Notes under the pieces: generated by a model | Database searches by the model: none | What the model saw: the letters and a program-made list of their open reading frames with translations, nothing else | Told to the model about the DNA's origin: nothing | Assembly (NCBI GenBank): GCA_903870415.1 | Contig: CAIQDA010000040.1 | Location: 1 to 40,863 of the forward strand | Direction of reading: 5' to 3' | Length of the DNA: 40,863 nucleotides | Origin: an uncultured delta proteobacterium | Lineage (GTDB): Bacteria > Myxococcota_A > Polyangia > Polyangiales > Polyangiaceae | Program-made: the position numbers and the translations under genes | In this document: piece after piece, positions 1 through 40,863 of the stretch | Position numbering within the stretch: the stretch's first letter is position 1 | Layout of the letters: every line of letters starts with the position of its first letter

Positions 1-456
1 GTGCTTCTTGAGGACATCGCGGCTCTCGTGGGCCTCACGTTCGCCCTCCTCGCGGTCGTCTTCACGGTTGTTTTTGGGGATGCGCGCATCGACGCCGTGG
101 GTTCCGTCGCCGTCGGTTGCCTGCTCGTTCTCGTGGCGTTTGTCGTCGCGCGGGACGTTCACGGTCTCCTCATCGGCGAAGGGCTCACGGACGAGAACGT
201 CGCAAAGGCGAAGGCCGCGATGGAGAGCGTTCCGGGCGTGGTGCGCGTCGTCACGATGCGTTCGTTGCATCTCGGTCCGGACGAGGCGTTGCTCGGGTCG
301 AAGATCGCCTTCAATCCTGACTACGACCTGCGCGCCGTCGAAGACGCCGTCGACCGGGTCGAACTCGCGGTTCGCGCCGCCGTTCCCGTTCTGAAGTACG
401 TGTATCTTGAACCGGATTCCGACGGGGACGACCCGAGTTCTCCGAGCTCTTCCTAA
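1..456 (+). CDS. Cation diffusion facilitator transporter, C-terminal part (5' truncated)
   Basis: The reading frame is open at the left edge, so the first codon here is probably internal. The visible 151 residues begin with LLEDIAALVGL, which resembles the TM5 region of FieF/CDF-type divalent metal transporters. A second hydrophobic segment follows (about residues 31-52), then a soluble C-terminal domain of the alpha-beta type used for CDF dimerisation (about residues 60-140), ending in a low-complexity Asp/Ser tail. CDF proteins exchange Zn, Fe, Co or Mn for protons across the inner membrane; the substrate cannot be told because the first four membrane helices lie outside the window. It is distinct from the full CDF gene at 26450. 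The nadB gene follows after 20 bp, so co-transcription is likely. Confidence 0.75.
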   Translation: MLLEDIAALVGLTFALLAVVFTVVFGDARIDAVGSVAVGCLLVLVAFVVARDVHGLLIGEGLTDENVAKAKAAMESVPGVVRVVTMRSLHLGPDEALLGSKIAFNPDYDLRAVEDAVDRVELAVRAAVPVLKYVYLEPDSDGDDPSSPSSS

Positions 457-476
457 AGACGAAAGCATCTTCGGCG

Positions 477-2090
477 ATGGCCCTTCGCACGGACTTCCTC
501 ATTCTCGGCAGCGGCATCGCAGGCCTGTCGCTCGCGCTCGACCTCGCGCGCATCGGCACCGTTCTGGTCGTGACCAAACGAAACCGCGACGAGTCCAACA
601 CCAAGTACGCGCAAGGTGGCATCGCCGCGGTCCTTTCGGACACCGACAGCTTTGCCGCTCACAAGGCCGACACGATGGTCGCCGGCGCGGGCCTCTGCCA
701 TGAGGCCGTTGTCGACATTTGCGTGCGCGAAGGCCCCGGCCGAATCGCGATGCTTGAGGCGCTAGGCGCTCACTTTGACAAAGCGCACGACGGTAGCGAA
801 GGGCTCGACCTGCATCTTGAGGGAGGCCACAGTGCCCGTCGCGTGGCCCATGCGGGCGACATGACCGGCGCGGAGATCGAACGTGCGCTCGTCGATGCTG
901 TTGCAGCGGACGCGAACATCCGTGTGCTCGACGATCACATGGCGGTCGACCTCATGCTGCAAACGCGCTTCGGCGGTCCCGAGGCCTGCATCGGCGCGTA
1001 CGTGCTGCATTCGGCCACGGGGCAAGTCGAGACCGTGCTCGCGTCGCACACGGTGCTGGCGACCGGCGGGGCAGGGAAGGTTTACCTCTACACGTCGAAC
1101 CCCGACGTTGCGACCGGCGACGGTATCGCGATGGCGTATAGGGCTGGTGCACGTATTGCCAATATGGAGTTTTACCAATTCCATCCGACGTGCCTTTTTC
1201 ATCCCGAAGCGAAGAGCTTTCTCGTCAGCGAAGCGCTCCGCGGCGAAGGCGCAACGCTGCAGCTTCCGAACGGCGATCGCTTCATGGACAAGCACCATGC
1301 GCAGGCCGAACTCGCGCCGCGTGACGTGGTGGCTCGCGCCATCGACGCCGAACTGAAACGCACCGGCGCCGACTGCGTGTTTCTCGACATTCGCCATCGC
1401 CCGGCTCAAGAGGTGCGCGATCGCTTTCCGGGCATCTATGCCCAGTGCCTCCGCTTCGGAATCGACATCACGAAGGATCGCATTCCCGTGGTGCCCGCGG
1501 CTCATTACATGTGCGGCGGCGTCTCGACGGACCTCGACGGACGCACGACGATTCCCAGGCTTTGGGCGATCGGAGAGTGCGCGCACACGGGGCTTCACGG
1601 TGCCAATCGCCTTGCCTCGAACTCGCTTCTCGAGGGGGTCGTTTTCGCCCATCGCTGCGCCAAAGCTCTCGAAACGGAGCCGCGCAAAGAGACCGCTCGC
1701 GAGGTGCCCGATTGGGACGCCACGGGAACCGTTTCGAGTGGCGAGCAAGTCATCGTCGCGCACAGCTGGGACGAGCTTCGGCGCACCATGTGGAACTACG
1801 TGGGCATCGTGCGATCGGACTTGAGGCTGCGTCGTGCCGCTCGGCGTGTCGCGTTGCTCCAGGAAGAGATCGCTGAGTATTACTGGAAGTATACGATCAA
1901 CCGCGACCTGCTCGAGCTGCGCAACATCGCGACCGTGGCTCAGCTCATCGTCGAGTGTGCGCTTGCGCGAAAAGAGAGCCGCGGCCTTCACACGACCATC
2001 GACTATCCCGAAACGAATTCTCGATTCGCTCGTGACACCATCGTTCAACGAGGCGTGCCCGCGCACTTGAGCGACAGGTCGCAGCCATGA
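477..2090 (+). CDS. nadB: L-aspartate oxidase
   Basis: NadB oxidises L-aspartate to iminoaspartate, the first step of de novo NAD synthesis, using FAD in the cytoplasm. At 537 residues it has the family length. Visible features are the N-terminal dinucleotide-binding motif LGSGIAGLSLALDLA (about residues 9-25), the substrate-site segment EFYQFHPTCLF (about 230), SEALRGEGA (about 250), RDVVARAID (about 280), and the FAD-contacting C-terminal run HYMCGGVSTDLDG to GECAHTGLHGANRLASNSL (about 340-380). A helical C-terminal domain typical of the succinate dehydrogenase/NadB flavoprotein family follows. The stop overlaps the next start as ATGA. No nadA or nadC is present in the window. Confidence 0.95.
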   Translation: MALRTDFLILGSGIAGLSLALDLARIGTVLVVTKRNRDESNTKYAQGGIAAVLSDTDSFAAHKADTMVAGAGLCHEAVVDICVREGPGRIAMLEALGAHFDKAHDGSEGLDLHLEGGHSARRVAHAGDMTGAEIERALVDAVAADANIRVLDDHMAVDLMLQTRFGGPEACIGAYVLHSATGQVETVLASHTVLATGGAGKVYLYTSNPDVATGDGIAMAYRAGARIANMEFYQFHPTCLFHPEAKSFLVSEALRGEGATLQLPNGDRFMDKHHAQAELAPRDVVARAIDAELKRTGADCVFLDIRHRPAQEVRDRFPGIYAQCLRFGIDITKDRIPVVPAAHYMCGGVSTDLDGRTTIPRLWAIGECAHTGLHGANRLASNSLLEGVVFAHRCAKALETEPRKETAREVPDWDATGTVSSGEQVIVAHSWDELRRTMWNYVGIVRSDLRLRRAARRVALLQEEIAEYYWKYTINRDLLELRNIATVAQLIVECALARKESRGLHTTIDYPETNSRFARDTIVQRGVPAHLSDRSQP

Positions 2091-2977
2091 TGCCGCTTCG
2101 CGAGTCCTCGCACCCGCCCCGCACGTCGGTTCGTTTTTCCGCGAGCAGTGCAGCGGGCTGGTCTCTCGTGCTGGTGCTCGCACAAGCCCTTGGTGGCAGC
2201 GTCGTTCGGCCCAGCAATTCGACAGGCCCCATCGACTTCGTTTCGTTCGGCCTCGTCTCACTCCTCGCGCTCTTCGTCGTCCTCTTTGGAGTCGTCCGCG
2301 TTCACGGGCCCGACGCTTCGCTCAGCGAGGTCATGGGGCTCGAAGAGACTCCGCTCGCGTTCCCGCCGGCCGTCGGGCCTCAACGCGTGTGGGCTCATCG
2401 CGCGGCCGTTTTTGCGTGCCTCGCGGTCGCGGGCGCGGCGCTTGTTGCGGTCGACGCGGGTCTTGACACCTACTTCGCCTCCCGCGATTCGTCGTACAGC
2501 GAAGAGCTTGCAAAGCTCATGGATCTCCTCGCGGCCCCGACCACGCGCGCGAAGGTGAGCCGCATCGTGGGCCTCGGGATCGTTCAGCCTTTCGCCGAGC
2601 TCGCGTTCTACTTCGGCATCGTCTTCGGCGGCCTTCGTCGGCCGCGAAGTCGCGTGTTTGCGTGCGCGATGTCGCTCGCTTTCTTTGTGCTTCACGCGAG
2701 TGACTTGCGTGCCGCTCCGATTCGTCTGCTGCTCGGAGCGCCGCTGCTGCTTGGACGCCTCGCCACTGGAAGCATCCTCGCCTCGCTCGTCACCGTGCTC
2801 ACGTTCAACGTGCTCGAGGTGGTCGCGGTTGGTCGCGGGGCAACGGCTGTTCCGGGCGCTGTGTCGTTGTGGTGCGCGGCGCTCGTGGTCGTGCTCCTCA
2901 TCCTTGCGTATCTCGTGCGCCTCGCGTCGCAGTGGCGCCTTGGCGAGTTCGCCGATCGCTTGGACATGCGCGCATGA
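2087..2977 (+). CDS. Multi-pass membrane protein, possibly a degenerate CPBP-type protein
   Basis: The start ATG overlaps the nadB stop by four bases, so translation is probably coupled. The 296 residues contain about seven or eight hydrophobic segments. The region from about residue 165 onward recalls CPBP (Abi) intramembrane proteases: AELAFYFGIVFGGLRR sits where the EExxxR motif is expected, and FFVLH matches the FxxxH motif. The paired glutamate is A-E instead of E-E, the arginine is displaced, and the final His motif is not evident (VLTFN occupies the place). If it belongs to that family it is probably not an active protease. The assignment is a resemblance only; an unrelated membrane protein is possible. 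Confidence 0.6.
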   Translation: MMPLRESSHPPRTSVRFSASSAAGWSLVLVLAQALGGSVVRPSNSTGPIDFVSFGLVSLLALFVVLFGVVRVHGPDASLSEVMGLEETPLAFPPAVGPQRVWAHRAAVFACLAVAGAALVAVDAGLDTYFASRDSSYSEELAKLMDLLAAPTTRAKVSRIVGLGIVQPFAELAFYFGIVFGGLRRPRSRVFACAMSLAFFVLHASDLRAAPIRLLLGAPLLLGRLATGSILASLVTVLTFNVLEVVAVGRGATAVPGAVSLWCAALVVVLLILAYLVRLASQWRLGEFADRLDMRA

Positions 2978-3100
2978 CGCCAAAGATTCGTGCCGCGCGT
3001 CCTCTGCGAAAGTACGCAGTAGCGCGATGCGGCATAGGGTTTTCCTTCGCTTCCCCGTCGTCGTCGAGTAGCGGGGCGAGCACCTACCGAGAGGCGTGAG

Positions 3101-4429
3101 ATGGCCCGCTGGGAATTCAAGTTGCCGGAAATCGGCGAAGCCGTGTCGGAAGGCGAGCTCGTGGGATGGCTCGTCGACGTTGGTCAGTCCGTTGCTGAGG
3201 ACCAAGCGATCTGCGAGCTCATGACGGACAAGGCGACGGTCACAGTTACCGTGCCCCGTCGAGGCGTTGTCCTGGAGCGTCGCGGCAAGGTCGGCGAGCT
3301 CGTGAAAGTTCACGAGGCCATCGTCGTCCTCGACCTCGACGGCGCATCCGTCGGAGCTCCCCCCGTCGAAGCGAAGCCAAGTGCTCCCGCCCCGGCGGTA
3401 TCCAATGGATCGAGCGCTCCGGCTGCTCACGCGCCATCCGTGCAAAGTGCACCGATGCCCGCGCCTGCCGCGCCTGCCGTTGCAGTCGTGTCCGCGCCAT
3501 CGGGCTACTTCAACGAGAAACCGATCGCGACGCCTGCGACCCGCAAGGTTGCGCGTGACCTCGGCGTTGACCTGCGCTCCGTGACGCCCTCCGGCGAAGC
3601 GGGCCGCGTGACCCGCGCTGACGTCGAGTCGTTCGCGGCACTCGGCGGTTCATCGACCTCGGCGCCCGTTGCCATCGAGGCCGTGAGTTCCGCCGTGGTT
3701 CGTTCGCCCGCATCGGCCGCATCGCGCACCGATCGCCGCGTTCCGTTCGTGGGCATTCGCCGTAAAATCGCTCAGAAGATGCAGCAGTCGAAGAACACGG
3801 CTGCGCATTTCACCTTCGTCGAAGAGTGCGACGCGTCGGCGTTGATTGCGCTGCGCAACAAGCTCAAGCCCGTGGCCGAGAAGCAGGGCGTGAAGCTCAC
3901 GTTCTTGCCCTTCGTCGTGAAGGCTGTCGTGGCGGCTCTCAAGCGCGCGCCCATCCTGAACTCGACCCTCGACGAGGCGTCGAACGAGCTCGTCTACAAG
4001 GGCAACATCGACATCGGCATCGCCGCATCGACGGATCATGGGCTCATGGTTCCGGTCCTTCGTGACGCGGACAAGATGTCGATTCTCGACATCGCCCGCG
4101 AGATTGATCGCCTGGCGAACGCCGCAAAAAATGGCAAAGCGAAGCCCGACGAGCTCTCGGGTTCCACCTTCACGATCACGTCCCTCGGCCAGCAGGGCGG
4201 GCTCTTCGCGACGCCCGTCATCAACTTCCCCGAGGTGGGCATTCTTGGTCTGCACCAGATCAAAGAGAAGCCGGTCGTGAAGAACGGTCAGATCGTCATC
4301 GGCCAGGTCATGCTGCTTTCGCTGTCGTTCGACCACCGCATCGTCGACGGGCACATCGGCGCGGCGTTCGCGTACGACGTCATCCGCACACTCGAGAATC
4401 CCGAGTCGCTCCTGCTCGAGATGGCGTGA
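3101..4429 (+). CDS. 2-oxoacid dehydrogenase E2 (lipoamide acyltransferase)
   Basis: This is the core acyltransferase of a 2-oxoacid dehydrogenase complex, moving an acyl group from lipoyl-lysine to CoA. Domains in order: a lipoyl domain (residues 1-80) with the lipoylation site in LMTDKATVTV, an Ala/Pro-rich linker (about 90-135), an E3-binding domain (ATPATRKVARDLGVD to GRVTRADV, about 143-180), a second linker, and the catalytic domain (about 210-442) ending with the active-site motif DHRIVDG. The DKATV form of the lipoyl motif is common in branched-chain complexes, so a branched-chain keto acid substrate is favoured over pyruvate. No E1 or E3 gene is adjacent. The stop codon overlaps the mutY start (GTGA). 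Confidence 0.92.
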   Translation: MARWEFKLPEIGEAVSEGELVGWLVDVGQSVAEDQAICELMTDKATVTVTVPRRGVVLERRGKVGELVKVHEAIVVLDLDGASVGAPPVEAKPSAPAPAVSNGSSAPAAHAPSVQSAPMPAPAAPAVAVVSAPSGYFNEKPIATPATRKVARDLGVDLRSVTPSGEAGRVTRADVESFAALGGSSTSAPVAIEAVSSAVVRSPASAASRTDRRVPFVGIRRKIAQKMQQSKNTAAHFTFVEECDASALIALRNKLKPVAEKQGVKLTFLPFVVKAVVAALKRAPILNSTLDEASNELVYKGNIDIGIAASTDHGLMVPVLRDADKMSILDIAREIDRLANAAKNGKAKPDELSGSTFTITSLGQQGGLFATPVINFPEVGILGLHQIKEKPVVKNGQIVIGQVMLLSLSFDHRIVDGHIGAAFAYDVIRTLENPESLLLEMA

Positions 4430-5532
4430 GCGGCAAAACGCGCGCGCTCACAAACGCTGAAAAAAACCAGAGCGAAAGTGCGCTCGGTGGGGCTCGTCTC
4501 CATCGGGCGCTTCTTGCGTGGTTCGACGTGGAGAAGCGACCGCTACCGTGGAGAGCCACGAGCGACCCGTATGCGATCTGGATGAGCGAGGTCATGTCGC
4601 AGCAGACCCGCGTCGAGACTGTGATTCCGTATTACGAGAAATTCCTCACGGCTTACCCGACCGTGCGCACGCTGGCGGAGGCGCCCGTGGAAGACGTCCT
4701 CGGACTCTGGAGTGGCCTTGGGTACTACCGTCGCGCACGCATGCTGCATCGCACGGCCCAAGAAGTCGTCGCTCGCCACGATGGAGCGTTTCCGCGAGAT
4801 AAAGCAGCCCTCGAGAGTCTTCCAGGGATCGGGCCGTACACCGCAGGTGCGGTCGCAAGCATCGCGTTTCAGGAGCCCGCGAGCGTCGTCGATGGAAACG
4901 TCGTGCGCGTCTTCGCGAGGCTTTTTAACGACGACACGGACGGACGTGCCCCCGCGGGGTTGGCGCACTTTCGGAAACGCGCCGACGCGCTCGTGAGCGC
5001 CGATAGGCCTGGTGACTGGAACCAAGCGCTGATGGAGCTCGGTGCAACGGTGTGCACGCCGCGCGAACCTCGCTGCTTGCTTTGCCCGCTCGCGACGGTT
5101 TGCGAAGCTCGTTCCGCAGGCACCGCGCGCGACCTTCCTCGGCTGACAAAAAAGGCGAAACCCGTTGCGGCGGCTTTCGATGCGCTGGTCGTCGCAGCCC
5201 CGAATCGTGTGCTGCTCGCGGAGAGAAAAGCGGACGGGCTCTTCGGTGGTCTGCTCGAGCCCCCACTCTTCGATACGGCTCCGACGCTGCTCGAGGCGGC
5301 CCAGCAAGCGAGACTTGCCATCGGCGATTCGCTGGGGATCGTGCAGCACACGCTCTCCCATCGGAAGCTCTCCATCGCCACCCATCGTGCGGTCCACGTG
5401 CTCGACGTGATGCCGCCGCTTCCGGTCTCGGGCGCGTACGTGGCGCTCCATGCGGTGGAGTGGCCGTTGCCGAAAGACACGCGAGTCTCGACCCTTGCTC
5501 GCAAGATTCTCGCCCTCGCGCTCGAAACCTGA
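4426..5532 (+). CDS. mutY: A/G-specific adenine glycosylase
   Basis: MutY removes adenine mispaired with 8-oxoguanine. The 368-residue protein has the helix-hairpin-helix segment LPGIGPYTAGAVASIAF (about residues 128-145), followed by VVDGNVVRVFARLF with the catalytic Asp. The 4Fe-4S ligands follow the MutY/Nth spacing C-X6-C-X2-C-X5-C in the stretch starting CTPREPRCLLC (about 210-226). The C-terminal third fits the NUDIX-like 8-oxoG recognition domain, with TLSHRKLSIATHRAV near residue 310. The start is GTG, overlapping the upstream stop as GTGA. With the NUDIX hydrolase at 38573 it may contribute to defence against oxidised guanine, although the two genes are far apart. Confidence 0.95.
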   Translation: MSGKTRALTNAEKNQSESALGGARLHRALLAWFDVEKRPLPWRATSDPYAIWMSEVMSQQTRVETVIPYYEKFLTAYPTVRTLAEAPVEDVLGLWSGLGYYRRARMLHRTAQEVVARHDGAFPRDKAALESLPGIGPYTAGAVASIAFQEPASVVDGNVVRVFARLFNDDTDGRAPAGLAHFRKRADALVSADRPGDWNQALMELGATVCTPREPRCLLCPLATVCEARSAGTARDLPRLTKKAKPVAAAFDALVVAAPNRVLLAERKADGLFGGLLEPPLFDTAPTLLEAAQQARLAIGDSLGIVQHTLSHRKLSIATHRAVHVLDVMPPLPVSGAYVALHAVEWPLPKDTRVSTLARKILALALET

Positions 5533-5544
5533 GAAAATACCCAG

Positions 5545-7041
5545 GTGAGCTTGCGAAACTCGGTGCCGCCCGGTGCACCACGAACCCTGAGTGCGGCCCC
5601 GCCTCCCATCGAGGACGATAAGACGCCGCTTCAAGTCATCGTCGTCGACGACGATGCGACGCTTCGACGTCAGCTCGCGCGCATGCTCACCGCGCGCGGA
5701 ATGCACGTGCTCACGGCGGAGGACGGCCTGACGGCGCTTGAGCAGATCGATCGGCACCAACCGGACGTGGCGCTCATCGACTTGCGCATGCCAGGCATGG
5801 ACGGTTTCGAGGTCTTGGCGGCGATGCGTGAGCGCACCATGAACTGCGAAGCCATCATGATGACCGCGTACGCGGACGTGGACGTGGCCGTGCGTTCGGT
5901 GAAGAGCGGGGCTCACCACTTCCTGCAAAAGCCCTTCTCTTCAGTCGACCAGGTTGTTGTCGCGGTTACGAAAGCTGCAGACCACAAGCGTCTCGCGGAG
6001 CGCGCATCCAAGCTCGAACAGCGTCTTCTTTCCCAAGAGCGCTTCGGTGAACTTGTCGGCACGAGCCCGAAAATGGAGGGCGTGTACCGCATCATCGAGG
6101 GCGTCGCGAACACGCGATCGACTGTGCTCATTCTCGGCGAAAGCGGGACGGGCAAGGAGCTCGTCGCGCGCGCGATTCATCAGCGTTCGTCGCGGGCGGA
6201 CAAGCCGTTCGTCCCCGTGAACTGCGCCGCCATTCCGAAAGAGCTCGTCGAGAGCGAACTTTTTGGTCACGTGCGCGGCGCGTTTACCGGGGCAAATGCA
6301 GCTCGCGCGGGGCTTTTCGAATCCGCACACGGCGGCACCATCTTCCTCGACGAGGTGGGCGATCTCCCGCTCGCAGCTCAGGTAAAGCTTCTGCGCACGC
6401 TGCAAGAGGGCGAGGTCAAGCGCGTCGGTTCGGACGAAGCGAAGACCATCGACGTGCGCGTGCTTGCGGCGACGAACGTGGACTTGAACGAGCGCATCGG
6501 CCTCGGCACCTTCCGCATCGACCTCTACTACCGCCTCAACGTCATCAGCGTGCTGCTCCCGGCGCTTCGCGAGCGCGGCGACGACATCCAAATGCTCGCG
6601 TATCACTTCCTCCAGAAGCTCTCGCGGCGCATGGATCGCCCCGCCAAGCGTCTGTCGAGCGAAGCGCTGAAAACGCTGCGCGATTACCCGTGGCCAGGCA
6701 ACGTGCGCGAACTCGAACACGCTCTCGAGCGCGCGTTCATTCTCTGCCACACGGAGATCATTCATCCGACGGACTTGCCGTTCGGAAAGCCTCTGCCCGA
6801 TCGCGAGGCGCGGCGTCGCGGCGAAGCCAAAGGCATGAGCGCTCTCCGCATCGAGGGCCTCGTCGACTTGCCGTACCCCGAGGCGAAGAAACGCGTGCTC
6901 GAACTCTTTGATGCAGAGTACACGATGGAAATCATGCGCCGCACGGAGGGAAACCTCTCGGAGGCAGCGCGCCAAGCAGGCATGGACCGCTCGAACTTTC
7001 GTCGGCTCATCAAGCGTCCGCGCGGTGGCGGCCCGACGTAG
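5545..7041 (+). CDS. Sigma-54-dependent response regulator (NtrC family)
   Basis: Three domains are visible. A receiver (about residues 29-145) has the acidic pocket VDDD at 34-37, phospho-acceptor Asp79 in ALIDLRMPGMDG, Thr in MMTAY and Lys in QKPF. A sigma-54 AAA+ domain (about 170-405) has Walker A GESGTGKE (about 197), GAFTGA (about 245), the motif that contacts sigma-54, and Walker B TIFLDE (about 266). A C-terminal Fis-type helix-turn-helix follows (SEAARQAGMDRSNFRRLI, about 472-490). It should bind upstream activating sites and remodel sigma-54 RNA polymerase when phosphorylated. The GTG start lies 12 bp after mutY. No partner histidine kinase is adjacent, so it is an orphan regulator in this window. 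Confidence 0.93.
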   Translation: MSLRNSVPPGAPRTLSAAPPPIEDDKTPLQVIVVDDDATLRRQLARMLTARGMHVLTAEDGLTALEQIDRHQPDVALIDLRMPGMDGFEVLAAMRERTMNCEAIMMTAYADVDVAVRSVKSGAHHFLQKPFSSVDQVVVAVTKAADHKRLAERASKLEQRLLSQERFGELVGTSPKMEGVYRIIEGVANTRSTVLILGESGTGKELVARAIHQRSSRADKPFVPVNCAAIPKELVESELFGHVRGAFTGANAARAGLFESAHGGTIFLDEVGDLPLAAQVKLLRTLQEGEVKRVGSDEAKTIDVRVLAATNVDLNERIGLGTFRIDLYYRLNVISVLLPALRERGDDIQMLAYHFLQKLSRRMDRPAKRLSSEALKTLRDYPWPGNVRELEHALERAFILCHTEIIHPTDLPFGKPLPDREARRRGEAKGMSALRIEGLVDLPYPEAKKRVLELFDAEYTMEIMRRTEGNLSEAARQAGMDRSNFRRLIKRPRGGGPT

Positions 7042-7078
7042 TTGAACGAGCCGCTTCGCGCTGCTTGCTAGGTAAACG

Positions 7079-8641
7079 TCAGGGAGTTGCTGTTCCCTGA
7101 ACGGTGATGGGCGCGGGCATCGGGGCGCAGAGGACTTCGCCAGGCACGGCGACGAGGCTCCACGTGATGGTCGCGTTGAACGACGCTGCGCTGGCAGGTT
7201 CGAACGTGAGCGTGTCGACGAGGGAGTCGTTGGCGTCGACGGGAGTTGGGCCGAGCGGCCGCGTGGAGCGAAACGGTCCCGACAGCGGGGTCAGTGTATA
7301 CTGCACGTGAGCGCGACCTGAGCCCGTATTGAGAAGGTTGATGGTGTAGTCGCGCGACGACCCGACGGCGGTAGGCGGAAAGAGCACGGATGCGGGAAGT
7401 ACTGAAAAAACAGCGCCTTTAGCTGTTTGGAGAAGGTCCACCGTGTGCGTCGCTCCGCCGGGTTCAACGATGCGAAGCACGTCACCGAACGCGTTGTCGC
7501 TTGTGTCGACTGCGCTACTTGTGGGCGCAGGAACCGCCTTCGGTGTGACGACGATCGATTGCGTGCCGTTTGCATTCATCGACCCGCTCGCGCGCGAAAG
7601 CGTGAAGGGCGACGCGGCTCCTTTCACGAGCGAGGCCGCGTACGTCACCGCAGCCGTTCCGGCGTTTGTCAGCACGAGATTCTTTGGCGTTCCCGTGGCG
7701 CCACAGGCGACCAAGCCGAAGTCGAGTTCGGGATCGCTCACGCGCAAATCGCTGGAAATGCCCGAACCGGAGAGGTCGAGCGTGGCGGCGGGGGCGGTGC
7801 ACACGGCGCCCGTCGGCGTGAGGGTGAACGATGCTGCCGCGGGGCCATCGCTGTCGGGTGCAAAGCGCGCGACGATGCCCGAGGCGGACGCGTTCGGCGA
7901 AAGCACGACGCTCGAGGCAGACGCGTTCGCGTTGTAGACGAGAGAGAATGGGCCCAGCGAGGCTTGATCGAACGCGACGGTGACCGGCGTGTCTCCGCGG
8001 TTTTCGAGCGCCACAGCGCGCGTTGCAGGCGTTCCGTTCACGTCGATCGACCCGAAGTCGATGGCCGCATCGACGAGCACGAGATCGGCTCCAGAGAGCT
8101 GCCCTCGCAGGGTGACTTGCGTTTCGGGTGTGGCGTCGACGCCATCGTCCACGAGGAGCGCGTCGGTGAACGTGCTCCCGGCGTGAACGCCTGTGGGCGC
8201 GTCGAACGCGATGGCAAGCTCCACGGACGCTCCCGAGGCAAGGGTGCCGTTCGCGGAACCGGTGAGCGAAAATGGCGCTCCACGCCGCAATTGGGCGGAC
8301 CAGTCCACGGGGGCCGGGCCGTCGTTGGTGAGGGTCACGCTTCGCGCAACAGCTGCAGTTCCGCAGGGAATTGTGCCGAAATCGAGCGTGGTCGTCGCGC
8401 GCAGGGGCGAACTTACCGGGGCCGCGTCAACGGCCGGGGCCGCCGCGTCTTGTTCAACAATCGTTCCCGCGTCGGGACTGGAAGCGTCGGCTGCCGCGTT
8501 GTCGAGGACCACGTCGCTCGAACACGCCGCGGCGAGGGGTATCGCTGCGACTACGGCTATCCAAAGGCTTTCTTTTCCAAACTGCCGGGACCCGCGATAT
8601 GCTCCCCGGGTACGTCGCGTCTCGCCGAAAATGATCACCAT
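7079..8641 (-). CDS. Lipoprotein with about four ASH / choice-of-anchor-D beta domains
   Basis: About 520 residues. A charged N-region is followed by the hydrophobic stretch LWIAVVAAIPLAAAC, a plausible lipobox with Cys40. An Asp/Ala-rich linker leads to four repeats of roughly 105 residues, each opening with a strand such as LDFGTIPCG, IDFGSIDVNG, LDFGLVACG or VLFPPTAVG, followed by a V-L-T-N-x-G strand. This is the ASH (ASPM-SPD-2-hydin) immunoglobulin-like pattern common in myxobacterial surface proteins. The ATG at 8641 is preferred because GGGAG lies about 10 nt upstream; the frame stays open further upstream, but those extra residues would precede the signal peptide. A GTG at 8638 is an alternative. 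The start overlaps that of the divergent gene. Confidence 0.8.
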   Translation of the reverse strand: MVIIFGETRRTRGAYRGSRQFGKESLWIAVVAAIPLAAACSSDVVLDNAAADASSPDAGTIVEQDAAAPAVDAAPVSSPLRATTTLDFGTIPCGTAAVARSVTLTNDGPAPVDWSAQLRRGAPFSLTGSANGTLASGASVELAIAFDAPTGVHAGSTFTDALLVDDGVDATPETQVTLRGQLSGADLVLVDAAIDFGSIDVNGTPATRAVALENRGDTPVTVAFDQASLGPFSLVYNANASASSVVLSPNASASGIVARFAPDSDGPAAASFTLTPTGAVCTAPAATLDLSGSGISSDLRVSDPELDFGLVACGATGTPKNLVLTNAGTAAVTYAASLVKGAASPFTLSRASGSMNANGTQSIVVTPKAVPAPTSSAVDTSDNAFGDVLRIVEPGGATHTVDLLQTAKGAVFSVLPASVLFPPTAVGSSRDYTINLLNTGSGRAHVQYTLTPLSGPFRSTRPLGPTPVDANDSLVDTLTFEPASAASFNATITWSLVAVPGEVLCAPMPAPITVQGTATP

Positions 8642-9122
8642 GTCACGACCGCTCCCGCTCATCACAGCCTTGATTGTATCCGCAGGGGCGCTCTCATCGT
8701 GCGCAAAGCAGCACATTGTGAACACCGACGTGGATGACACGAGTGAGAACCGCAAAATTGTGCGTTTTTGCGAGGAATATCGTCACGCCGTGGAGGAAAA
8801 AGACGTCGGGCGTCTCCTCGCTATGGCTGACGGCAAATACGAAGACGACGGCGGCACGGTCGCTGGCGACGACGACATCGATTACGAGGGGCTGAAGGCT
8901 TACCTCACGGGCAAGTTCAACCAGACCGATGCGATCCGTTACGAGATTCGCTACCGGCGGATTTACCCGGTCGACGCGACGATGTTGCATGTGGAGTACA
9001 CCTACTCCGCAAGTTACAAGCAGCCTTCGGTCAAGGGAACGGACTGGCGCCACACGGTTGCCGACAACCGCCTCGTGCTTCAGCGCGACGGCGAGAGCTA
9101 CAAAGTTCGTTCGGGAATGTGA
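8640..9122 (+). CDS. Small lipoprotein, possibly NTF2/SnoaL-like
   Basis: 160 residues starting MSRPLPLITALIVSAG, with lipobox ALSSC (Cys21). The mature part has an N-terminal helix (FCEEYRHAVEEKDVGRLLAMA), an acidic loop rich in Asp/Gly, and several beta strands (IRYEIRYRRIYPV, MLHVEYTYSASY, RLVLQRDGESYKV). Helix then sheet, with the phrase VEEKDVGRLLAMADGKY, recalls NTF2-like proteins that use such a helix to cap a cone-shaped sheet. No enzyme residues can be assigned. ATG 8631 in the same frame is an alternative start; no good ribosome binding site precedes either. The start codon shares the CATG at 8639-8642 with the divergent ASH lipoprotein. Confidence 0.75.
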   Translation: MSRPLPLITALIVSAGALSSCAKQHIVNTDVDDTSENRKIVRFCEEYRHAVEEKDVGRLLAMADGKYEDDGGTVAGDDDIDYEGLKAYLTGKFNQTDAIRYEIRYRRIYPVDATMLHVEYTYSASYKQPSVKGTDWRHTVADNRLVLQRDGESYKVRSGM

Positions 9123-9131
9123 GTGGCGTGC

Positions 9132-9152
9132 GACACGCAAGTTGCGCGTGTC
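9132..9152. terminator. Hairpin between convergent lipoprotein genes
   Basis: A perfect 7-bp stem, GACACGC with GCGTGTC, and a 7-nt loop lie between the two converging stops at 9122 and 9151. There is no T-run on either side, so it may slow or stop transcription in both directions without being a classical intrinsic terminator. Confidence 0.45.
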
Positions 9153-9552
9153 AGTCGTGGCCCGCGTCAGAGCCCGGCGCAACCAGGTAGCTGCACTCTG
9201 CAAGGGTGCTCGGGTTGCGTACCGCCGTGCAATTTCCCGCGGTTGCTGCGCTGTTGATCGAAGCAATGCACGCGGTTTGAGCGTCGGCGTTCGGCACGAT
9301 GCCGGCGACGGTGCCTCCGCGACAGGCGTCGGTCGCCGCTTCAACGCACGTGGCTTCCGACGGCGACGATGCGAACGCGCCGTCGGTTGCGAAGCAGTCG
9401 AGGTGCTTGCAACGAGTGGACTCCACCGCCATGCAGGCGCTCGTTGTGGGGGCCGTCGATGAGCATGCGACGCTGACGCATGAGACGAGTGCGAGACCCA
9501 CGCTGAGGGAAAGTTGCCGAAGGACGGACGGGCGAGGGAAGTTCGGTCGCAT
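9151..9552 (-). CDS. Small cysteine-rich lipoprotein
   Basis: 133 residues from ATG 9552. The N-terminus MRPNFPRPSVLRQLSLSVGLALV leads to lipobox VSVAC. The mature part carries eight further cysteines, enough for four disulfides, in a pattern starting SACMAVESTRCKHLDC. Such Cys-rich small lipoproteins are frequent in myxobacteria and usually have no assigned function; none is assigned here. A GAGGG about 11 nt upstream supports the start. The start codon overlaps that of the divergent nucleotidyltransferase in the CATG at 9550-9553, so each gene's translation signals lie inside the other's coding region. Confidence 0.72.
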   Translation of the reverse strand: MRPNFPRPSVLRQLSLSVGLALVSCVSVACSSTAPTTSACMAVESTRCKHLDCFATDGAFASSPSEATCVEAATDACRGGTVAGIVPNADAQTACIASINSAATAGNCTAVRNPSTLAECSYLVAPGSDAGHD

Positions 9553-10468
9553 GGAGAGCTCGGCCCTCGTTAGCACGGACGCGATGATCCTCGCCGCGGG
9601 GCTTGGTACGCGAATGCGGCCGCTCACGGAGCTGTTGCCGAAGCCGCTCGCGCCCATCGGTGACAAGGCCGCGTTGGCGCACATCGCTGACGATCTTCGG
9701 GCCGCGGGCTTCGCCCACCTCGCGGTCAATGCGCATCACCTCGCGGCGCATGTCGAGGCGTTCGCCTCCGCCGACGGCCGCATGAGCGTGAGCGTCGAGC
9801 GCGAGCTTCTTGGAACCGCAGGCGGCGTGCGGCGAGCCGTCGACGCGGGATGGGTGCGCGAAAAGCGGCTGCTCGTGGTCAACGGGGATCTCTTCGCCTC
9901 GCTTCCGATAAAGGCCCTGGCGAGGCACCAATGCGGAGGCGATGCGGTGCTTCTCGCGGCTCCTGCGCCGACGGGTCTTGGCAACGTGGGCGTGGACGAG
10001 ACGGGACGAGTCGTGCGCCTTCGAAACGAAACGATCGCCTTGGGTGAAGCCGCAAGCTTCGCTTACTTGGGCTGCGCGCTCTTGGGCGAGTCGCTCCTTG
10101 GCGTTTTGCCTGCGGAAGGATGCCTCGTCGGCGACGTGCTTCTGCCTCGCTTGAGGTCCGGTTCGCTCGTCGAAGTGATGCCGTTTCTCGGGGCTTGGCT
10201 CGATGTCGGGACGTTGCGCTCGTACCTCGAGGCGAACGTTGCCTGGCTCAACGCTCGCGGTCTTTCGAGTCACGTTGCCGATGGCGTCACCCTCGAACAC
10301 GTGCAGCTTACATCTACTGTGATCGGGGTGAGCGCACGCATCGCCGCGCACGCGACACTTGATCGTTGCGTCGTGTGGCCGCACGCTTCGGTTCCCGCCG
10401 GAACGCACCGAGACCGCGTTTTCGTGCCCGGCGTCGCTCCGATTGACGTAGCGGAAGCGGCGCGCTGA
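9551..10468 (+). CDS. Sugar-phosphate nucleotidyltransferase (NDP-sugar pyrophosphorylase / MurU-like)
   Basis: The 305-residue protein opens with the nucleotide-binding signature MILAAGLGTRMRPLTELLPKP (in two overlapping parts, residues 12-32). VNAHHLAAHV and LLGTAGGVRRAV follow, and VVNGDLFA carries the metal-binding Asp. This order fits enzymes that join a nucleoside triphosphate to a sugar-1-phosphate; mannose-1-phosphate guanylyltransferase and MurU are the nearest types in my judgement. Residues from about 240 (GVTLEHVQLTSTVIGVSARI) look like short left-handed beta-helix turns. GAGGGAAG ending about 12 nt upstream supports ATG 9551; ATG 9584 is an alternative that would remove the overlap with the divergent gene. 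The sugar is not determinable. Murein recycling or envelope polysaccharide are plausible roles. Confidence 0.85.
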   Translation: MESSALVSTDAMILAAGLGTRMRPLTELLPKPLAPIGDKAALAHIADDLRAAGFAHLAVNAHHLAAHVEAFASADGRMSVSVERELLGTAGGVRRAVDAGWVREKRLLVVNGDLFASLPIKALARHQCGGDAVLLAAPAPTGLGNVGVDETGRVVRLRNETIALGEAASFAYLGCALLGESLLGVLPAEGCLVGDVLLPRLRSGSLVEVMPFLGAWLDVGTLRSYLEANVAWLNARGLSSHVADGVTLEHVQLTSTVIGVSARIAAHATLDRCVVWPHASVPAGTHRDRVFVPGVAPIDVAEAAR

Positions 10469-10479
10469 AGAGTCGGGGA

Positions 10480-10538
10480 AACCCAGGAAAACGCGAACGA
10501 AGTCGCGTCGGCGCTTCGCGGAGATGGACCGCTGGGTT
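10480..10538. repeat. Nested inverted repeat between genes
   Basis: An outer arm pair AACCCAG / CTGGGTT (10480-10486, 10532-10538) encloses an inner pair CGCGAA / TTCGCG (10492-10497, 10515-10520). It lies 11 bp after the nucleotidyltransferase stop and before the SPOR gene. It could be a terminator, an attenuator or a protein site; there is no T-run. Confidence 0.4.
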
Positions 10539-10591
10539 CAGGCAGAGTGAAATGTTGGCCCATGGGCCGTCGAGAGGATGAAAGAGACCCG

Positions 10592-11356
10592 ATGGATGAC
10601 GGTCTTCTTGAGAACCTCCAGGCCCTTGAGGCCGAGGATGAAGCGCGCTCTTCGCGTGCAACCGTCATCGTCGTCGTTGCCAGCGCCGTGGCTCTCGTCG
10701 TGGGCATTTGGCTCGGTCGCTCACCTCGCGCCGCCGCGGTCGACGACGTGCGTCCCGATGCGCTCGCGCAACTCGCTGCGAAGACTCGCGGGGACACGCC
10801 TGCCAAGAAGCCTGCGATGGAACGCCCCGGCGCCGTTTCGTTTCCCGGCAAGCTGAGCGACGCGGCCCGTCCGACGACCGCACTCGCCGCGGTTCAGGGC
10901 CCCATGACGAAGGCAGCTCCTGTGCCCGTCGACGACACGACCGGTCCTGCGGCGCCTGCAGCCATGGACCGGCTCGCGGTGGTGCCCCTTCCTGCGCGCG
11001 ATGTCCTTGACCCGAGCCCCGCGGTTGCACGCCCGAGTGACGCGCTTGAGCGCCACGCTGGAGCCGCCACGCATGGCTTGACCCAGGCCACACCAGGCAC
11101 CGCAGAGGGCTATCAACTTCAGGTCAGTTCGTTCACGAACGCCGACGAAGCCCACGCGTTTGCGGAGCGTCTTCGCGAGCGGGGGCACCGAGCGTTCGTT
11201 GTATCCTTCACGCATGTCGAGCGCGGCACGTTCTACCGCGTTCGCATCGGTCCGTTCCCGACTGCGAAGCTCGCAACCGAGTACCGCGCGAAGTTCGAGG
11301 CCCAGGAGCATATGGCGCCGTACCTCGTTCTGCCTGAAGCGAAGCCCGCGCACTGA
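10592..11356 (+). CDS. SPOR-domain membrane protein
   Basis: 254 residues. A short acidic cytoplasmic N-terminus (MDDGLLENLQALEAEDEAR) precedes one membrane helix (about residues 22-42), then a long Ala/Pro-rich periplasmic linker, then a SPOR domain at about 172-250 opening YQLQVSSFTNADEAHAFAERL. SPOR domains bind glycan strands lacking stem peptides at division septa, so a role near the septum or cell-wall remodelling is likely. In-frame starts at GTG 10547 and ATG 10562 exist; 10592 was chosen because a purine-rich GAGAGGATGAAAGA precedes it. Its position after a possible cell-wall sugar nucleotidyltransferase is suggestive only. Confidence 0.85.
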   Translation: MDDGLLENLQALEAEDEARSSRATVIVVVASAVALVVGIWLGRSPRAAAVDDVRPDALAQLAAKTRGDTPAKKPAMERPGAVSFPGKLSDAARPTTALAAVQGPMTKAAPVPVDDTTGPAAPAAMDRLAVVPLPARDVLDPSPAVARPSDALERHAGAATHGLTQATPGTAEGYQLQVSSFTNADEAHAFAERLRERGHRAFVVSFTHVERGTFYRVRIGPFPTAKLATEYRAKFEAQEHMAPYLVLPEAKPAH

Positions 11357-11408
11357 CCGCCTCGCCGCGCGGTTCGGCGGGATGGGGGCGCGCCGTTTGG
11401 GCAGCTTT

Positions 11409-11909
11409 CTAAGCCGTCACCGGGCTCAAGGTCACCTCGGCGTGCGCACGCGTGGAGCGGGCCGTTGCGGTGCCCATGACCTTGTCAAAGAAGGGATGAG
11501 TCACGCACCAGTTGGCGTCTTGGTCTCGCCCCATGTGGTGCTCCACGTGCCACGGCAGGTGCTCTTCCGCCCAGGCCGGGTCAAGGTGCGCGCGCTTGTG
11601 GGTGCGCCAGTAGTTGACGGCGCTGTACGCCACGGTGGCGGTGAAGAACGGCGCAACGGGGAAGAGCGGCACGTGGACGACGACGAGACCCGCGAGCAAC
11701 AGCGCCTCTTTTCGCTGCGGCGCCCCGCCGAAGACGCCGTTCGCGTAGCCGTCGTCGCGCATGCCGTGCTTGCGGGCTGCCCGATGGTGATCGAAGAAAT
11801 GGAACGCGAAGAAGCTGTGTTTCTTTTTGCCGAGACCGTGGAGCAGATGTTTGTGCGCCCACCACTCGAACGCGTTCGCGTAAAGCATTGCGATTGGAAT
11901 GCCGATCAT
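11409..11909 (-). CDS. Fatty-acid-hydroxylase / sterol-desaturase-like di-iron membrane protein
   Basis: 166 residues with three His clusters typical of the superfamily: HKHLLH (about residues 17-22), HFFDHH (about 35-40) and HLPWHVEHH (about 120-128). These ligate a di-iron centre facing the cytoplasm in enzymes that hydroxylate or desaturate lipids or carotenoids. Two hydrophobic stretches (ALLLAGLVVVHVPLFPVAPFF and TATVAYSAVNYW) lie between the clusters. AGGGGG four bases upstream of ATG 11909 is a strong ribosome binding site and fixes the start. The natural substrate is unknown. The TetR gene diverges from the same start region and could control it. Confidence 0.82.
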   Translation of the reverse strand: MIGIPIAMLYANAFEWWAHKHLLHGLGKKKHSFFAFHFFDHHRAARKHGMRDDGYANGVFGGAPQRKEALLLAGLVVVHVPLFPVAPFFTATVAYSAVNYWRTHKRAHLDPAWAEEHLPWHVEHHMGRDQDANWCVTHPFFDKVMGTATARSTRAHAEVTLSPVTA

Positions 11910-12624
11910 GTCGCCCCCTAAAAAAGAGACCAAACGGACGCAACAAAAGCTAGTGCCACCGGCTCGGGGACGCAAGCAGATTGCTCGACCGGGCCAGGAC
12001 GGCGGCGCACGCCAAGAGAATCGAAAGCGCCGCATCGAAGCCTTGCATCGCGCTGCGACGGAACTTTTTCTTGAGCGGGGCCTCGCGGCAGTGTCTGTCG
12101 AGGATTTAGCCGCAGCTGCGGGCTTGTCGAAAGCGGGGTTCTACCGGTACTACGCCTCGCTCGAGGTGCTCGTGGCCGAGTTGATGGCACCCATCAAGGG
12201 GGCGCTCCGCGACGCGTCGGACGCCGCAGCGCAGGGCCTTCGTGCGGCCCGAAAGCGCGACCAGTTGGTACTGGTTTACATGCAGCTCGGCTTGTCGTTG
12301 ACCGCGCTCGTGGCGAGCGAGCAGGCCTCGGTGCGCCTCTACTTGCAGGAGGTGCGAGGGCCGGCTCACGGAATCCGTCGCCCCATCGCGTCGCTGGCGC
12401 AAGACCTCGACGGCATCGTGCTTCACCTCACCGAGGCGGCGCATGCGCATGGGCTCTTGCGTTCTATCGAGCCGGAAGTGAGCGCTCAGGCCGTTCTAGG
12501 CCTTCTTGAGCACGTGCTTCATCGCGCGCTTCGTGACGAGCGACTCGTGCAGGCCGCCGAGCAATTGCCTGCGCTCATTGGCCTTGTGCTTGGCGGCGTC
12601 GCGAAGGGCGACACGAAGCCGTAA
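11908..12624 (+). CDS. TetR/AcrR-family transcriptional regulator
   Basis: 238 residues from ATG 11908. A Lys/Arg-rich disordered N-terminus (about 45 residues) precedes the TetR DNA-binding domain: RRIEALHRAATELFLERGL, then the helix-turn-helix VSVEDLAAAAGLSKAGFYRYY and SLEVLVAELM. The rest is an all-helical ligand-binding and dimer region. ATG 11899 and GTG 11953 are other possible starts; none has a clear ribosome binding site. With GTG 11953, an A-rich 43-bp gap would separate it from the divergent hydroxylase-like gene and could hold the shared promoter. By family habit it would repress itself and the neighbour, releasing DNA on binding a small hydrophobic ligand. Confidence 0.88.
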   Translation: MSPPKKETKRTQQKLVPPARGRKQIARPGQDGGARQENRKRRIEALHRAATELFLERGLAAVSVEDLAAAAGLSKAGFYRYYASLEVLVAELMAPIKGALRDASDAAAQGLRAARKRDQLVLVYMQLGLSLTALVASEQASVRLYLQEVRGPAHGIRRPIASLAQDLDGIVLHLTEAAHAHGLLRSIEPEVSAQAVLGLLEHVLHRALRDERLVQAAEQLPALIGLVLGGVAKGDTKP

Positions 12625-12639
12625 ACGGCGACGCTTGCG

Positions 12640-13659
12640 TCAGTCGTCGTCGCTTGGCTGCGGGCGATGAAGCTTCCAAAGTGCCTCGAGAAGCTCGTGA
12701 ACGCCTTCGCCGGTGGCGGCGGAGACGAGGTGCAGCTCGATTTTGCGGCGCTTGAAGCGGGTCTTCAGCTTGGCGAACGGCTCGCGAACGTGCGTCAGGT
12801 CAGCCTTCGAAAGCGCGACGACCATGGGACGTGCGGCGAGCTCGGGAGAGAACGCTTCGAGCTCGGCCATGAGGCACTTGAAGTCGTCGACCGGGTCGCG
12901 TCCTTCTTCCTCTTCCGTCACCGTGATGAGGTGCAGGAGCGCGCGGGTGCGCTCGACATGCTTCAAAAATTGAATGCCGAGGCCTGCGCCTTCCGATGCA
13001 CCGGGAATGAGACCCGGAATGTCGGCCATGACGAAGGATCGCTCGTCGTCGACGGCGACCACGCCCAGGTGCGGCGTGAGGGTCGTAAACGGGTAGTCTG
13101 CAACCTTCGGTCGCGCGCGCGAAACGGCGCGGATGAACGTGCTCTTTCCAACGTTGGGAAAGCCCAAGAGGCCAATGTCGGCCATCACCTTGAGTTCGAG
13201 ACGGAGCTTGCGCTCTTCGCCCGGCTCGCCCGGTTCGGAGCGGCGTGGGGCGCGCTCGGTGGCCGTGGCGAAGTGGATGTTTCCGCGGCCGCCGCGACCG
13301 CCCTGGGCGATGATGACGTTCGTCTCGAGCGAGTCGATGTCGGCGAGGAAGTCACCCGTGTCGGCGTCGAACACCTGCGTGCCGAGGGGAACGGCGATGG
13401 TCGTGTCTTCGCCGCCCTTTCCGTAACAGTCCGAGCCACGACCGTGCTTGCCGCTGTCGGCGGTGACTTGGTGCTGCCACGCGAGGTCTAGGAGACTCGT
13501 CTTGCCGGAGTCCGCTCGGAAGATGATGTCGCCACCGCGCCCGCCGTCGCCGCCAGAGGGACCTCCGAACGGGACGAACTTTTCACGACGGAATGCGACG
13601 GAGCCATTGCCACCACGGCCGGCCGTCACCTTGAGCTCACAGCTATCGACGAATTTCAC
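12640..13659 (-). CDS. obgE: GTPase Obg/CgtA
   Basis: Obg is an essential ribosome-associated GTPase. The N-terminal glycine-rich Obg fold (residues 1-158) shows MKFVDSCELKVTAGRGGNGS and FGGPSGGDGGRGGD. The G domain has G1 GFPNVGKST (about 166-174), G3 DIPGLIPGASEGAGLG (about 213), a G4 that reads SKAD, not NKAD, and G5 SAATGEGV near the end. At 339 residues it lacks the extra C-terminal OCT domain, as in many proteobacterial Obg proteins. The start is GTG, with TGAGG nine bases upstream. The usual rplU-rpmA neighbours are absent. The unknown gene at 13812 lies upstream on the same strand; the 152-bp gap holds only a 6-bp stem (13781-13801). Confidence 0.96.
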   Translation of the reverse strand: MKFVDSCELKVTAGRGGNGSVAFRREKFVPFGGPSGGDGGRGGDIIFRADSGKTSLLDLAWQHQVTADSGKHGRGSDCYGKGGEDTTIAVPLGTQVFDADTGDFLADIDSLETNVIIAQGGRGGRGNIHFATATERAPRRSEPGEPGEERKLRLELKVMADIGLLGFPNVGKSTFIRAVSRARPKVADYPFTTLTPHLGVVAVDDERSFVMADIPGLIPGASEGAGLGIQFLKHVERTRALLHLITVTEEEEGRDPVDDFKCLMAELEAFSPELAARPMVVALSKADLTHVREPFAKLKTRFKRRKIELHLVSAATGEGVHELLEALWKLHRPQPSDDD

Positions 13660-13811
13660 AGGAAAACCTCAGGTCGCCGGCCACTAGCGCGACGAGCCTG
13701 TTCCGTCCATCGGCGCCTGCGTTCCGCACGCAAAGAACACGGAAACGTCCGCTTGACGGCGTTAAGGGCTGCTCTCTGTCGTTGCTAGGAAAGTCAGCAA
13801 CTATACGATGG

Positions 13812-14606
13812 CTAGGTGCGCGGCGCGAACAGGCATGGCAAGTCGCCCACCGGACGGTCGTCGAGGCCCCAAGGGTCGACGCTCCATCCCGCGGCCATTT
13901 CGAGAACGTCTTCTTCGCTGGGCCACCACTCTTCGCCATCGGGCACCGGGCGCTGGCCTCGCACGTGCTCTTCGATTTCGTCCTGCGGGCCTTCGTCCGC
14001 AAGCGTGTGCGTGTCGACCACGGAGAAGGCGCGCTCCACCAACCCAGGCCTCGCGCGAAGCCAGGCAAAACCCTCGGCACGCGCATCGCTCTGGAAGAAG
14101 AGAACTTCACGGCCCACCGCGTCGGCAACGCGAACGAAGAGGTTCGTATCGTCGAGCAAGTGGTCCTTTCCGATGCGAAAGGTGGCGGGCTCTCCGACGG
14201 CGAAACAGAGTCCGTCCACGGGCCCCAAGATGGCGACGCCTTTTCCGCCGATGGCCCGCGCGAGCGCTTCACGCCATGGCATTGGCGAGCCTGTCACCCC
14301 GACCGCCGCGGCCATCGTTTCGGGCGACGTTTTTGCGACGATCCATTCGCACTTCTTGCCGAAGCCAACGCCATTCTTGTTGAGCGCCGGATCGACGAAG
14401 ACGTTGCGCATCGATTCGCGAAACGACTGAGGTGCAGCCGACGGGCGAAGCGACGGTCGTGGCGGCATACTCGCGCGAGGAAGCGTGAGCCCCTGCGCCG
14501 GTGCCGTGGCAGGTGAGGTCGTGCTCGAAGCGGTGAACTTGCGAACGAGGAAAACCCCGAAGCCCAACGCTGCAACTGCGGCTCCGATGACGGGAAGCGA
14601 ATCCAT
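13812..14606 (-). CDS. Unknown protein with N-terminal membrane anchor
   Basis: 264 residues not assigned to any family. MDSLPVIGAAVAALGFGVFLV is a single membrane helix, followed by a Ser/Thr/Pro-rich linker (about residues 25-60) and a soluble domain of about 200 residues, probably periplasmic. The soluble part has several Trp residues near the C-terminus (GEEWWPS, GWSVDPWG), phrases such as LNKNGVGFGKKCEWIV, and two cysteines that could pair. ATG 14606 starts just before the helix; the frame stays open much further upstream, but that extension would run antisense through the kinase gene and is not credible. ATG 14630 is a second option. Confidence 0.65.
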   Translation of the reverse strand: MDSLPVIGAAVAALGFGVFLVRKFTASSTTSPATAPAQGLTLPRASMPPRPSLRPSAAPQSFRESMRNVFVDPALNKNGVGFGKKCEWIVAKTSPETMAAAVGVTGSPMPWREALARAIGGKGVAILGPVDGLCFAVGEPATFRIGKDHLLDDTNLFVRVADAVGREVLFFQSDARAEGFAWLRARPGLVERAFSVVDTHTLADEGPQDEIEEHVRGQRPVPDGEEWWPSEEDVLEMAAGWSVDPWGLDDRPVGDLPCLFAPRT

Positions 14607-14633
14607 TGGCGCGAGTGTTGCCGAAGGCATCTG

Positions 14634-14665
14634 CCGTGGGAAGGGGAAAGGTGCACCTTCCACGG
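14634..14665. repeat. Long hairpin in a divergent intergenic region
   Basis: CCGTGGGAAGG (14634-14644) pairs with CCTTCCACGG (14656-14665), giving a 10-bp stem with one bulged G and an 11-nt loop. It sits between the unknown gene starting at 14606 and the kinase starting at 14688, so it could be an operator for both or a leader hairpin of the kinase mRNA. Confidence 0.5.
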
Positions 14666-14687
14666 GTCCATGCGATGCTTGCGGCCC

Positions 14688-16058
14688 ATGGCACCGAACG
14701 TCGAATGGCTCGAGCCCGAGGAGCTTCGCGAAGCGTATGCCTCCGAGTCGACGATTCGGCCCGAACTGCTTCGTGCAGGAACGCGCCTTGGTCGCTACGA
14801 GCTCGTCATGCCCGTGGCGTTTGGCGGAATGGCGCGCGTTTGGGCTGCGCGTCTCGTCGGCGTCGGCGGCTTTCATCGCCTCGTGGCGCTCAAGACGGTG
14901 CTTCCCCACCTCGCTCACGAAGAGGAAATTACCAAGCTTTTCCGCGATGAGGCCGTGCTCGCGGCCCGCGTTCACCACCCGAATGTCTGCGCGACGCTCG
15001 AACTCGGGGCCGTCGACGAAGTGACGTTCTTGGCGCTCGAGTGGATCGATGGCGAGCCTCTCATGAAGCTCTTGCGGCCAGGCGATCACTACGCGCCGTT
15101 TGAGACTGCGGTCGCGGTGCGCATCGTGCGTGACGCTTGCCTCGGCATCCATGCGGCCCACGAAGCGGTCGACGACGACGGGCGGCCGCTCGGAACGATT
15201 CATCGCGATCTCACGCCGCACAACGTGATGGTCAACCTCGAGGGCCAGGCGAAAGTCGTCGACTTCGGCGTCGCGCGGTCAACGCTCCAGTCCCACGAAG
15301 CCACCGCTGCGGGTCAATTGCGCGGGAAGCTCGCGTACATGCCTCCTGAGCAAATTTCCGGGCAGCCCATCGATCGGCGCGTGGACGTTTTCGCTCTCGG
15401 TTGCATGCTCTACGAGTCCATCGTTGGCGCGCGTGCGTTCCACGGGCCAACGGAGCCAGCGGTCATGCAGGCGATCATGCGAGGCGAATTCGTGCCCCCG
15501 TCGAAGGCCCGCGCCGGTGTGCCTGCGGCCCTCGACCCGATCATCGCCAAGGCGCTCGCGGGCGATCCCGATCAACGGTTTCGCAGCGCCGACGCGTTTG
15601 CCGACGCGCTCGACGCCTTCAGTCGCGTTCACGGTGAGGCCTCGCCGCGTGACGTTGGCGATGCGGTGTCGGTGCGAGGCGGGGGATCGATCGTGTTGCG
15701 TCGCGCGCGCATTGCCGAAGCGATTGCGCGCCTCGATGGTCGCGTTTCTGCAGCGGATGCGAGAATTCCCGTTCCCGCGGCCTCGTCCCCATACGTGCCC
15801 TCCCAGAGCGGCGTCGTGGATGCGGGGCGAGTGGAGGACCTCGAAGACATGACCCAGGTGGGTTTGCCTCTCATCGATCCGTCCCCGTCCCTCGACGACG
15901 CGGTTCCGTCGTTCGTGTCGTCCGGGGATCTCGAAGTCCCTAGCGCGAGCGGACCGAACTCCGCGCCGCACGGAAACCGATTTGCGATCGTGCAGGTCGC
16001 GCTTTTGACGATCGTTGCCGCGCTTGCATTGCTCGCGCTCCGTCAGGTCGTGCCGTGA
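14688..16058 (+). CDS. Membrane-anchored eukaryotic-like Ser/Thr protein kinase
   Basis: 456 residues. The kinase domain spans about residues 34-310. It has the nucleotide loop FGGMARVW, the ATP lysine in VALKTVLP, the catalytic loop IHRDLTPHNVMV, the metal-binding VVDFGVAR, and YMPPEQ in place of APE. All catalytic residues look intact. A Pro/Asp-rich region follows, and then one hydrophobic helix at the very end (VQVALLTIVAALALLAL) with only four residues after it, so the protein is anchored by its tail and has no outside sensor domain. Such kinases are abundant in myxobacteria. ATG 14670 is an alternative start. A PP2C phosphatase at 39097 could act in the same type of signalling, but there is no linkage. 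Confidence 0.92.
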   Translation: MAPNVEWLEPEELREAYASESTIRPELLRAGTRLGRYELVMPVAFGGMARVWAARLVGVGGFHRLVALKTVLPHLAHEEEITKLFRDEAVLAARVHHPNVCATLELGAVDEVTFLALEWIDGEPLMKLLRPGDHYAPFETAVAVRIVRDACLGIHAAHEAVDDDGRPLGTIHRDLTPHNVMVNLEGQAKVVDFGVARSTLQSHEATAAGQLRGKLAYMPPEQISGQPIDRRVDVFALGCMLYESIVGARAFHGPTEPAVMQAIMRGEFVPPSKARAGVPAALDPIIAKALAGDPDQRFRSADAFADALDAFSRVHGEASPRDVGDAVSVRGGGSIVLRRARIAEAIARLDGRVSAADARIPVPAASSPYVPSQSGVVDAGRVEDLEDMTQVGLPLIDPSPSLDDAVPSFVSSGDLEVPSASGPNSAPHGNRFAIVQVALLTIVAALALLALRQVVP

Positions 16059-16083
16059 GTAGCAGGCGATTCGCAGGCTATTT

Positions 16084-16668
16084 TCACGCAAGCGCGAGTT
16101 GATACACGGGGTAGGGCGCTTCGCCTGCGATGACGCGGAAGCCCGCTGCGTCGAGGTGGTCGGCGATTCCCATCCACAGTTCTTCGTCGCTCACCGGCCC
16201 ATGCCCGACGCGGGGAAAGGCCTCCACGGCGACGGCTCCGAGGCTTCGTGCAGCACTCTCGAGTCCGGCGACGAGCGAGCGTGCGACGCCGCTTCGACGG
16301 CAGGTTGGATCGATCAATACGCAGCCAAGACACCATACGTTTGATGTATGTGTCGCGGAATGCGCATGATAAGGTCCTTGGCGCAGAAGCTTGCGTGCGT
16401 CGGCTTTCGGAAAGAGCTTCGCCCAGCCGACGACATGCGCTCCTGCGAAGGCGACGACCGCGGTTCCGTCTTTGGCGCGGCCTTCGCGAATGGCGTGAGA
16501 GAGTTCGGCCGCGTTCGTCTGCGCGTCGAAAGCGCAACGAGCGAGCCAGTCGTTTTTCGTGCCTTCGAAGTGCCAATAGCGGCAATGGCAAGCGATGCCG
16601 CATCGGTCGAAAAGCGCGACCACGGCGTCGGCGTCGTCCGCGGCGACGAGGCGGACTGTGACGTTCAC
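16084..16668 (-). CDS. GNAT-family N-acetyltransferase
   Basis: 194 residues from GTG 16668, which overlaps the gatA stop as GTGA. The fold order fits GNAT: an N-terminal strand and helix (VRLVAADDADAVVALFDRC), central strands TAVVAFAGAHVVGWAKLF and VWCLGCVLIDPTCRRSGVARSL with the acetyl-CoA loop CRRSGVA, and a C-terminal FRVIAGEAPYPVYQLALA strand. The Cys-rich start GIACHCRYWHF is seen in a subgroup that acts on small molecules or antibiotics, but the substrate is unknown. Its coupling to gatA is probably organisational and not functional. Confidence 0.85.
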   Translation of the reverse strand: MNVTVRLVAADDADAVVALFDRCGIACHCRYWHFEGTKNDWLARCAFDAQTNAAELSHAIREGRAKDGTAVVAFAGAHVVGWAKLFPKADARKLLRQGPYHAHSATHTSNVWCLGCVLIDPTCRRSGVARSLVAGLESAARSLGAVAVEAFPRVGHGPVSDEELWMGIADHLDAAGFRVIAGEAPYPVYQLALA

Positions 16669-18122
16669 GCGAAGGCCGGCGGAGCACCCACGTGAAGCGC
16701 GTCGTGGCGCTCGCATGCGGCCGCCACCGCGAAGGCGCGGGCCTCTTGCAGGTGCGGGGTGATGATCTGCATACCGACGGGCAATCCGTTGGCGGTCAAC
16801 CCGATGGGGATGCTCATCGCGGGCACGCCAGCGAGAGAGGCAGGAAGCGTGTCGATGTCGCTCATGTACATCGCGAGAGGGTCGCTCGTTTTTTCGCCGA
16901 GGCGGAAGGCGGTCGTCGGCGCGGTGGGGGCGCAGAGCACGTCGACCTCGTTGAACGCCGCGTCGAAGTCGCGCGTGATGAGCGTGCGGACCTTCTGCGC
17001 TTTAAGGTAATACGCGTCATAGAAACCGGAAGACAGCACGAAGGTTCCGAGCAAAATGCGGCGTTTGACCTCGGGTCCGAAGCCCGCATCTCGGGTCGCC
17101 CCGTACATCGCGCGCAAGTCAGGGCCGGGCTCTTTGCGCATGCCGTAGCGAACGCCGTCGAAGCGCGCGAGGTTGCTCGAGGCCTCGGCGGTGGCGAGCA
17201 CGTAGTACGTCGCGACGGCGTATTTCGTGTGCGGCAGGCTGACCGGCTTCACGATGCACCCGAACTGCTCGAGGCAGCTCACCGCGCGCCGAACGGCGAT
17301 GTTCACTTCCGGGTCGATTCCCTCGCCGAAGTACTCGCGCGGGATGCCGACGCGAAGGCCCTTCACGGGCAGGTCGCATGCGGCCTCGTAGTCGTCGACA
17401 GGGGCGTCGAGGGTCGTCGCGTCGTGAGCGTCTCGGCCCGCGAGGACACGGAGCATGCGGGCGGCACCGCGAACGTCGGTTGCGAAAGGGCCGACTTGAT
17501 CGAGCGACGAAGCAAACGCGATGAGGCCGTAGCGCGACACGCGTCCGTAGGTCGGCTTCACGCCAACGATGCCGCAGAAGCTCGCAGGCTGCCGGATGGA
17601 CCCGCCCGTGTCGCTGCCGAGGGAGCCGAGGCACATGCGCGAAGCGACGGCCGCCGCAGAACCGCCGGATGACCCGCCCGGCGCGCGGTCAAGGTCCCAG
17701 GGGTTATGAACCTTCGCATACGCGCTGTTCTCGTTCGAAGAGCCCATCGCGAACTCGTCGAGGTTCGTCTTTCCGACCAACGTGGCGTCGGCGGCGCGAA
17801 GCTTGGCGACGACGGTTGCATCATACACGGGCTTGTAGCCCTCAAGAATGCGCGAGCCCGCGGTTGTCGGGACCCCATTCATGCAGAGTGCATCTTTGAT
17901 GGCGATGGGAACTCCGGCGAGAAGTCCCAGTTGTTCGCCGCGGGCGCGCTTTGCATCGACCTCACGCGCCGCTGCAACGAAGCCGTCGCGGTCTACGTGG
18001 AGGAACGCACGAACGCTCGGCTCGCGGGCGTCGACACGCTGAAGGGTTTCCGTGGCGATGGACTCGGCGGAGCGCTCGCCGGAACGGACGCTCTCGGCGA
18101 GTTGGACAATCGAATCGACCAT
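16665..18122 (-). CDS. gatA: Asp/Glu-tRNA amidotransferase subunit A
   Basis: GatA hydrolyses glutamine to supply ammonia for converting Glu-tRNA(Gln) (or Asp-tRNA(Asn)) to the amidated form, in the GatCAB complex. The 485 residues show the amidase signature and the Ser-cisSer-Lys triad at family positions: Lys76 in AIKDALC, Ser151 in GGSSGGSAA and the nucleophile Ser175 in SDTGGSIRQPA. gatC lies directly upstream with two bases between. gatB is not in the window, so the complex must be completed from elsewhere. The presence of GatCAB suggests that one or both of GlnRS and AsnRS is missing or not used. Confidence 0.96.
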   Translation of the reverse strand: MVDSIVQLAESVRSGERSAESIATETLQRVDAREPSVRAFLHVDRDGFVAAAREVDAKRARGEQLGLLAGVPIAIKDALCMNGVPTTAGSRILEGYKPVYDATVVAKLRAADATLVGKTNLDEFAMGSSNENSAYAKVHNPWDLDRAPGGSSGGSAAAVASRMCLGSLGSDTGGSIRQPASFCGIVGVKPTYGRVSRYGLIAFASSLDQVGPFATDVRGAARMLRVLAGRDAHDATTLDAPVDDYEAACDLPVKGLRVGIPREYFGEGIDPEVNIAVRRAVSCLEQFGCIVKPVSLPHTKYAVATYYVLATAEASSNLARFDGVRYGMRKEPGPDLRAMYGATRDAGFGPEVKRRILLGTFVLSSGFYDAYYLKAQKVRTLITRDFDAAFNEVDVLCAPTAPTTAFRLGEKTSDPLAMYMSDIDTLPASLAGVPAMSIPIGLTANGLPVGMQIITPHLQEARAFAVAAACERHDALHVGAPPAFA

Positions 18123-18124
18123 GC

Positions 18125-18427
18125 TCAGCCCTCCACGAAAACGGGAACCGCGAAACCGCCGTGCGCGTGGCGCGGGGCCTGGGAAAGAGCCTCTGCGTTC
18201 GAGAGGCTCGGCACGACGACGTCATCACGGAGACTGTCAGCCGGAATGCATACTTGGTATGTGGGTGGTACGTCCGACGTATCGAGCGCGGCTAGCTCGT
18301 CGACATGGGCGACGATGGCAGCGAGTTCCGTGGTGAAGCGTTCGGCCTCTTCGCTTGAGAGCGAAAGGGCGGCCAGCTTCGCGACGTGCTCGACGGTGCC
18401 GCGATCGAAGGTGCGTGCGTTCGACAT
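18125..18427 (-). CDS. gatC: Asp/Glu-tRNA amidotransferase subunit C
   Basis: The 100-residue protein is the small belt-like subunit that wraps GatA and GatB. It starts with the typical helical region DRGTVEHVAKLAALSLSSEEAERF, then ELAAIVAHVDELAALDTSDVPPT, and ends with the extended LRDDVVVPSLSNAEALSQAP and a short tail, as is usual. First gene of a gatC-gatA-GNAT operon. Confidence 0.94.
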   Translation of the reverse strand: MSNARTFDRGTVEHVAKLAALSLSSEEAERFTTELAAIVAHVDELAALDTSDVPPTYQVCIPADSLRDDVVVPSLSNAEALSQAPRHAHGGFAVPVFVEG

Positions 18428-18476
18428 GGCTCGTGCCTAGCGCGCCTTCGAAACGGATTGAAGCCGGAGCAGCGCC

Positions 18477-18695
18477 TCAGCGCTTTGGATCGGATGGTCC
18501 AGCGTCCACACCAGCGTCCACAAGGGCGTCCACAAGGGCGTCCACAAGGGTGTCGCGCGGGTCTGGTGGCGGGAACGGCTCGGCCTCGTAGCGAACGACG
18601 GGATACGCCGCAGGCGCGCGGTCCGGGCATCCCGCAAGCGCGAACGATGCAGCAAAAGCCGCGAAACAAAGGACGAGAGCGCGTCGCAGGTGCAC
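18477..18695 (-). CDS. Tiny lipoprotein with a four-unit C-terminal repeat
   Basis: 72 residues. The N-terminus MHLRRALVLCFAAFAASF leads to lipobox ALAGC (Cys23). The mature part is only 50 residues: a Pro/Tyr/Arg stretch, then LVDALVDALVDAGVDAG. The start is GTG without an evident ribosome binding site, which is the weak point of the call. No function can be given. It ends 49 bp upstream of gatC on the same strand. Confidence 0.55.
   Translation of the reverse strand: MHLRRALVLCFAAFAASFALAGCPDRAPAAYPVVRYEAEPFPPPDPRDTLVDALVDALVDAGVDAGPSDPKR
18501..18548 (-). repeat. Tandem 12-bp repeat, four units, in the tiny lipoprotein gene
   Basis: Read on the minus strand the units are CTTGTGGACGCC twice, CTTGTGGACGCT, then GGTGTGGACGCT. 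The unit is four codons, so changes in copy number keep the frame and lengthen or shorten the LVDA tail. Confidence 0.85.
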
Positions 18696-18741
18696 GCGCG
18701 GAGGCTAGCGTATGCGGCCCGAGTGCCTACTCGGATTCGCT

Positions 18742-18779
18742 CGATGCACCGATCGTCGCGAGGGATTCGCCGTGCATCG
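18742..18779. repeat. Inverted repeat between divergent genes
   Basis: CGATGCAC (18742-18749) and GTGCATCG (18772-18779) form a perfect 8-bp inverted repeat with a 22-nt spacer, upstream of the gene at 18805. A small perfect hairpin CCGAGT-GCCT-ACTCGG lies at 18719-18734. An imperfect direct repeat GAGGCTA...TGCGGCC occurs at 18701-18719 and 18786-18802. Together these could form a control region; none matches a site I know. Confidence 0.4.
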
Positions 18780-18804
18780 CGTGTCGAGGCTACGCTGCGG
18801 CCAC

Positions 18805-19539
18805 ATGAAGCTTTGGCGCTCTCGACGCTCGACAATCCTCGCGATGGTGTCGGTTGCGTTCATTGCGGCAACTCCTGCAATCGCGGACGAACTGCCGATC
18901 GAGTCGGGGCCAACGCTTTTTCGATTCCACGCGCCGGTCGGTTTCGTCGACGCGCAGTCACGCCACGGGCAGGAGCTCGAACCACGTTGGCGCCTCTTCT
19001 GCGGGGACGAGGGGATCGCCGCGTGCGCGTTTTCAGGGGAATACGAGGACGATGGTTCGCGGGCGTTTGCCTACGCGAAGCTCGTTCCCGGCGCGCAGCC
19101 GATCGGTGAGGCCCTTCTCGCCAAGCTTCAACGCTCGCTCGAAACAGGGTTCGACGCGCGCGATGCGACCGTGCACGTGGAAGAGCGTTCCCTCGACAAA
19201 GTCGATGGGCATACCGCGGGACGATTGCTCGCGACGGTGACCGCGAGTGGACGCACGACGAAGCGTTGGGTCTGGGTCGTGTCGACGCGCGAAGCGATGG
19301 CGATGCTCACGTTCGTGGCGCCCGCAGAGAGCTTCGAGCACTGGCGGAGTGCGTTCGAGGCGAGCGCACGGAGTACGGAAGGCACCATTGAGGCGCCGCC
19401 GCTCTTGCTCCAGCTCCTCGGACGAGGAAAGCGCACGAAGGCGCTTCAGGCAGGGTTGTGGATTCTCCTGCTTATCCTGGTCGTTAAAGTCGTCGCGCAG
19501 GCGTCGACGCGACGCAGGCAGATGCCGCCGCGAAGCTGA
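18805..19539 (+). CDS. Exported protein with C-terminal membrane helix, unknown function
   Basis: 244 residues. A Sec signal peptide (MKLWRSRRSTILAMVSVAFIAA to TPAIA) is followed by a soluble domain of about 170 residues opening SGPTLFRFHAPVGFVDA, with two close cysteines (LFCGDEGIAACAF) likely paired in the periplasm. One hydrophobic helix near the end (LWILLLILVVKVVAQ) precedes a basic tail STRRRQMPPRS, so the protein is anchored in the inner membrane with its domain outside. ATG 18805 was chosen because the signal peptide begins there; the longer frame to 18712 crosses the repeat-rich gap. No family was recognised. Confidence 0.75.
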   Translation: MKLWRSRRSTILAMVSVAFIAATPAIADELPIESGPTLFRFHAPVGFVDAQSRHGQELEPRWRLFCGDEGIAACAFSGEYEDDGSRAFAYAKLVPGAQPIGEALLAKLQRSLETGFDARDATVHVEERSLDKVDGHTAGRLLATVTASGRTTKRWVWVVSTREAMAMLTFVAPAESFEHWRSAFEASARSTEGTIEAPPLLLQLLGRGKRTKALQAGLWILLLILVVKVVAQASTRRRQMPPRS

Positions 19540-19649
19540 GGACGTGACGGCGCACGCGACCGGGAGCGAATCGCCTGAACGATTCCATTGCATGCATTCT
19601 GCACCAAGGGATTTCGTCGACGGCTAGGCCTCGCGAACGAACGCGCCCG

Positions 19650-20843
19650 TCAGGAGAATACGGCGGGCGGAAACGCGGGGCCGGGTCGGGCGAAGTAGAA
19701 GCCCTGGAGCAAATCGCAGCCCTGATCGATGAGCACGTCACGCTCTTCTGGAGTCTCGACGCCCTCGGCCACGACGGCCATGCCGAGGTCGGCGGAGAGG
19801 GAGACGATGGCGCGCACGAGCTTTCGCTTGGCGGGCTCAAGATGCACGTTTCGCACGAGGGACATGTCGATTTTGACGAGGTCGGGTTCAAGCACCGCGA
19901 AGCTCGCGAGGCCTGCGTAGCCGGCGCCGAGGTCGTCGATGGCGATGCGAAAGCCACGGTCTTTGAGGCGCTGAACGCGACCGCGCGCGTCTTTGACGCC
20001 GTCGAGGGCATCGCGTTCGGTGATCTCGATGACCACCCGGCTCGCGTGACGGGCGAGGGGGCTCGTCTCATCGAAAAGCGAGTCGTCGAGCAGCTCGTTC
20101 GCGTGAATGTTCACGAACAGCGCTTGACCGAGGTCGAGGTCGTCGATGGGTTCGATGACGCGCGTCCGAATGGCACGGCCAAGGGCCTGGTGCGCGTTGA
20201 GGCGATCGGCCGCATCAAAAAGTGAGTACGGGTCCGGCAGTGAGGCTTCGCGCGAGCGAACGAGGGCCTCGAAGCCATAAACGCCTCGCGTCGACCACCG
20301 CACGATGGGCTGATAGACGATGTGCAGACCCTGCACGGCCCGGGCGAAGCTTGCCTCGAGGCCCGCGCGGTCGCCGATGAGTTTGCTCGTCTCGCCAAGC
20401 ATTTCGAGGGCTTCGCGCTTGGCCTTCGCGAGGCGTCGAAGGCGCACGGCCTCGTCGACGGCTTCAACGAGGGTCGTCATGTGAAACGGCTTCACGAGGT
20501 ACCGAAGCGCGCCAACCTCCACGGCCTTCACGGCGGTGGCGAGCGCGGGAGCACCGGTCATCAAGATCACGGGTACGTCGAGGTCGTGTTCGCGCGCCTT
20601 GCGAAGGAGCTGAAGACCGTCGAGATCGGGCATCGAAATGTCGCTTACGATCACTTCGAAAGAGCCCGCCACAATGGCGTTCGCGGCTTCGCGCGAGTCG
20701 TTGACAGCGGTTACGTCAAACCCCGCGGCGCCGAGCGCACGCGCGTAGAGTCGCAACACGGCGTCTTCGTCGTCGACCACGAGCACGACACCTCGCGTGC
20801 CCGTCGTTTTCGCTTCGTCTGGTGGTTGGTTTGCCATCGTCAT
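19650..20843 (-). CDS. Receiver-EAL response regulator (c-di-GMP phosphodiesterase)
   Basis: 397 residues. The receiver domain (about 18-140) has VDDED at 23-27, phospho-acceptor Asp68 in VSDISMPDLDG, Thr96 in LMTG and Lys118 in VKPF. The EAL domain (about 165-392) keeps the catalytic set: FEALVRS at 191-197, NIHANEL, VVIEITERD, AIDDLGAGYAGL, LVKIDMS, VVAEGVET and QGFYFARP. It should therefore cleave c-di-GMP to pGpG, controlled by phosphorylation of the receiver. No GGDEF domain is present. No histidine kinase gene adjoins it. ATG 20837 is an alternative start. Output is likely motility, adhesion or development, by family habit only. Confidence 0.93.
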   Translation of the reverse strand: MTMANQPPDEAKTTGTRGVVLVVDDEDAVLRLYARALGAAGFDVTAVNDSREAANAIVAGSFEVIVSDISMPDLDGLQLLRKAREHDLDVPVILMTGAPALATAVKAVEVGALRYLVKPFHMTTLVEAVDEAVRLRRLAKAKREALEMLGETSKLIGDRAGLEASFARAVQGLHIVYQPIVRWSTRGVYGFEALVRSREASLPDPYSLFDAADRLNAHQALGRAIRTRVIEPIDDLDLGQALFVNIHANELLDDSLFDETSPLARHASRVVIEITERDALDGVKDARGRVQRLKDRGFRIAIDDLGAGYAGLASFAVLEPDLVKIDMSLVRNVHLEPAKRKLVRAIVSLSADLGMAVVAEGVETPEERDVLIDQGCDLLQGFYFARPGPAFPPAVFS

Positions 20844-20909
20844 GCGGTGCGTGACCTGCTCCGTGTGGGGATCCTACATGCATGTTGCGGCGGTGACGAA
20901 GACGAATCG

Positions 20910-21008
20910 CCGTTCTTTAACGGTATCGTTCCATCGCGAGTAAATTCGCAGCGAATAACTCGCTGGCGCGCGCGGCGCTGAGGCGCGGCGTCACGTCGAC
21001 GCGGCGCC
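20910..21008 (-). repeat. Cluster of three hairpins downstream of the unknown gene at 21021
   Basis: Three stems lie in a row in the 177-bp gap. The first (20982-21008) has 11-bp arms with one mismatch and loop ACGTC on the plus strand. The second (20936-20963) is a nested palindrome GCGAGT-aaa-TTCGC-a-GCGAA-ta-ACTCGC. The third (20910-20923) is CCGTT-CTTT-AACGG, overlapping another dyad AACGGTATCGTT at 20919-20930. The first may end transcription of the upstream gene; it lacks a T-run. The others lie in the likely promoter region of the EAL regulator. Confidence 0.5.
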
Positions 21009-21020
21009 GTTAAGGGCGTT

Positions 21021-21470
21021 TCACACCCGGATGTCGAGCATCGTTGCGACGGTCGCGGTGACGGCGACCGAGGTCGTGCCGACCTTGACGGAAGCTTGCT
21101 TCGCGTCGGTGGTGGTTCGCGAACTTTCGTCGGCGCTCTTGCGTCGCGCGGCGGTGCTGAGCTCCAAACGGTCGCGCGAGTTTGCGGGCTTCGAGCCTTC
21201 GACGTCGGCCGTAAAGCCACCGAGCGCGGCTTGCTCGGTCTTGATGACCTGCGCGGACCTTGCGGGAGCGCCCCCGGCGGACTGCGGGGTCCTCGTGGAA
21301 AACTTCGCGCTCGTGCTTGCGGTCACTGGCGCCGCGCTCGGGGCCTCACGATCGGTCGTGATCGGTGTTGTGGTCACCGGGGCGGCCATGAAGTCCGCAG
21401 CCTTGACGTTGCGACCGTCCGTAAAGGACGACTGACGTAAGCTCGACTCGACGTTGGAACGGACACGCAT
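21021..21470 (-). CDS. Unknown Ser/Thr/Ala-rich protein
   Basis: 149 residues from ATG 21470, which has GAGGTG nine bases upstream; this good ribosome binding site is the main reason to favour the minus strand over a 134-codon plus-strand frame in the same place. There is no signal peptide or membrane helix. Most of the protein looks unstructured and rich in Ala, Ser and Thr. The piece SRDRLELSTAARRKSADESS faintly recalls the C-terminal motif of FlgM-type anti-sigma factors, but the rest does not. It is downstream of the Fur gene on the same strand, separated by an AT-rich dyad. No function is assigned. Confidence 0.55.
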   Translation of the reverse strand: MRVRSNVESSLRQSSFTDGRNVKAADFMAAPVTTTPITTDREAPSAAPVTASTSAKFSTRTPQSAGGAPARSAQVIKTEQAALGGFTADVEGSKPANSRDRLELSTAARRKSADESSRTTTDAKQASVKVGTTSVAVTATVATMLDIRV

Positions 21471-21516
21471 GGCGTAATTCACCTCAACCTATCGGAACGG
21501 GTGCTCCCGCAGAAAC

Positions 21517-21533
21517 TTGAAAACTTTTTTCAA
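21517..21533. promoter_or_regulatory. AT-rich 17-bp perfect dyad overlapping the Fur-family stop codon
   Basis: TTGAAAA-ctt-TTTTCAA is a perfect 7-3-7 palindrome and stands out in GC-rich surroundings. Its right arm includes the stop of the Fur-family gene (21530-21532). It could be a weak terminator, or an operator or promoter element for the gene starting at 21470, whose ATG is about 55 bp away. Confidence 0.45.
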
Positions 21534-22015
21534 AGTGGGCGTTCGCTCCGGTGCGTGTGCCCATGGGGGGCCGCCGCTTGTCCTGGAATCGCGCTCGCGC
21601 AACCGTCGCAACGGCCACTCAATCGAATGTCGACGCGAGCTTCGCGCACGGCCTTAGGGGCCGAGTCGAGCGATCGCACCACGACCTCGACGTCGGGCAA
21701 GCAACGCAACGTGCCGCAGTCGTCGCAGAGAAAATGCGGGTGAGCCCGGTGTTCCGCCGCCTCTTCGGTCGAGCGAAAACGCCAGATGCGATCGCCCGCG
21801 TCGTGACGTGCCAGGAGCCCGACGCGGACGAGGTCGTTGAGGTTTCGAAACACGCTTGCGCGGTCGGCGAGGCCACCAAGAGCCTCAACCACCTCCGCGT
21901 GGCTTAGCGCGGCCGCGGTTCCGCCAAGGAGCTTCATGACCGCAACGCGCCCCGGCGTGACCTTCAACCCGGTCGCCCGGAGTCGCTCGCTGAGGGCGTG
22001 TTCGTTCGAGAGCAT
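21530..22015 (-). CDS. Fur-family metalloregulator (Zur-like candidate)
   Basis: 161 residues. The winged-helix domain (1-80) has LRATGLKVTPGRVAVMKLL, HAEVVEAL and the recognition region DRASVFRNLNDLVRVGLL. The dimer domain contains the hinge HRAHPHFLCDDCG with His89, His92, His94 and Cys97/Cys100, and a second CxxC at 136-139 (GRCDGCA), the structural zinc site of many Fur-family proteins. A short His-containing tail (HGHTHRS) is unusual. The protein should bind DNA when loaded with its metal. The neighbours (TonB receptor, COG0523 GTPase, importer, CDF exporter) favour zinc sensing, with nickel or cobalt possible. It diverges from the receptor gene with a dyad-bearing gap of 90 bp. Confidence 0.88.
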   Translation of the reverse strand: MLSNEHALSERLRATGLKVTPGRVAVMKLLGGTAAALSHAEVVEALGGLADRASVFRNLNDLVRVGLLARHDAGDRIWRFRSTEEAAEHRAHPHFLCDDCGTLRCLPDVEVVVRSLDSAPKAVREARVDIRLSGRCDGCASAIPGQAAAPHGHTHRSERPL

Positions 22016-22036
22016 CGCGACGGACCATGGTCGAAA

Positions 22037-22089
22037 TGCAATCGAATGGCAACCGCGACAAAGAGTCACTTGCAACAGTGATGCGATTG
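22037..22089. promoter_or_regulatory. Candidate Fur-family operator pair between the regulator and TonB receptor genes
   Basis: TGCAATCGAATGGCA (22037-22051) is an imperfect 15-bp dyad TGCnATnnnATnGCA, the size usual for Fur-family sites. Its core CAATCGAAT recurs inverted as ATGCGATTG at 22081-22089. One copy lies 22-36 bases upstream of the regulator's start and the other 17 bases upstream of the receptor's GTG. The role is inferred from position and shape. Confidence 0.4.
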
Positions 22090-22105
22090 TGGTTTCGGTG
22101 GCGGC

Positions 22106-24349
22106 GTGCGATGTGCGTTTCTCCTTCCGCTCCTGATGCTTCGCTCGGCGTTTGCGGCGGACCCTTCGCCCGAGGGCGCGTTGCCGGCGGGCGCTCATGC
22201 CGTGGCGGACGACGACTCCGACCCGCATGACGAGCACCAAAATCCCTCCGCGGAGGTGCCGAAGAAGGCCGACGACGTGGTGGTTCGTGGGCGAACGGCG
22301 CCGCCGAGTCGAGGCGCGTCGGACTTTCAATTGAAGGTTGGCGAACTCGCGAAGGTTCCTCGGGCGAACGCCGCTCACTTGCTCGAACTAGCCCCCGGGC
22401 TCTTCCTCACGAACGAGGGAGGCGAGGGGCACCCGGAGCAGATTTACCTTCGTGGCTTCGACGCGCGGCTCGGGCAAGAGCTCGAACTCACCGCCGGCGG
22501 CGTGCCCGTCAATCAAGCAGGGAATCTACACGGAAACGGTTACGCCGACCTTCACTTCATCGTACCGGAACTCGTCGAAGCGCTGCGCGTGGTCGAAGGT
22601 CCCTACGATCCGCGCCAAGGCAATTTCGCAGTCGCGGGCAGTGCGAACTACGAGCTCGGCCTTGAGCGCCGCGGCCTCACCGCCAAGGTGACGAAGGGCA
22701 GCTTTGGCACCGAGCGTCTCATGCTCTCGTGGGGGCCCGAAGGCTATGGTCGGCACACGTTTGCGGGGGGCGAGCTCGTGCGCAGCGACGGCTTCGGGTC
22801 GAACCGCGCATCGCAGCGTGGCGCCATCAACGCGCAGGTCGAAGGCGTCCTCCCCGGCACCGGCACATGGCGTCTTCTTGGAACGTCTTACGCAACGCAT
22901 TTCTCGTCTGCGGGCCTTCTGCGCGCGGACGACGTCGCCGCAGGACGAGTTGATTTTTTCGGCACTTACGACCCGCGCCAGGGGGGCGATGCGTCGCGCC
23001 ATTCGGTGTCCTTCGACGTGGAGGAGCGCGTCGCCGACACGACGTACCGCCTGCAGCTTTTCGGCGTGGCAAACACGTTGCGGCTCCTCGAAAACTTCAC
23101 GGGCTTTCTTCACGACCCGCAGGAGGCCGCGCAATCGCTCCACGGCGAGCGGGGAGACCTCATCGACTTGTCGGTGCAAAGCCGAACCGTGGGCCTTCGC
23201 GCGTCGAGCCGCTTGCGCTTCAAGTTCTTTGATTTGCCCCAGGAAATCGAACTCGGCGCCTACGCACGCGGCGACAACACGGACGGCCAGCAAGTGCGCC
23301 GCGAAGCGCGAACGAACGCGCCGTACCGCATCGACACCGACCTCAATGCCGCCCTGTCGAACATTGCACTCTACATCGACTCGTCCCTCAAAGCGGAACG
23401 CTGGTTTACGGTCCGCGGCGGCGTACGTGCCGAGTATTACGGTTACGACATCCTCGATCGATGCGCCGTTCAGAGCGTGAGGCAGCCTTCCCGCACGAAT
23501 CCCCCGGGCGATTCGAACTGCCTTACGCAGCAAGACCAAGGTCGATGGCGAGAGAATTTTCAGCGTTCCTCCACCGCAGCGAGCGTCGTCCTTCCGAGGG
23601 CGTCGCTGCTCCTAGGCCCCTTTGACGACTTCACGTTTTCCGCGAGCTGGGGTCGTGGCGCGCGATCGATCGACCCCGTGTACGTGAACGACGGCCTCGC
23701 CACGCCCTTCGCAGAGCTCGTCAGCTCCGAAATCGGCGCGAGCTGGCAGGTTGCCACGGAGGCGCACGCCATCGCGCTCCGAATGATTGCATTCCGCACG
23801 CATATCGATCACGACTTGCTGTTTGACGAAGTGGCTGGCCGCAACACGCTGTCGCAAGGAACGACGCGCATGGGGTGGGTCGGCTCGGCCCGCTACACGA
23901 CGGACGAGCTGGATTTATCCACGAGCGCAACGCTTGTGCGTGCAACGTTCGACGACACCGATCTCCTCGTACCCTACGCGCCGGACGCGGTCGTGCGCTT
24001 CGACGGAACTTACCACCGCGATCTGCTCGACGATTTTCATGGGTCCGCGTTGCACGGAAATCTCGCAATGGGGTCGGGCTACGTGGGGCGCAGGGCGCTT
24101 CCTTACGGCCAGCGCTCGGATGTGATCTTCACGGTGGACGGTTCCGCCGCTCTCGGGTGGCAGGGGCTTGACCTGACGCTGTCGGTGCAGAACCTCTTCG
24201 ACGCGCGCTACCGCCAGAGCGAGTACGTCTTTCCATCAAGCTTTTTTCCAAGCGAAGGAACGACGCTCGTGCCCGCCCGGCACTTTGCTGCGGGGGCCCC
24301 ACGCACGGTTCTTCTCAGCATCGGCATGACCGTGGGAGGTGCCTCGTGA
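22106..24349 (+). CDS. TonB-dependent outer-membrane receptor
   Basis: 747 residues. A short signal peptide (MRCAFLLPLLMLRSAFA) is followed by an acidic, His-containing segment (DDDSDPHDEHQNP) and a TonB-box-like DDVVVRG (about 56). The plug domain (about 70-165) includes HLLELAPGLFLTNEGGEG, IYLRGFDARLG, LELTAGGVPVNQ and ALRVVEGPYDPRQGNFA. A 22-strand barrel is expected from about 180; the last strand is RTVLLSIGMTV, and the protein ends GGAS, not in an aromatic residue. The GTG start is the only good one, since the frame is closed by a stop at 22079. It overlaps the next gene by GTGA. It should import a metal, metal chelate or similar ligand with energy from TonB-ExbBD encoded elsewhere. Confidence 0.92.
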   Translation: MRCAFLLPLLMLRSAFAADPSPEGALPAGAHAVADDDSDPHDEHQNPSAEVPKKADDVVVRGRTAPPSRGASDFQLKVGELAKVPRANAAHLLELAPGLFLTNEGGEGHPEQIYLRGFDARLGQELELTAGGVPVNQAGNLHGNGYADLHFIVPELVEALRVVEGPYDPRQGNFAVAGSANYELGLERRGLTAKVTKGSFGTERLMLSWGPEGYGRHTFAGGELVRSDGFGSNRASQRGAINAQVEGVLPGTGTWRLLGTSYATHFSSAGLLRADDVAAGRVDFFGTYDPRQGGDASRHSVSFDVEERVADTTYRLQLFGVANTLRLLENFTGFLHDPQEAAQSLHGERGDLIDLSVQSRTVGLRASSRLRFKFFDLPQEIELGAYARGDNTDGQQVRREARTNAPYRIDTDLNAALSNIALYIDSSLKAERWFTVRGGVRAEYYGYDILDRCAVQSVRQPSRTNPPGDSNCLTQQDQGRWRENFQRSSTAASVVLPRASLLLGPFDDFTFSASWGRGARSIDPVYVNDGLATPFAELVSSEIGASWQVATEAHAIALRMIAFRTHIDHDLLFDEVAGRNTLSQGTTRMGWVGSARYTTDELDLSTSATLVRATFDDTDLLVPYAPDAVVRFDGTYHRDLLDDFHGSALHGNLAMGSGYVGRRALPYGQRSDVIFTVDGSAALGWQGLDLTLSVQNLFDARYRQSEYVFPSSFFPSEGTTLVPARHFAAGAPRTVLLSIGMTVGGAS

Positions 24350-25131
24350 TGCGTCGAACTCTTGGCTTCGCCACCCTCGCGGCGTTCGTTGCAGGATGCA
24401 TGGGAACGACCGGTGGAGAGGTCGTTCATTTCGACGCAGCGTTGGCAGGTCCAGCCAACGTCGTCGACCATGCGCTTGCGTTCACGACGGGACGCGGCCT
24501 CGCGGTGCGCCTCACAAAGGCGACGCTCGTTGTGGGTGCGGTCTACATGAATCGCGCGAAGCCTATCCCCGTATCGCAAGAAAAAACCTGCATTTTAACA
24601 GGCTCCTACGTCGGCGAAGTTTTGGGGAGCGCGTCCGTCGACTTGCTGTCTGGACGACCCACGCGCTTTCCTGCCGGCGGGGCGGGCACGAACGAAGCCG
24701 CGGTGACGGGCGAACTTTGGCTGTCGACGAACGACATCAACGCGACCGACGACACGACGACGATCGCCGAGGTTGCTGGCGAGGTCACATTGGAGTCGGG
24801 AACGGTTCCGTTCGAAGGCAAAGTGTCGCTCGGCGCGAATCGCTTACCTGCCCAAACAGACCCGGCGCGACCCGGAGCTTACGCGCCGTGCAAGGCCCGC
24901 ATTGTCACGCCGATTCCCATCGCAGTGACTCTTGAAGATGCGGGATTTCTCACGGTTCGGGTGGACCCGCGCGCGTGGTTCACGACGGTGCTTTTCGACG
25001 ACCTGACGCGCGATGGTGGCGTTTTCACGTTTGACGATGGGAACACGAACGCGTCGAGCATCGGCCTCGCGGAGGGCGTGCGTGCGGCGCAGGGTGTGTA
25101 CGCCTTCGAGTGGGCGCCGCGGAGGCCATGA
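24346..25131 (+). CDS. Unknown lipoprotein coupled to the TonB receptor
   Basis: 261 residues. MRRTLGFATLAAFVAGC gives a clear signal peptide and lipobox. The mature part is mostly beta strands and Thr/Val/Ala-rich, with two cysteines far apart (EKTCILTG and YAPCKAR) that could form one disulfide. An acidic stretch NDINATDDTTTIAEV lies mid-protein. No family was recognised. The GTG start overlaps the receptor stop as GTGA (ATG 24349 is an alternative) and the stop overlaps the next start as ATGA, so receptor and both lipoproteins are likely made together. A surface or periplasmic partner of the receptor is inferred from this context alone. Confidence 0.78.
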   Translation: MMRRTLGFATLAAFVAGCMGTTGGEVVHFDAALAGPANVVDHALAFTTGRGLAVRLTKATLVVGAVYMNRAKPIPVSQEKTCILTGSYVGEVLGSASVDLLSGRPTRFPAGGAGTNEAAVTGELWLSTNDINATDDTTTIAEVAGEVTLESGTVPFEGKVSLGANRLPAQTDPARPGAYAPCKARIVTPIPIAVTLEDAGFLTVRVDPRAWFTTVLFDDLTRDGGVFTFDDGNTNASSIGLAEGVRAAQGVYAFEWAPRRP

Positions 25132-26351
25132 TGGACGCATTCCAAATGACTCGACGACACGTCCGTTTGGTTCTTGCGAGCGCTTCTGCCCTCGCGTTCG
25201 GGGCGTGCGCTGCGGCGCCAAACGCCGCGATGGCATCGCTCGTGATCACCGCGTCCGGTGAAGACGTGGCTCGCGACGGCTATGCATTTCCTCCTGCAAA
25301 TCCTGGGGCAGAAGCCTTCGTGGATGGCTGGTCCGTTGCCTTCGATCACGTGGTCGTGTCCGTCGGCGAAGTCACGCTCTCGGCGTCGCCGGATCTTTCC
25401 GCGAGCGACGAGCTTCGCACCGGCGCGGTGGTCGCTCGAGCAACGGGCCCGTGGCTCATCGACTTGGCGAAGGCTGGCGCGGCGCTCATGCCACCGACGG
25501 CCTCACACGTCGCGGCATCGGCTTCCGGCGCGCTCCCCGCGAGCGGTCGCGGCAGTCGGAGTGACGCTTCGGTGCGCGTCGTCACCTTCGAAAACCTCAA
25601 CGTGGCCGGCGACGCGTTTGATCCGGACGTGCGTTATGCCTTGGGTTTCGACACGGTTCCTGCGCGTGCCGACGCGGCGCTCGTGAACCTCGAGGACGAC
25701 GAGTCTCGCGCGCTCGCCCGTGCGATGACGACTCAAGGCGCGACGGTGGCGTACGTGGGGACGGCCCGATGGCGCGGGGGCGACGGGTGTGTGAGCTCCG
25801 ATCGGACCTACGACTGGAGCGCGGTTCCCACGACCGTTCACTTCTCCATGTTGTTCAAGGCCCCCGCCGCATACGTGAACTGCCAAAACTCCGACCTCGA
25901 GGGCAAGGCATTTTCCGGCGAAGAGCGTCAGCGCGGCGTGCAAATCAAGGCGGGGCAGGCGAATTTCGCGCAGCTGACGTTTCACACGGACCACGCGTTT
26001 TGGCTCACCGCCGACCACGACGCGGCGTTGCCATTCTTCGATCAGGTCGCCATTGCGGCAAAGGCCGATGGCACGGTCACGCTCGATGACCTGGCGGCGC
26101 TGGACCCGATTCGTCTGAAAGACCGTGCGGGCAAGACCCTCCCTTGGCGGAGCTGCCTCGCGGACGTGCCTGTAGCGGCGGGGTTGCGCCGCGTGGACGT
26201 GGGCAGCTTTGGTGTTCCCTTCGACCCGGCGCAGGCGCAGGAAAAAGCCATACGAAATCAGGCCGACGTCATGACGTACGTGCTTTCGGCGCAGGGCCAT
26301 CTCAACGAAGACGGGCTCTGTGCGCTGAAGCGAAACTACCCGTCGCCATGA
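25128..26351 (+). CDS. Unknown large lipoprotein coupled to the TonB receptor module
   Basis: 407 residues from ATG 25128, overlapping the upstream stop by ATGA (ATG 25131 also possible). Signal peptide RRHVRLVLASASALAFGAC with lipobox AFGAC. The mature protein has a phrase DGWSVAFDHVVVSVGEVTLSA, suggestive of a beta-sandwich, and a second half with conserved-looking His/Asp pieces (LTFHTDHAFWLTADHDAALPFFDQ) and four cysteines (GDGCVSS, VNCQNSD, RSCLADV, GLCALKR) that could make two disulfides. The HTDHAFWLTADHD cluster is a plausible metal or ligand site. No family could be named. Translation coupling suggests a stoichiometric partner of the receptor. Confidence 0.78.
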   Translation: MMDAFQMTRRHVRLVLASASALAFGACAAAPNAAMASLVITASGEDVARDGYAFPPANPGAEAFVDGWSVAFDHVVVSVGEVTLSASPDLSASDELRTGAVVARATGPWLIDLAKAGAALMPPTASHVAASASGALPASGRGSRSDASVRVVTFENLNVAGDAFDPDVRYALGFDTVPARADAALVNLEDDESRALARAMTTQGATVAYVGTARWRGGDGCVSSDRTYDWSAVPTTVHFSMLFKAPAAYVNCQNSDLEGKAFSGEERQRGVQIKAGQANFAQLTFHTDHAFWLTADHDAALPFFDQVAIAAKADGTVTLDDLAALDPIRLKDRAGKTLPWRSCLADVPVAAGLRRVDVGSFGVPFDPAQAQEKAIRNQADVMTYVLSAQGHLNEDGLCALKRNYPSP

Positions 26352-26449
26352 GGAGATCAACCGGTCACGCAATTATGTGCATGGTGCAGCTATTGCCTCA
26401 ACCTTCGTCACACGCGCTGGCGAGTGCGCGCACCGTCTGGTAGCCGCCG

Positions 26450-27607
26450 ATGACCATGGAACCGACTTCTTCGTTCGACGCGCACGAGCCGCTTCGCCAC
26501 CGAAAGGCTGTGCTCGGCTCTGCGGAGTCGAAGACGCGGGGCGTCGTTTATCTGACGTTTTTCGCTGCGATTGGCGAGGTCGCGTACGGAACTCTCACCC
26601 ACTCGATGGCGCTCGTCGCCGATGGCTGGCACATGGCCACGCACGTGGGCGCGCTCTCTCTGACGGCCGCCGCGTACTGGTACGCGCGTAAACACGCCAC
26701 ACGCGATCGCTTCAGTTTTGGCCCTGGAAAGATCTACGCGCTCGCGGGATTCACCAACGCGGTGCTCTTGATCCTCGCGTCGCTCTGGCTCCTTATCGAG
26801 TCCATCGAGCGCATGTTTCGTCCGCAGGAGATCGACTTTTCGCAAGCCATTCCTGTGGCGATCGTGGGGCTCGTCGTGAACCTCGCAAGCGCCGCGCTGC
26901 TTCATCGCGTGAGTGACGATCACGACGATTCCGCTGCGCACCACGGGCACCACCACGCTCATGGCGACCACGACCACGACCACGATCACGATCACGACCA
27001 CGATGGCCACGGCCATGCGCACGCCGAGCGCTCTTCACGTCGCCCCGCATCGAAGCATTCCGCGCTGACGCACGATCACAACTTGCAGGCGGCCTACCTG
27101 CACGTGATCGCCGATGCGCTCACGAGCGTGCTCGCGATCGTTGCGCTGGTTGTTGGACGGAACACTGGTTTTCTCCTGCTCGATCCGCTCATGGGCGTGG
27201 TCGGTGCCGTCGTCATCGCGCGATGGGCGTGGGTGCTTTTGGGCAAGGCTTCACGGCCGCTCCTCGACATGGTTCCGACGAACGTCGACTTGGCCGTCTT
27301 GCGCTCGTTGCTCGAAGAGGCAAGTGCGGGCGAAGTCGTCGACATGCACGTGTGGGAAATGGGGCCGAACGAGGTGTGTTGCCTCGTGGCACTCGCGGCG
27401 CACAAGCCCGTGGACATCGAGACGTGTCGACGCATTGTCGTGCGCGAGACCGCGGTCGATCACTTGACGATCGAGCTACGACCGTGCGCGGCCGACCACG
27501 TGAATGCGTCGAAGGTGCTGCAAACGGACGAGCGAAAGTCGCACCACGCGCATGACGCCGATGGCGGTCATGACGCCCATCACAAGCACGACGGGCACGA
27601 CGACTGA
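26450..27607 (+). CDS. dmeF: CDF-family metal exporter, DmeF-like
   Basis: 385 residues with six expected membrane helices. The TM2 metal site reads DGWHMATH (58-65), the His-containing form seen in DmeF-type Co/Ni exporters, and the TM5 site is HVIAD (His218, Asp222). Between TM4 and TM5 lies a loop with long His-Asp alternation (about residues 163-192), and the C-terminus ends in a second His-rich tail (HHAHDADGGHDAHHKHDGHDD). The soluble C-terminal domain includes VVDMHVWEMGPNEVCCLVAL. It should expel cobalt, nickel or zinc using the proton gradient. It lies 98 bp after the lipoprotein gene and may have its own promoter. ATG 26456 is an alternative start. Confidence 0.85.
   Translation: MTMEPTSSFDAHEPLRHRKAVLGSAESKTRGVVYLTFFAAIGEVAYGTLTHSMALVADGWHMATHVGALSLTAAAYWYARKHATRDRFSFGPGKIYALAGFTNAVLLILASLWLLIESIERMFRPQEIDFSQAIPVAIVGLVVNLASAALLHRVSDDHDDSAAHHGHHHAHGDHDHDHDHDHDHDGHGHAHAERSSRRPASKHSALTHDHNLQAAYLHVIADALTSVLAIVALVVGRNTGFLLLDPLMGVVGAVVIARWAWVLLGKASRPLLDMVPTNVDLAVLRSLLEEASAGEVVDMHVWEMGPNEVCCLVALAAHKPVDIETCRRIVVRETAVDHLTIELRPCAADHVNASKVLQTDERKSHHAHDADGGHDAHHKHDGHDD
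26966..27004 (+). repeat. His-Asp hexanucleotide repeat in the CDF gene
   Basis: Thirteen alternating Asp and His codons (GAC or GAT with CAC), forming a 6-bp tandem repeat with a few third-base changes. It encodes the metal-buffering loop of the exporter. Confidence 0.9.
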
Positions 27608-27614
27608 CGGGTCG

Positions 27615-29051
27615 CTATACGGCGGCGCTGCGGAAGGCGGCCTCGATGGCTTCGCGCGGCAAGTCTTTGCCGATGAGAACAAGATCGGTGCGGCGTGGCG
27701 CTGAGCCCCATGCGCCGATGGAGCTTGAGTCGGTGACCATGTGAACCGCTTGAATGACCACGCGTTCGTCGACGCCCTTGAACGCGAAGATGCCTTTGAG
27801 GCGGTAGAGGTTCGCTCCGTGGTCCCGGAGAAAGCCGCTGAACCATGCCTCGAACGTTTCGCGGTCGAGGTCGCCGACGTGCGCGAAAGCCATCGAGATG
27901 ACCTCTTCGGCGTGCGTGTGTTCGTGGCGAAAATGCCTGGCGTTTGTGAGCTCGAGAGCCGCGTCGCCTGCGTGGATGGAGAGCCCCATTTCGTCGCCGC
28001 ACGGCTCGGTGAAGATCGCGTAAGCGCCGCGCGCCGGGAGCGCGAGAGCCACGGTCTCTTTGCCATGCAGATGGACCGAGAACGGCATGCCCACTGCGGG
28101 AGAAGCGGGCACCGCGTCGTGAAACGCCACGAGCGCGTCGCGCGCCGTCGTCAGCAGGGGATCGGCACTCGCCTGCGCGAGGGGAAGCACGATGAAGCGA
28201 ACGTCGGCGTGGCCGTGGTGGTGATGGTCGTGCGCGTGACCGTGATCATGCGCGTGCTCATGCGCGTGGTCATCGTCGTGCGCGTGCTCATGCCCGTGGT
28301 CGTGCTCAGTGTGCTCGTGGCGCGCATGCTCGGGATCGAAGGAAATATGCACGCTGTCCGCCGATGAATCGAAGGTCGCGGCCCACTCGAACGGGTATTC
28401 GGCCTCGAGAAACGCGGGCTTCGTCGCAAGGGCCCGATCAAGATCGAAGCCGCCGACGTCGAGCACCGTGGCCACGGGAACGTTGCCGCGTTCGCAGCGA
28501 AGAATGCGCGCCATGGCGTTCATGCGGCGCAGGCGAGACTCGACGATTTCGAGCTCGCGCGCGTCGACGAGGTCGCACTTGTTCAAAACGAGGAGGTCGG
28601 CGAAGGCCACTTGCTCGCGCGCCTCACGGGTGTCGCCGAGGCGATCGAGCACATGCTTGGCGTCGACGAGGGTCACGATGCCATCGAGGAAAAAATCATC
28701 GCGAACGTCTTCGTCCACGAAAAATGTCTGCGCAACCGGGCCCGGGTCCGCCATGCCGGTGGTCTCAAGGACGATGCGATCGATCTTGTTTTTGCGCTTC
28801 TTCAAGTTCGAGAGAACGCGAATGAGGTCGCCGCGCACGGTGCAGCAGATGCAGCCGTTGTTCATCTCGAAGACTTCTTCGTCGACGCCGATGACGAGCT
28901 GCTGATCGACGCCGACCTCGCCGAATTCGTTCTCGATGACCGCGATGCGCAGGCCGTGGTCCTCGGTGAGGATGCGGTTCAGGAGCGTGGTCTTGCCCGA
29001 GCCGAGGAAGCCCGTGAGCACGGTGACGGGAATCTTGCCGCTGGTCGCCAT
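27615..29051 (-). CDS. COG0523 (CobW/ZigA-type) metallochaperone GTPase with His-rich linker
   Basis: 478 residues. The G domain shows Walker [11 protein letters not shown] (13-22), IENEFGE (39-45), the metal-binding CxCC motif in GCICC (66-70), [10 protein letters not shown] (96-105) and the base-specificity motif NKCD (157-160). A linker at 242-281 contains 20 histidines. The CobW C-terminal domain follows (about 282-470). Such GTPases hand zinc or another metal to client enzymes, usually under shortage. GGAGG four bases before ATG 29051 is a strong ribosome binding site. It is last in the importer operon (18 bp after the binding-protein gene) and converges on the CDF gene with seven bases between stops. 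Confidence 0.93.
28209..28328 (-). repeat. His-rich low-complexity coding stretch in the COG0523 gene
   Basis: Forty codons (residues 242-281) of which 20 encode His, mixed with Asp, Glu, Ala and Gly. DNA is quasi-repetitive (CATGCGCACGA-like units on the coding strand). It probably binds several metal ions. Confidence 0.85.
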
Positions 29052-29069
29052 GGGGCCTCCGCTACCACG

Positions 29070-29984
29070 TCAGCGCGTGGCGGAAAGCTTGGCAATGCGA
29101 TCGGCGAGGGCCTCGGCCGCATCAAGCATCGTGGGGCCTGGGTCCGATAGAAGATCGCCGTCGATCTCGGCCACACGTCCCGACAGGCAGGCCTCGGTGC
29201 CCGCGATTCCTTCGCGGTTGCAGAGCAGCGCGCCCATGCCGCGCTCGGTGACAATCCACGCGGGGTTCCGTTCCGCGACATCGATGGCGGTCCAGCTCGG
29301 CCAGCCCACGCGGTCACTCGCCGCGTCCGTGAGTCCGGCGCTTTCGATCACGTCGTGCCAGCTCGTGTCCCGTGCGCCGCCGGCCAAGAAGGAACCGTAG
29401 AGCGCAAGGTAAAGGGCCCGAGGTCTCGGTTTGGATGGGTCGGCGATGGTGGCCATTCGCCTGGAAAAACGGCTCCAAAAGCTCGCAGCCGCGGCGTCGC
29501 GATCGAGCAAAGCTCCGATGCGTGTGGTGGCGTCATGGAGCGCCTCGATGCCGGCGCTAGGACCCATGTCGAAGACCGGAAGGCCGGCCTCGCGAAGGCG
29601 CAACAAGCGACCGGGCGCGCCAGGGTTTGCGGTGACGATCACGTCGGCACGGAGCGCGGCGAGGGCGCTCACATCGTCGAGACTCGCGACCCGGGGCTTG
29701 CCTTGAAGCGCGAGGCACCAGGGGCGAACGCACGTTGCGGCGGAGGCCACCGCGCAAAGGCTCTCGGCACCGGCGAGCGCCACGATGAGCCTGTCGGCAA
29801 CCGTGGACGCAGACGCGATGCAATGCCTTGAGCCCGAGGAAAAGGCCGCACCGGATGCGTCGAAGACCGTGCGCGACGACGAGACCGCCTCGTCGCGAAG
29901 CGTGGAAGGCACGAGGGCGCGCGTGCCTGCGATAGAAAGAGAAAGGGTGCACACTGCAAGCAGTGCCTCGACACGGCGGTTCAC
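29070..29984 (-). CDS. ABC importer substrate-binding protein (FecB/BtuF type)
   Basis: 304 residues from GTG 29984, overlapping the ATPase stop as GTGA. The N-terminus (NRRVEALLAVCTLSLSIAGTRA) is a signal peptide. The body fits the two-lobed class III fold: SASTVADRLIVALAGAESLCAVA, then SLDDVSALAALRADVIVTANPG, AGLPVFDMGPSAGIEALHDATTRIGALL, and the second lobe from RALYLALYGSFLAGG with a C-terminal ALADRIAKL helix. Members carry haem, cobalamin or metal chelates. The first lobe has three cysteines (SLCAVA, ATCVRPWC), which is odd for this family and could be ligands or a disulfide pair. No lipobox was seen. Confidence 0.82.
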   Translation of the reverse strand: MNRRVEALLAVCTLSLSIAGTRALVPSTLRDEAVSSSRTVFDASGAAFSSGSRHCIASASTVADRLIVALAGAESLCAVASAATCVRPWCLALQGKPRVASLDDVSALAALRADVIVTANPGAPGRLLRLREAGLPVFDMGPSAGIEALHDATTRIGALLDRDAAAASFWSRFSRRMATIADPSKPRPRALYLALYGSFLAGGARDTSWHDVIESAGLTDAASDRVGWPSWTAIDVAERNPAWIVTERGMGALLCNREGIAGTEACLSGRVAEIDGDLLSDPGPTMLDAAEALADRIAKLSATR

Positions 29985-30730
29985 GATTCCTCGATGGTCG
30001 CGAACGCGTGGAGCGATGTGTCGGTGGCTCGGACGCCCCACACGCGTGCGAGCATGCTCTCCGTGAGCGTGGCACTTGGCGGTCCCGAGGCGAGGCGCGT
30101 TCCCTCGGCGATCACATGCACCTCGTCGGCCAAGCGGGCTGCGTGGGCGAGGTCGTGCAGCACCACGAGGACCACGCATCCCGCGCGAGCGAGGTCGCGA
30201 AGCAGCTCATCGAGGCGGAGCGAAGCCCTGAGATCCAGCGCAGAAAATGGCTCATCGAGGAGCAGAACAGGCGCTTCGGTGGCGAGGGCGCGCGCAATGA
30301 CCGTGCGTTGGCGCTGGCCCGCCGAGAGCTCAGCGAAGGAGCGTTCGTGAAGGTCTTCGACGCCGCAGCGTGCGAGCGCGCGACGGGTCTTGAGTTCGAC
30401 CGTGGCCCTCGATTCGCCGCGATGAGCGCGAGCGAGAGAGACCACATGGGCGACGCTGACGTCTTCCGGAATTGCGGGCGATTGAGGAACCCATGCGACG
30501 AGTCGGGCGCGGCTCGACGGCGACGCGTCGTGGAGCGCGTGCTCGCCAAAGCGAACGGCGCCACGAGAGGGCTCGAGCCCAGCGAGCGCGCGCAAAAGCG
30601 TGGATTTACCCGCGCCATTCGGACCAAGAATCGCGTGAAGCGTTCCCTGCGCGCACAAGGCTTTCACGTCGCGCAGCACGACGGCGGAACCGCGGCACAC
30701 CTCGTGAAGGTCGAAGGCGAGGTCACCCAC
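29981..30730 (-). CDS. ABC importer ATPase (FecE/BtuD/HmuV type)
   Basis: 249 residues from GTG 30730. Walker A GPNGAGKST, Q-loop WVPQSP, signature LSAGQRQR, Walker B VLLLDEPFSALD and the H-loop histidine in VVLHDLAHAA are all present in order, with spacing usual for FecCD-coupled ATPases. It powers uptake through the permease encoded upstream. The start overlaps the permease stop by eight bases; the frame remains open further upstream, but that part belongs to the permease gene. The stop overlaps the binding-protein start as GTGA. Confidence 0.92.
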   Translation of the reverse strand: MGDLAFDLHEVCRGSAVVLRDVKALCAQGTLHAILGPNGAGKSTLLRALAGLEPSRGAVRFGEHALHDASPSSRARLVAWVPQSPAIPEDVSVAHVVSLARAHRGESRATVELKTRRALARCGVEDLHERSFAELSAGQRQRTVIARALATEAPVLLLDEPFSALDLRASLRLDELLRDLARAGCVVLVVLHDLAHAARLADEVHVIAEGTRLASGPPSATLTESMLARVWGVRATDTSLHAFATIEES

Positions 30731-31775
30731 GAAGCGCCTCGCCGTGTGCGCCTGCGCGACGCCCGCGAAGAATGAGGAAAAAGAACGGCGCGCCTGCGAG
30801 CGTCGTAATCGCGCCCGCGGGCACGGACACCAAGTGCGCGAGAGCCACGGCAACCCGATCGCTCGCGACGACGATGAGACCTCCAGCGAGGGCCGCCACG
30901 GGCACGAGGCGTCGATGGGAGCCGCCGACCACCCTGCGTGTGAGATGCGGAGCCAAAAGCCCAACAAACGCGAGCTGGCCCCCAAGAATCACCGATGCGG
31001 TCGTGCCGCAGGCGATCCATCCGACCATGGAGGTGCGTGCAGCTTGCACAGACATTCCAAGAGCCTGCGCTTCGTCGGCGCCGAGCGCGAGGAGATCAAG
31101 GTCCTCATGCCGCAGCATCGCGGCCACGAAGCATCCAGCGGCGAGGGGCGTTGCGATGCGAAGCTCCGGCATGCCCGCACCCGACAGGTCGCCGAGGCCG
31201 AGCATCACGAGCGCGCGACCGAGGTGCGGATACTCCTGCGCAAGGGCTGTGAGAAGGGTGGAGGCGCCGGAAAAGACTGCAGAAAGCAGGAAGCCCGTGA
31301 GCAGGAACTCGAGGGCCGTTGCACGCCGTGTCGCGGCGAGAAGAATCGCGAGCGACAGCAGCGCACCGACGAGCGCTCCGACGACGGACGCTCCTGCGCG
31401 AGAGGCGAGCGACAACGTTCCGAGGGCACCGAGTGCGAGCCCGATCTTCGCGCCTAAAAAAGCGCCACCGCTCGTGCCGAGAATCGCCGGGTCCGCGAGA
31501 GCATTCGACGCCACGGACTGAGCGAAGACCCCCGCCGTGGCGAGCGCGACGCCTGCCACGAACGCCGCCAGAATGCGTTGCGCGTGGAGCGAGGCAATCG
31601 TGGTCAACGGTGCCGAGGCTCCCGCCGTCAGCGCTGGCATCGCGTGCACGATGCATGCAAATGTCATCGCGAGAAGCGCTGGCAGAAACCAGGCAACGGG
31701 ACGACGGGTCCAACGACAGTGGTGGATCGAGTTAGACGAATCAGGTGATTGAGGCGAGAGAGGCGACTGAGGCAT
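30723..31775 (-). CDS. ABC importer permease (FecCD/BtuC family)
   Basis: 350 residues, about nine or ten membrane helices. Family marks are RILAAFVAGVALATAGVFAQ, the conserved PAILGTSGGAFLGA, VMLGLGDLSG, and the ATPase-coupling and C-terminal region GGQLAFVGLLAPHLTRRVVGGSHRRLVPVAA (in overlapping parts), with VPAGAITTLAGAPFFFLIL near the end. BtuC-type permeases import cobalamin, haem, siderophores or metal chelates. ATG 31775 is the best start; upstream sequence contains hairpins and tRNA-Glu. First gene of a four-gene operon ending in the COG0523 GTPase. Confidence 0.92.
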   Translation of the reverse strand: MPQSPLSPQSPDSSNSIHHCRWTRRPVAWFLPALLAMTFACIVHAMPALTAGASAPLTTIASLHAQRILAAFVAGVALATAGVFAQSVASNALADPAILGTSGGAFLGAKIGLALGALGTLSLASRAGASVVGALVGALLSLAILLAATRRATALEFLLTGFLLSAVFSGASTLLTALAQEYPHLGRALVMLGLGDLSGAGMPELRIATPLAAGCFVAAMLRHEDLDLLALGADEAQALGMSVQAARTSMVGWIACGTTASVILGGQLAFVGLLAPHLTRRVVGGSHRRLVPVAALAGGLIVVASDRVAVALAHLVSVPAGAITTLAGAPFFFLILRGRRAGAHGEALRG

Positions 31776-31794
31776 CGGCGGGCCTAAAATGCAG

Positions 31795-31849
31795 CAACGA
31801 CGCAAACCCGAGGGTGATGCGTCGTTGGTGTCCCTGCGAGAGGCAGGGA
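31795..31849 (-). terminator. Two hairpins between tRNA-Glu and the importer operon
   Basis: Reading the minus strand after tRNA-Glu, the first stem is TCCCTGC / GCAGGGA with a 5-nt loop (31831-31849). The second is a perfect 10-bp stem CAACGACGCA / TGCGTCGTTG with a 13-nt loop (31795-31827), followed by CTGCATTTTA. The second is a likely tRNA terminator with a poor T-run. A regulatory leader role for the importer operon is an alternative. Confidence 0.55.
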
Positions 31850-31871
31850 GCTCATGCGAGGCCACGAATCT

Positions 31872-31947
31872 TGGCGTCCCCAAGGGGATTCGAACCCCTG
31901 TTCGCGGCGTGAAAAGCCGCTGTCCTGGGCCTCTAGACGATGGGGAC
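31872..31947 (-). tRNA. tRNA-Glu (anticodon UUC)
   Basis: 76 nt with an encoded CCA end. Acceptor arm GTCCCCA / TGGGGAC, discriminator G, anticodon stem GCGGC / GCCGC with loop TTTTCAC giving anticodon TTC, and T-arm CAGGGGTTCGAATCCCCT with the TTCGAAT loop. The body resembles proteobacterial tRNA-Glu closely. It lies downstream of rpsT on the same strand. Confidence 0.97.
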
Positions 31948-31990
31948 AAGGCTTGCATTGGGCCGTGAAGCCCATGCGAGCATGTCGCTC

Positions 31991-32269
31991 TCAGGCCTTC
32001 TTCGCGGCCGCAGCCACGTGAAGGTGCTTCGAAAGGCGTGCGATGGAACGCGCGCTCTTGTTCGGATGAATAACGCCCGACTTGGCAGCCTTGTCGAGGG
32101 CGCTGATGGCGGCCTTCACAGCCGTTTCCGTCACGACGCCTTCGAAGGCGGTGACGGCCGTGCGTGCACGCTTGACGACGGTGCGCAGAGCGCTCTTGAC
32201 AGAACGGTTACGAATCGTGCGCTTAGCGCGCTGACGGTTGCGCTTTTCAGCGGAAGCGTGATTGGCCAC
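31991..32269 (-). CDS. rpsT: 30S ribosomal protein S20
   Basis: 92 residues, typical length. It starts MANHASAEKRNRQRAKRTIRN and continues as a highly basic three-helix protein, with KAAISALDKAAKSGVIHPN and SARSIARLSKHL at the end, the conserved S20 core. A consensus promoter lies just upstream at 32296-32323. Confidence 0.97.
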   Translation of the reverse strand: MANHASAEKRNRQRAKRTIRNRSVKSALRTVVKRARTAVTAFEGVVTETAVKAAISALDKAAKSGVIHPNKSARSIARLSKHLHVAAAAKKA

Positions 32270-32295
32270 GTGATCCTCAGAGTTAGGGTCGGGCG

Positions 32296-32323
32296 CTCAT
32301 AGACCATCCGATGGGGATGTCAA
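32296..32323 (-). promoter_or_regulatory. Sigma-70-type promoter of rpsT
   Basis: TTGACA (32323-32318), a 16-bp spacer and TATGAG (32301-32296) on the minus strand, 26 bases ahead of the rpsT start codon. The -35 box overlaps the stop codon of the upstream membrane-protein gene. Confidence 0.7.
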
Positions 32324-33360
32324 GCGCTCGTTCGTCGGGCCATGACGGCACCGGCGGCTGTCAATAGCGCGGCCACGAGCGCGAGCGCCACACTAAAGAG
32401 AAAGTCCGACCGTCCGGTGGGGAGGGCGACGACGACCACGGGCACGAGCATGAGCGGTCCGAGGATCGATTCGGACATCGCGCGCAACGCTGTGACGCGC
32501 CCGAGGAGCCACCCCGAAAGTGCGAAAGCCGCGAGAATAAACGCGGCAACGAACGCGAGGTCCGAGCTTGCAGCGCCTTCGTCTTGCTCGAAGGTGGCGA
32601 AGTCGAGGCCGAGGGCGTGCCCCGAAACGACCGCCATCGCGCACGCAAAAAAAATCAGTCCGAGGGTTGTGAACACCGCGAACGCAAGCCATCGGAGCGA
32701 CAAGTGGCGCACACCCTCGCCTCGAAGGTGCCACGGCGTGAGGGATTGAAGCGTGCGAGACGCGAGCGAGAGCGTGGCCTCAACGTCGTCGCGCAGTCGT
32801 CGTCGCTCGCGTTGCAAGTAGGCATGGGCGGCGGTGACCGCGAGCGTCGCGAGGGCCGAAAGAAGCACCGCGGAACGCGCACGCGCGCTCGACGTCGTGA
32901 GCATCGCGGCGATGGCACCGGAATGCGCAAGCCACGCAAAAACGAGGGGAGAACCCGCGGAAGGGTCGACCGCAGCCTCCGCGGCGCCGGCTCCAATCGC
33001 CGCCCCGAACGACGCGGCAATCATCGCGGCGAAGATCGCATGAGGAGCGGGATGCACGACGCTTTGCACCGCGAGTGCGGCGAGTGCGGCTATCGCGCCC
33101 AACGCCGCGCCGTCACGGGCCCGTGGTGCCTCGAAGAGGCGGAGCGCAACAACGACGGCCACGAGCGGCGCAAGGGTCCGCAGCGGGGCTTCTACCGCGA
33201 GGGCGTGCCATACGCCGGTGCTCCCTCCGAGTGCGTCGGCGAGCGATGCTGCGCCCTCGCGTTGCCGCGCGAAGGCCGCGAGGGCTAAAAAGCAACGAGC
33301 CACCCCGGAAGCCAGGGTGGCAGCCAACGCAACGGCGGTGAGCGCGCGGCGTACGGTCAC
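32320..33360 (-). CDS. Polytopic membrane protein, unknown function
   Basis: 346 residues from GTG 33360, overlapping the yacG stop as GTGA. About eight hydrophobic segments, with a cytoplasmic-looking basic stretch in the middle (QRERRRLRDDVEATLSL, about residue 180). The C-terminal half has LRWLAFAVFTTLGLIFFACAM and VPVVVVALPTGRSDFLFSVAL. No transporter or enzyme motif was found. Third gene after the EtfD-like oxidoreductase and yacG; it may serve the same membrane process, but that is inference from the coupling. Confidence 0.7.
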   Translation of the reverse strand: MTVRRALTAVALAATLASGVARCFLALAAFARQREGAASLADALGGSTGVWHALAVEAPLRTLAPLVAVVVALRLFEAPRARDGAALGAIAALAALAVQSVVHPAPHAIFAAMIAASFGAAIGAGAAEAAVDPSAGSPLVFAWLAHSGAIAAMLTTSSARARSAVLLSALATLAVTAAHAYLQRERRRLRDDVEATLSLASRTLQSLTPWHLRGEGVRHLSLRWLAFAVFTTLGLIFFACAMAVVSGHALGLDFATFEQDEGAASSDLAFVAAFILAAFALSGWLLGRVTALRAMSESILGPLMLVPVVVVALPTGRSDFLFSVALALVAALLTAAGAVMARRTSA

Positions 33361-33560
33361 GAGAGGTCGTGGTCCGCGTTCGGGCCGTCGAGGTCGCTCT
33401 GCTCCTCTTCGACGGGAAGACGGTACGTGCCCGAGGCCCAGCGGCCCAGGTCGATGTCGCGGCAACGTTCTGAACAAAAGGGCCCAGGCCGACGGCCTGT
33501 TTCAGTCGGAATCTGCTTCTTGCAGATTGCACAGAGTTGCTCCATGGCGTCGACGCTCAC
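33357..33560 (-). CDS. yacG: YacG-type zinc-ribbon protein (DNA gyrase inhibitor family)
   Basis: 67 residues. The zinc site is CAICKK with FCSERC, followed by RDIDLGRWASGTYRLP, the family signature, and an acidic tail. In E. coli YacG binds GyrB and inhibits gyrase. The GTG at 33560 overlaps the upstream stop as GTGA; ATG 33545 gives the more usual MEQLCAICK start. It is placed between an electron-transfer oxidoreductase and a membrane protein, not in the coaE context known from enterobacteria. Confidence 0.85.
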   Translation of the reverse strand: MSVDAMEQLCAICKKQIPTETGRRPGPFCSERCRDIDLGRWASGTYRLPVEEEQSDLDGPNADHDLS

Positions 33561-35725
33561 TCTGCCGCGAGGACGGGCTGGGCGACGGTGCAGGCTTGAT
33601 CAAGGAGCTCGGCGATGTCGAGTTGCTTGATGTCGTCCTGCTTGTCCTGGCTCTTGAGGCCGTCGGTGAGCATCGTCATGCAGAAGGGGCAGGCGGTGGC
33701 GATGGTCGTCGCCCCGGTGTCGAGAAGCTGCAGCGTGCGCTTCACGTTCACGCGGTTCGAGTTCTGCTCTTCCATCCACATCTGACCGCCGCCAGCTCCG
33801 CAGCACAGGCCCTTGTTCTTGGAGGCTTCCGCCTCGACGAGCTCGACGCCGGGGATCGACGAAAGGATCTTTCGCGGTGACTCGTAAATGTCGTTGTAGC
33901 GGCCGAGGTAGCAGCTGTCGTGGTACGCGACCTTGCCCTTCACGGGGGTCGTCGGCTTGAGCTTCTTCTGCGCAACGAGGCCGAGCAGAAAGTCCGCGTG
34001 ATGGACGACTTCGAACTTCGCGCCGAAGTCCGGGTACTCGTTCTTGAGCGTGTTGAAGCAGTGCGGGCACGCGGTGATGATCGTGCGAATGCCGCCTTGT
34101 TCTTTGTAACCATTGAGCGTCGCGGCGTTCGTCTCCGCGAGGGTGGCGAAAAGAAACTCGTTGCCTGCGCGGCGCGCTGGGTCGCCGGTGCAGCTCTCTT
34201 CTTCGCCCAGAATGGCGAAGTCGATACCTGCAGACTGCAAGAGCTTCGCCGTCGACCGTGCGATCTTTTTTGCGCGGTCGTCGTACGAGGCGGCGCAACC
34301 GACCCAGTAAAGAACCTCGGCCGTTGGGTGCTCGGCCATCATCTTCACGCCAAGGCCGTCGGCCCAGCCGCCGCGATCGCTGCGCGAGAGGTTCCACGGG
34401 TTTCCGTTTACCTCCATGGCCTCGAAGGGCTTCGCGAGCGTGTGCGGGAACTCGCCGCGAACCATGACGAGGTTGCGGCGCATGTCGATGATCTTGTCGA
34501 CGTAGCTGATCATCACCGGGCACTGCTCCTCGCAGGCACGGCACGAGGTGCAGGCCCAGAGGACGTCCGGGTGAATGATGTCGGGCGAGATGACGACGGA
34601 ACCCGCTCCGATGGCGATCGGGTTGGCGCCCGCGGGGATGCCTTCGGCAGGGGCGGGGACTTCGGCTCCGATGAGTTCGTCTTGGCGCGCGTAGAGATGA
34701 TCGCGGAGCGCGAGCATCAGGTGTTTCGGCGAGAGAACTTTGCCCGTCGTGTGCGCTGGGCAGTTGTCGCTGCAGCGTCCGCACTCGGTACACGTGTAGA
34801 AATCAAGAACCGACTTCCAGCTGAAGTGCTCGATGCGCGCGACACCGAAGGGGGCCTTGGTCGGGTCTTCGAGCTCGGAAACCGCGCCGACGACTTCCAT
34901 GAGCTGCTCCGCATTCGCCGCGAGAGGACGAAGGCGTCCAGCCGGCTCGAGGTCGCGGAAAAACACGTTCGGGATCGCGGTGAGAATGTGGAAGTGCTTC
35001 GAGAACGGCAGGATGTTCAAGAACACGAGCACGAGCGTCGCGTGGGTCCAGAAGCCGGCCTGGGCGAGGCGCGCTAGCGTGTCGTCGGAGGCTCCGCTGA
35101 CGAGGGCGCGGAACGCCGAACCCGCAGGTGCGTGAAACGAGAAACCCGCGTGGGCCGTGCCGAACGGAGCGATGATCGTCGCGATGGTGCCGGGCGCTAC
35201 ACCGCCGCGGAATCTCCAATTCAACTCCATGCCCGCGCCGTCGTAGAGCATGTCGCTCAACATCATCGTGGCGATGATTCCGAGGATCACGAGGCCCTCG
35301 GTTGAGAGCGTCATGCGCTTCTGCGGCTTGACCGTGCGGTAGTAGACGAAGACCGAGACGCCGAGGACGACGAGCGAGGCGACAACGTCCTTGATGAACT
35401 CGTAGCCTTGGCCGAGCCATGTTTCCGGGCCAAAAATGAACGCGTTGAACGTCGGCGAATACGCGCGCCCCCAGAGAATGATGCTGCGCAGGAGCAGCAC
35501 GATGAACCCCGTGAAGATGAACTTGTGCGCCGTACCGACGGGCTCGTAATACCCCATCTTCTTTTGGTAAAACGCATACGTGAGCACGCTCTTGATTCGA
35601 TCCGGAATACGGTCGAAGCGGTTCACGGCCTGGCCGCTTGCGAGCAGGTCGAAGCGCTTCTTGGCGACGACGGCGAACGTGCCGAGTGTTGCCAGGAAGA
35701 TGAAGGTCATCAGGATCGGGTTCAT
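33557..35725 (-). CDS. Membrane Fe-S oxidoreductase, EtfD/HdrD-like
   Basis: 722 residues. An N-terminal membrane domain with about six helices (about residues 1-280) resembles the haem-binding NarI/DsrM type. Two 4Fe-4S motifs follow: CTECGRCSDNCPAH and CTSCRACEEQCPV. Then come two CCG-type cysteine domains, with pieces YWVGCAASYDDRA, ESCTGDPARR, TACPHCFNTL and HDSCYLGRYNDIYESP to GLCCGAGGGQMW. This order fits proteins that pass electrons from electron-transfer flavoprotein (fatty-acid oxidation) to the quinone pool. GAGGA before ATG 35725 fixes the start, and a promoter lies at 35829-35857. The stop overlaps yacG by GTGA. Confidence 0.9.
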   Translation of the reverse strand: MNPILMTFIFLATLGTFAVVAKKRFDLLASGQAVNRFDRIPDRIKSVLTYAFYQKKMGYYEPVGTAHKFIFTGFIVLLLRSIILWGRAYSPTFNAFIFGPETWLGQGYEFIKDVVASLVVLGVSVFVYYRTVKPQKRMTLSTEGLVILGIIATMMLSDMLYDGAGMELNWRFRGGVAPGTIATIIAPFGTAHAGFSFHAPAGSAFRALVSGASDDTLARLAQAGFWTHATLVLVFLNILPFSKHFHILTAIPNVFFRDLEPAGRLRPLAANAEQLMEVVGAVSELEDPTKAPFGVARIEHFSWKSVLDFYTCTECGRCSDNCPAHTTGKVLSPKHLMLALRDHLYARQDELIGAEVPAPAEGIPAGANPIAIGAGSVVISPDIIHPDVLWACTSCRACEEQCPVMISYVDKIIDMRRNLVMVRGEFPHTLAKPFEAMEVNGNPWNLSRSDRGGWADGLGVKMMAEHPTAEVLYWVGCAASYDDRAKKIARSTAKLLQSAGIDFAILGEEESCTGDPARRAGNEFLFATLAETNAATLNGYKEQGGIRTIITACPHCFNTLKNEYPDFGAKFEVVHHADFLLGLVAQKKLKPTTPVKGKVAYHDSCYLGRYNDIYESPRKILSSIPGVELVEAEASKNKGLCCGAGGGQMWMEEQNSNRVNVKRTLQLLDTGATTIATACPFCMTMLTDGLKSQDKQDDIKQLDIAELLDQACTVAQPVLAAE

Positions 35726-35828
35726 GCGTTCCTCAGGGGAGCAGGGCGGGGCGCACGGCGGCGGTTCGGCACCGAAGCGTGGCAAGGCAGTCGAAAAGAT
35801 GCGCGCAAACAAGCAGTTGACGCACGGT

Positions 35829-35857
35829 GTTATATGCGCCGACGTATGAAGCGTCAA
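35829..35857 (-). promoter_or_regulatory. Sigma-70-type promoter of the EtfD-like operon
   Basis: TTGACG (35857-35852), a 17-bp spacer and TATAAC (35834-35829), about 100 bases ahead of the start codon. An 8-bp direct repeat CGACGTAT (plus strand) occurs at 35840-35847 inside the spacer and at 35863-35870 just upstream of the -35 box, 23 bp apart, which could be a regulator site. Confidence 0.7.
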
Positions 35858-35869
35858 CGCGTCGACGTA

Positions 35870-38464
35870 TCAATGCGCGACGGGGGCAGCTTCGACGGTG
35901 AGCCGCGGGTTCATCACGCGGAAGTACGCGGCGCGTGCGAGATCGCCGAGGGGAGCTGGCTCCGCGCGCAGTGCGAGGAGTGCACCGCGCTCCTTGGTGA
36001 ACTCGAGCAGCGTGAGGGCGTTAAGGCGCTTCGTCGCGTCGGCGCTCTTGGCGTCGCGCAAGAGTCGAACACGCAGTTGAACCCGGGTCATCGAGTGCGG
36101 ACCGTTGTCGAACTCAAGCCCCGCGAGGGCGTGACTCAGCACCGAGTGCGGCCACTCCGGGTACATGCCGAACAGACGAACCCGCGTGGCAGCCTCAGCG
36201 TTTCGAGCCCAGCGCGCCACGTCACCGTGATCGTAGTTGCGGCTCGTCCAGTAGCTAAAGCTTCCGTCGAAGGCCTGCTTGAGCTCTTCCACTTCTTCCG
36301 CGCGTCCGTCGTTGAGCACGGCCATGGCGCGTTGAGCGTCGTCTTCGGTGCCGCCGAGCAGCAGAGCGAGCACCGCGTCGCCTCGCAGTTCAGGGGTCTT
36401 TGCCTTCTCGAGAAGGAGCGGGACAATCGACGGGTCGAGGCCGTTTGACCCAAGGACGCGGGCGACGTTGTGCCTGACGGCGAGGTCGATGCTCGGGTCG
36501 AGGAGGTCGAGAAGCTTCTTCGCCGACCCGGGCGCACCGTGGCGAAGGAGCGCCTCAAGAAAGGCCGTGCGCACAACGACCGCGCGCGGATCGGGCTTTT
36601 TGAGGGCGACGATTTTGTCGACGATCTTGTCCGCGTCGGCGTCATCCATCACCCAGCCAAGGGACGAGCCAGCCTCGAGTCGTGCCTGCTCGTTCTCCGT
36701 CGCGTCTTCGATGAACTTCGTCAGAGGAGCTGCGGCGGTCTTCGCGCCGAACTCGCTCATGCCCTGCGCCGCGCCAACCTCGAGTGCACGCAGCGTCATG
36801 CCGAGGATCGCGATGCCGCCCTGCTGGAGCGCCTCCATCGTGATGTCGAGTTTCTCAGGCTTGCGGCCGAGCTGCTTTGTGAAGAGCGAGAACGTGCCTT
36901 CGTCCTTCGACCAGCCGGCGTAGCGGAGAGCCGATTGCGCGGTGCTGAAGTTGTCGGGCATCTGCCCTTGGAAGCCCGGCTTCGGAAGCTCGCCGCTCGG
37001 GTCTGCCCAGCCTTTGATCTTCGTGAAGCCTTCCTTCGAACCCATCGCCGCGAGTGCGCGCATCGCGTTGGCGTGCGGTTGCGGAAGGTCGGTGGCCCAG
37101 TGAAGAACGGACTTCTCCGTTGCCTCGCGGATCATCTCCGCTTTGTCCGGATTGAGCACCGCGAGGTCCGCGATCATGCGTGCAGAATACACGCGCTCGT
37201 TGTCGTCGCGCAGGTACTCGGGCTCTTGCTTGGCGTCGTAGAGTTCCTTGGGCTCCTTCGTCAGGCGCCACGCGAGGTGAGGAAGCGCTGCGAGATCGCC
37301 CACCGCAGCCATGCGAAGAGCCGCCTCAACGCGCCAGTGGTGATGCGTCTCTGGCGCGGCTGCAAACGCCGCGAGCGCAGTGCCGGCGCGCGGGTCTTCA
37401 AGCTCCTTCATCATGTCGAAGAGCTGCTTCGTCTGAAACTTCTCTCGATCGGCGGTGTCCTTGCGAACGGTCGACAACGCGAGCACGAGGCCCGGTGTGC
37501 CGATGCCGTCGCGAAGGGCTTCGAGGAACTTGGCGCGAGACTCTTTGTCCGCCGTGGCGAGGCGATCGACGAGGGGCTTTGTGGCCGCGTCCGTGGCGAT
37601 CTTTCCGAGGCCAACGGCGGCTTCGCGCGCCACGTCGATGCTCGTGTCGCCCACGAGATTGATGAGGACTTTGTCCCACTTTCCATCGCCGGTGCGTGAC
37701 AGCACCGTGGCCACGAGCTGCCGGACGGACTCGCTGGCATCGCCCGCAAGCGCCGCGAGGCGATCGAGGCTCACCATCGAGGAGAGAACGTCCGTGTCGA
37801 ACGCGGGGCTCTCGTTAAGGCGCTGGAGTTTTCCGAGATGGCCTGCGCGGTATTCGCCGAGCGTGGCGTCAAACGCCTCTTCGGCGCCAATCGTGGCAAG
37901 GGCCCAAGCGATCTGCGGCTTGTCGCTGTCATCGGCCTCCGCGAGCGCCTTGAGGAGCGGCGCTTTCGTGGTGGCGGCGGAGTCGTGGCCGTATTCGAGA
38001 ATGGCTTGAGCGGCGCGGCTGCGAATGCGGTGATCGACGCTCTCGAGGCCCTTCACGATGAGCGCGAGCCCCTCGGGGTCCTTCGCCCACGCGAGCTGCG
38101 CAAAGGCTTCTTGCTGAAGGAGCGGTACGTCGTCGCGCGCGGCCCACTTGCGCCACTCGGGGAGCTGTTCGGCCTTCGGGCGCGACTGAAGATCGTTGCG
38201 CGTGTGAGTGGCCTGTTCCGGAGTGATTTTCGCGCCGTCCGCCTCGATCGCTTTGAAGATGCCGAAGCCCGCACCGGCCACGAGCAGCGCGCCGATGACG
38301 AACGCCAGCGGGTTGCGTTTCGGCTTGAACTCGTTGTCGTCGCCGCCGCCGCCGATGCCGCCAGTGCCAGCCGCGCCGGAGCCGCTGTGCGGCGCCTCGA
38401 AGGAGTTCGCTCGCAGCGGCGTCGCGAAAGAGTGGTTCAGCGTGTCAGCAGTTGTCGTGCTCAT
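35870..38464 (-). CDS. HEAT-repeat membrane-anchored protein
   Basis: 864 residues from ATG 38464, with GAGGAG six bases upstream. A Gly-rich N-terminus (about residues 1-50) precedes one membrane helix (NPLAFVIGALLVAGAGFGIF, about 51-70). The rest is alpha-helical with many HEAT-like pairs, for example VDHRIRSRAAQAILEYG, SESVRQLVATVLS, TSIDVAREAAVGLGKIATDAA and DLAVRHNVARVLGSNG. HEAT arrays form curved scaffolds for protein contacts. A periplasmic scaffold is likely if the N-terminus is inside. There is no enzyme domain. The longer open frame to 38791 is not used because it crosses the promoter region of the NUDIX gene. Confidence 0.85.
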   Translation of the reverse strand: MSTTTADTLNHSFATPLRANSFEAPHSGSGAAGTGGIGGGGDDNEFKPKRNPLAFVIGALLVAGAGFGIFKAIEADGAKITPEQATHTRNDLQSRPKAEQLPEWRKWAARDDVPLLQQEAFAQLAWAKDPEGLALIVKGLESVDHRIRSRAAQAILEYGHDSAATTKAPLLKALAEADDSDKPQIAWALATIGAEEAFDATLGEYRAGHLGKLQRLNESPAFDTDVLSSMVSLDRLAALAGDASESVRQLVATVLSRTGDGKWDKVLINLVGDTSIDVAREAAVGLGKIATDAATKPLVDRLATADKESRAKFLEALRDGIGTPGLVLALSTVRKDTADREKFQTKQLFDMMKELEDPRAGTALAAFAAAPETHHHWRVEAALRMAAVGDLAALPHLAWRLTKEPKELYDAKQEPEYLRDDNERVYSARMIADLAVLNPDKAEMIREATEKSVLHWATDLPQPHANAMRALAAMGSKEGFTKIKGWADPSGELPKPGFQGQMPDNFSTAQSALRYAGWSKDEGTFSLFTKQLGRKPEKLDITMEALQQGGIAILGMTLRALEVGAAQGMSEFGAKTAAAPLTKFIEDATENEQARLEAGSSLGWVMDDADADKIVDKIVALKKPDPRAVVVRTAFLEALLRHGAPGSAKKLLDLLDPSIDLAVRHNVARVLGSNGLDPSIVPLLLEKAKTPELRGDAVLALLLGGTEDDAQRAMAVLNDGRAEEVEELKQAFDGSFSYWTSRNYDHGDVARWARNAEAATRVRLFGMYPEWPHSVLSHALAGLEFDNGPHSMTRVQLRVRLLRDAKSADATKRLNALTLLEFTKERGALLALRAEPAPLGDLARAAYFRVMNPRLTVEAAPVAH

Positions 38465-38572
38465 CAGGGCTCCTCGGGCGCGCGAGTTAGCGAAGTAGAC
38501 CGCGCAAGTCCGCAAGAAACGCGGGAACGAACGCTCCATGCGTGCTACCTGGCACCGGGACTGGAGAACTTT

Positions 38573-38983
38573 ATGCACACGGTGCTTGTGGCGGCGGGCG
38601 TGGTTATCGAAGACGGAAAAGTGCTGCTCGATCGGCGCAAAGGCACCGGGCATCTCGGCGGCGCATGGGAGTTTCCCGGCGGCAAGGTCGAGGCGGGCGA
38701 AGACCCGAGGCAAACCGTCGTTCGCGAGCTCCTCGAGGAGCTTGGGTTGCGCGTTCGCGTAGGCGAAATCCTCGACGTGACGTTCCATCACTACGAAGAA
38801 GCCAAGAAGGCCGTGCTTCTCATGTTTTTCGAAGCCTTTCGCGTGGACGAATGCGAAGAGCCTCAGGCCATCGACGTGGCGGACGTGCGGTGGTTTGGTC
38901 CAGGCGAACTTGCAGGCCTCACGTTTCCCGCTGCGGACGAAGCGATTCTTCGCAAGGTTGAGCGTCGCCTGCGCGAGTCCTGA
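38573..38983 (+). CDS. NUDIX hydrolase, MutT-like
   Basis: 136 residues starting at ATG 38573, with GGAGA six bases upstream. The NUDIX box is complete (G-X5-E-X7-REUXEEXGU): it runs from GGKVEAGED to RELLEELGL (about residues 38-61). The following FHHYEEAKKAVLLMFF and the small size fit MutT-type (d)NTP pyrophosphatases that remove 8-oxo-dGTP, though other substrates are possible. It diverges from the HEAT-repeat gene across 108 bp, where no clear promoter was seen. Confidence 0.9.
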   Translation: MHTVLVAAGVVIEDGKVLLDRRKGTGHLGGAWEFPGGKVEAGEDPRQTVVRELLEELGLRVRVGEILDVTFHHYEEAKKAVLLMFFEAFRVDECEEPQAIDVADVRWFGPGELAGLTFPAADEAILRKVERRLRES

Positions 38984-39005
38984 TTCGGCGCGGCGATCGA
39001 ACGCG

Positions 39006-39046
39006 AAAACGGCCCGGAACCGATTGGTTGCCGAGCCGTTTTTTAT
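39006..39046. terminator. Intrinsic terminator between convergent genes
   Basis: AAAACGGC pairs with GCCGTTTT, extended by CGG / CCG and ACC / GGT with small bulges, followed by TTTTTTATTT on the plus strand. On the minus strand the stem also ends in TTTT, so it can serve both the NUDIX gene (+) and the phosphatase gene (-). Confidence 0.85.
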
Positions 39047-39058
39047 TTCAAGCTCACG

Positions 39059-39089
39059 CGCGCGCGCGACGGGTTAGGTCGCGCGCGCG
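39059..39089. repeat. Perfect 12-bp alternating-CG hairpin
   Basis: CGCGCGCGCGAC (39059-39070) and GTCGCGCGCGCG (39078-39089) form a perfect stem with loop GGGTTAG, just after the phosphatase stop. Ten bases of each arm are alternating C and G, a sequence able to take the Z form. There is no T-run next to it. Confidence 0.75.
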
Positions 39090-39096
39090 GGGCACC

Positions 39097-39864
39097 TCAC
39101 GAGGCGTCGATGCGAACGACGATGGTCGTGATGTTGTCGTCGCCACCGTTGTGATTCGCGCGATCGATGAGCTTCTTGCAGGCGTCTTCTGGTGAGGTCG
39201 ATGCGTGCACGAGGCGCGCGATGTCCGGGTCAGGGATCATGCCCGAGAGACCATCGCTGCAAAGCAAGTAGTGGTCGCCTGGTTCCGGCGCGTCGTGGCC
39301 GATGTCGATGACGACGCTGTCCTGCATGCCCATCGCGCGCGTGATGACGTTGCGAGGAAGTTCGGCCTTTTGCTCTTCCGACAAGTCAGGCATCGCGAGC
39401 AGGTAGTCGTTCACGAGCGAGTGATCGCGCGTGAGCAGCGTGATGCTCGTTCCGCGAATTCGGTAGCAACGCGAGTCGCCGACGTGAGCGACGAACATGC
39501 GGCCGCGCGCGGGGCTGAAAAGCGCAGCGACAAGCGTGGTGCCCATGCCGTGGCAATCGCGCGATTGAAGGCTTCGTTCGTAGATCTGGCGGTTGGCCAA
39601 TCGAACGCCCGTGAGCAGTCGATTCTCTTCTTCGGTGATGTTCGTGTCGAAGTGAAAGGGCCACGTCAGTTCTTCGTTCGCGGCTTGTTCGAAGAACGCG
39701 GCGATTGCCTCGGTTCCGATTTTAGACGCGACGTCGCCTGCGCGATGACCACCCATGCCATCGCACACCACGTAAAGCCCTTCGGCTTCGCGGGAGACGT
39801 AGGCGTCCTCATTATGCTCGCGCTGCCGACCGACATCGGTCAAGCCCGCCACTGTGGCTCGCAT
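39097..39864 (-). CDS. PP2C-family Ser/Thr protein phosphatase
   Basis: 255 residues, a bare catalytic domain. All metal-site motifs are present in order: TDVGRQREHNEDAY (9-22), VVCDGMGGHRAGD (about 32-45), FVAHVGDSRCYR (about 124), TRDHSLVNDYL (about 145), YLLCSDGLSGMI (about 198-209) and NHNGGDDNITTIVV near the end. It should remove phosphate from Ser/Thr residues using Mn or Mg, countering kinases such as the one at 14688. AAGGAG lies about ten bases upstream. The leader holds a 7-bp inverted repeat GCCTGCA / TGCAGGC (39928-39934, 39949-39955). Confidence 0.93.
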   Translation of the reverse strand: MRATVAGLTDVGRQREHNEDAYVSREAEGLYVVCDGMGGHRAGDVASKIGTEAIAAFFEQAANEELTWPFHFDTNITEEENRLLTGVRLANRQIYERSLQSRDCHGMGTTLVAALFSPARGRMFVAHVGDSRCYRIRGTSITLLTRDHSLVNDYLLAMPDLSEEQKAELPRNVITRAMGMQDSVVIDIGHDAPEPGDHYLLCSDGLSGMIPDPDIARLVHASTSPEDACKKLIDRANHNGGDDNITTIVVRIDAS

Positions 39865-39962
39865 CGTAAGAGTGCTCCTTGGAGGGGCGCCACCGCGAGG
39901 TTTCGAAGAACCCCCGGGTAGTGGTGTGCCTGCAGCGTTTCATCGCCGTGCAGGCGAGTCAA

Positions 39963-39993
39963 GAACCGGCGGCAAAGGTGTCCGCCTTGGTTC
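39963..39993 (-). terminator. Hairpin downstream of frr
   Basis: GAACC-GGCGG (39963-39972) pairs with CCGCC-tt-GGTTC (39982-39993), a 10-bp stem with a two-base bulge. It lies about 40 bases after the frr stop. On the minus strand TTGACT follows the stem, so the T-run is minimal. Confidence 0.45.
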
Positions 39994-40033
39994 GGGAATA
40001 GCAAATTGAGCCAAGCTTTCGCAGGGCTTTCGA

Positions 40034-40597
40034 TCAAATATCGAGAATATCTTTTTCTTTCGAAGCCACGAGCGCGTCAACGTGCTTCACGCCGTCGCCG
40101 ACGATGTCTTCGACCTTCTTCTTGGCGCGATCGATCTCGTCCTCGCTCGCATCTCCGCCGTCTTTGAGTTCGGTGAGCATGTCGAGGTTGTCGTGGCGCA
40201 CTTTGCGGATGGCGACCTTGCACTCTTCGCCGTGCTTGCGTGCGATCTTCACGAAGTCCTTGCGACGCTCTTCGGTGAGCGGCGGAATCGGAATGCGCAC
40301 GAGGTCGCCGTCGCACGAAGGGTTCAAGCCCAAGTTCGCCTCGCGAATGGCCTTCTCCACAGCCTTGAGCGTGCCTTTGTCCCAAGGCTTCACGGTGATC
40401 ATGCGCGGCTCGGGCACCGACACGTTGGCCATCTGTGGAATCGGCGTCGGCGTGCCGTAATAATCCACGCGGATACCCGAGACCATGTCGGCACTGGCTC
40501 GGCCCGCACGCAACTTCACGAGGTCGCGTTTGCAGGCTTCGTGCGCTTTTCCGATGCTCGATTGCAGGTCTTTGAGAACGTCGTCGATCATAGACAT
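40034..40597 (-). CDS. frr: Ribosome recycling factor
   Basis: 187 residues, the standard length. RRF splits the post-termination ribosome together with EF-G. Family signatures include LVKLRAGRASADMVSGIRVDYYG (in parts), PTPIPQMANVSVPEPRMITVKPWD, NLGLNPSCDGDLVRIPIPPLTEERR and the coiled-coil KKKVEDIVGDGVKHVDALVASKE. ATG 40597 was chosen because AGGAG lies eight bases upstream; ATG 40591 is possible. The usual pyrH and tsf neighbours are not adjacent on this side. Confidence 0.96.
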   Translation of the reverse strand: MSMIDDVLKDLQSSIGKAHEACKRDLVKLRAGRASADMVSGIRVDYYGTPTPIPQMANVSVPEPRMITVKPWDKGTLKAVEKAIREANLGLNPSCDGDLVRIPIPPLTEERRKDFVKIARKHGEECKVAIRKVRHDNLDMLTELKDGGDASEDEIDRAKKKVEDIVGDGVKHVDALVASKEKDILDI

Positions 40598-40687
40598 GGG
40601 AAGGGCTCCTTGCGCGGCCTCCGCGAGGCCCGAACACACCGGTGGCGGGTAGCACAGGGATTGCCACACAGGAATTCGCCATAAGAG

Positions 40688-40734
40688 CCCAACCTGCGAT
40701 ATTCAGTCGGTTGGGGTGAAGGCGCGGTGCCTTC
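40688..40734 (+). promoter_or_regulatory. Two leader hairpins upstream of the last gene
   Basis: CCCAACC / GGTTGGG (40688-40694, 40709-40715; 14-nt loop) is followed three bases from its right arm by GAAGGC-GCGGT-GCCTTC (40718-40734). Both stems are perfect. They lie 22 bases or more ahead of ATG 40757 in the gap between it and frr, so they could form a structured mRNA leader or a terminator/antiterminator pair. Confidence 0.45.
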
Positions 40735-40756
40735 CTGCGTCTCATTGGATGTGATC

Positions 40757-40863
40757 ATGCGTCGACCGTTCTCCCGCGTGGTGTCGCTGGGCCTTTTGGC
40801 TCTGGGCGCGGCCGTTGTGGCCTCCACCGGGCCCGTCGCGGCTGCGGACGTTGCGATGGCGCA
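40757..40863 (+). CDS. Secreted or envelope protein, N-terminal fragment
   Basis: Cut by the right edge after about 35 codons. MRRPFSRVVSLGLLALGAA continues as VVASTGPVAAADVAMA, a Sec signal peptide with a likely cleavage after VAAA. GTG 40751 is an alternative start. It diverges from frr. Nothing can be said about function. Confidence 0.6.
   Translation, partial: MRRPFSRVVSLGLLALGAAVVASTGPVAAADVAMA

Follow-up and report, generated by a model that had tools for sequence, protein, structure and literature searches.

A predicted Zur-regulated outer-membrane zinc-acquisition module of Myxococcota comprising a TonB-dependent receptor and two lipoproteins with an MbnP-like predicted fold

How receptors carry zinc through the outer membrane is understood in few cases, and to our knowledge the descriptions of ZnuD and of the Zur-regulon receptors of Caulobacter include no obligate lipoprotein pair. 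MbnP has so far been described as a copper protein; its WxW motif is said in the account of the structure to form the copper site by conversion of Trp to kynurenine. Genes for MbnP are found near TonB receptor genes in methanobactin operons (PMC3621798), where MbnT is the receptor partner. Receptors of the BtuB-BtuG type, which take up B12, are likewise assisted by lipoproteins (PMC10404256). A further zinc-linked exported protein, ZepA, is secreted and carries an H-X2-9-H-F/Y-H motif and a PEP-CTERM tail (PMC10957091). A literature search limited to an open library found nothing on zinc acquisition in myxobacteria.

The window (the whole stretch of DNA analysed, 40,863 nucleotides) corresponds to contig C40 of a draft genome of 4.69 Mb (G000), the relatives of which are Myxococcota. 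It includes genes for a TonB-dependent receptor and two lipoproteins, LP1 and LP2 (Table 1). From sequence comparison and structure models, these three genes are predicted, with a probability of about 0.62, to constitute a module for zinc acquisition at the outer membrane that is regulated by Zur and includes two lipoproteins of the MbnP fold.

Table 1. Coordinates of the module, its candidate operator sites and neighbouring genes in the window
Feature	Position	Strand	Basis or remark
Divergent Fur-family regulator, predicted Zur	21530..22013 (ATG ~22013)	-	Pfam FUR 33.5 bits, cut-off 23.1
Zur-box-like palindrome 1, ATGCAATCGAATGGCAA	22036..22052		2 mismatches to TTGCAA-N5-TTGCAA
Zur-box-like palindrome 2, TTGCAACAGTGATGCGA	22070..22086		2 mismatches to TTGCAA-N5-TTGCAA
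TonB-dependent receptor (plug and barrel), operon start	22106..24349	+	Pfam Plug and TonB_dep_Rec above cut-off
LP1 lipoprotein, predicted MbnP-like fold	24346..25131	+	Lipobox at codon 24397; AF2 model; Cys co-variation
LP2 lipoprotein, predicted MbnP-like fold with inserts	25128..26351	+	AF2 model; invariant His; Cys pairs
DmeF-type cation-diffusion facilitator	26450..27607	+	NCBIfam DmeF 339 bits, cut-off 250; neighbour, not conserved with the module
COG0523 GTPase with His-rich tract (zinc-metallochaperone type)	27615..29051	-	cobW and CobW_C; functional neighbour

The three open reading frames are all present and open in the window. The stop codon of the receptor gene (TGA, 24347-24349) overlaps the LP1 start codon (GTG, 24346; an alternative ATG lies at 24349), and the LP1 stop codon (TGA, 25129-25131) overlaps the LP2 start codon (ATG, 25128), as the original prediction had it. 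The LP2 frame is open from 25110, and a further ATG, at 25131, has GGAGG five bases upstream. Both products have a signal peptide and a lipobox Cys, which in LP2 is encoded at 25206. The description of the genes as translationally fused was inaccurate; they overlap and are probably translationally coupled, and the receptor, LP1 and LP2 may be made in a fixed ratio. Over 29 loci, the median distance from the receptor stop codon to the codon for the lipidated Cys of LP1 is 50 nt, with 26 of them at or below 90 nt; the tight receptor-LP1 coupling is conserved. The spacing between LP1 and LP2 is looser across relatives than that between the receptor and LP1.

Relatives of the receptor (E<=1e-70) are encoded in 78 of 379 genomes of the phylum, and homologues of LP1 and LP2 in 38 and 67, respectively, with the weaker LP2 matches being partial. 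In a species-representative collection, 41 LP2 loci were detected, almost all of them under myxobacterial, deltaproteobacterial or proteobacterial labels, and the cultured Minicystis rosea DSM 24000 is among the carriers; a plasmid search for LP2 found none. Neighbourhoods were obtained using phmmer and profiles of LP1 and LP2. In the resulting 83 non-redundant loci, which were collected via LP1, LP2 or the receptor and hence give ratios for this family rather than for all receptors, 60 of 63 LP1 genes immediately follow a receptor of this type, 60 of 67 receptors are accompanied by LP1, and 59 of 74 LP2 genes are found no more than 4 kb from the receptor or LP1. Of the three LP1 exceptions, two are located at contig ends, and the third is divergent. 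Of the 15 other LP2 copies, five are likewise located at contig ends, and four have a COG0523 gene nearby. The order also varies, with LP2 preceding the receptor in L065-L067 and divergent in L075. This comparison points to the receptor, LP1 and LP2 as a gene set conserved in Myxococcota, and it answers the concern raised in the original prediction that homologues of the lipoproteins might mostly occur away from TonB receptors. The proposed link of both lipoproteins to the receptor and to a metal was also supported, and zinc can be singled out as the most likely metal (see below).

Two to three copies of LP2 are present in G347 and G193 (L062, L081, L069, L082 and L083), some of them with no receptor nearby, and such copies may be solo zinc-binding lipoproteins. 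A metagenome-assembled genome titled Klebsiella pneumoniae (L124, CAMDBH010000024.1) carries the myxobacterial module, and its title is probably wrong.

Searches of Pfam and NCBIfam with LP1, LP2 and their homologues gave no convincing family, in agreement with the earlier remark that neither matched a familiar one, and searches of solved structures by sequence gave nothing relevant. LP1 and LP2 are, as judged by these comparisons, conserved but unnamed families in Myxococcota. AlphaFold2 models, for which alignments built in this analysis were used as input, were confident (pLDDT 91 for LP1 and 89 for LP2) and mainly beta. For both models the single outstanding structural match was MbnP of Methylosinus trichosporium (PDB 7l6g), with Z 9.6 over 194 residues for LP1 (next best 5.0) and Z 8.7 over 199 residues for LP2 (next best 4.6). 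Foldseek also matched LP1 clearly to MbnP (E 3.8e-4), but not LP2 (E 0.79). The profile match between LP1 and LP2 is weak (E 0.0019, probability 14.5%), and the suggested homology of the two relies mainly on the shared predicted fold.

Profile comparison of LP1 or LP2 with MbnP gave no match. No member scored above the cut-off of PF20243 or of the NCBIfam MbnP model, the nearest being one LP1 member at E 0.11 and no LP2 member. The WxW motif, present in 24 of 24 canonical MbnP sequences, occurs in 1 of 29 LP1 and 3 of 35 LP2 sequences, in none of them at a conserved position, and a gene for the di-heme protein MbnH was found near the module at one locus only (L090). As profile, WxW motif and MbnH partner all fail and only the predicted fold agrees, LP1 and LP2 were not filed as MbnP. 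A canonical MbnP (G000:C367:26097-26735, L142; PF20243, E 5e-36) is encoded elsewhere in the genome of the window, beside an MbnH-type di-heme gene and unlinked to the module. The analogy with SusD-like lids that had been suggested was rejected, the models being beta-rich and matching MbnP, with no match to a SusD profile or Pfam family. One LP2 member matched ZrgA (E 0.0016), probably by way of its His tract, as a DHDHDH tract is present in a homologue.

LP1 has no conserved histidine. In LP2, each of 35 homologues retains H260, H263 and H365, and D262, W266, D279 and N367 are nearly or fully invariant as well. The cluster HTDHAFWLTADHD, which had been pointed out together with four cysteines in LP2, corresponds to mature residues 260-272 and is, by its conservation, a real motif; the four cysteines are likewise present, in addition to the lipidated one. 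The three histidines form a putative metal site. Cysteines in both lipoproteins always appear or vanish together in pairs, namely C65-C165 of mature LP1 (19 both, 10 neither, p 5e-8) and C195-C317 (21 both, 14 neither, p 4e-10) and C226-C372 (33 both, 2 neither, p 0.002) of LP2, the significance being inflated by relatedness. Hence, they probably form disulfides, one in LP1 and two in LP2, and a role of the LP2 cysteines as metal ligands is unlikely. HDHDHD tracts, which are typical of zinc-handling proteins, are inserted in the LP2 homologues of L062 and L075, in mid-protein or at the C-terminus.

A palindrome search of the regions upstream of the receptor genes revealed TTGCAA-N5-TTGCAA. Promoter zones, here those of the receptor, LP2, COG0523 and fur-type genes, contain exact boxes at a density of 85 per Mb, as compared with 0.9 per Mb elsewhere (~90 times denser); for boxes with one mismatch the two densities are 289 and 10 per Mb. 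In the window, four sites with <=2 mismatches were found against 0.54 expected, and two of them lie in the 92-bp gap between the receptor and fur-type genes. Palindrome 1 has a PWM score of 18.1, as compared with 7.5 for the 99% null. A Zur-type operator is thus predicted in the module promoter. Among receptor promoters only 17 of 61 exceed the 95% null, so control by the box is not universal, or not always detectable.

Five relatives were searched whole for the box. Away from the module, the exact boxes include those between an ArsR and a DUF1826 gene (G347, L196) and between the gene for ribosomal protein S18 and an operon that contains DUF1826 (G233, L197). A comparative study placed DUF1826 in Zur-regulated COG0523 clusters (PMC2770081). 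As the S18 protein has its CxxC, it does not represent the usual zinc-free paralogue and argues less strongly for zinc. In G007, the sole two sites with <=1 mismatch in 5.2 Mb flank the module locus, and in L088 a solo LP2 gene and a COG0523 gene diverge around an exact box. Genome-wide boxes in the AT-richer G260 and G106 are probably mostly due to chance, several having unrelated neighbours. A box with one mismatch at 4150 of L208 (G233:C63) separates the gene of an ArsR-type regulator from that of a His-rich membrane protein, which has no Pfam match and is possibly another zinc transporter. The genome of the window has two sites with <=1 mismatch, both away from the module, and the one inspected is inside a coding ORF; the box is shared with COG0523 and DUF1826 genes in relatives, but such sharing was not seen in this genome. 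A search of the genome for DUF1826 gave no match, but neither did the control of that search anywhere.

The Fur-family protein encoded in the window gave weak NCBIfam scores to PerR, Irr, Fur and Zur, all below cut-off. It is one of two to three Fur proteins of the genome, two of which are clear. The COG0523 protein is the only strong cobW-type protein of the genome, the other match being weak. Near the module, fur-type genes were found in 14 and COG0523 genes in 12 of the 83 loci. Genes for a substrate-binding protein, an ATPase and a FecCD-type permease (29070-31958, minus strand) are next to the COG0523 gene. By family they encode a metal-chelate or B12 importer, and the set is not conserved with the module in relatives. 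It need not be the zinc importer, as ZnuA-type proteins are encoded elsewhere in the genome. No cobalamin riboswitch is present.

Taken together, the distribution of the boxes, their DUF1826 and COG0523 neighbours, the two sites of G007, the presence of Fur-family and COG0523 genes in the window and the lack of a cobalamin riboswitch make zinc the best supported and most likely metal. The linkage of the three genes and the invariant histidines and His tracts of LP2 homologues also speak for the module as a whole. Against zinc count the two mismatches in each box of the window, the flanking DmeF exporter of the Co/Ni type, the FecCD type of the next importer, and the identity of the best structural relative, MbnP, as a copper protein. 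The last point leads to the reading that LP1 and LP2 are divergent Cu(I)-binding MbnP proteins, which work with the receptor as MbnP does with MbnT. This would agree with the single outstanding fold match, with the vicinity of MbnP and TonB receptor genes in methanobactin operons and with W266 of LP2, located beside the His pair and kept in 34 of 35 homologues. However, the loss of WxW, the near absence of MbnH, the failure of profile comparison, the separate MbnP-MbnH pair of the same genome and the zinc-type operator and neighbours make a copper module unlikely.

The adjacent DmeF exporter and FecCD-type ABC importer could instead indicate that the receptor takes up cobalt, cobalamin or a different metal chelate. 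Neither accompanies the module in relatives, the ABC genes are on the opposite strand, and the boxes mark COG0523 and DUF1826 genes with no cobalamin riboswitch in evidence; this explanation is rather improbable. A module of the iron type, with a Fur box in place of a Zur box as operator and an iron chelate as ligand, could be argued from the regulator, which is called FUR at the family level only and scores weakly against all subfamilies. Yet a stronger separate Fur is encoded in the genome (C211, 122 bits), and the neighbours of the boxes in relatives, COG0523 and DUF1826, also make an iron module quite improbable.

In the zinc-acquisition module proposed here, a Fur-family protein (a Zur) would release the operator upon zinc shortage, and the receptor and lipoproteins would be made together. 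LP1 would be a dedicated partner bound to the receptor, and the lack of conserved ligands along with its near-obligate linkage suggests a structural role on the receptor. LP2 would bind zinc or a zinc complex via H260, H263 and H365 and pass it to or from the receptor, being located either outside as a lid or inside, in the periplasm, as a receiver or relay. TonB energy would move zinc across the outer membrane, and COG0523 GTPases would distribute it inside the cell. Whether this amounts to an undescribed outer-membrane zinc importer, in which a TonB receptor works with two MbnP-fold lipoproteins, one a near-obligate partner and the other with a new three-His zinc site, is in our estimate an even chance. 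If so, the MbnP fold would be a general metal-handover module for TonB receptors, serving zinc here and copper in methanobactin systems. The analysis links two unnamed protein families to the predicted MbnP fold and gives them a testable role, for which M. rosea offers a cultured carrier, and it supplies a candidate Zur operator for Myxococcota.

Among known systems, MbnP (PF20243 / TIGR04052; 7l6g) with MbnT resembles the module in the predicted fold of LP1 and LP2 and in that a secreted, metal-linked protein frequently has its gene close to that of a TonB receptor (PMC3621798). LP1 and LP2 differ in having no conserved WxW, no MbnH partner (except at one locus) and no profile match, in being two tandem lipoproteins under a zinc-type operator, and in the HxDH...HLN histidines that are LP2's own. 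The ZnuD and Caulobacter Zur-regulon receptors (PMC4176598) have in common with the window that a TonB receptor and COG0523 belong to a predicted Zur regulon. A search of the window's receptor against solved receptors as a check of ZnuD kinship gave no phmmer match at E<=1e-3. Like ZepA (PMC10957091), LP2 is exported and Zur-linked by prediction, with three conserved His and a beta-sandwich part. Unlike ZepA, it has HTDHxFW (HTDHAFW in the window) and a distant GHLN, a lipid anchor and the terminus NYPSP, and membership in ZepA was rejected as LP2 has neither the ZepA motif nor the PEP-CTERM tail. BtuB-BtuG-type systems (PMC10404256) also combine a receptor gene with genes for presumed ligand-capturing lipoproteins; no fold match to a lid protein was found for LP1 and LP2, and their ligand is probably zinc, not B12. 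The nearest working analogues are BtuB-BtuG for the assistance by lipoproteins and MbnT-MbnP for the fold.
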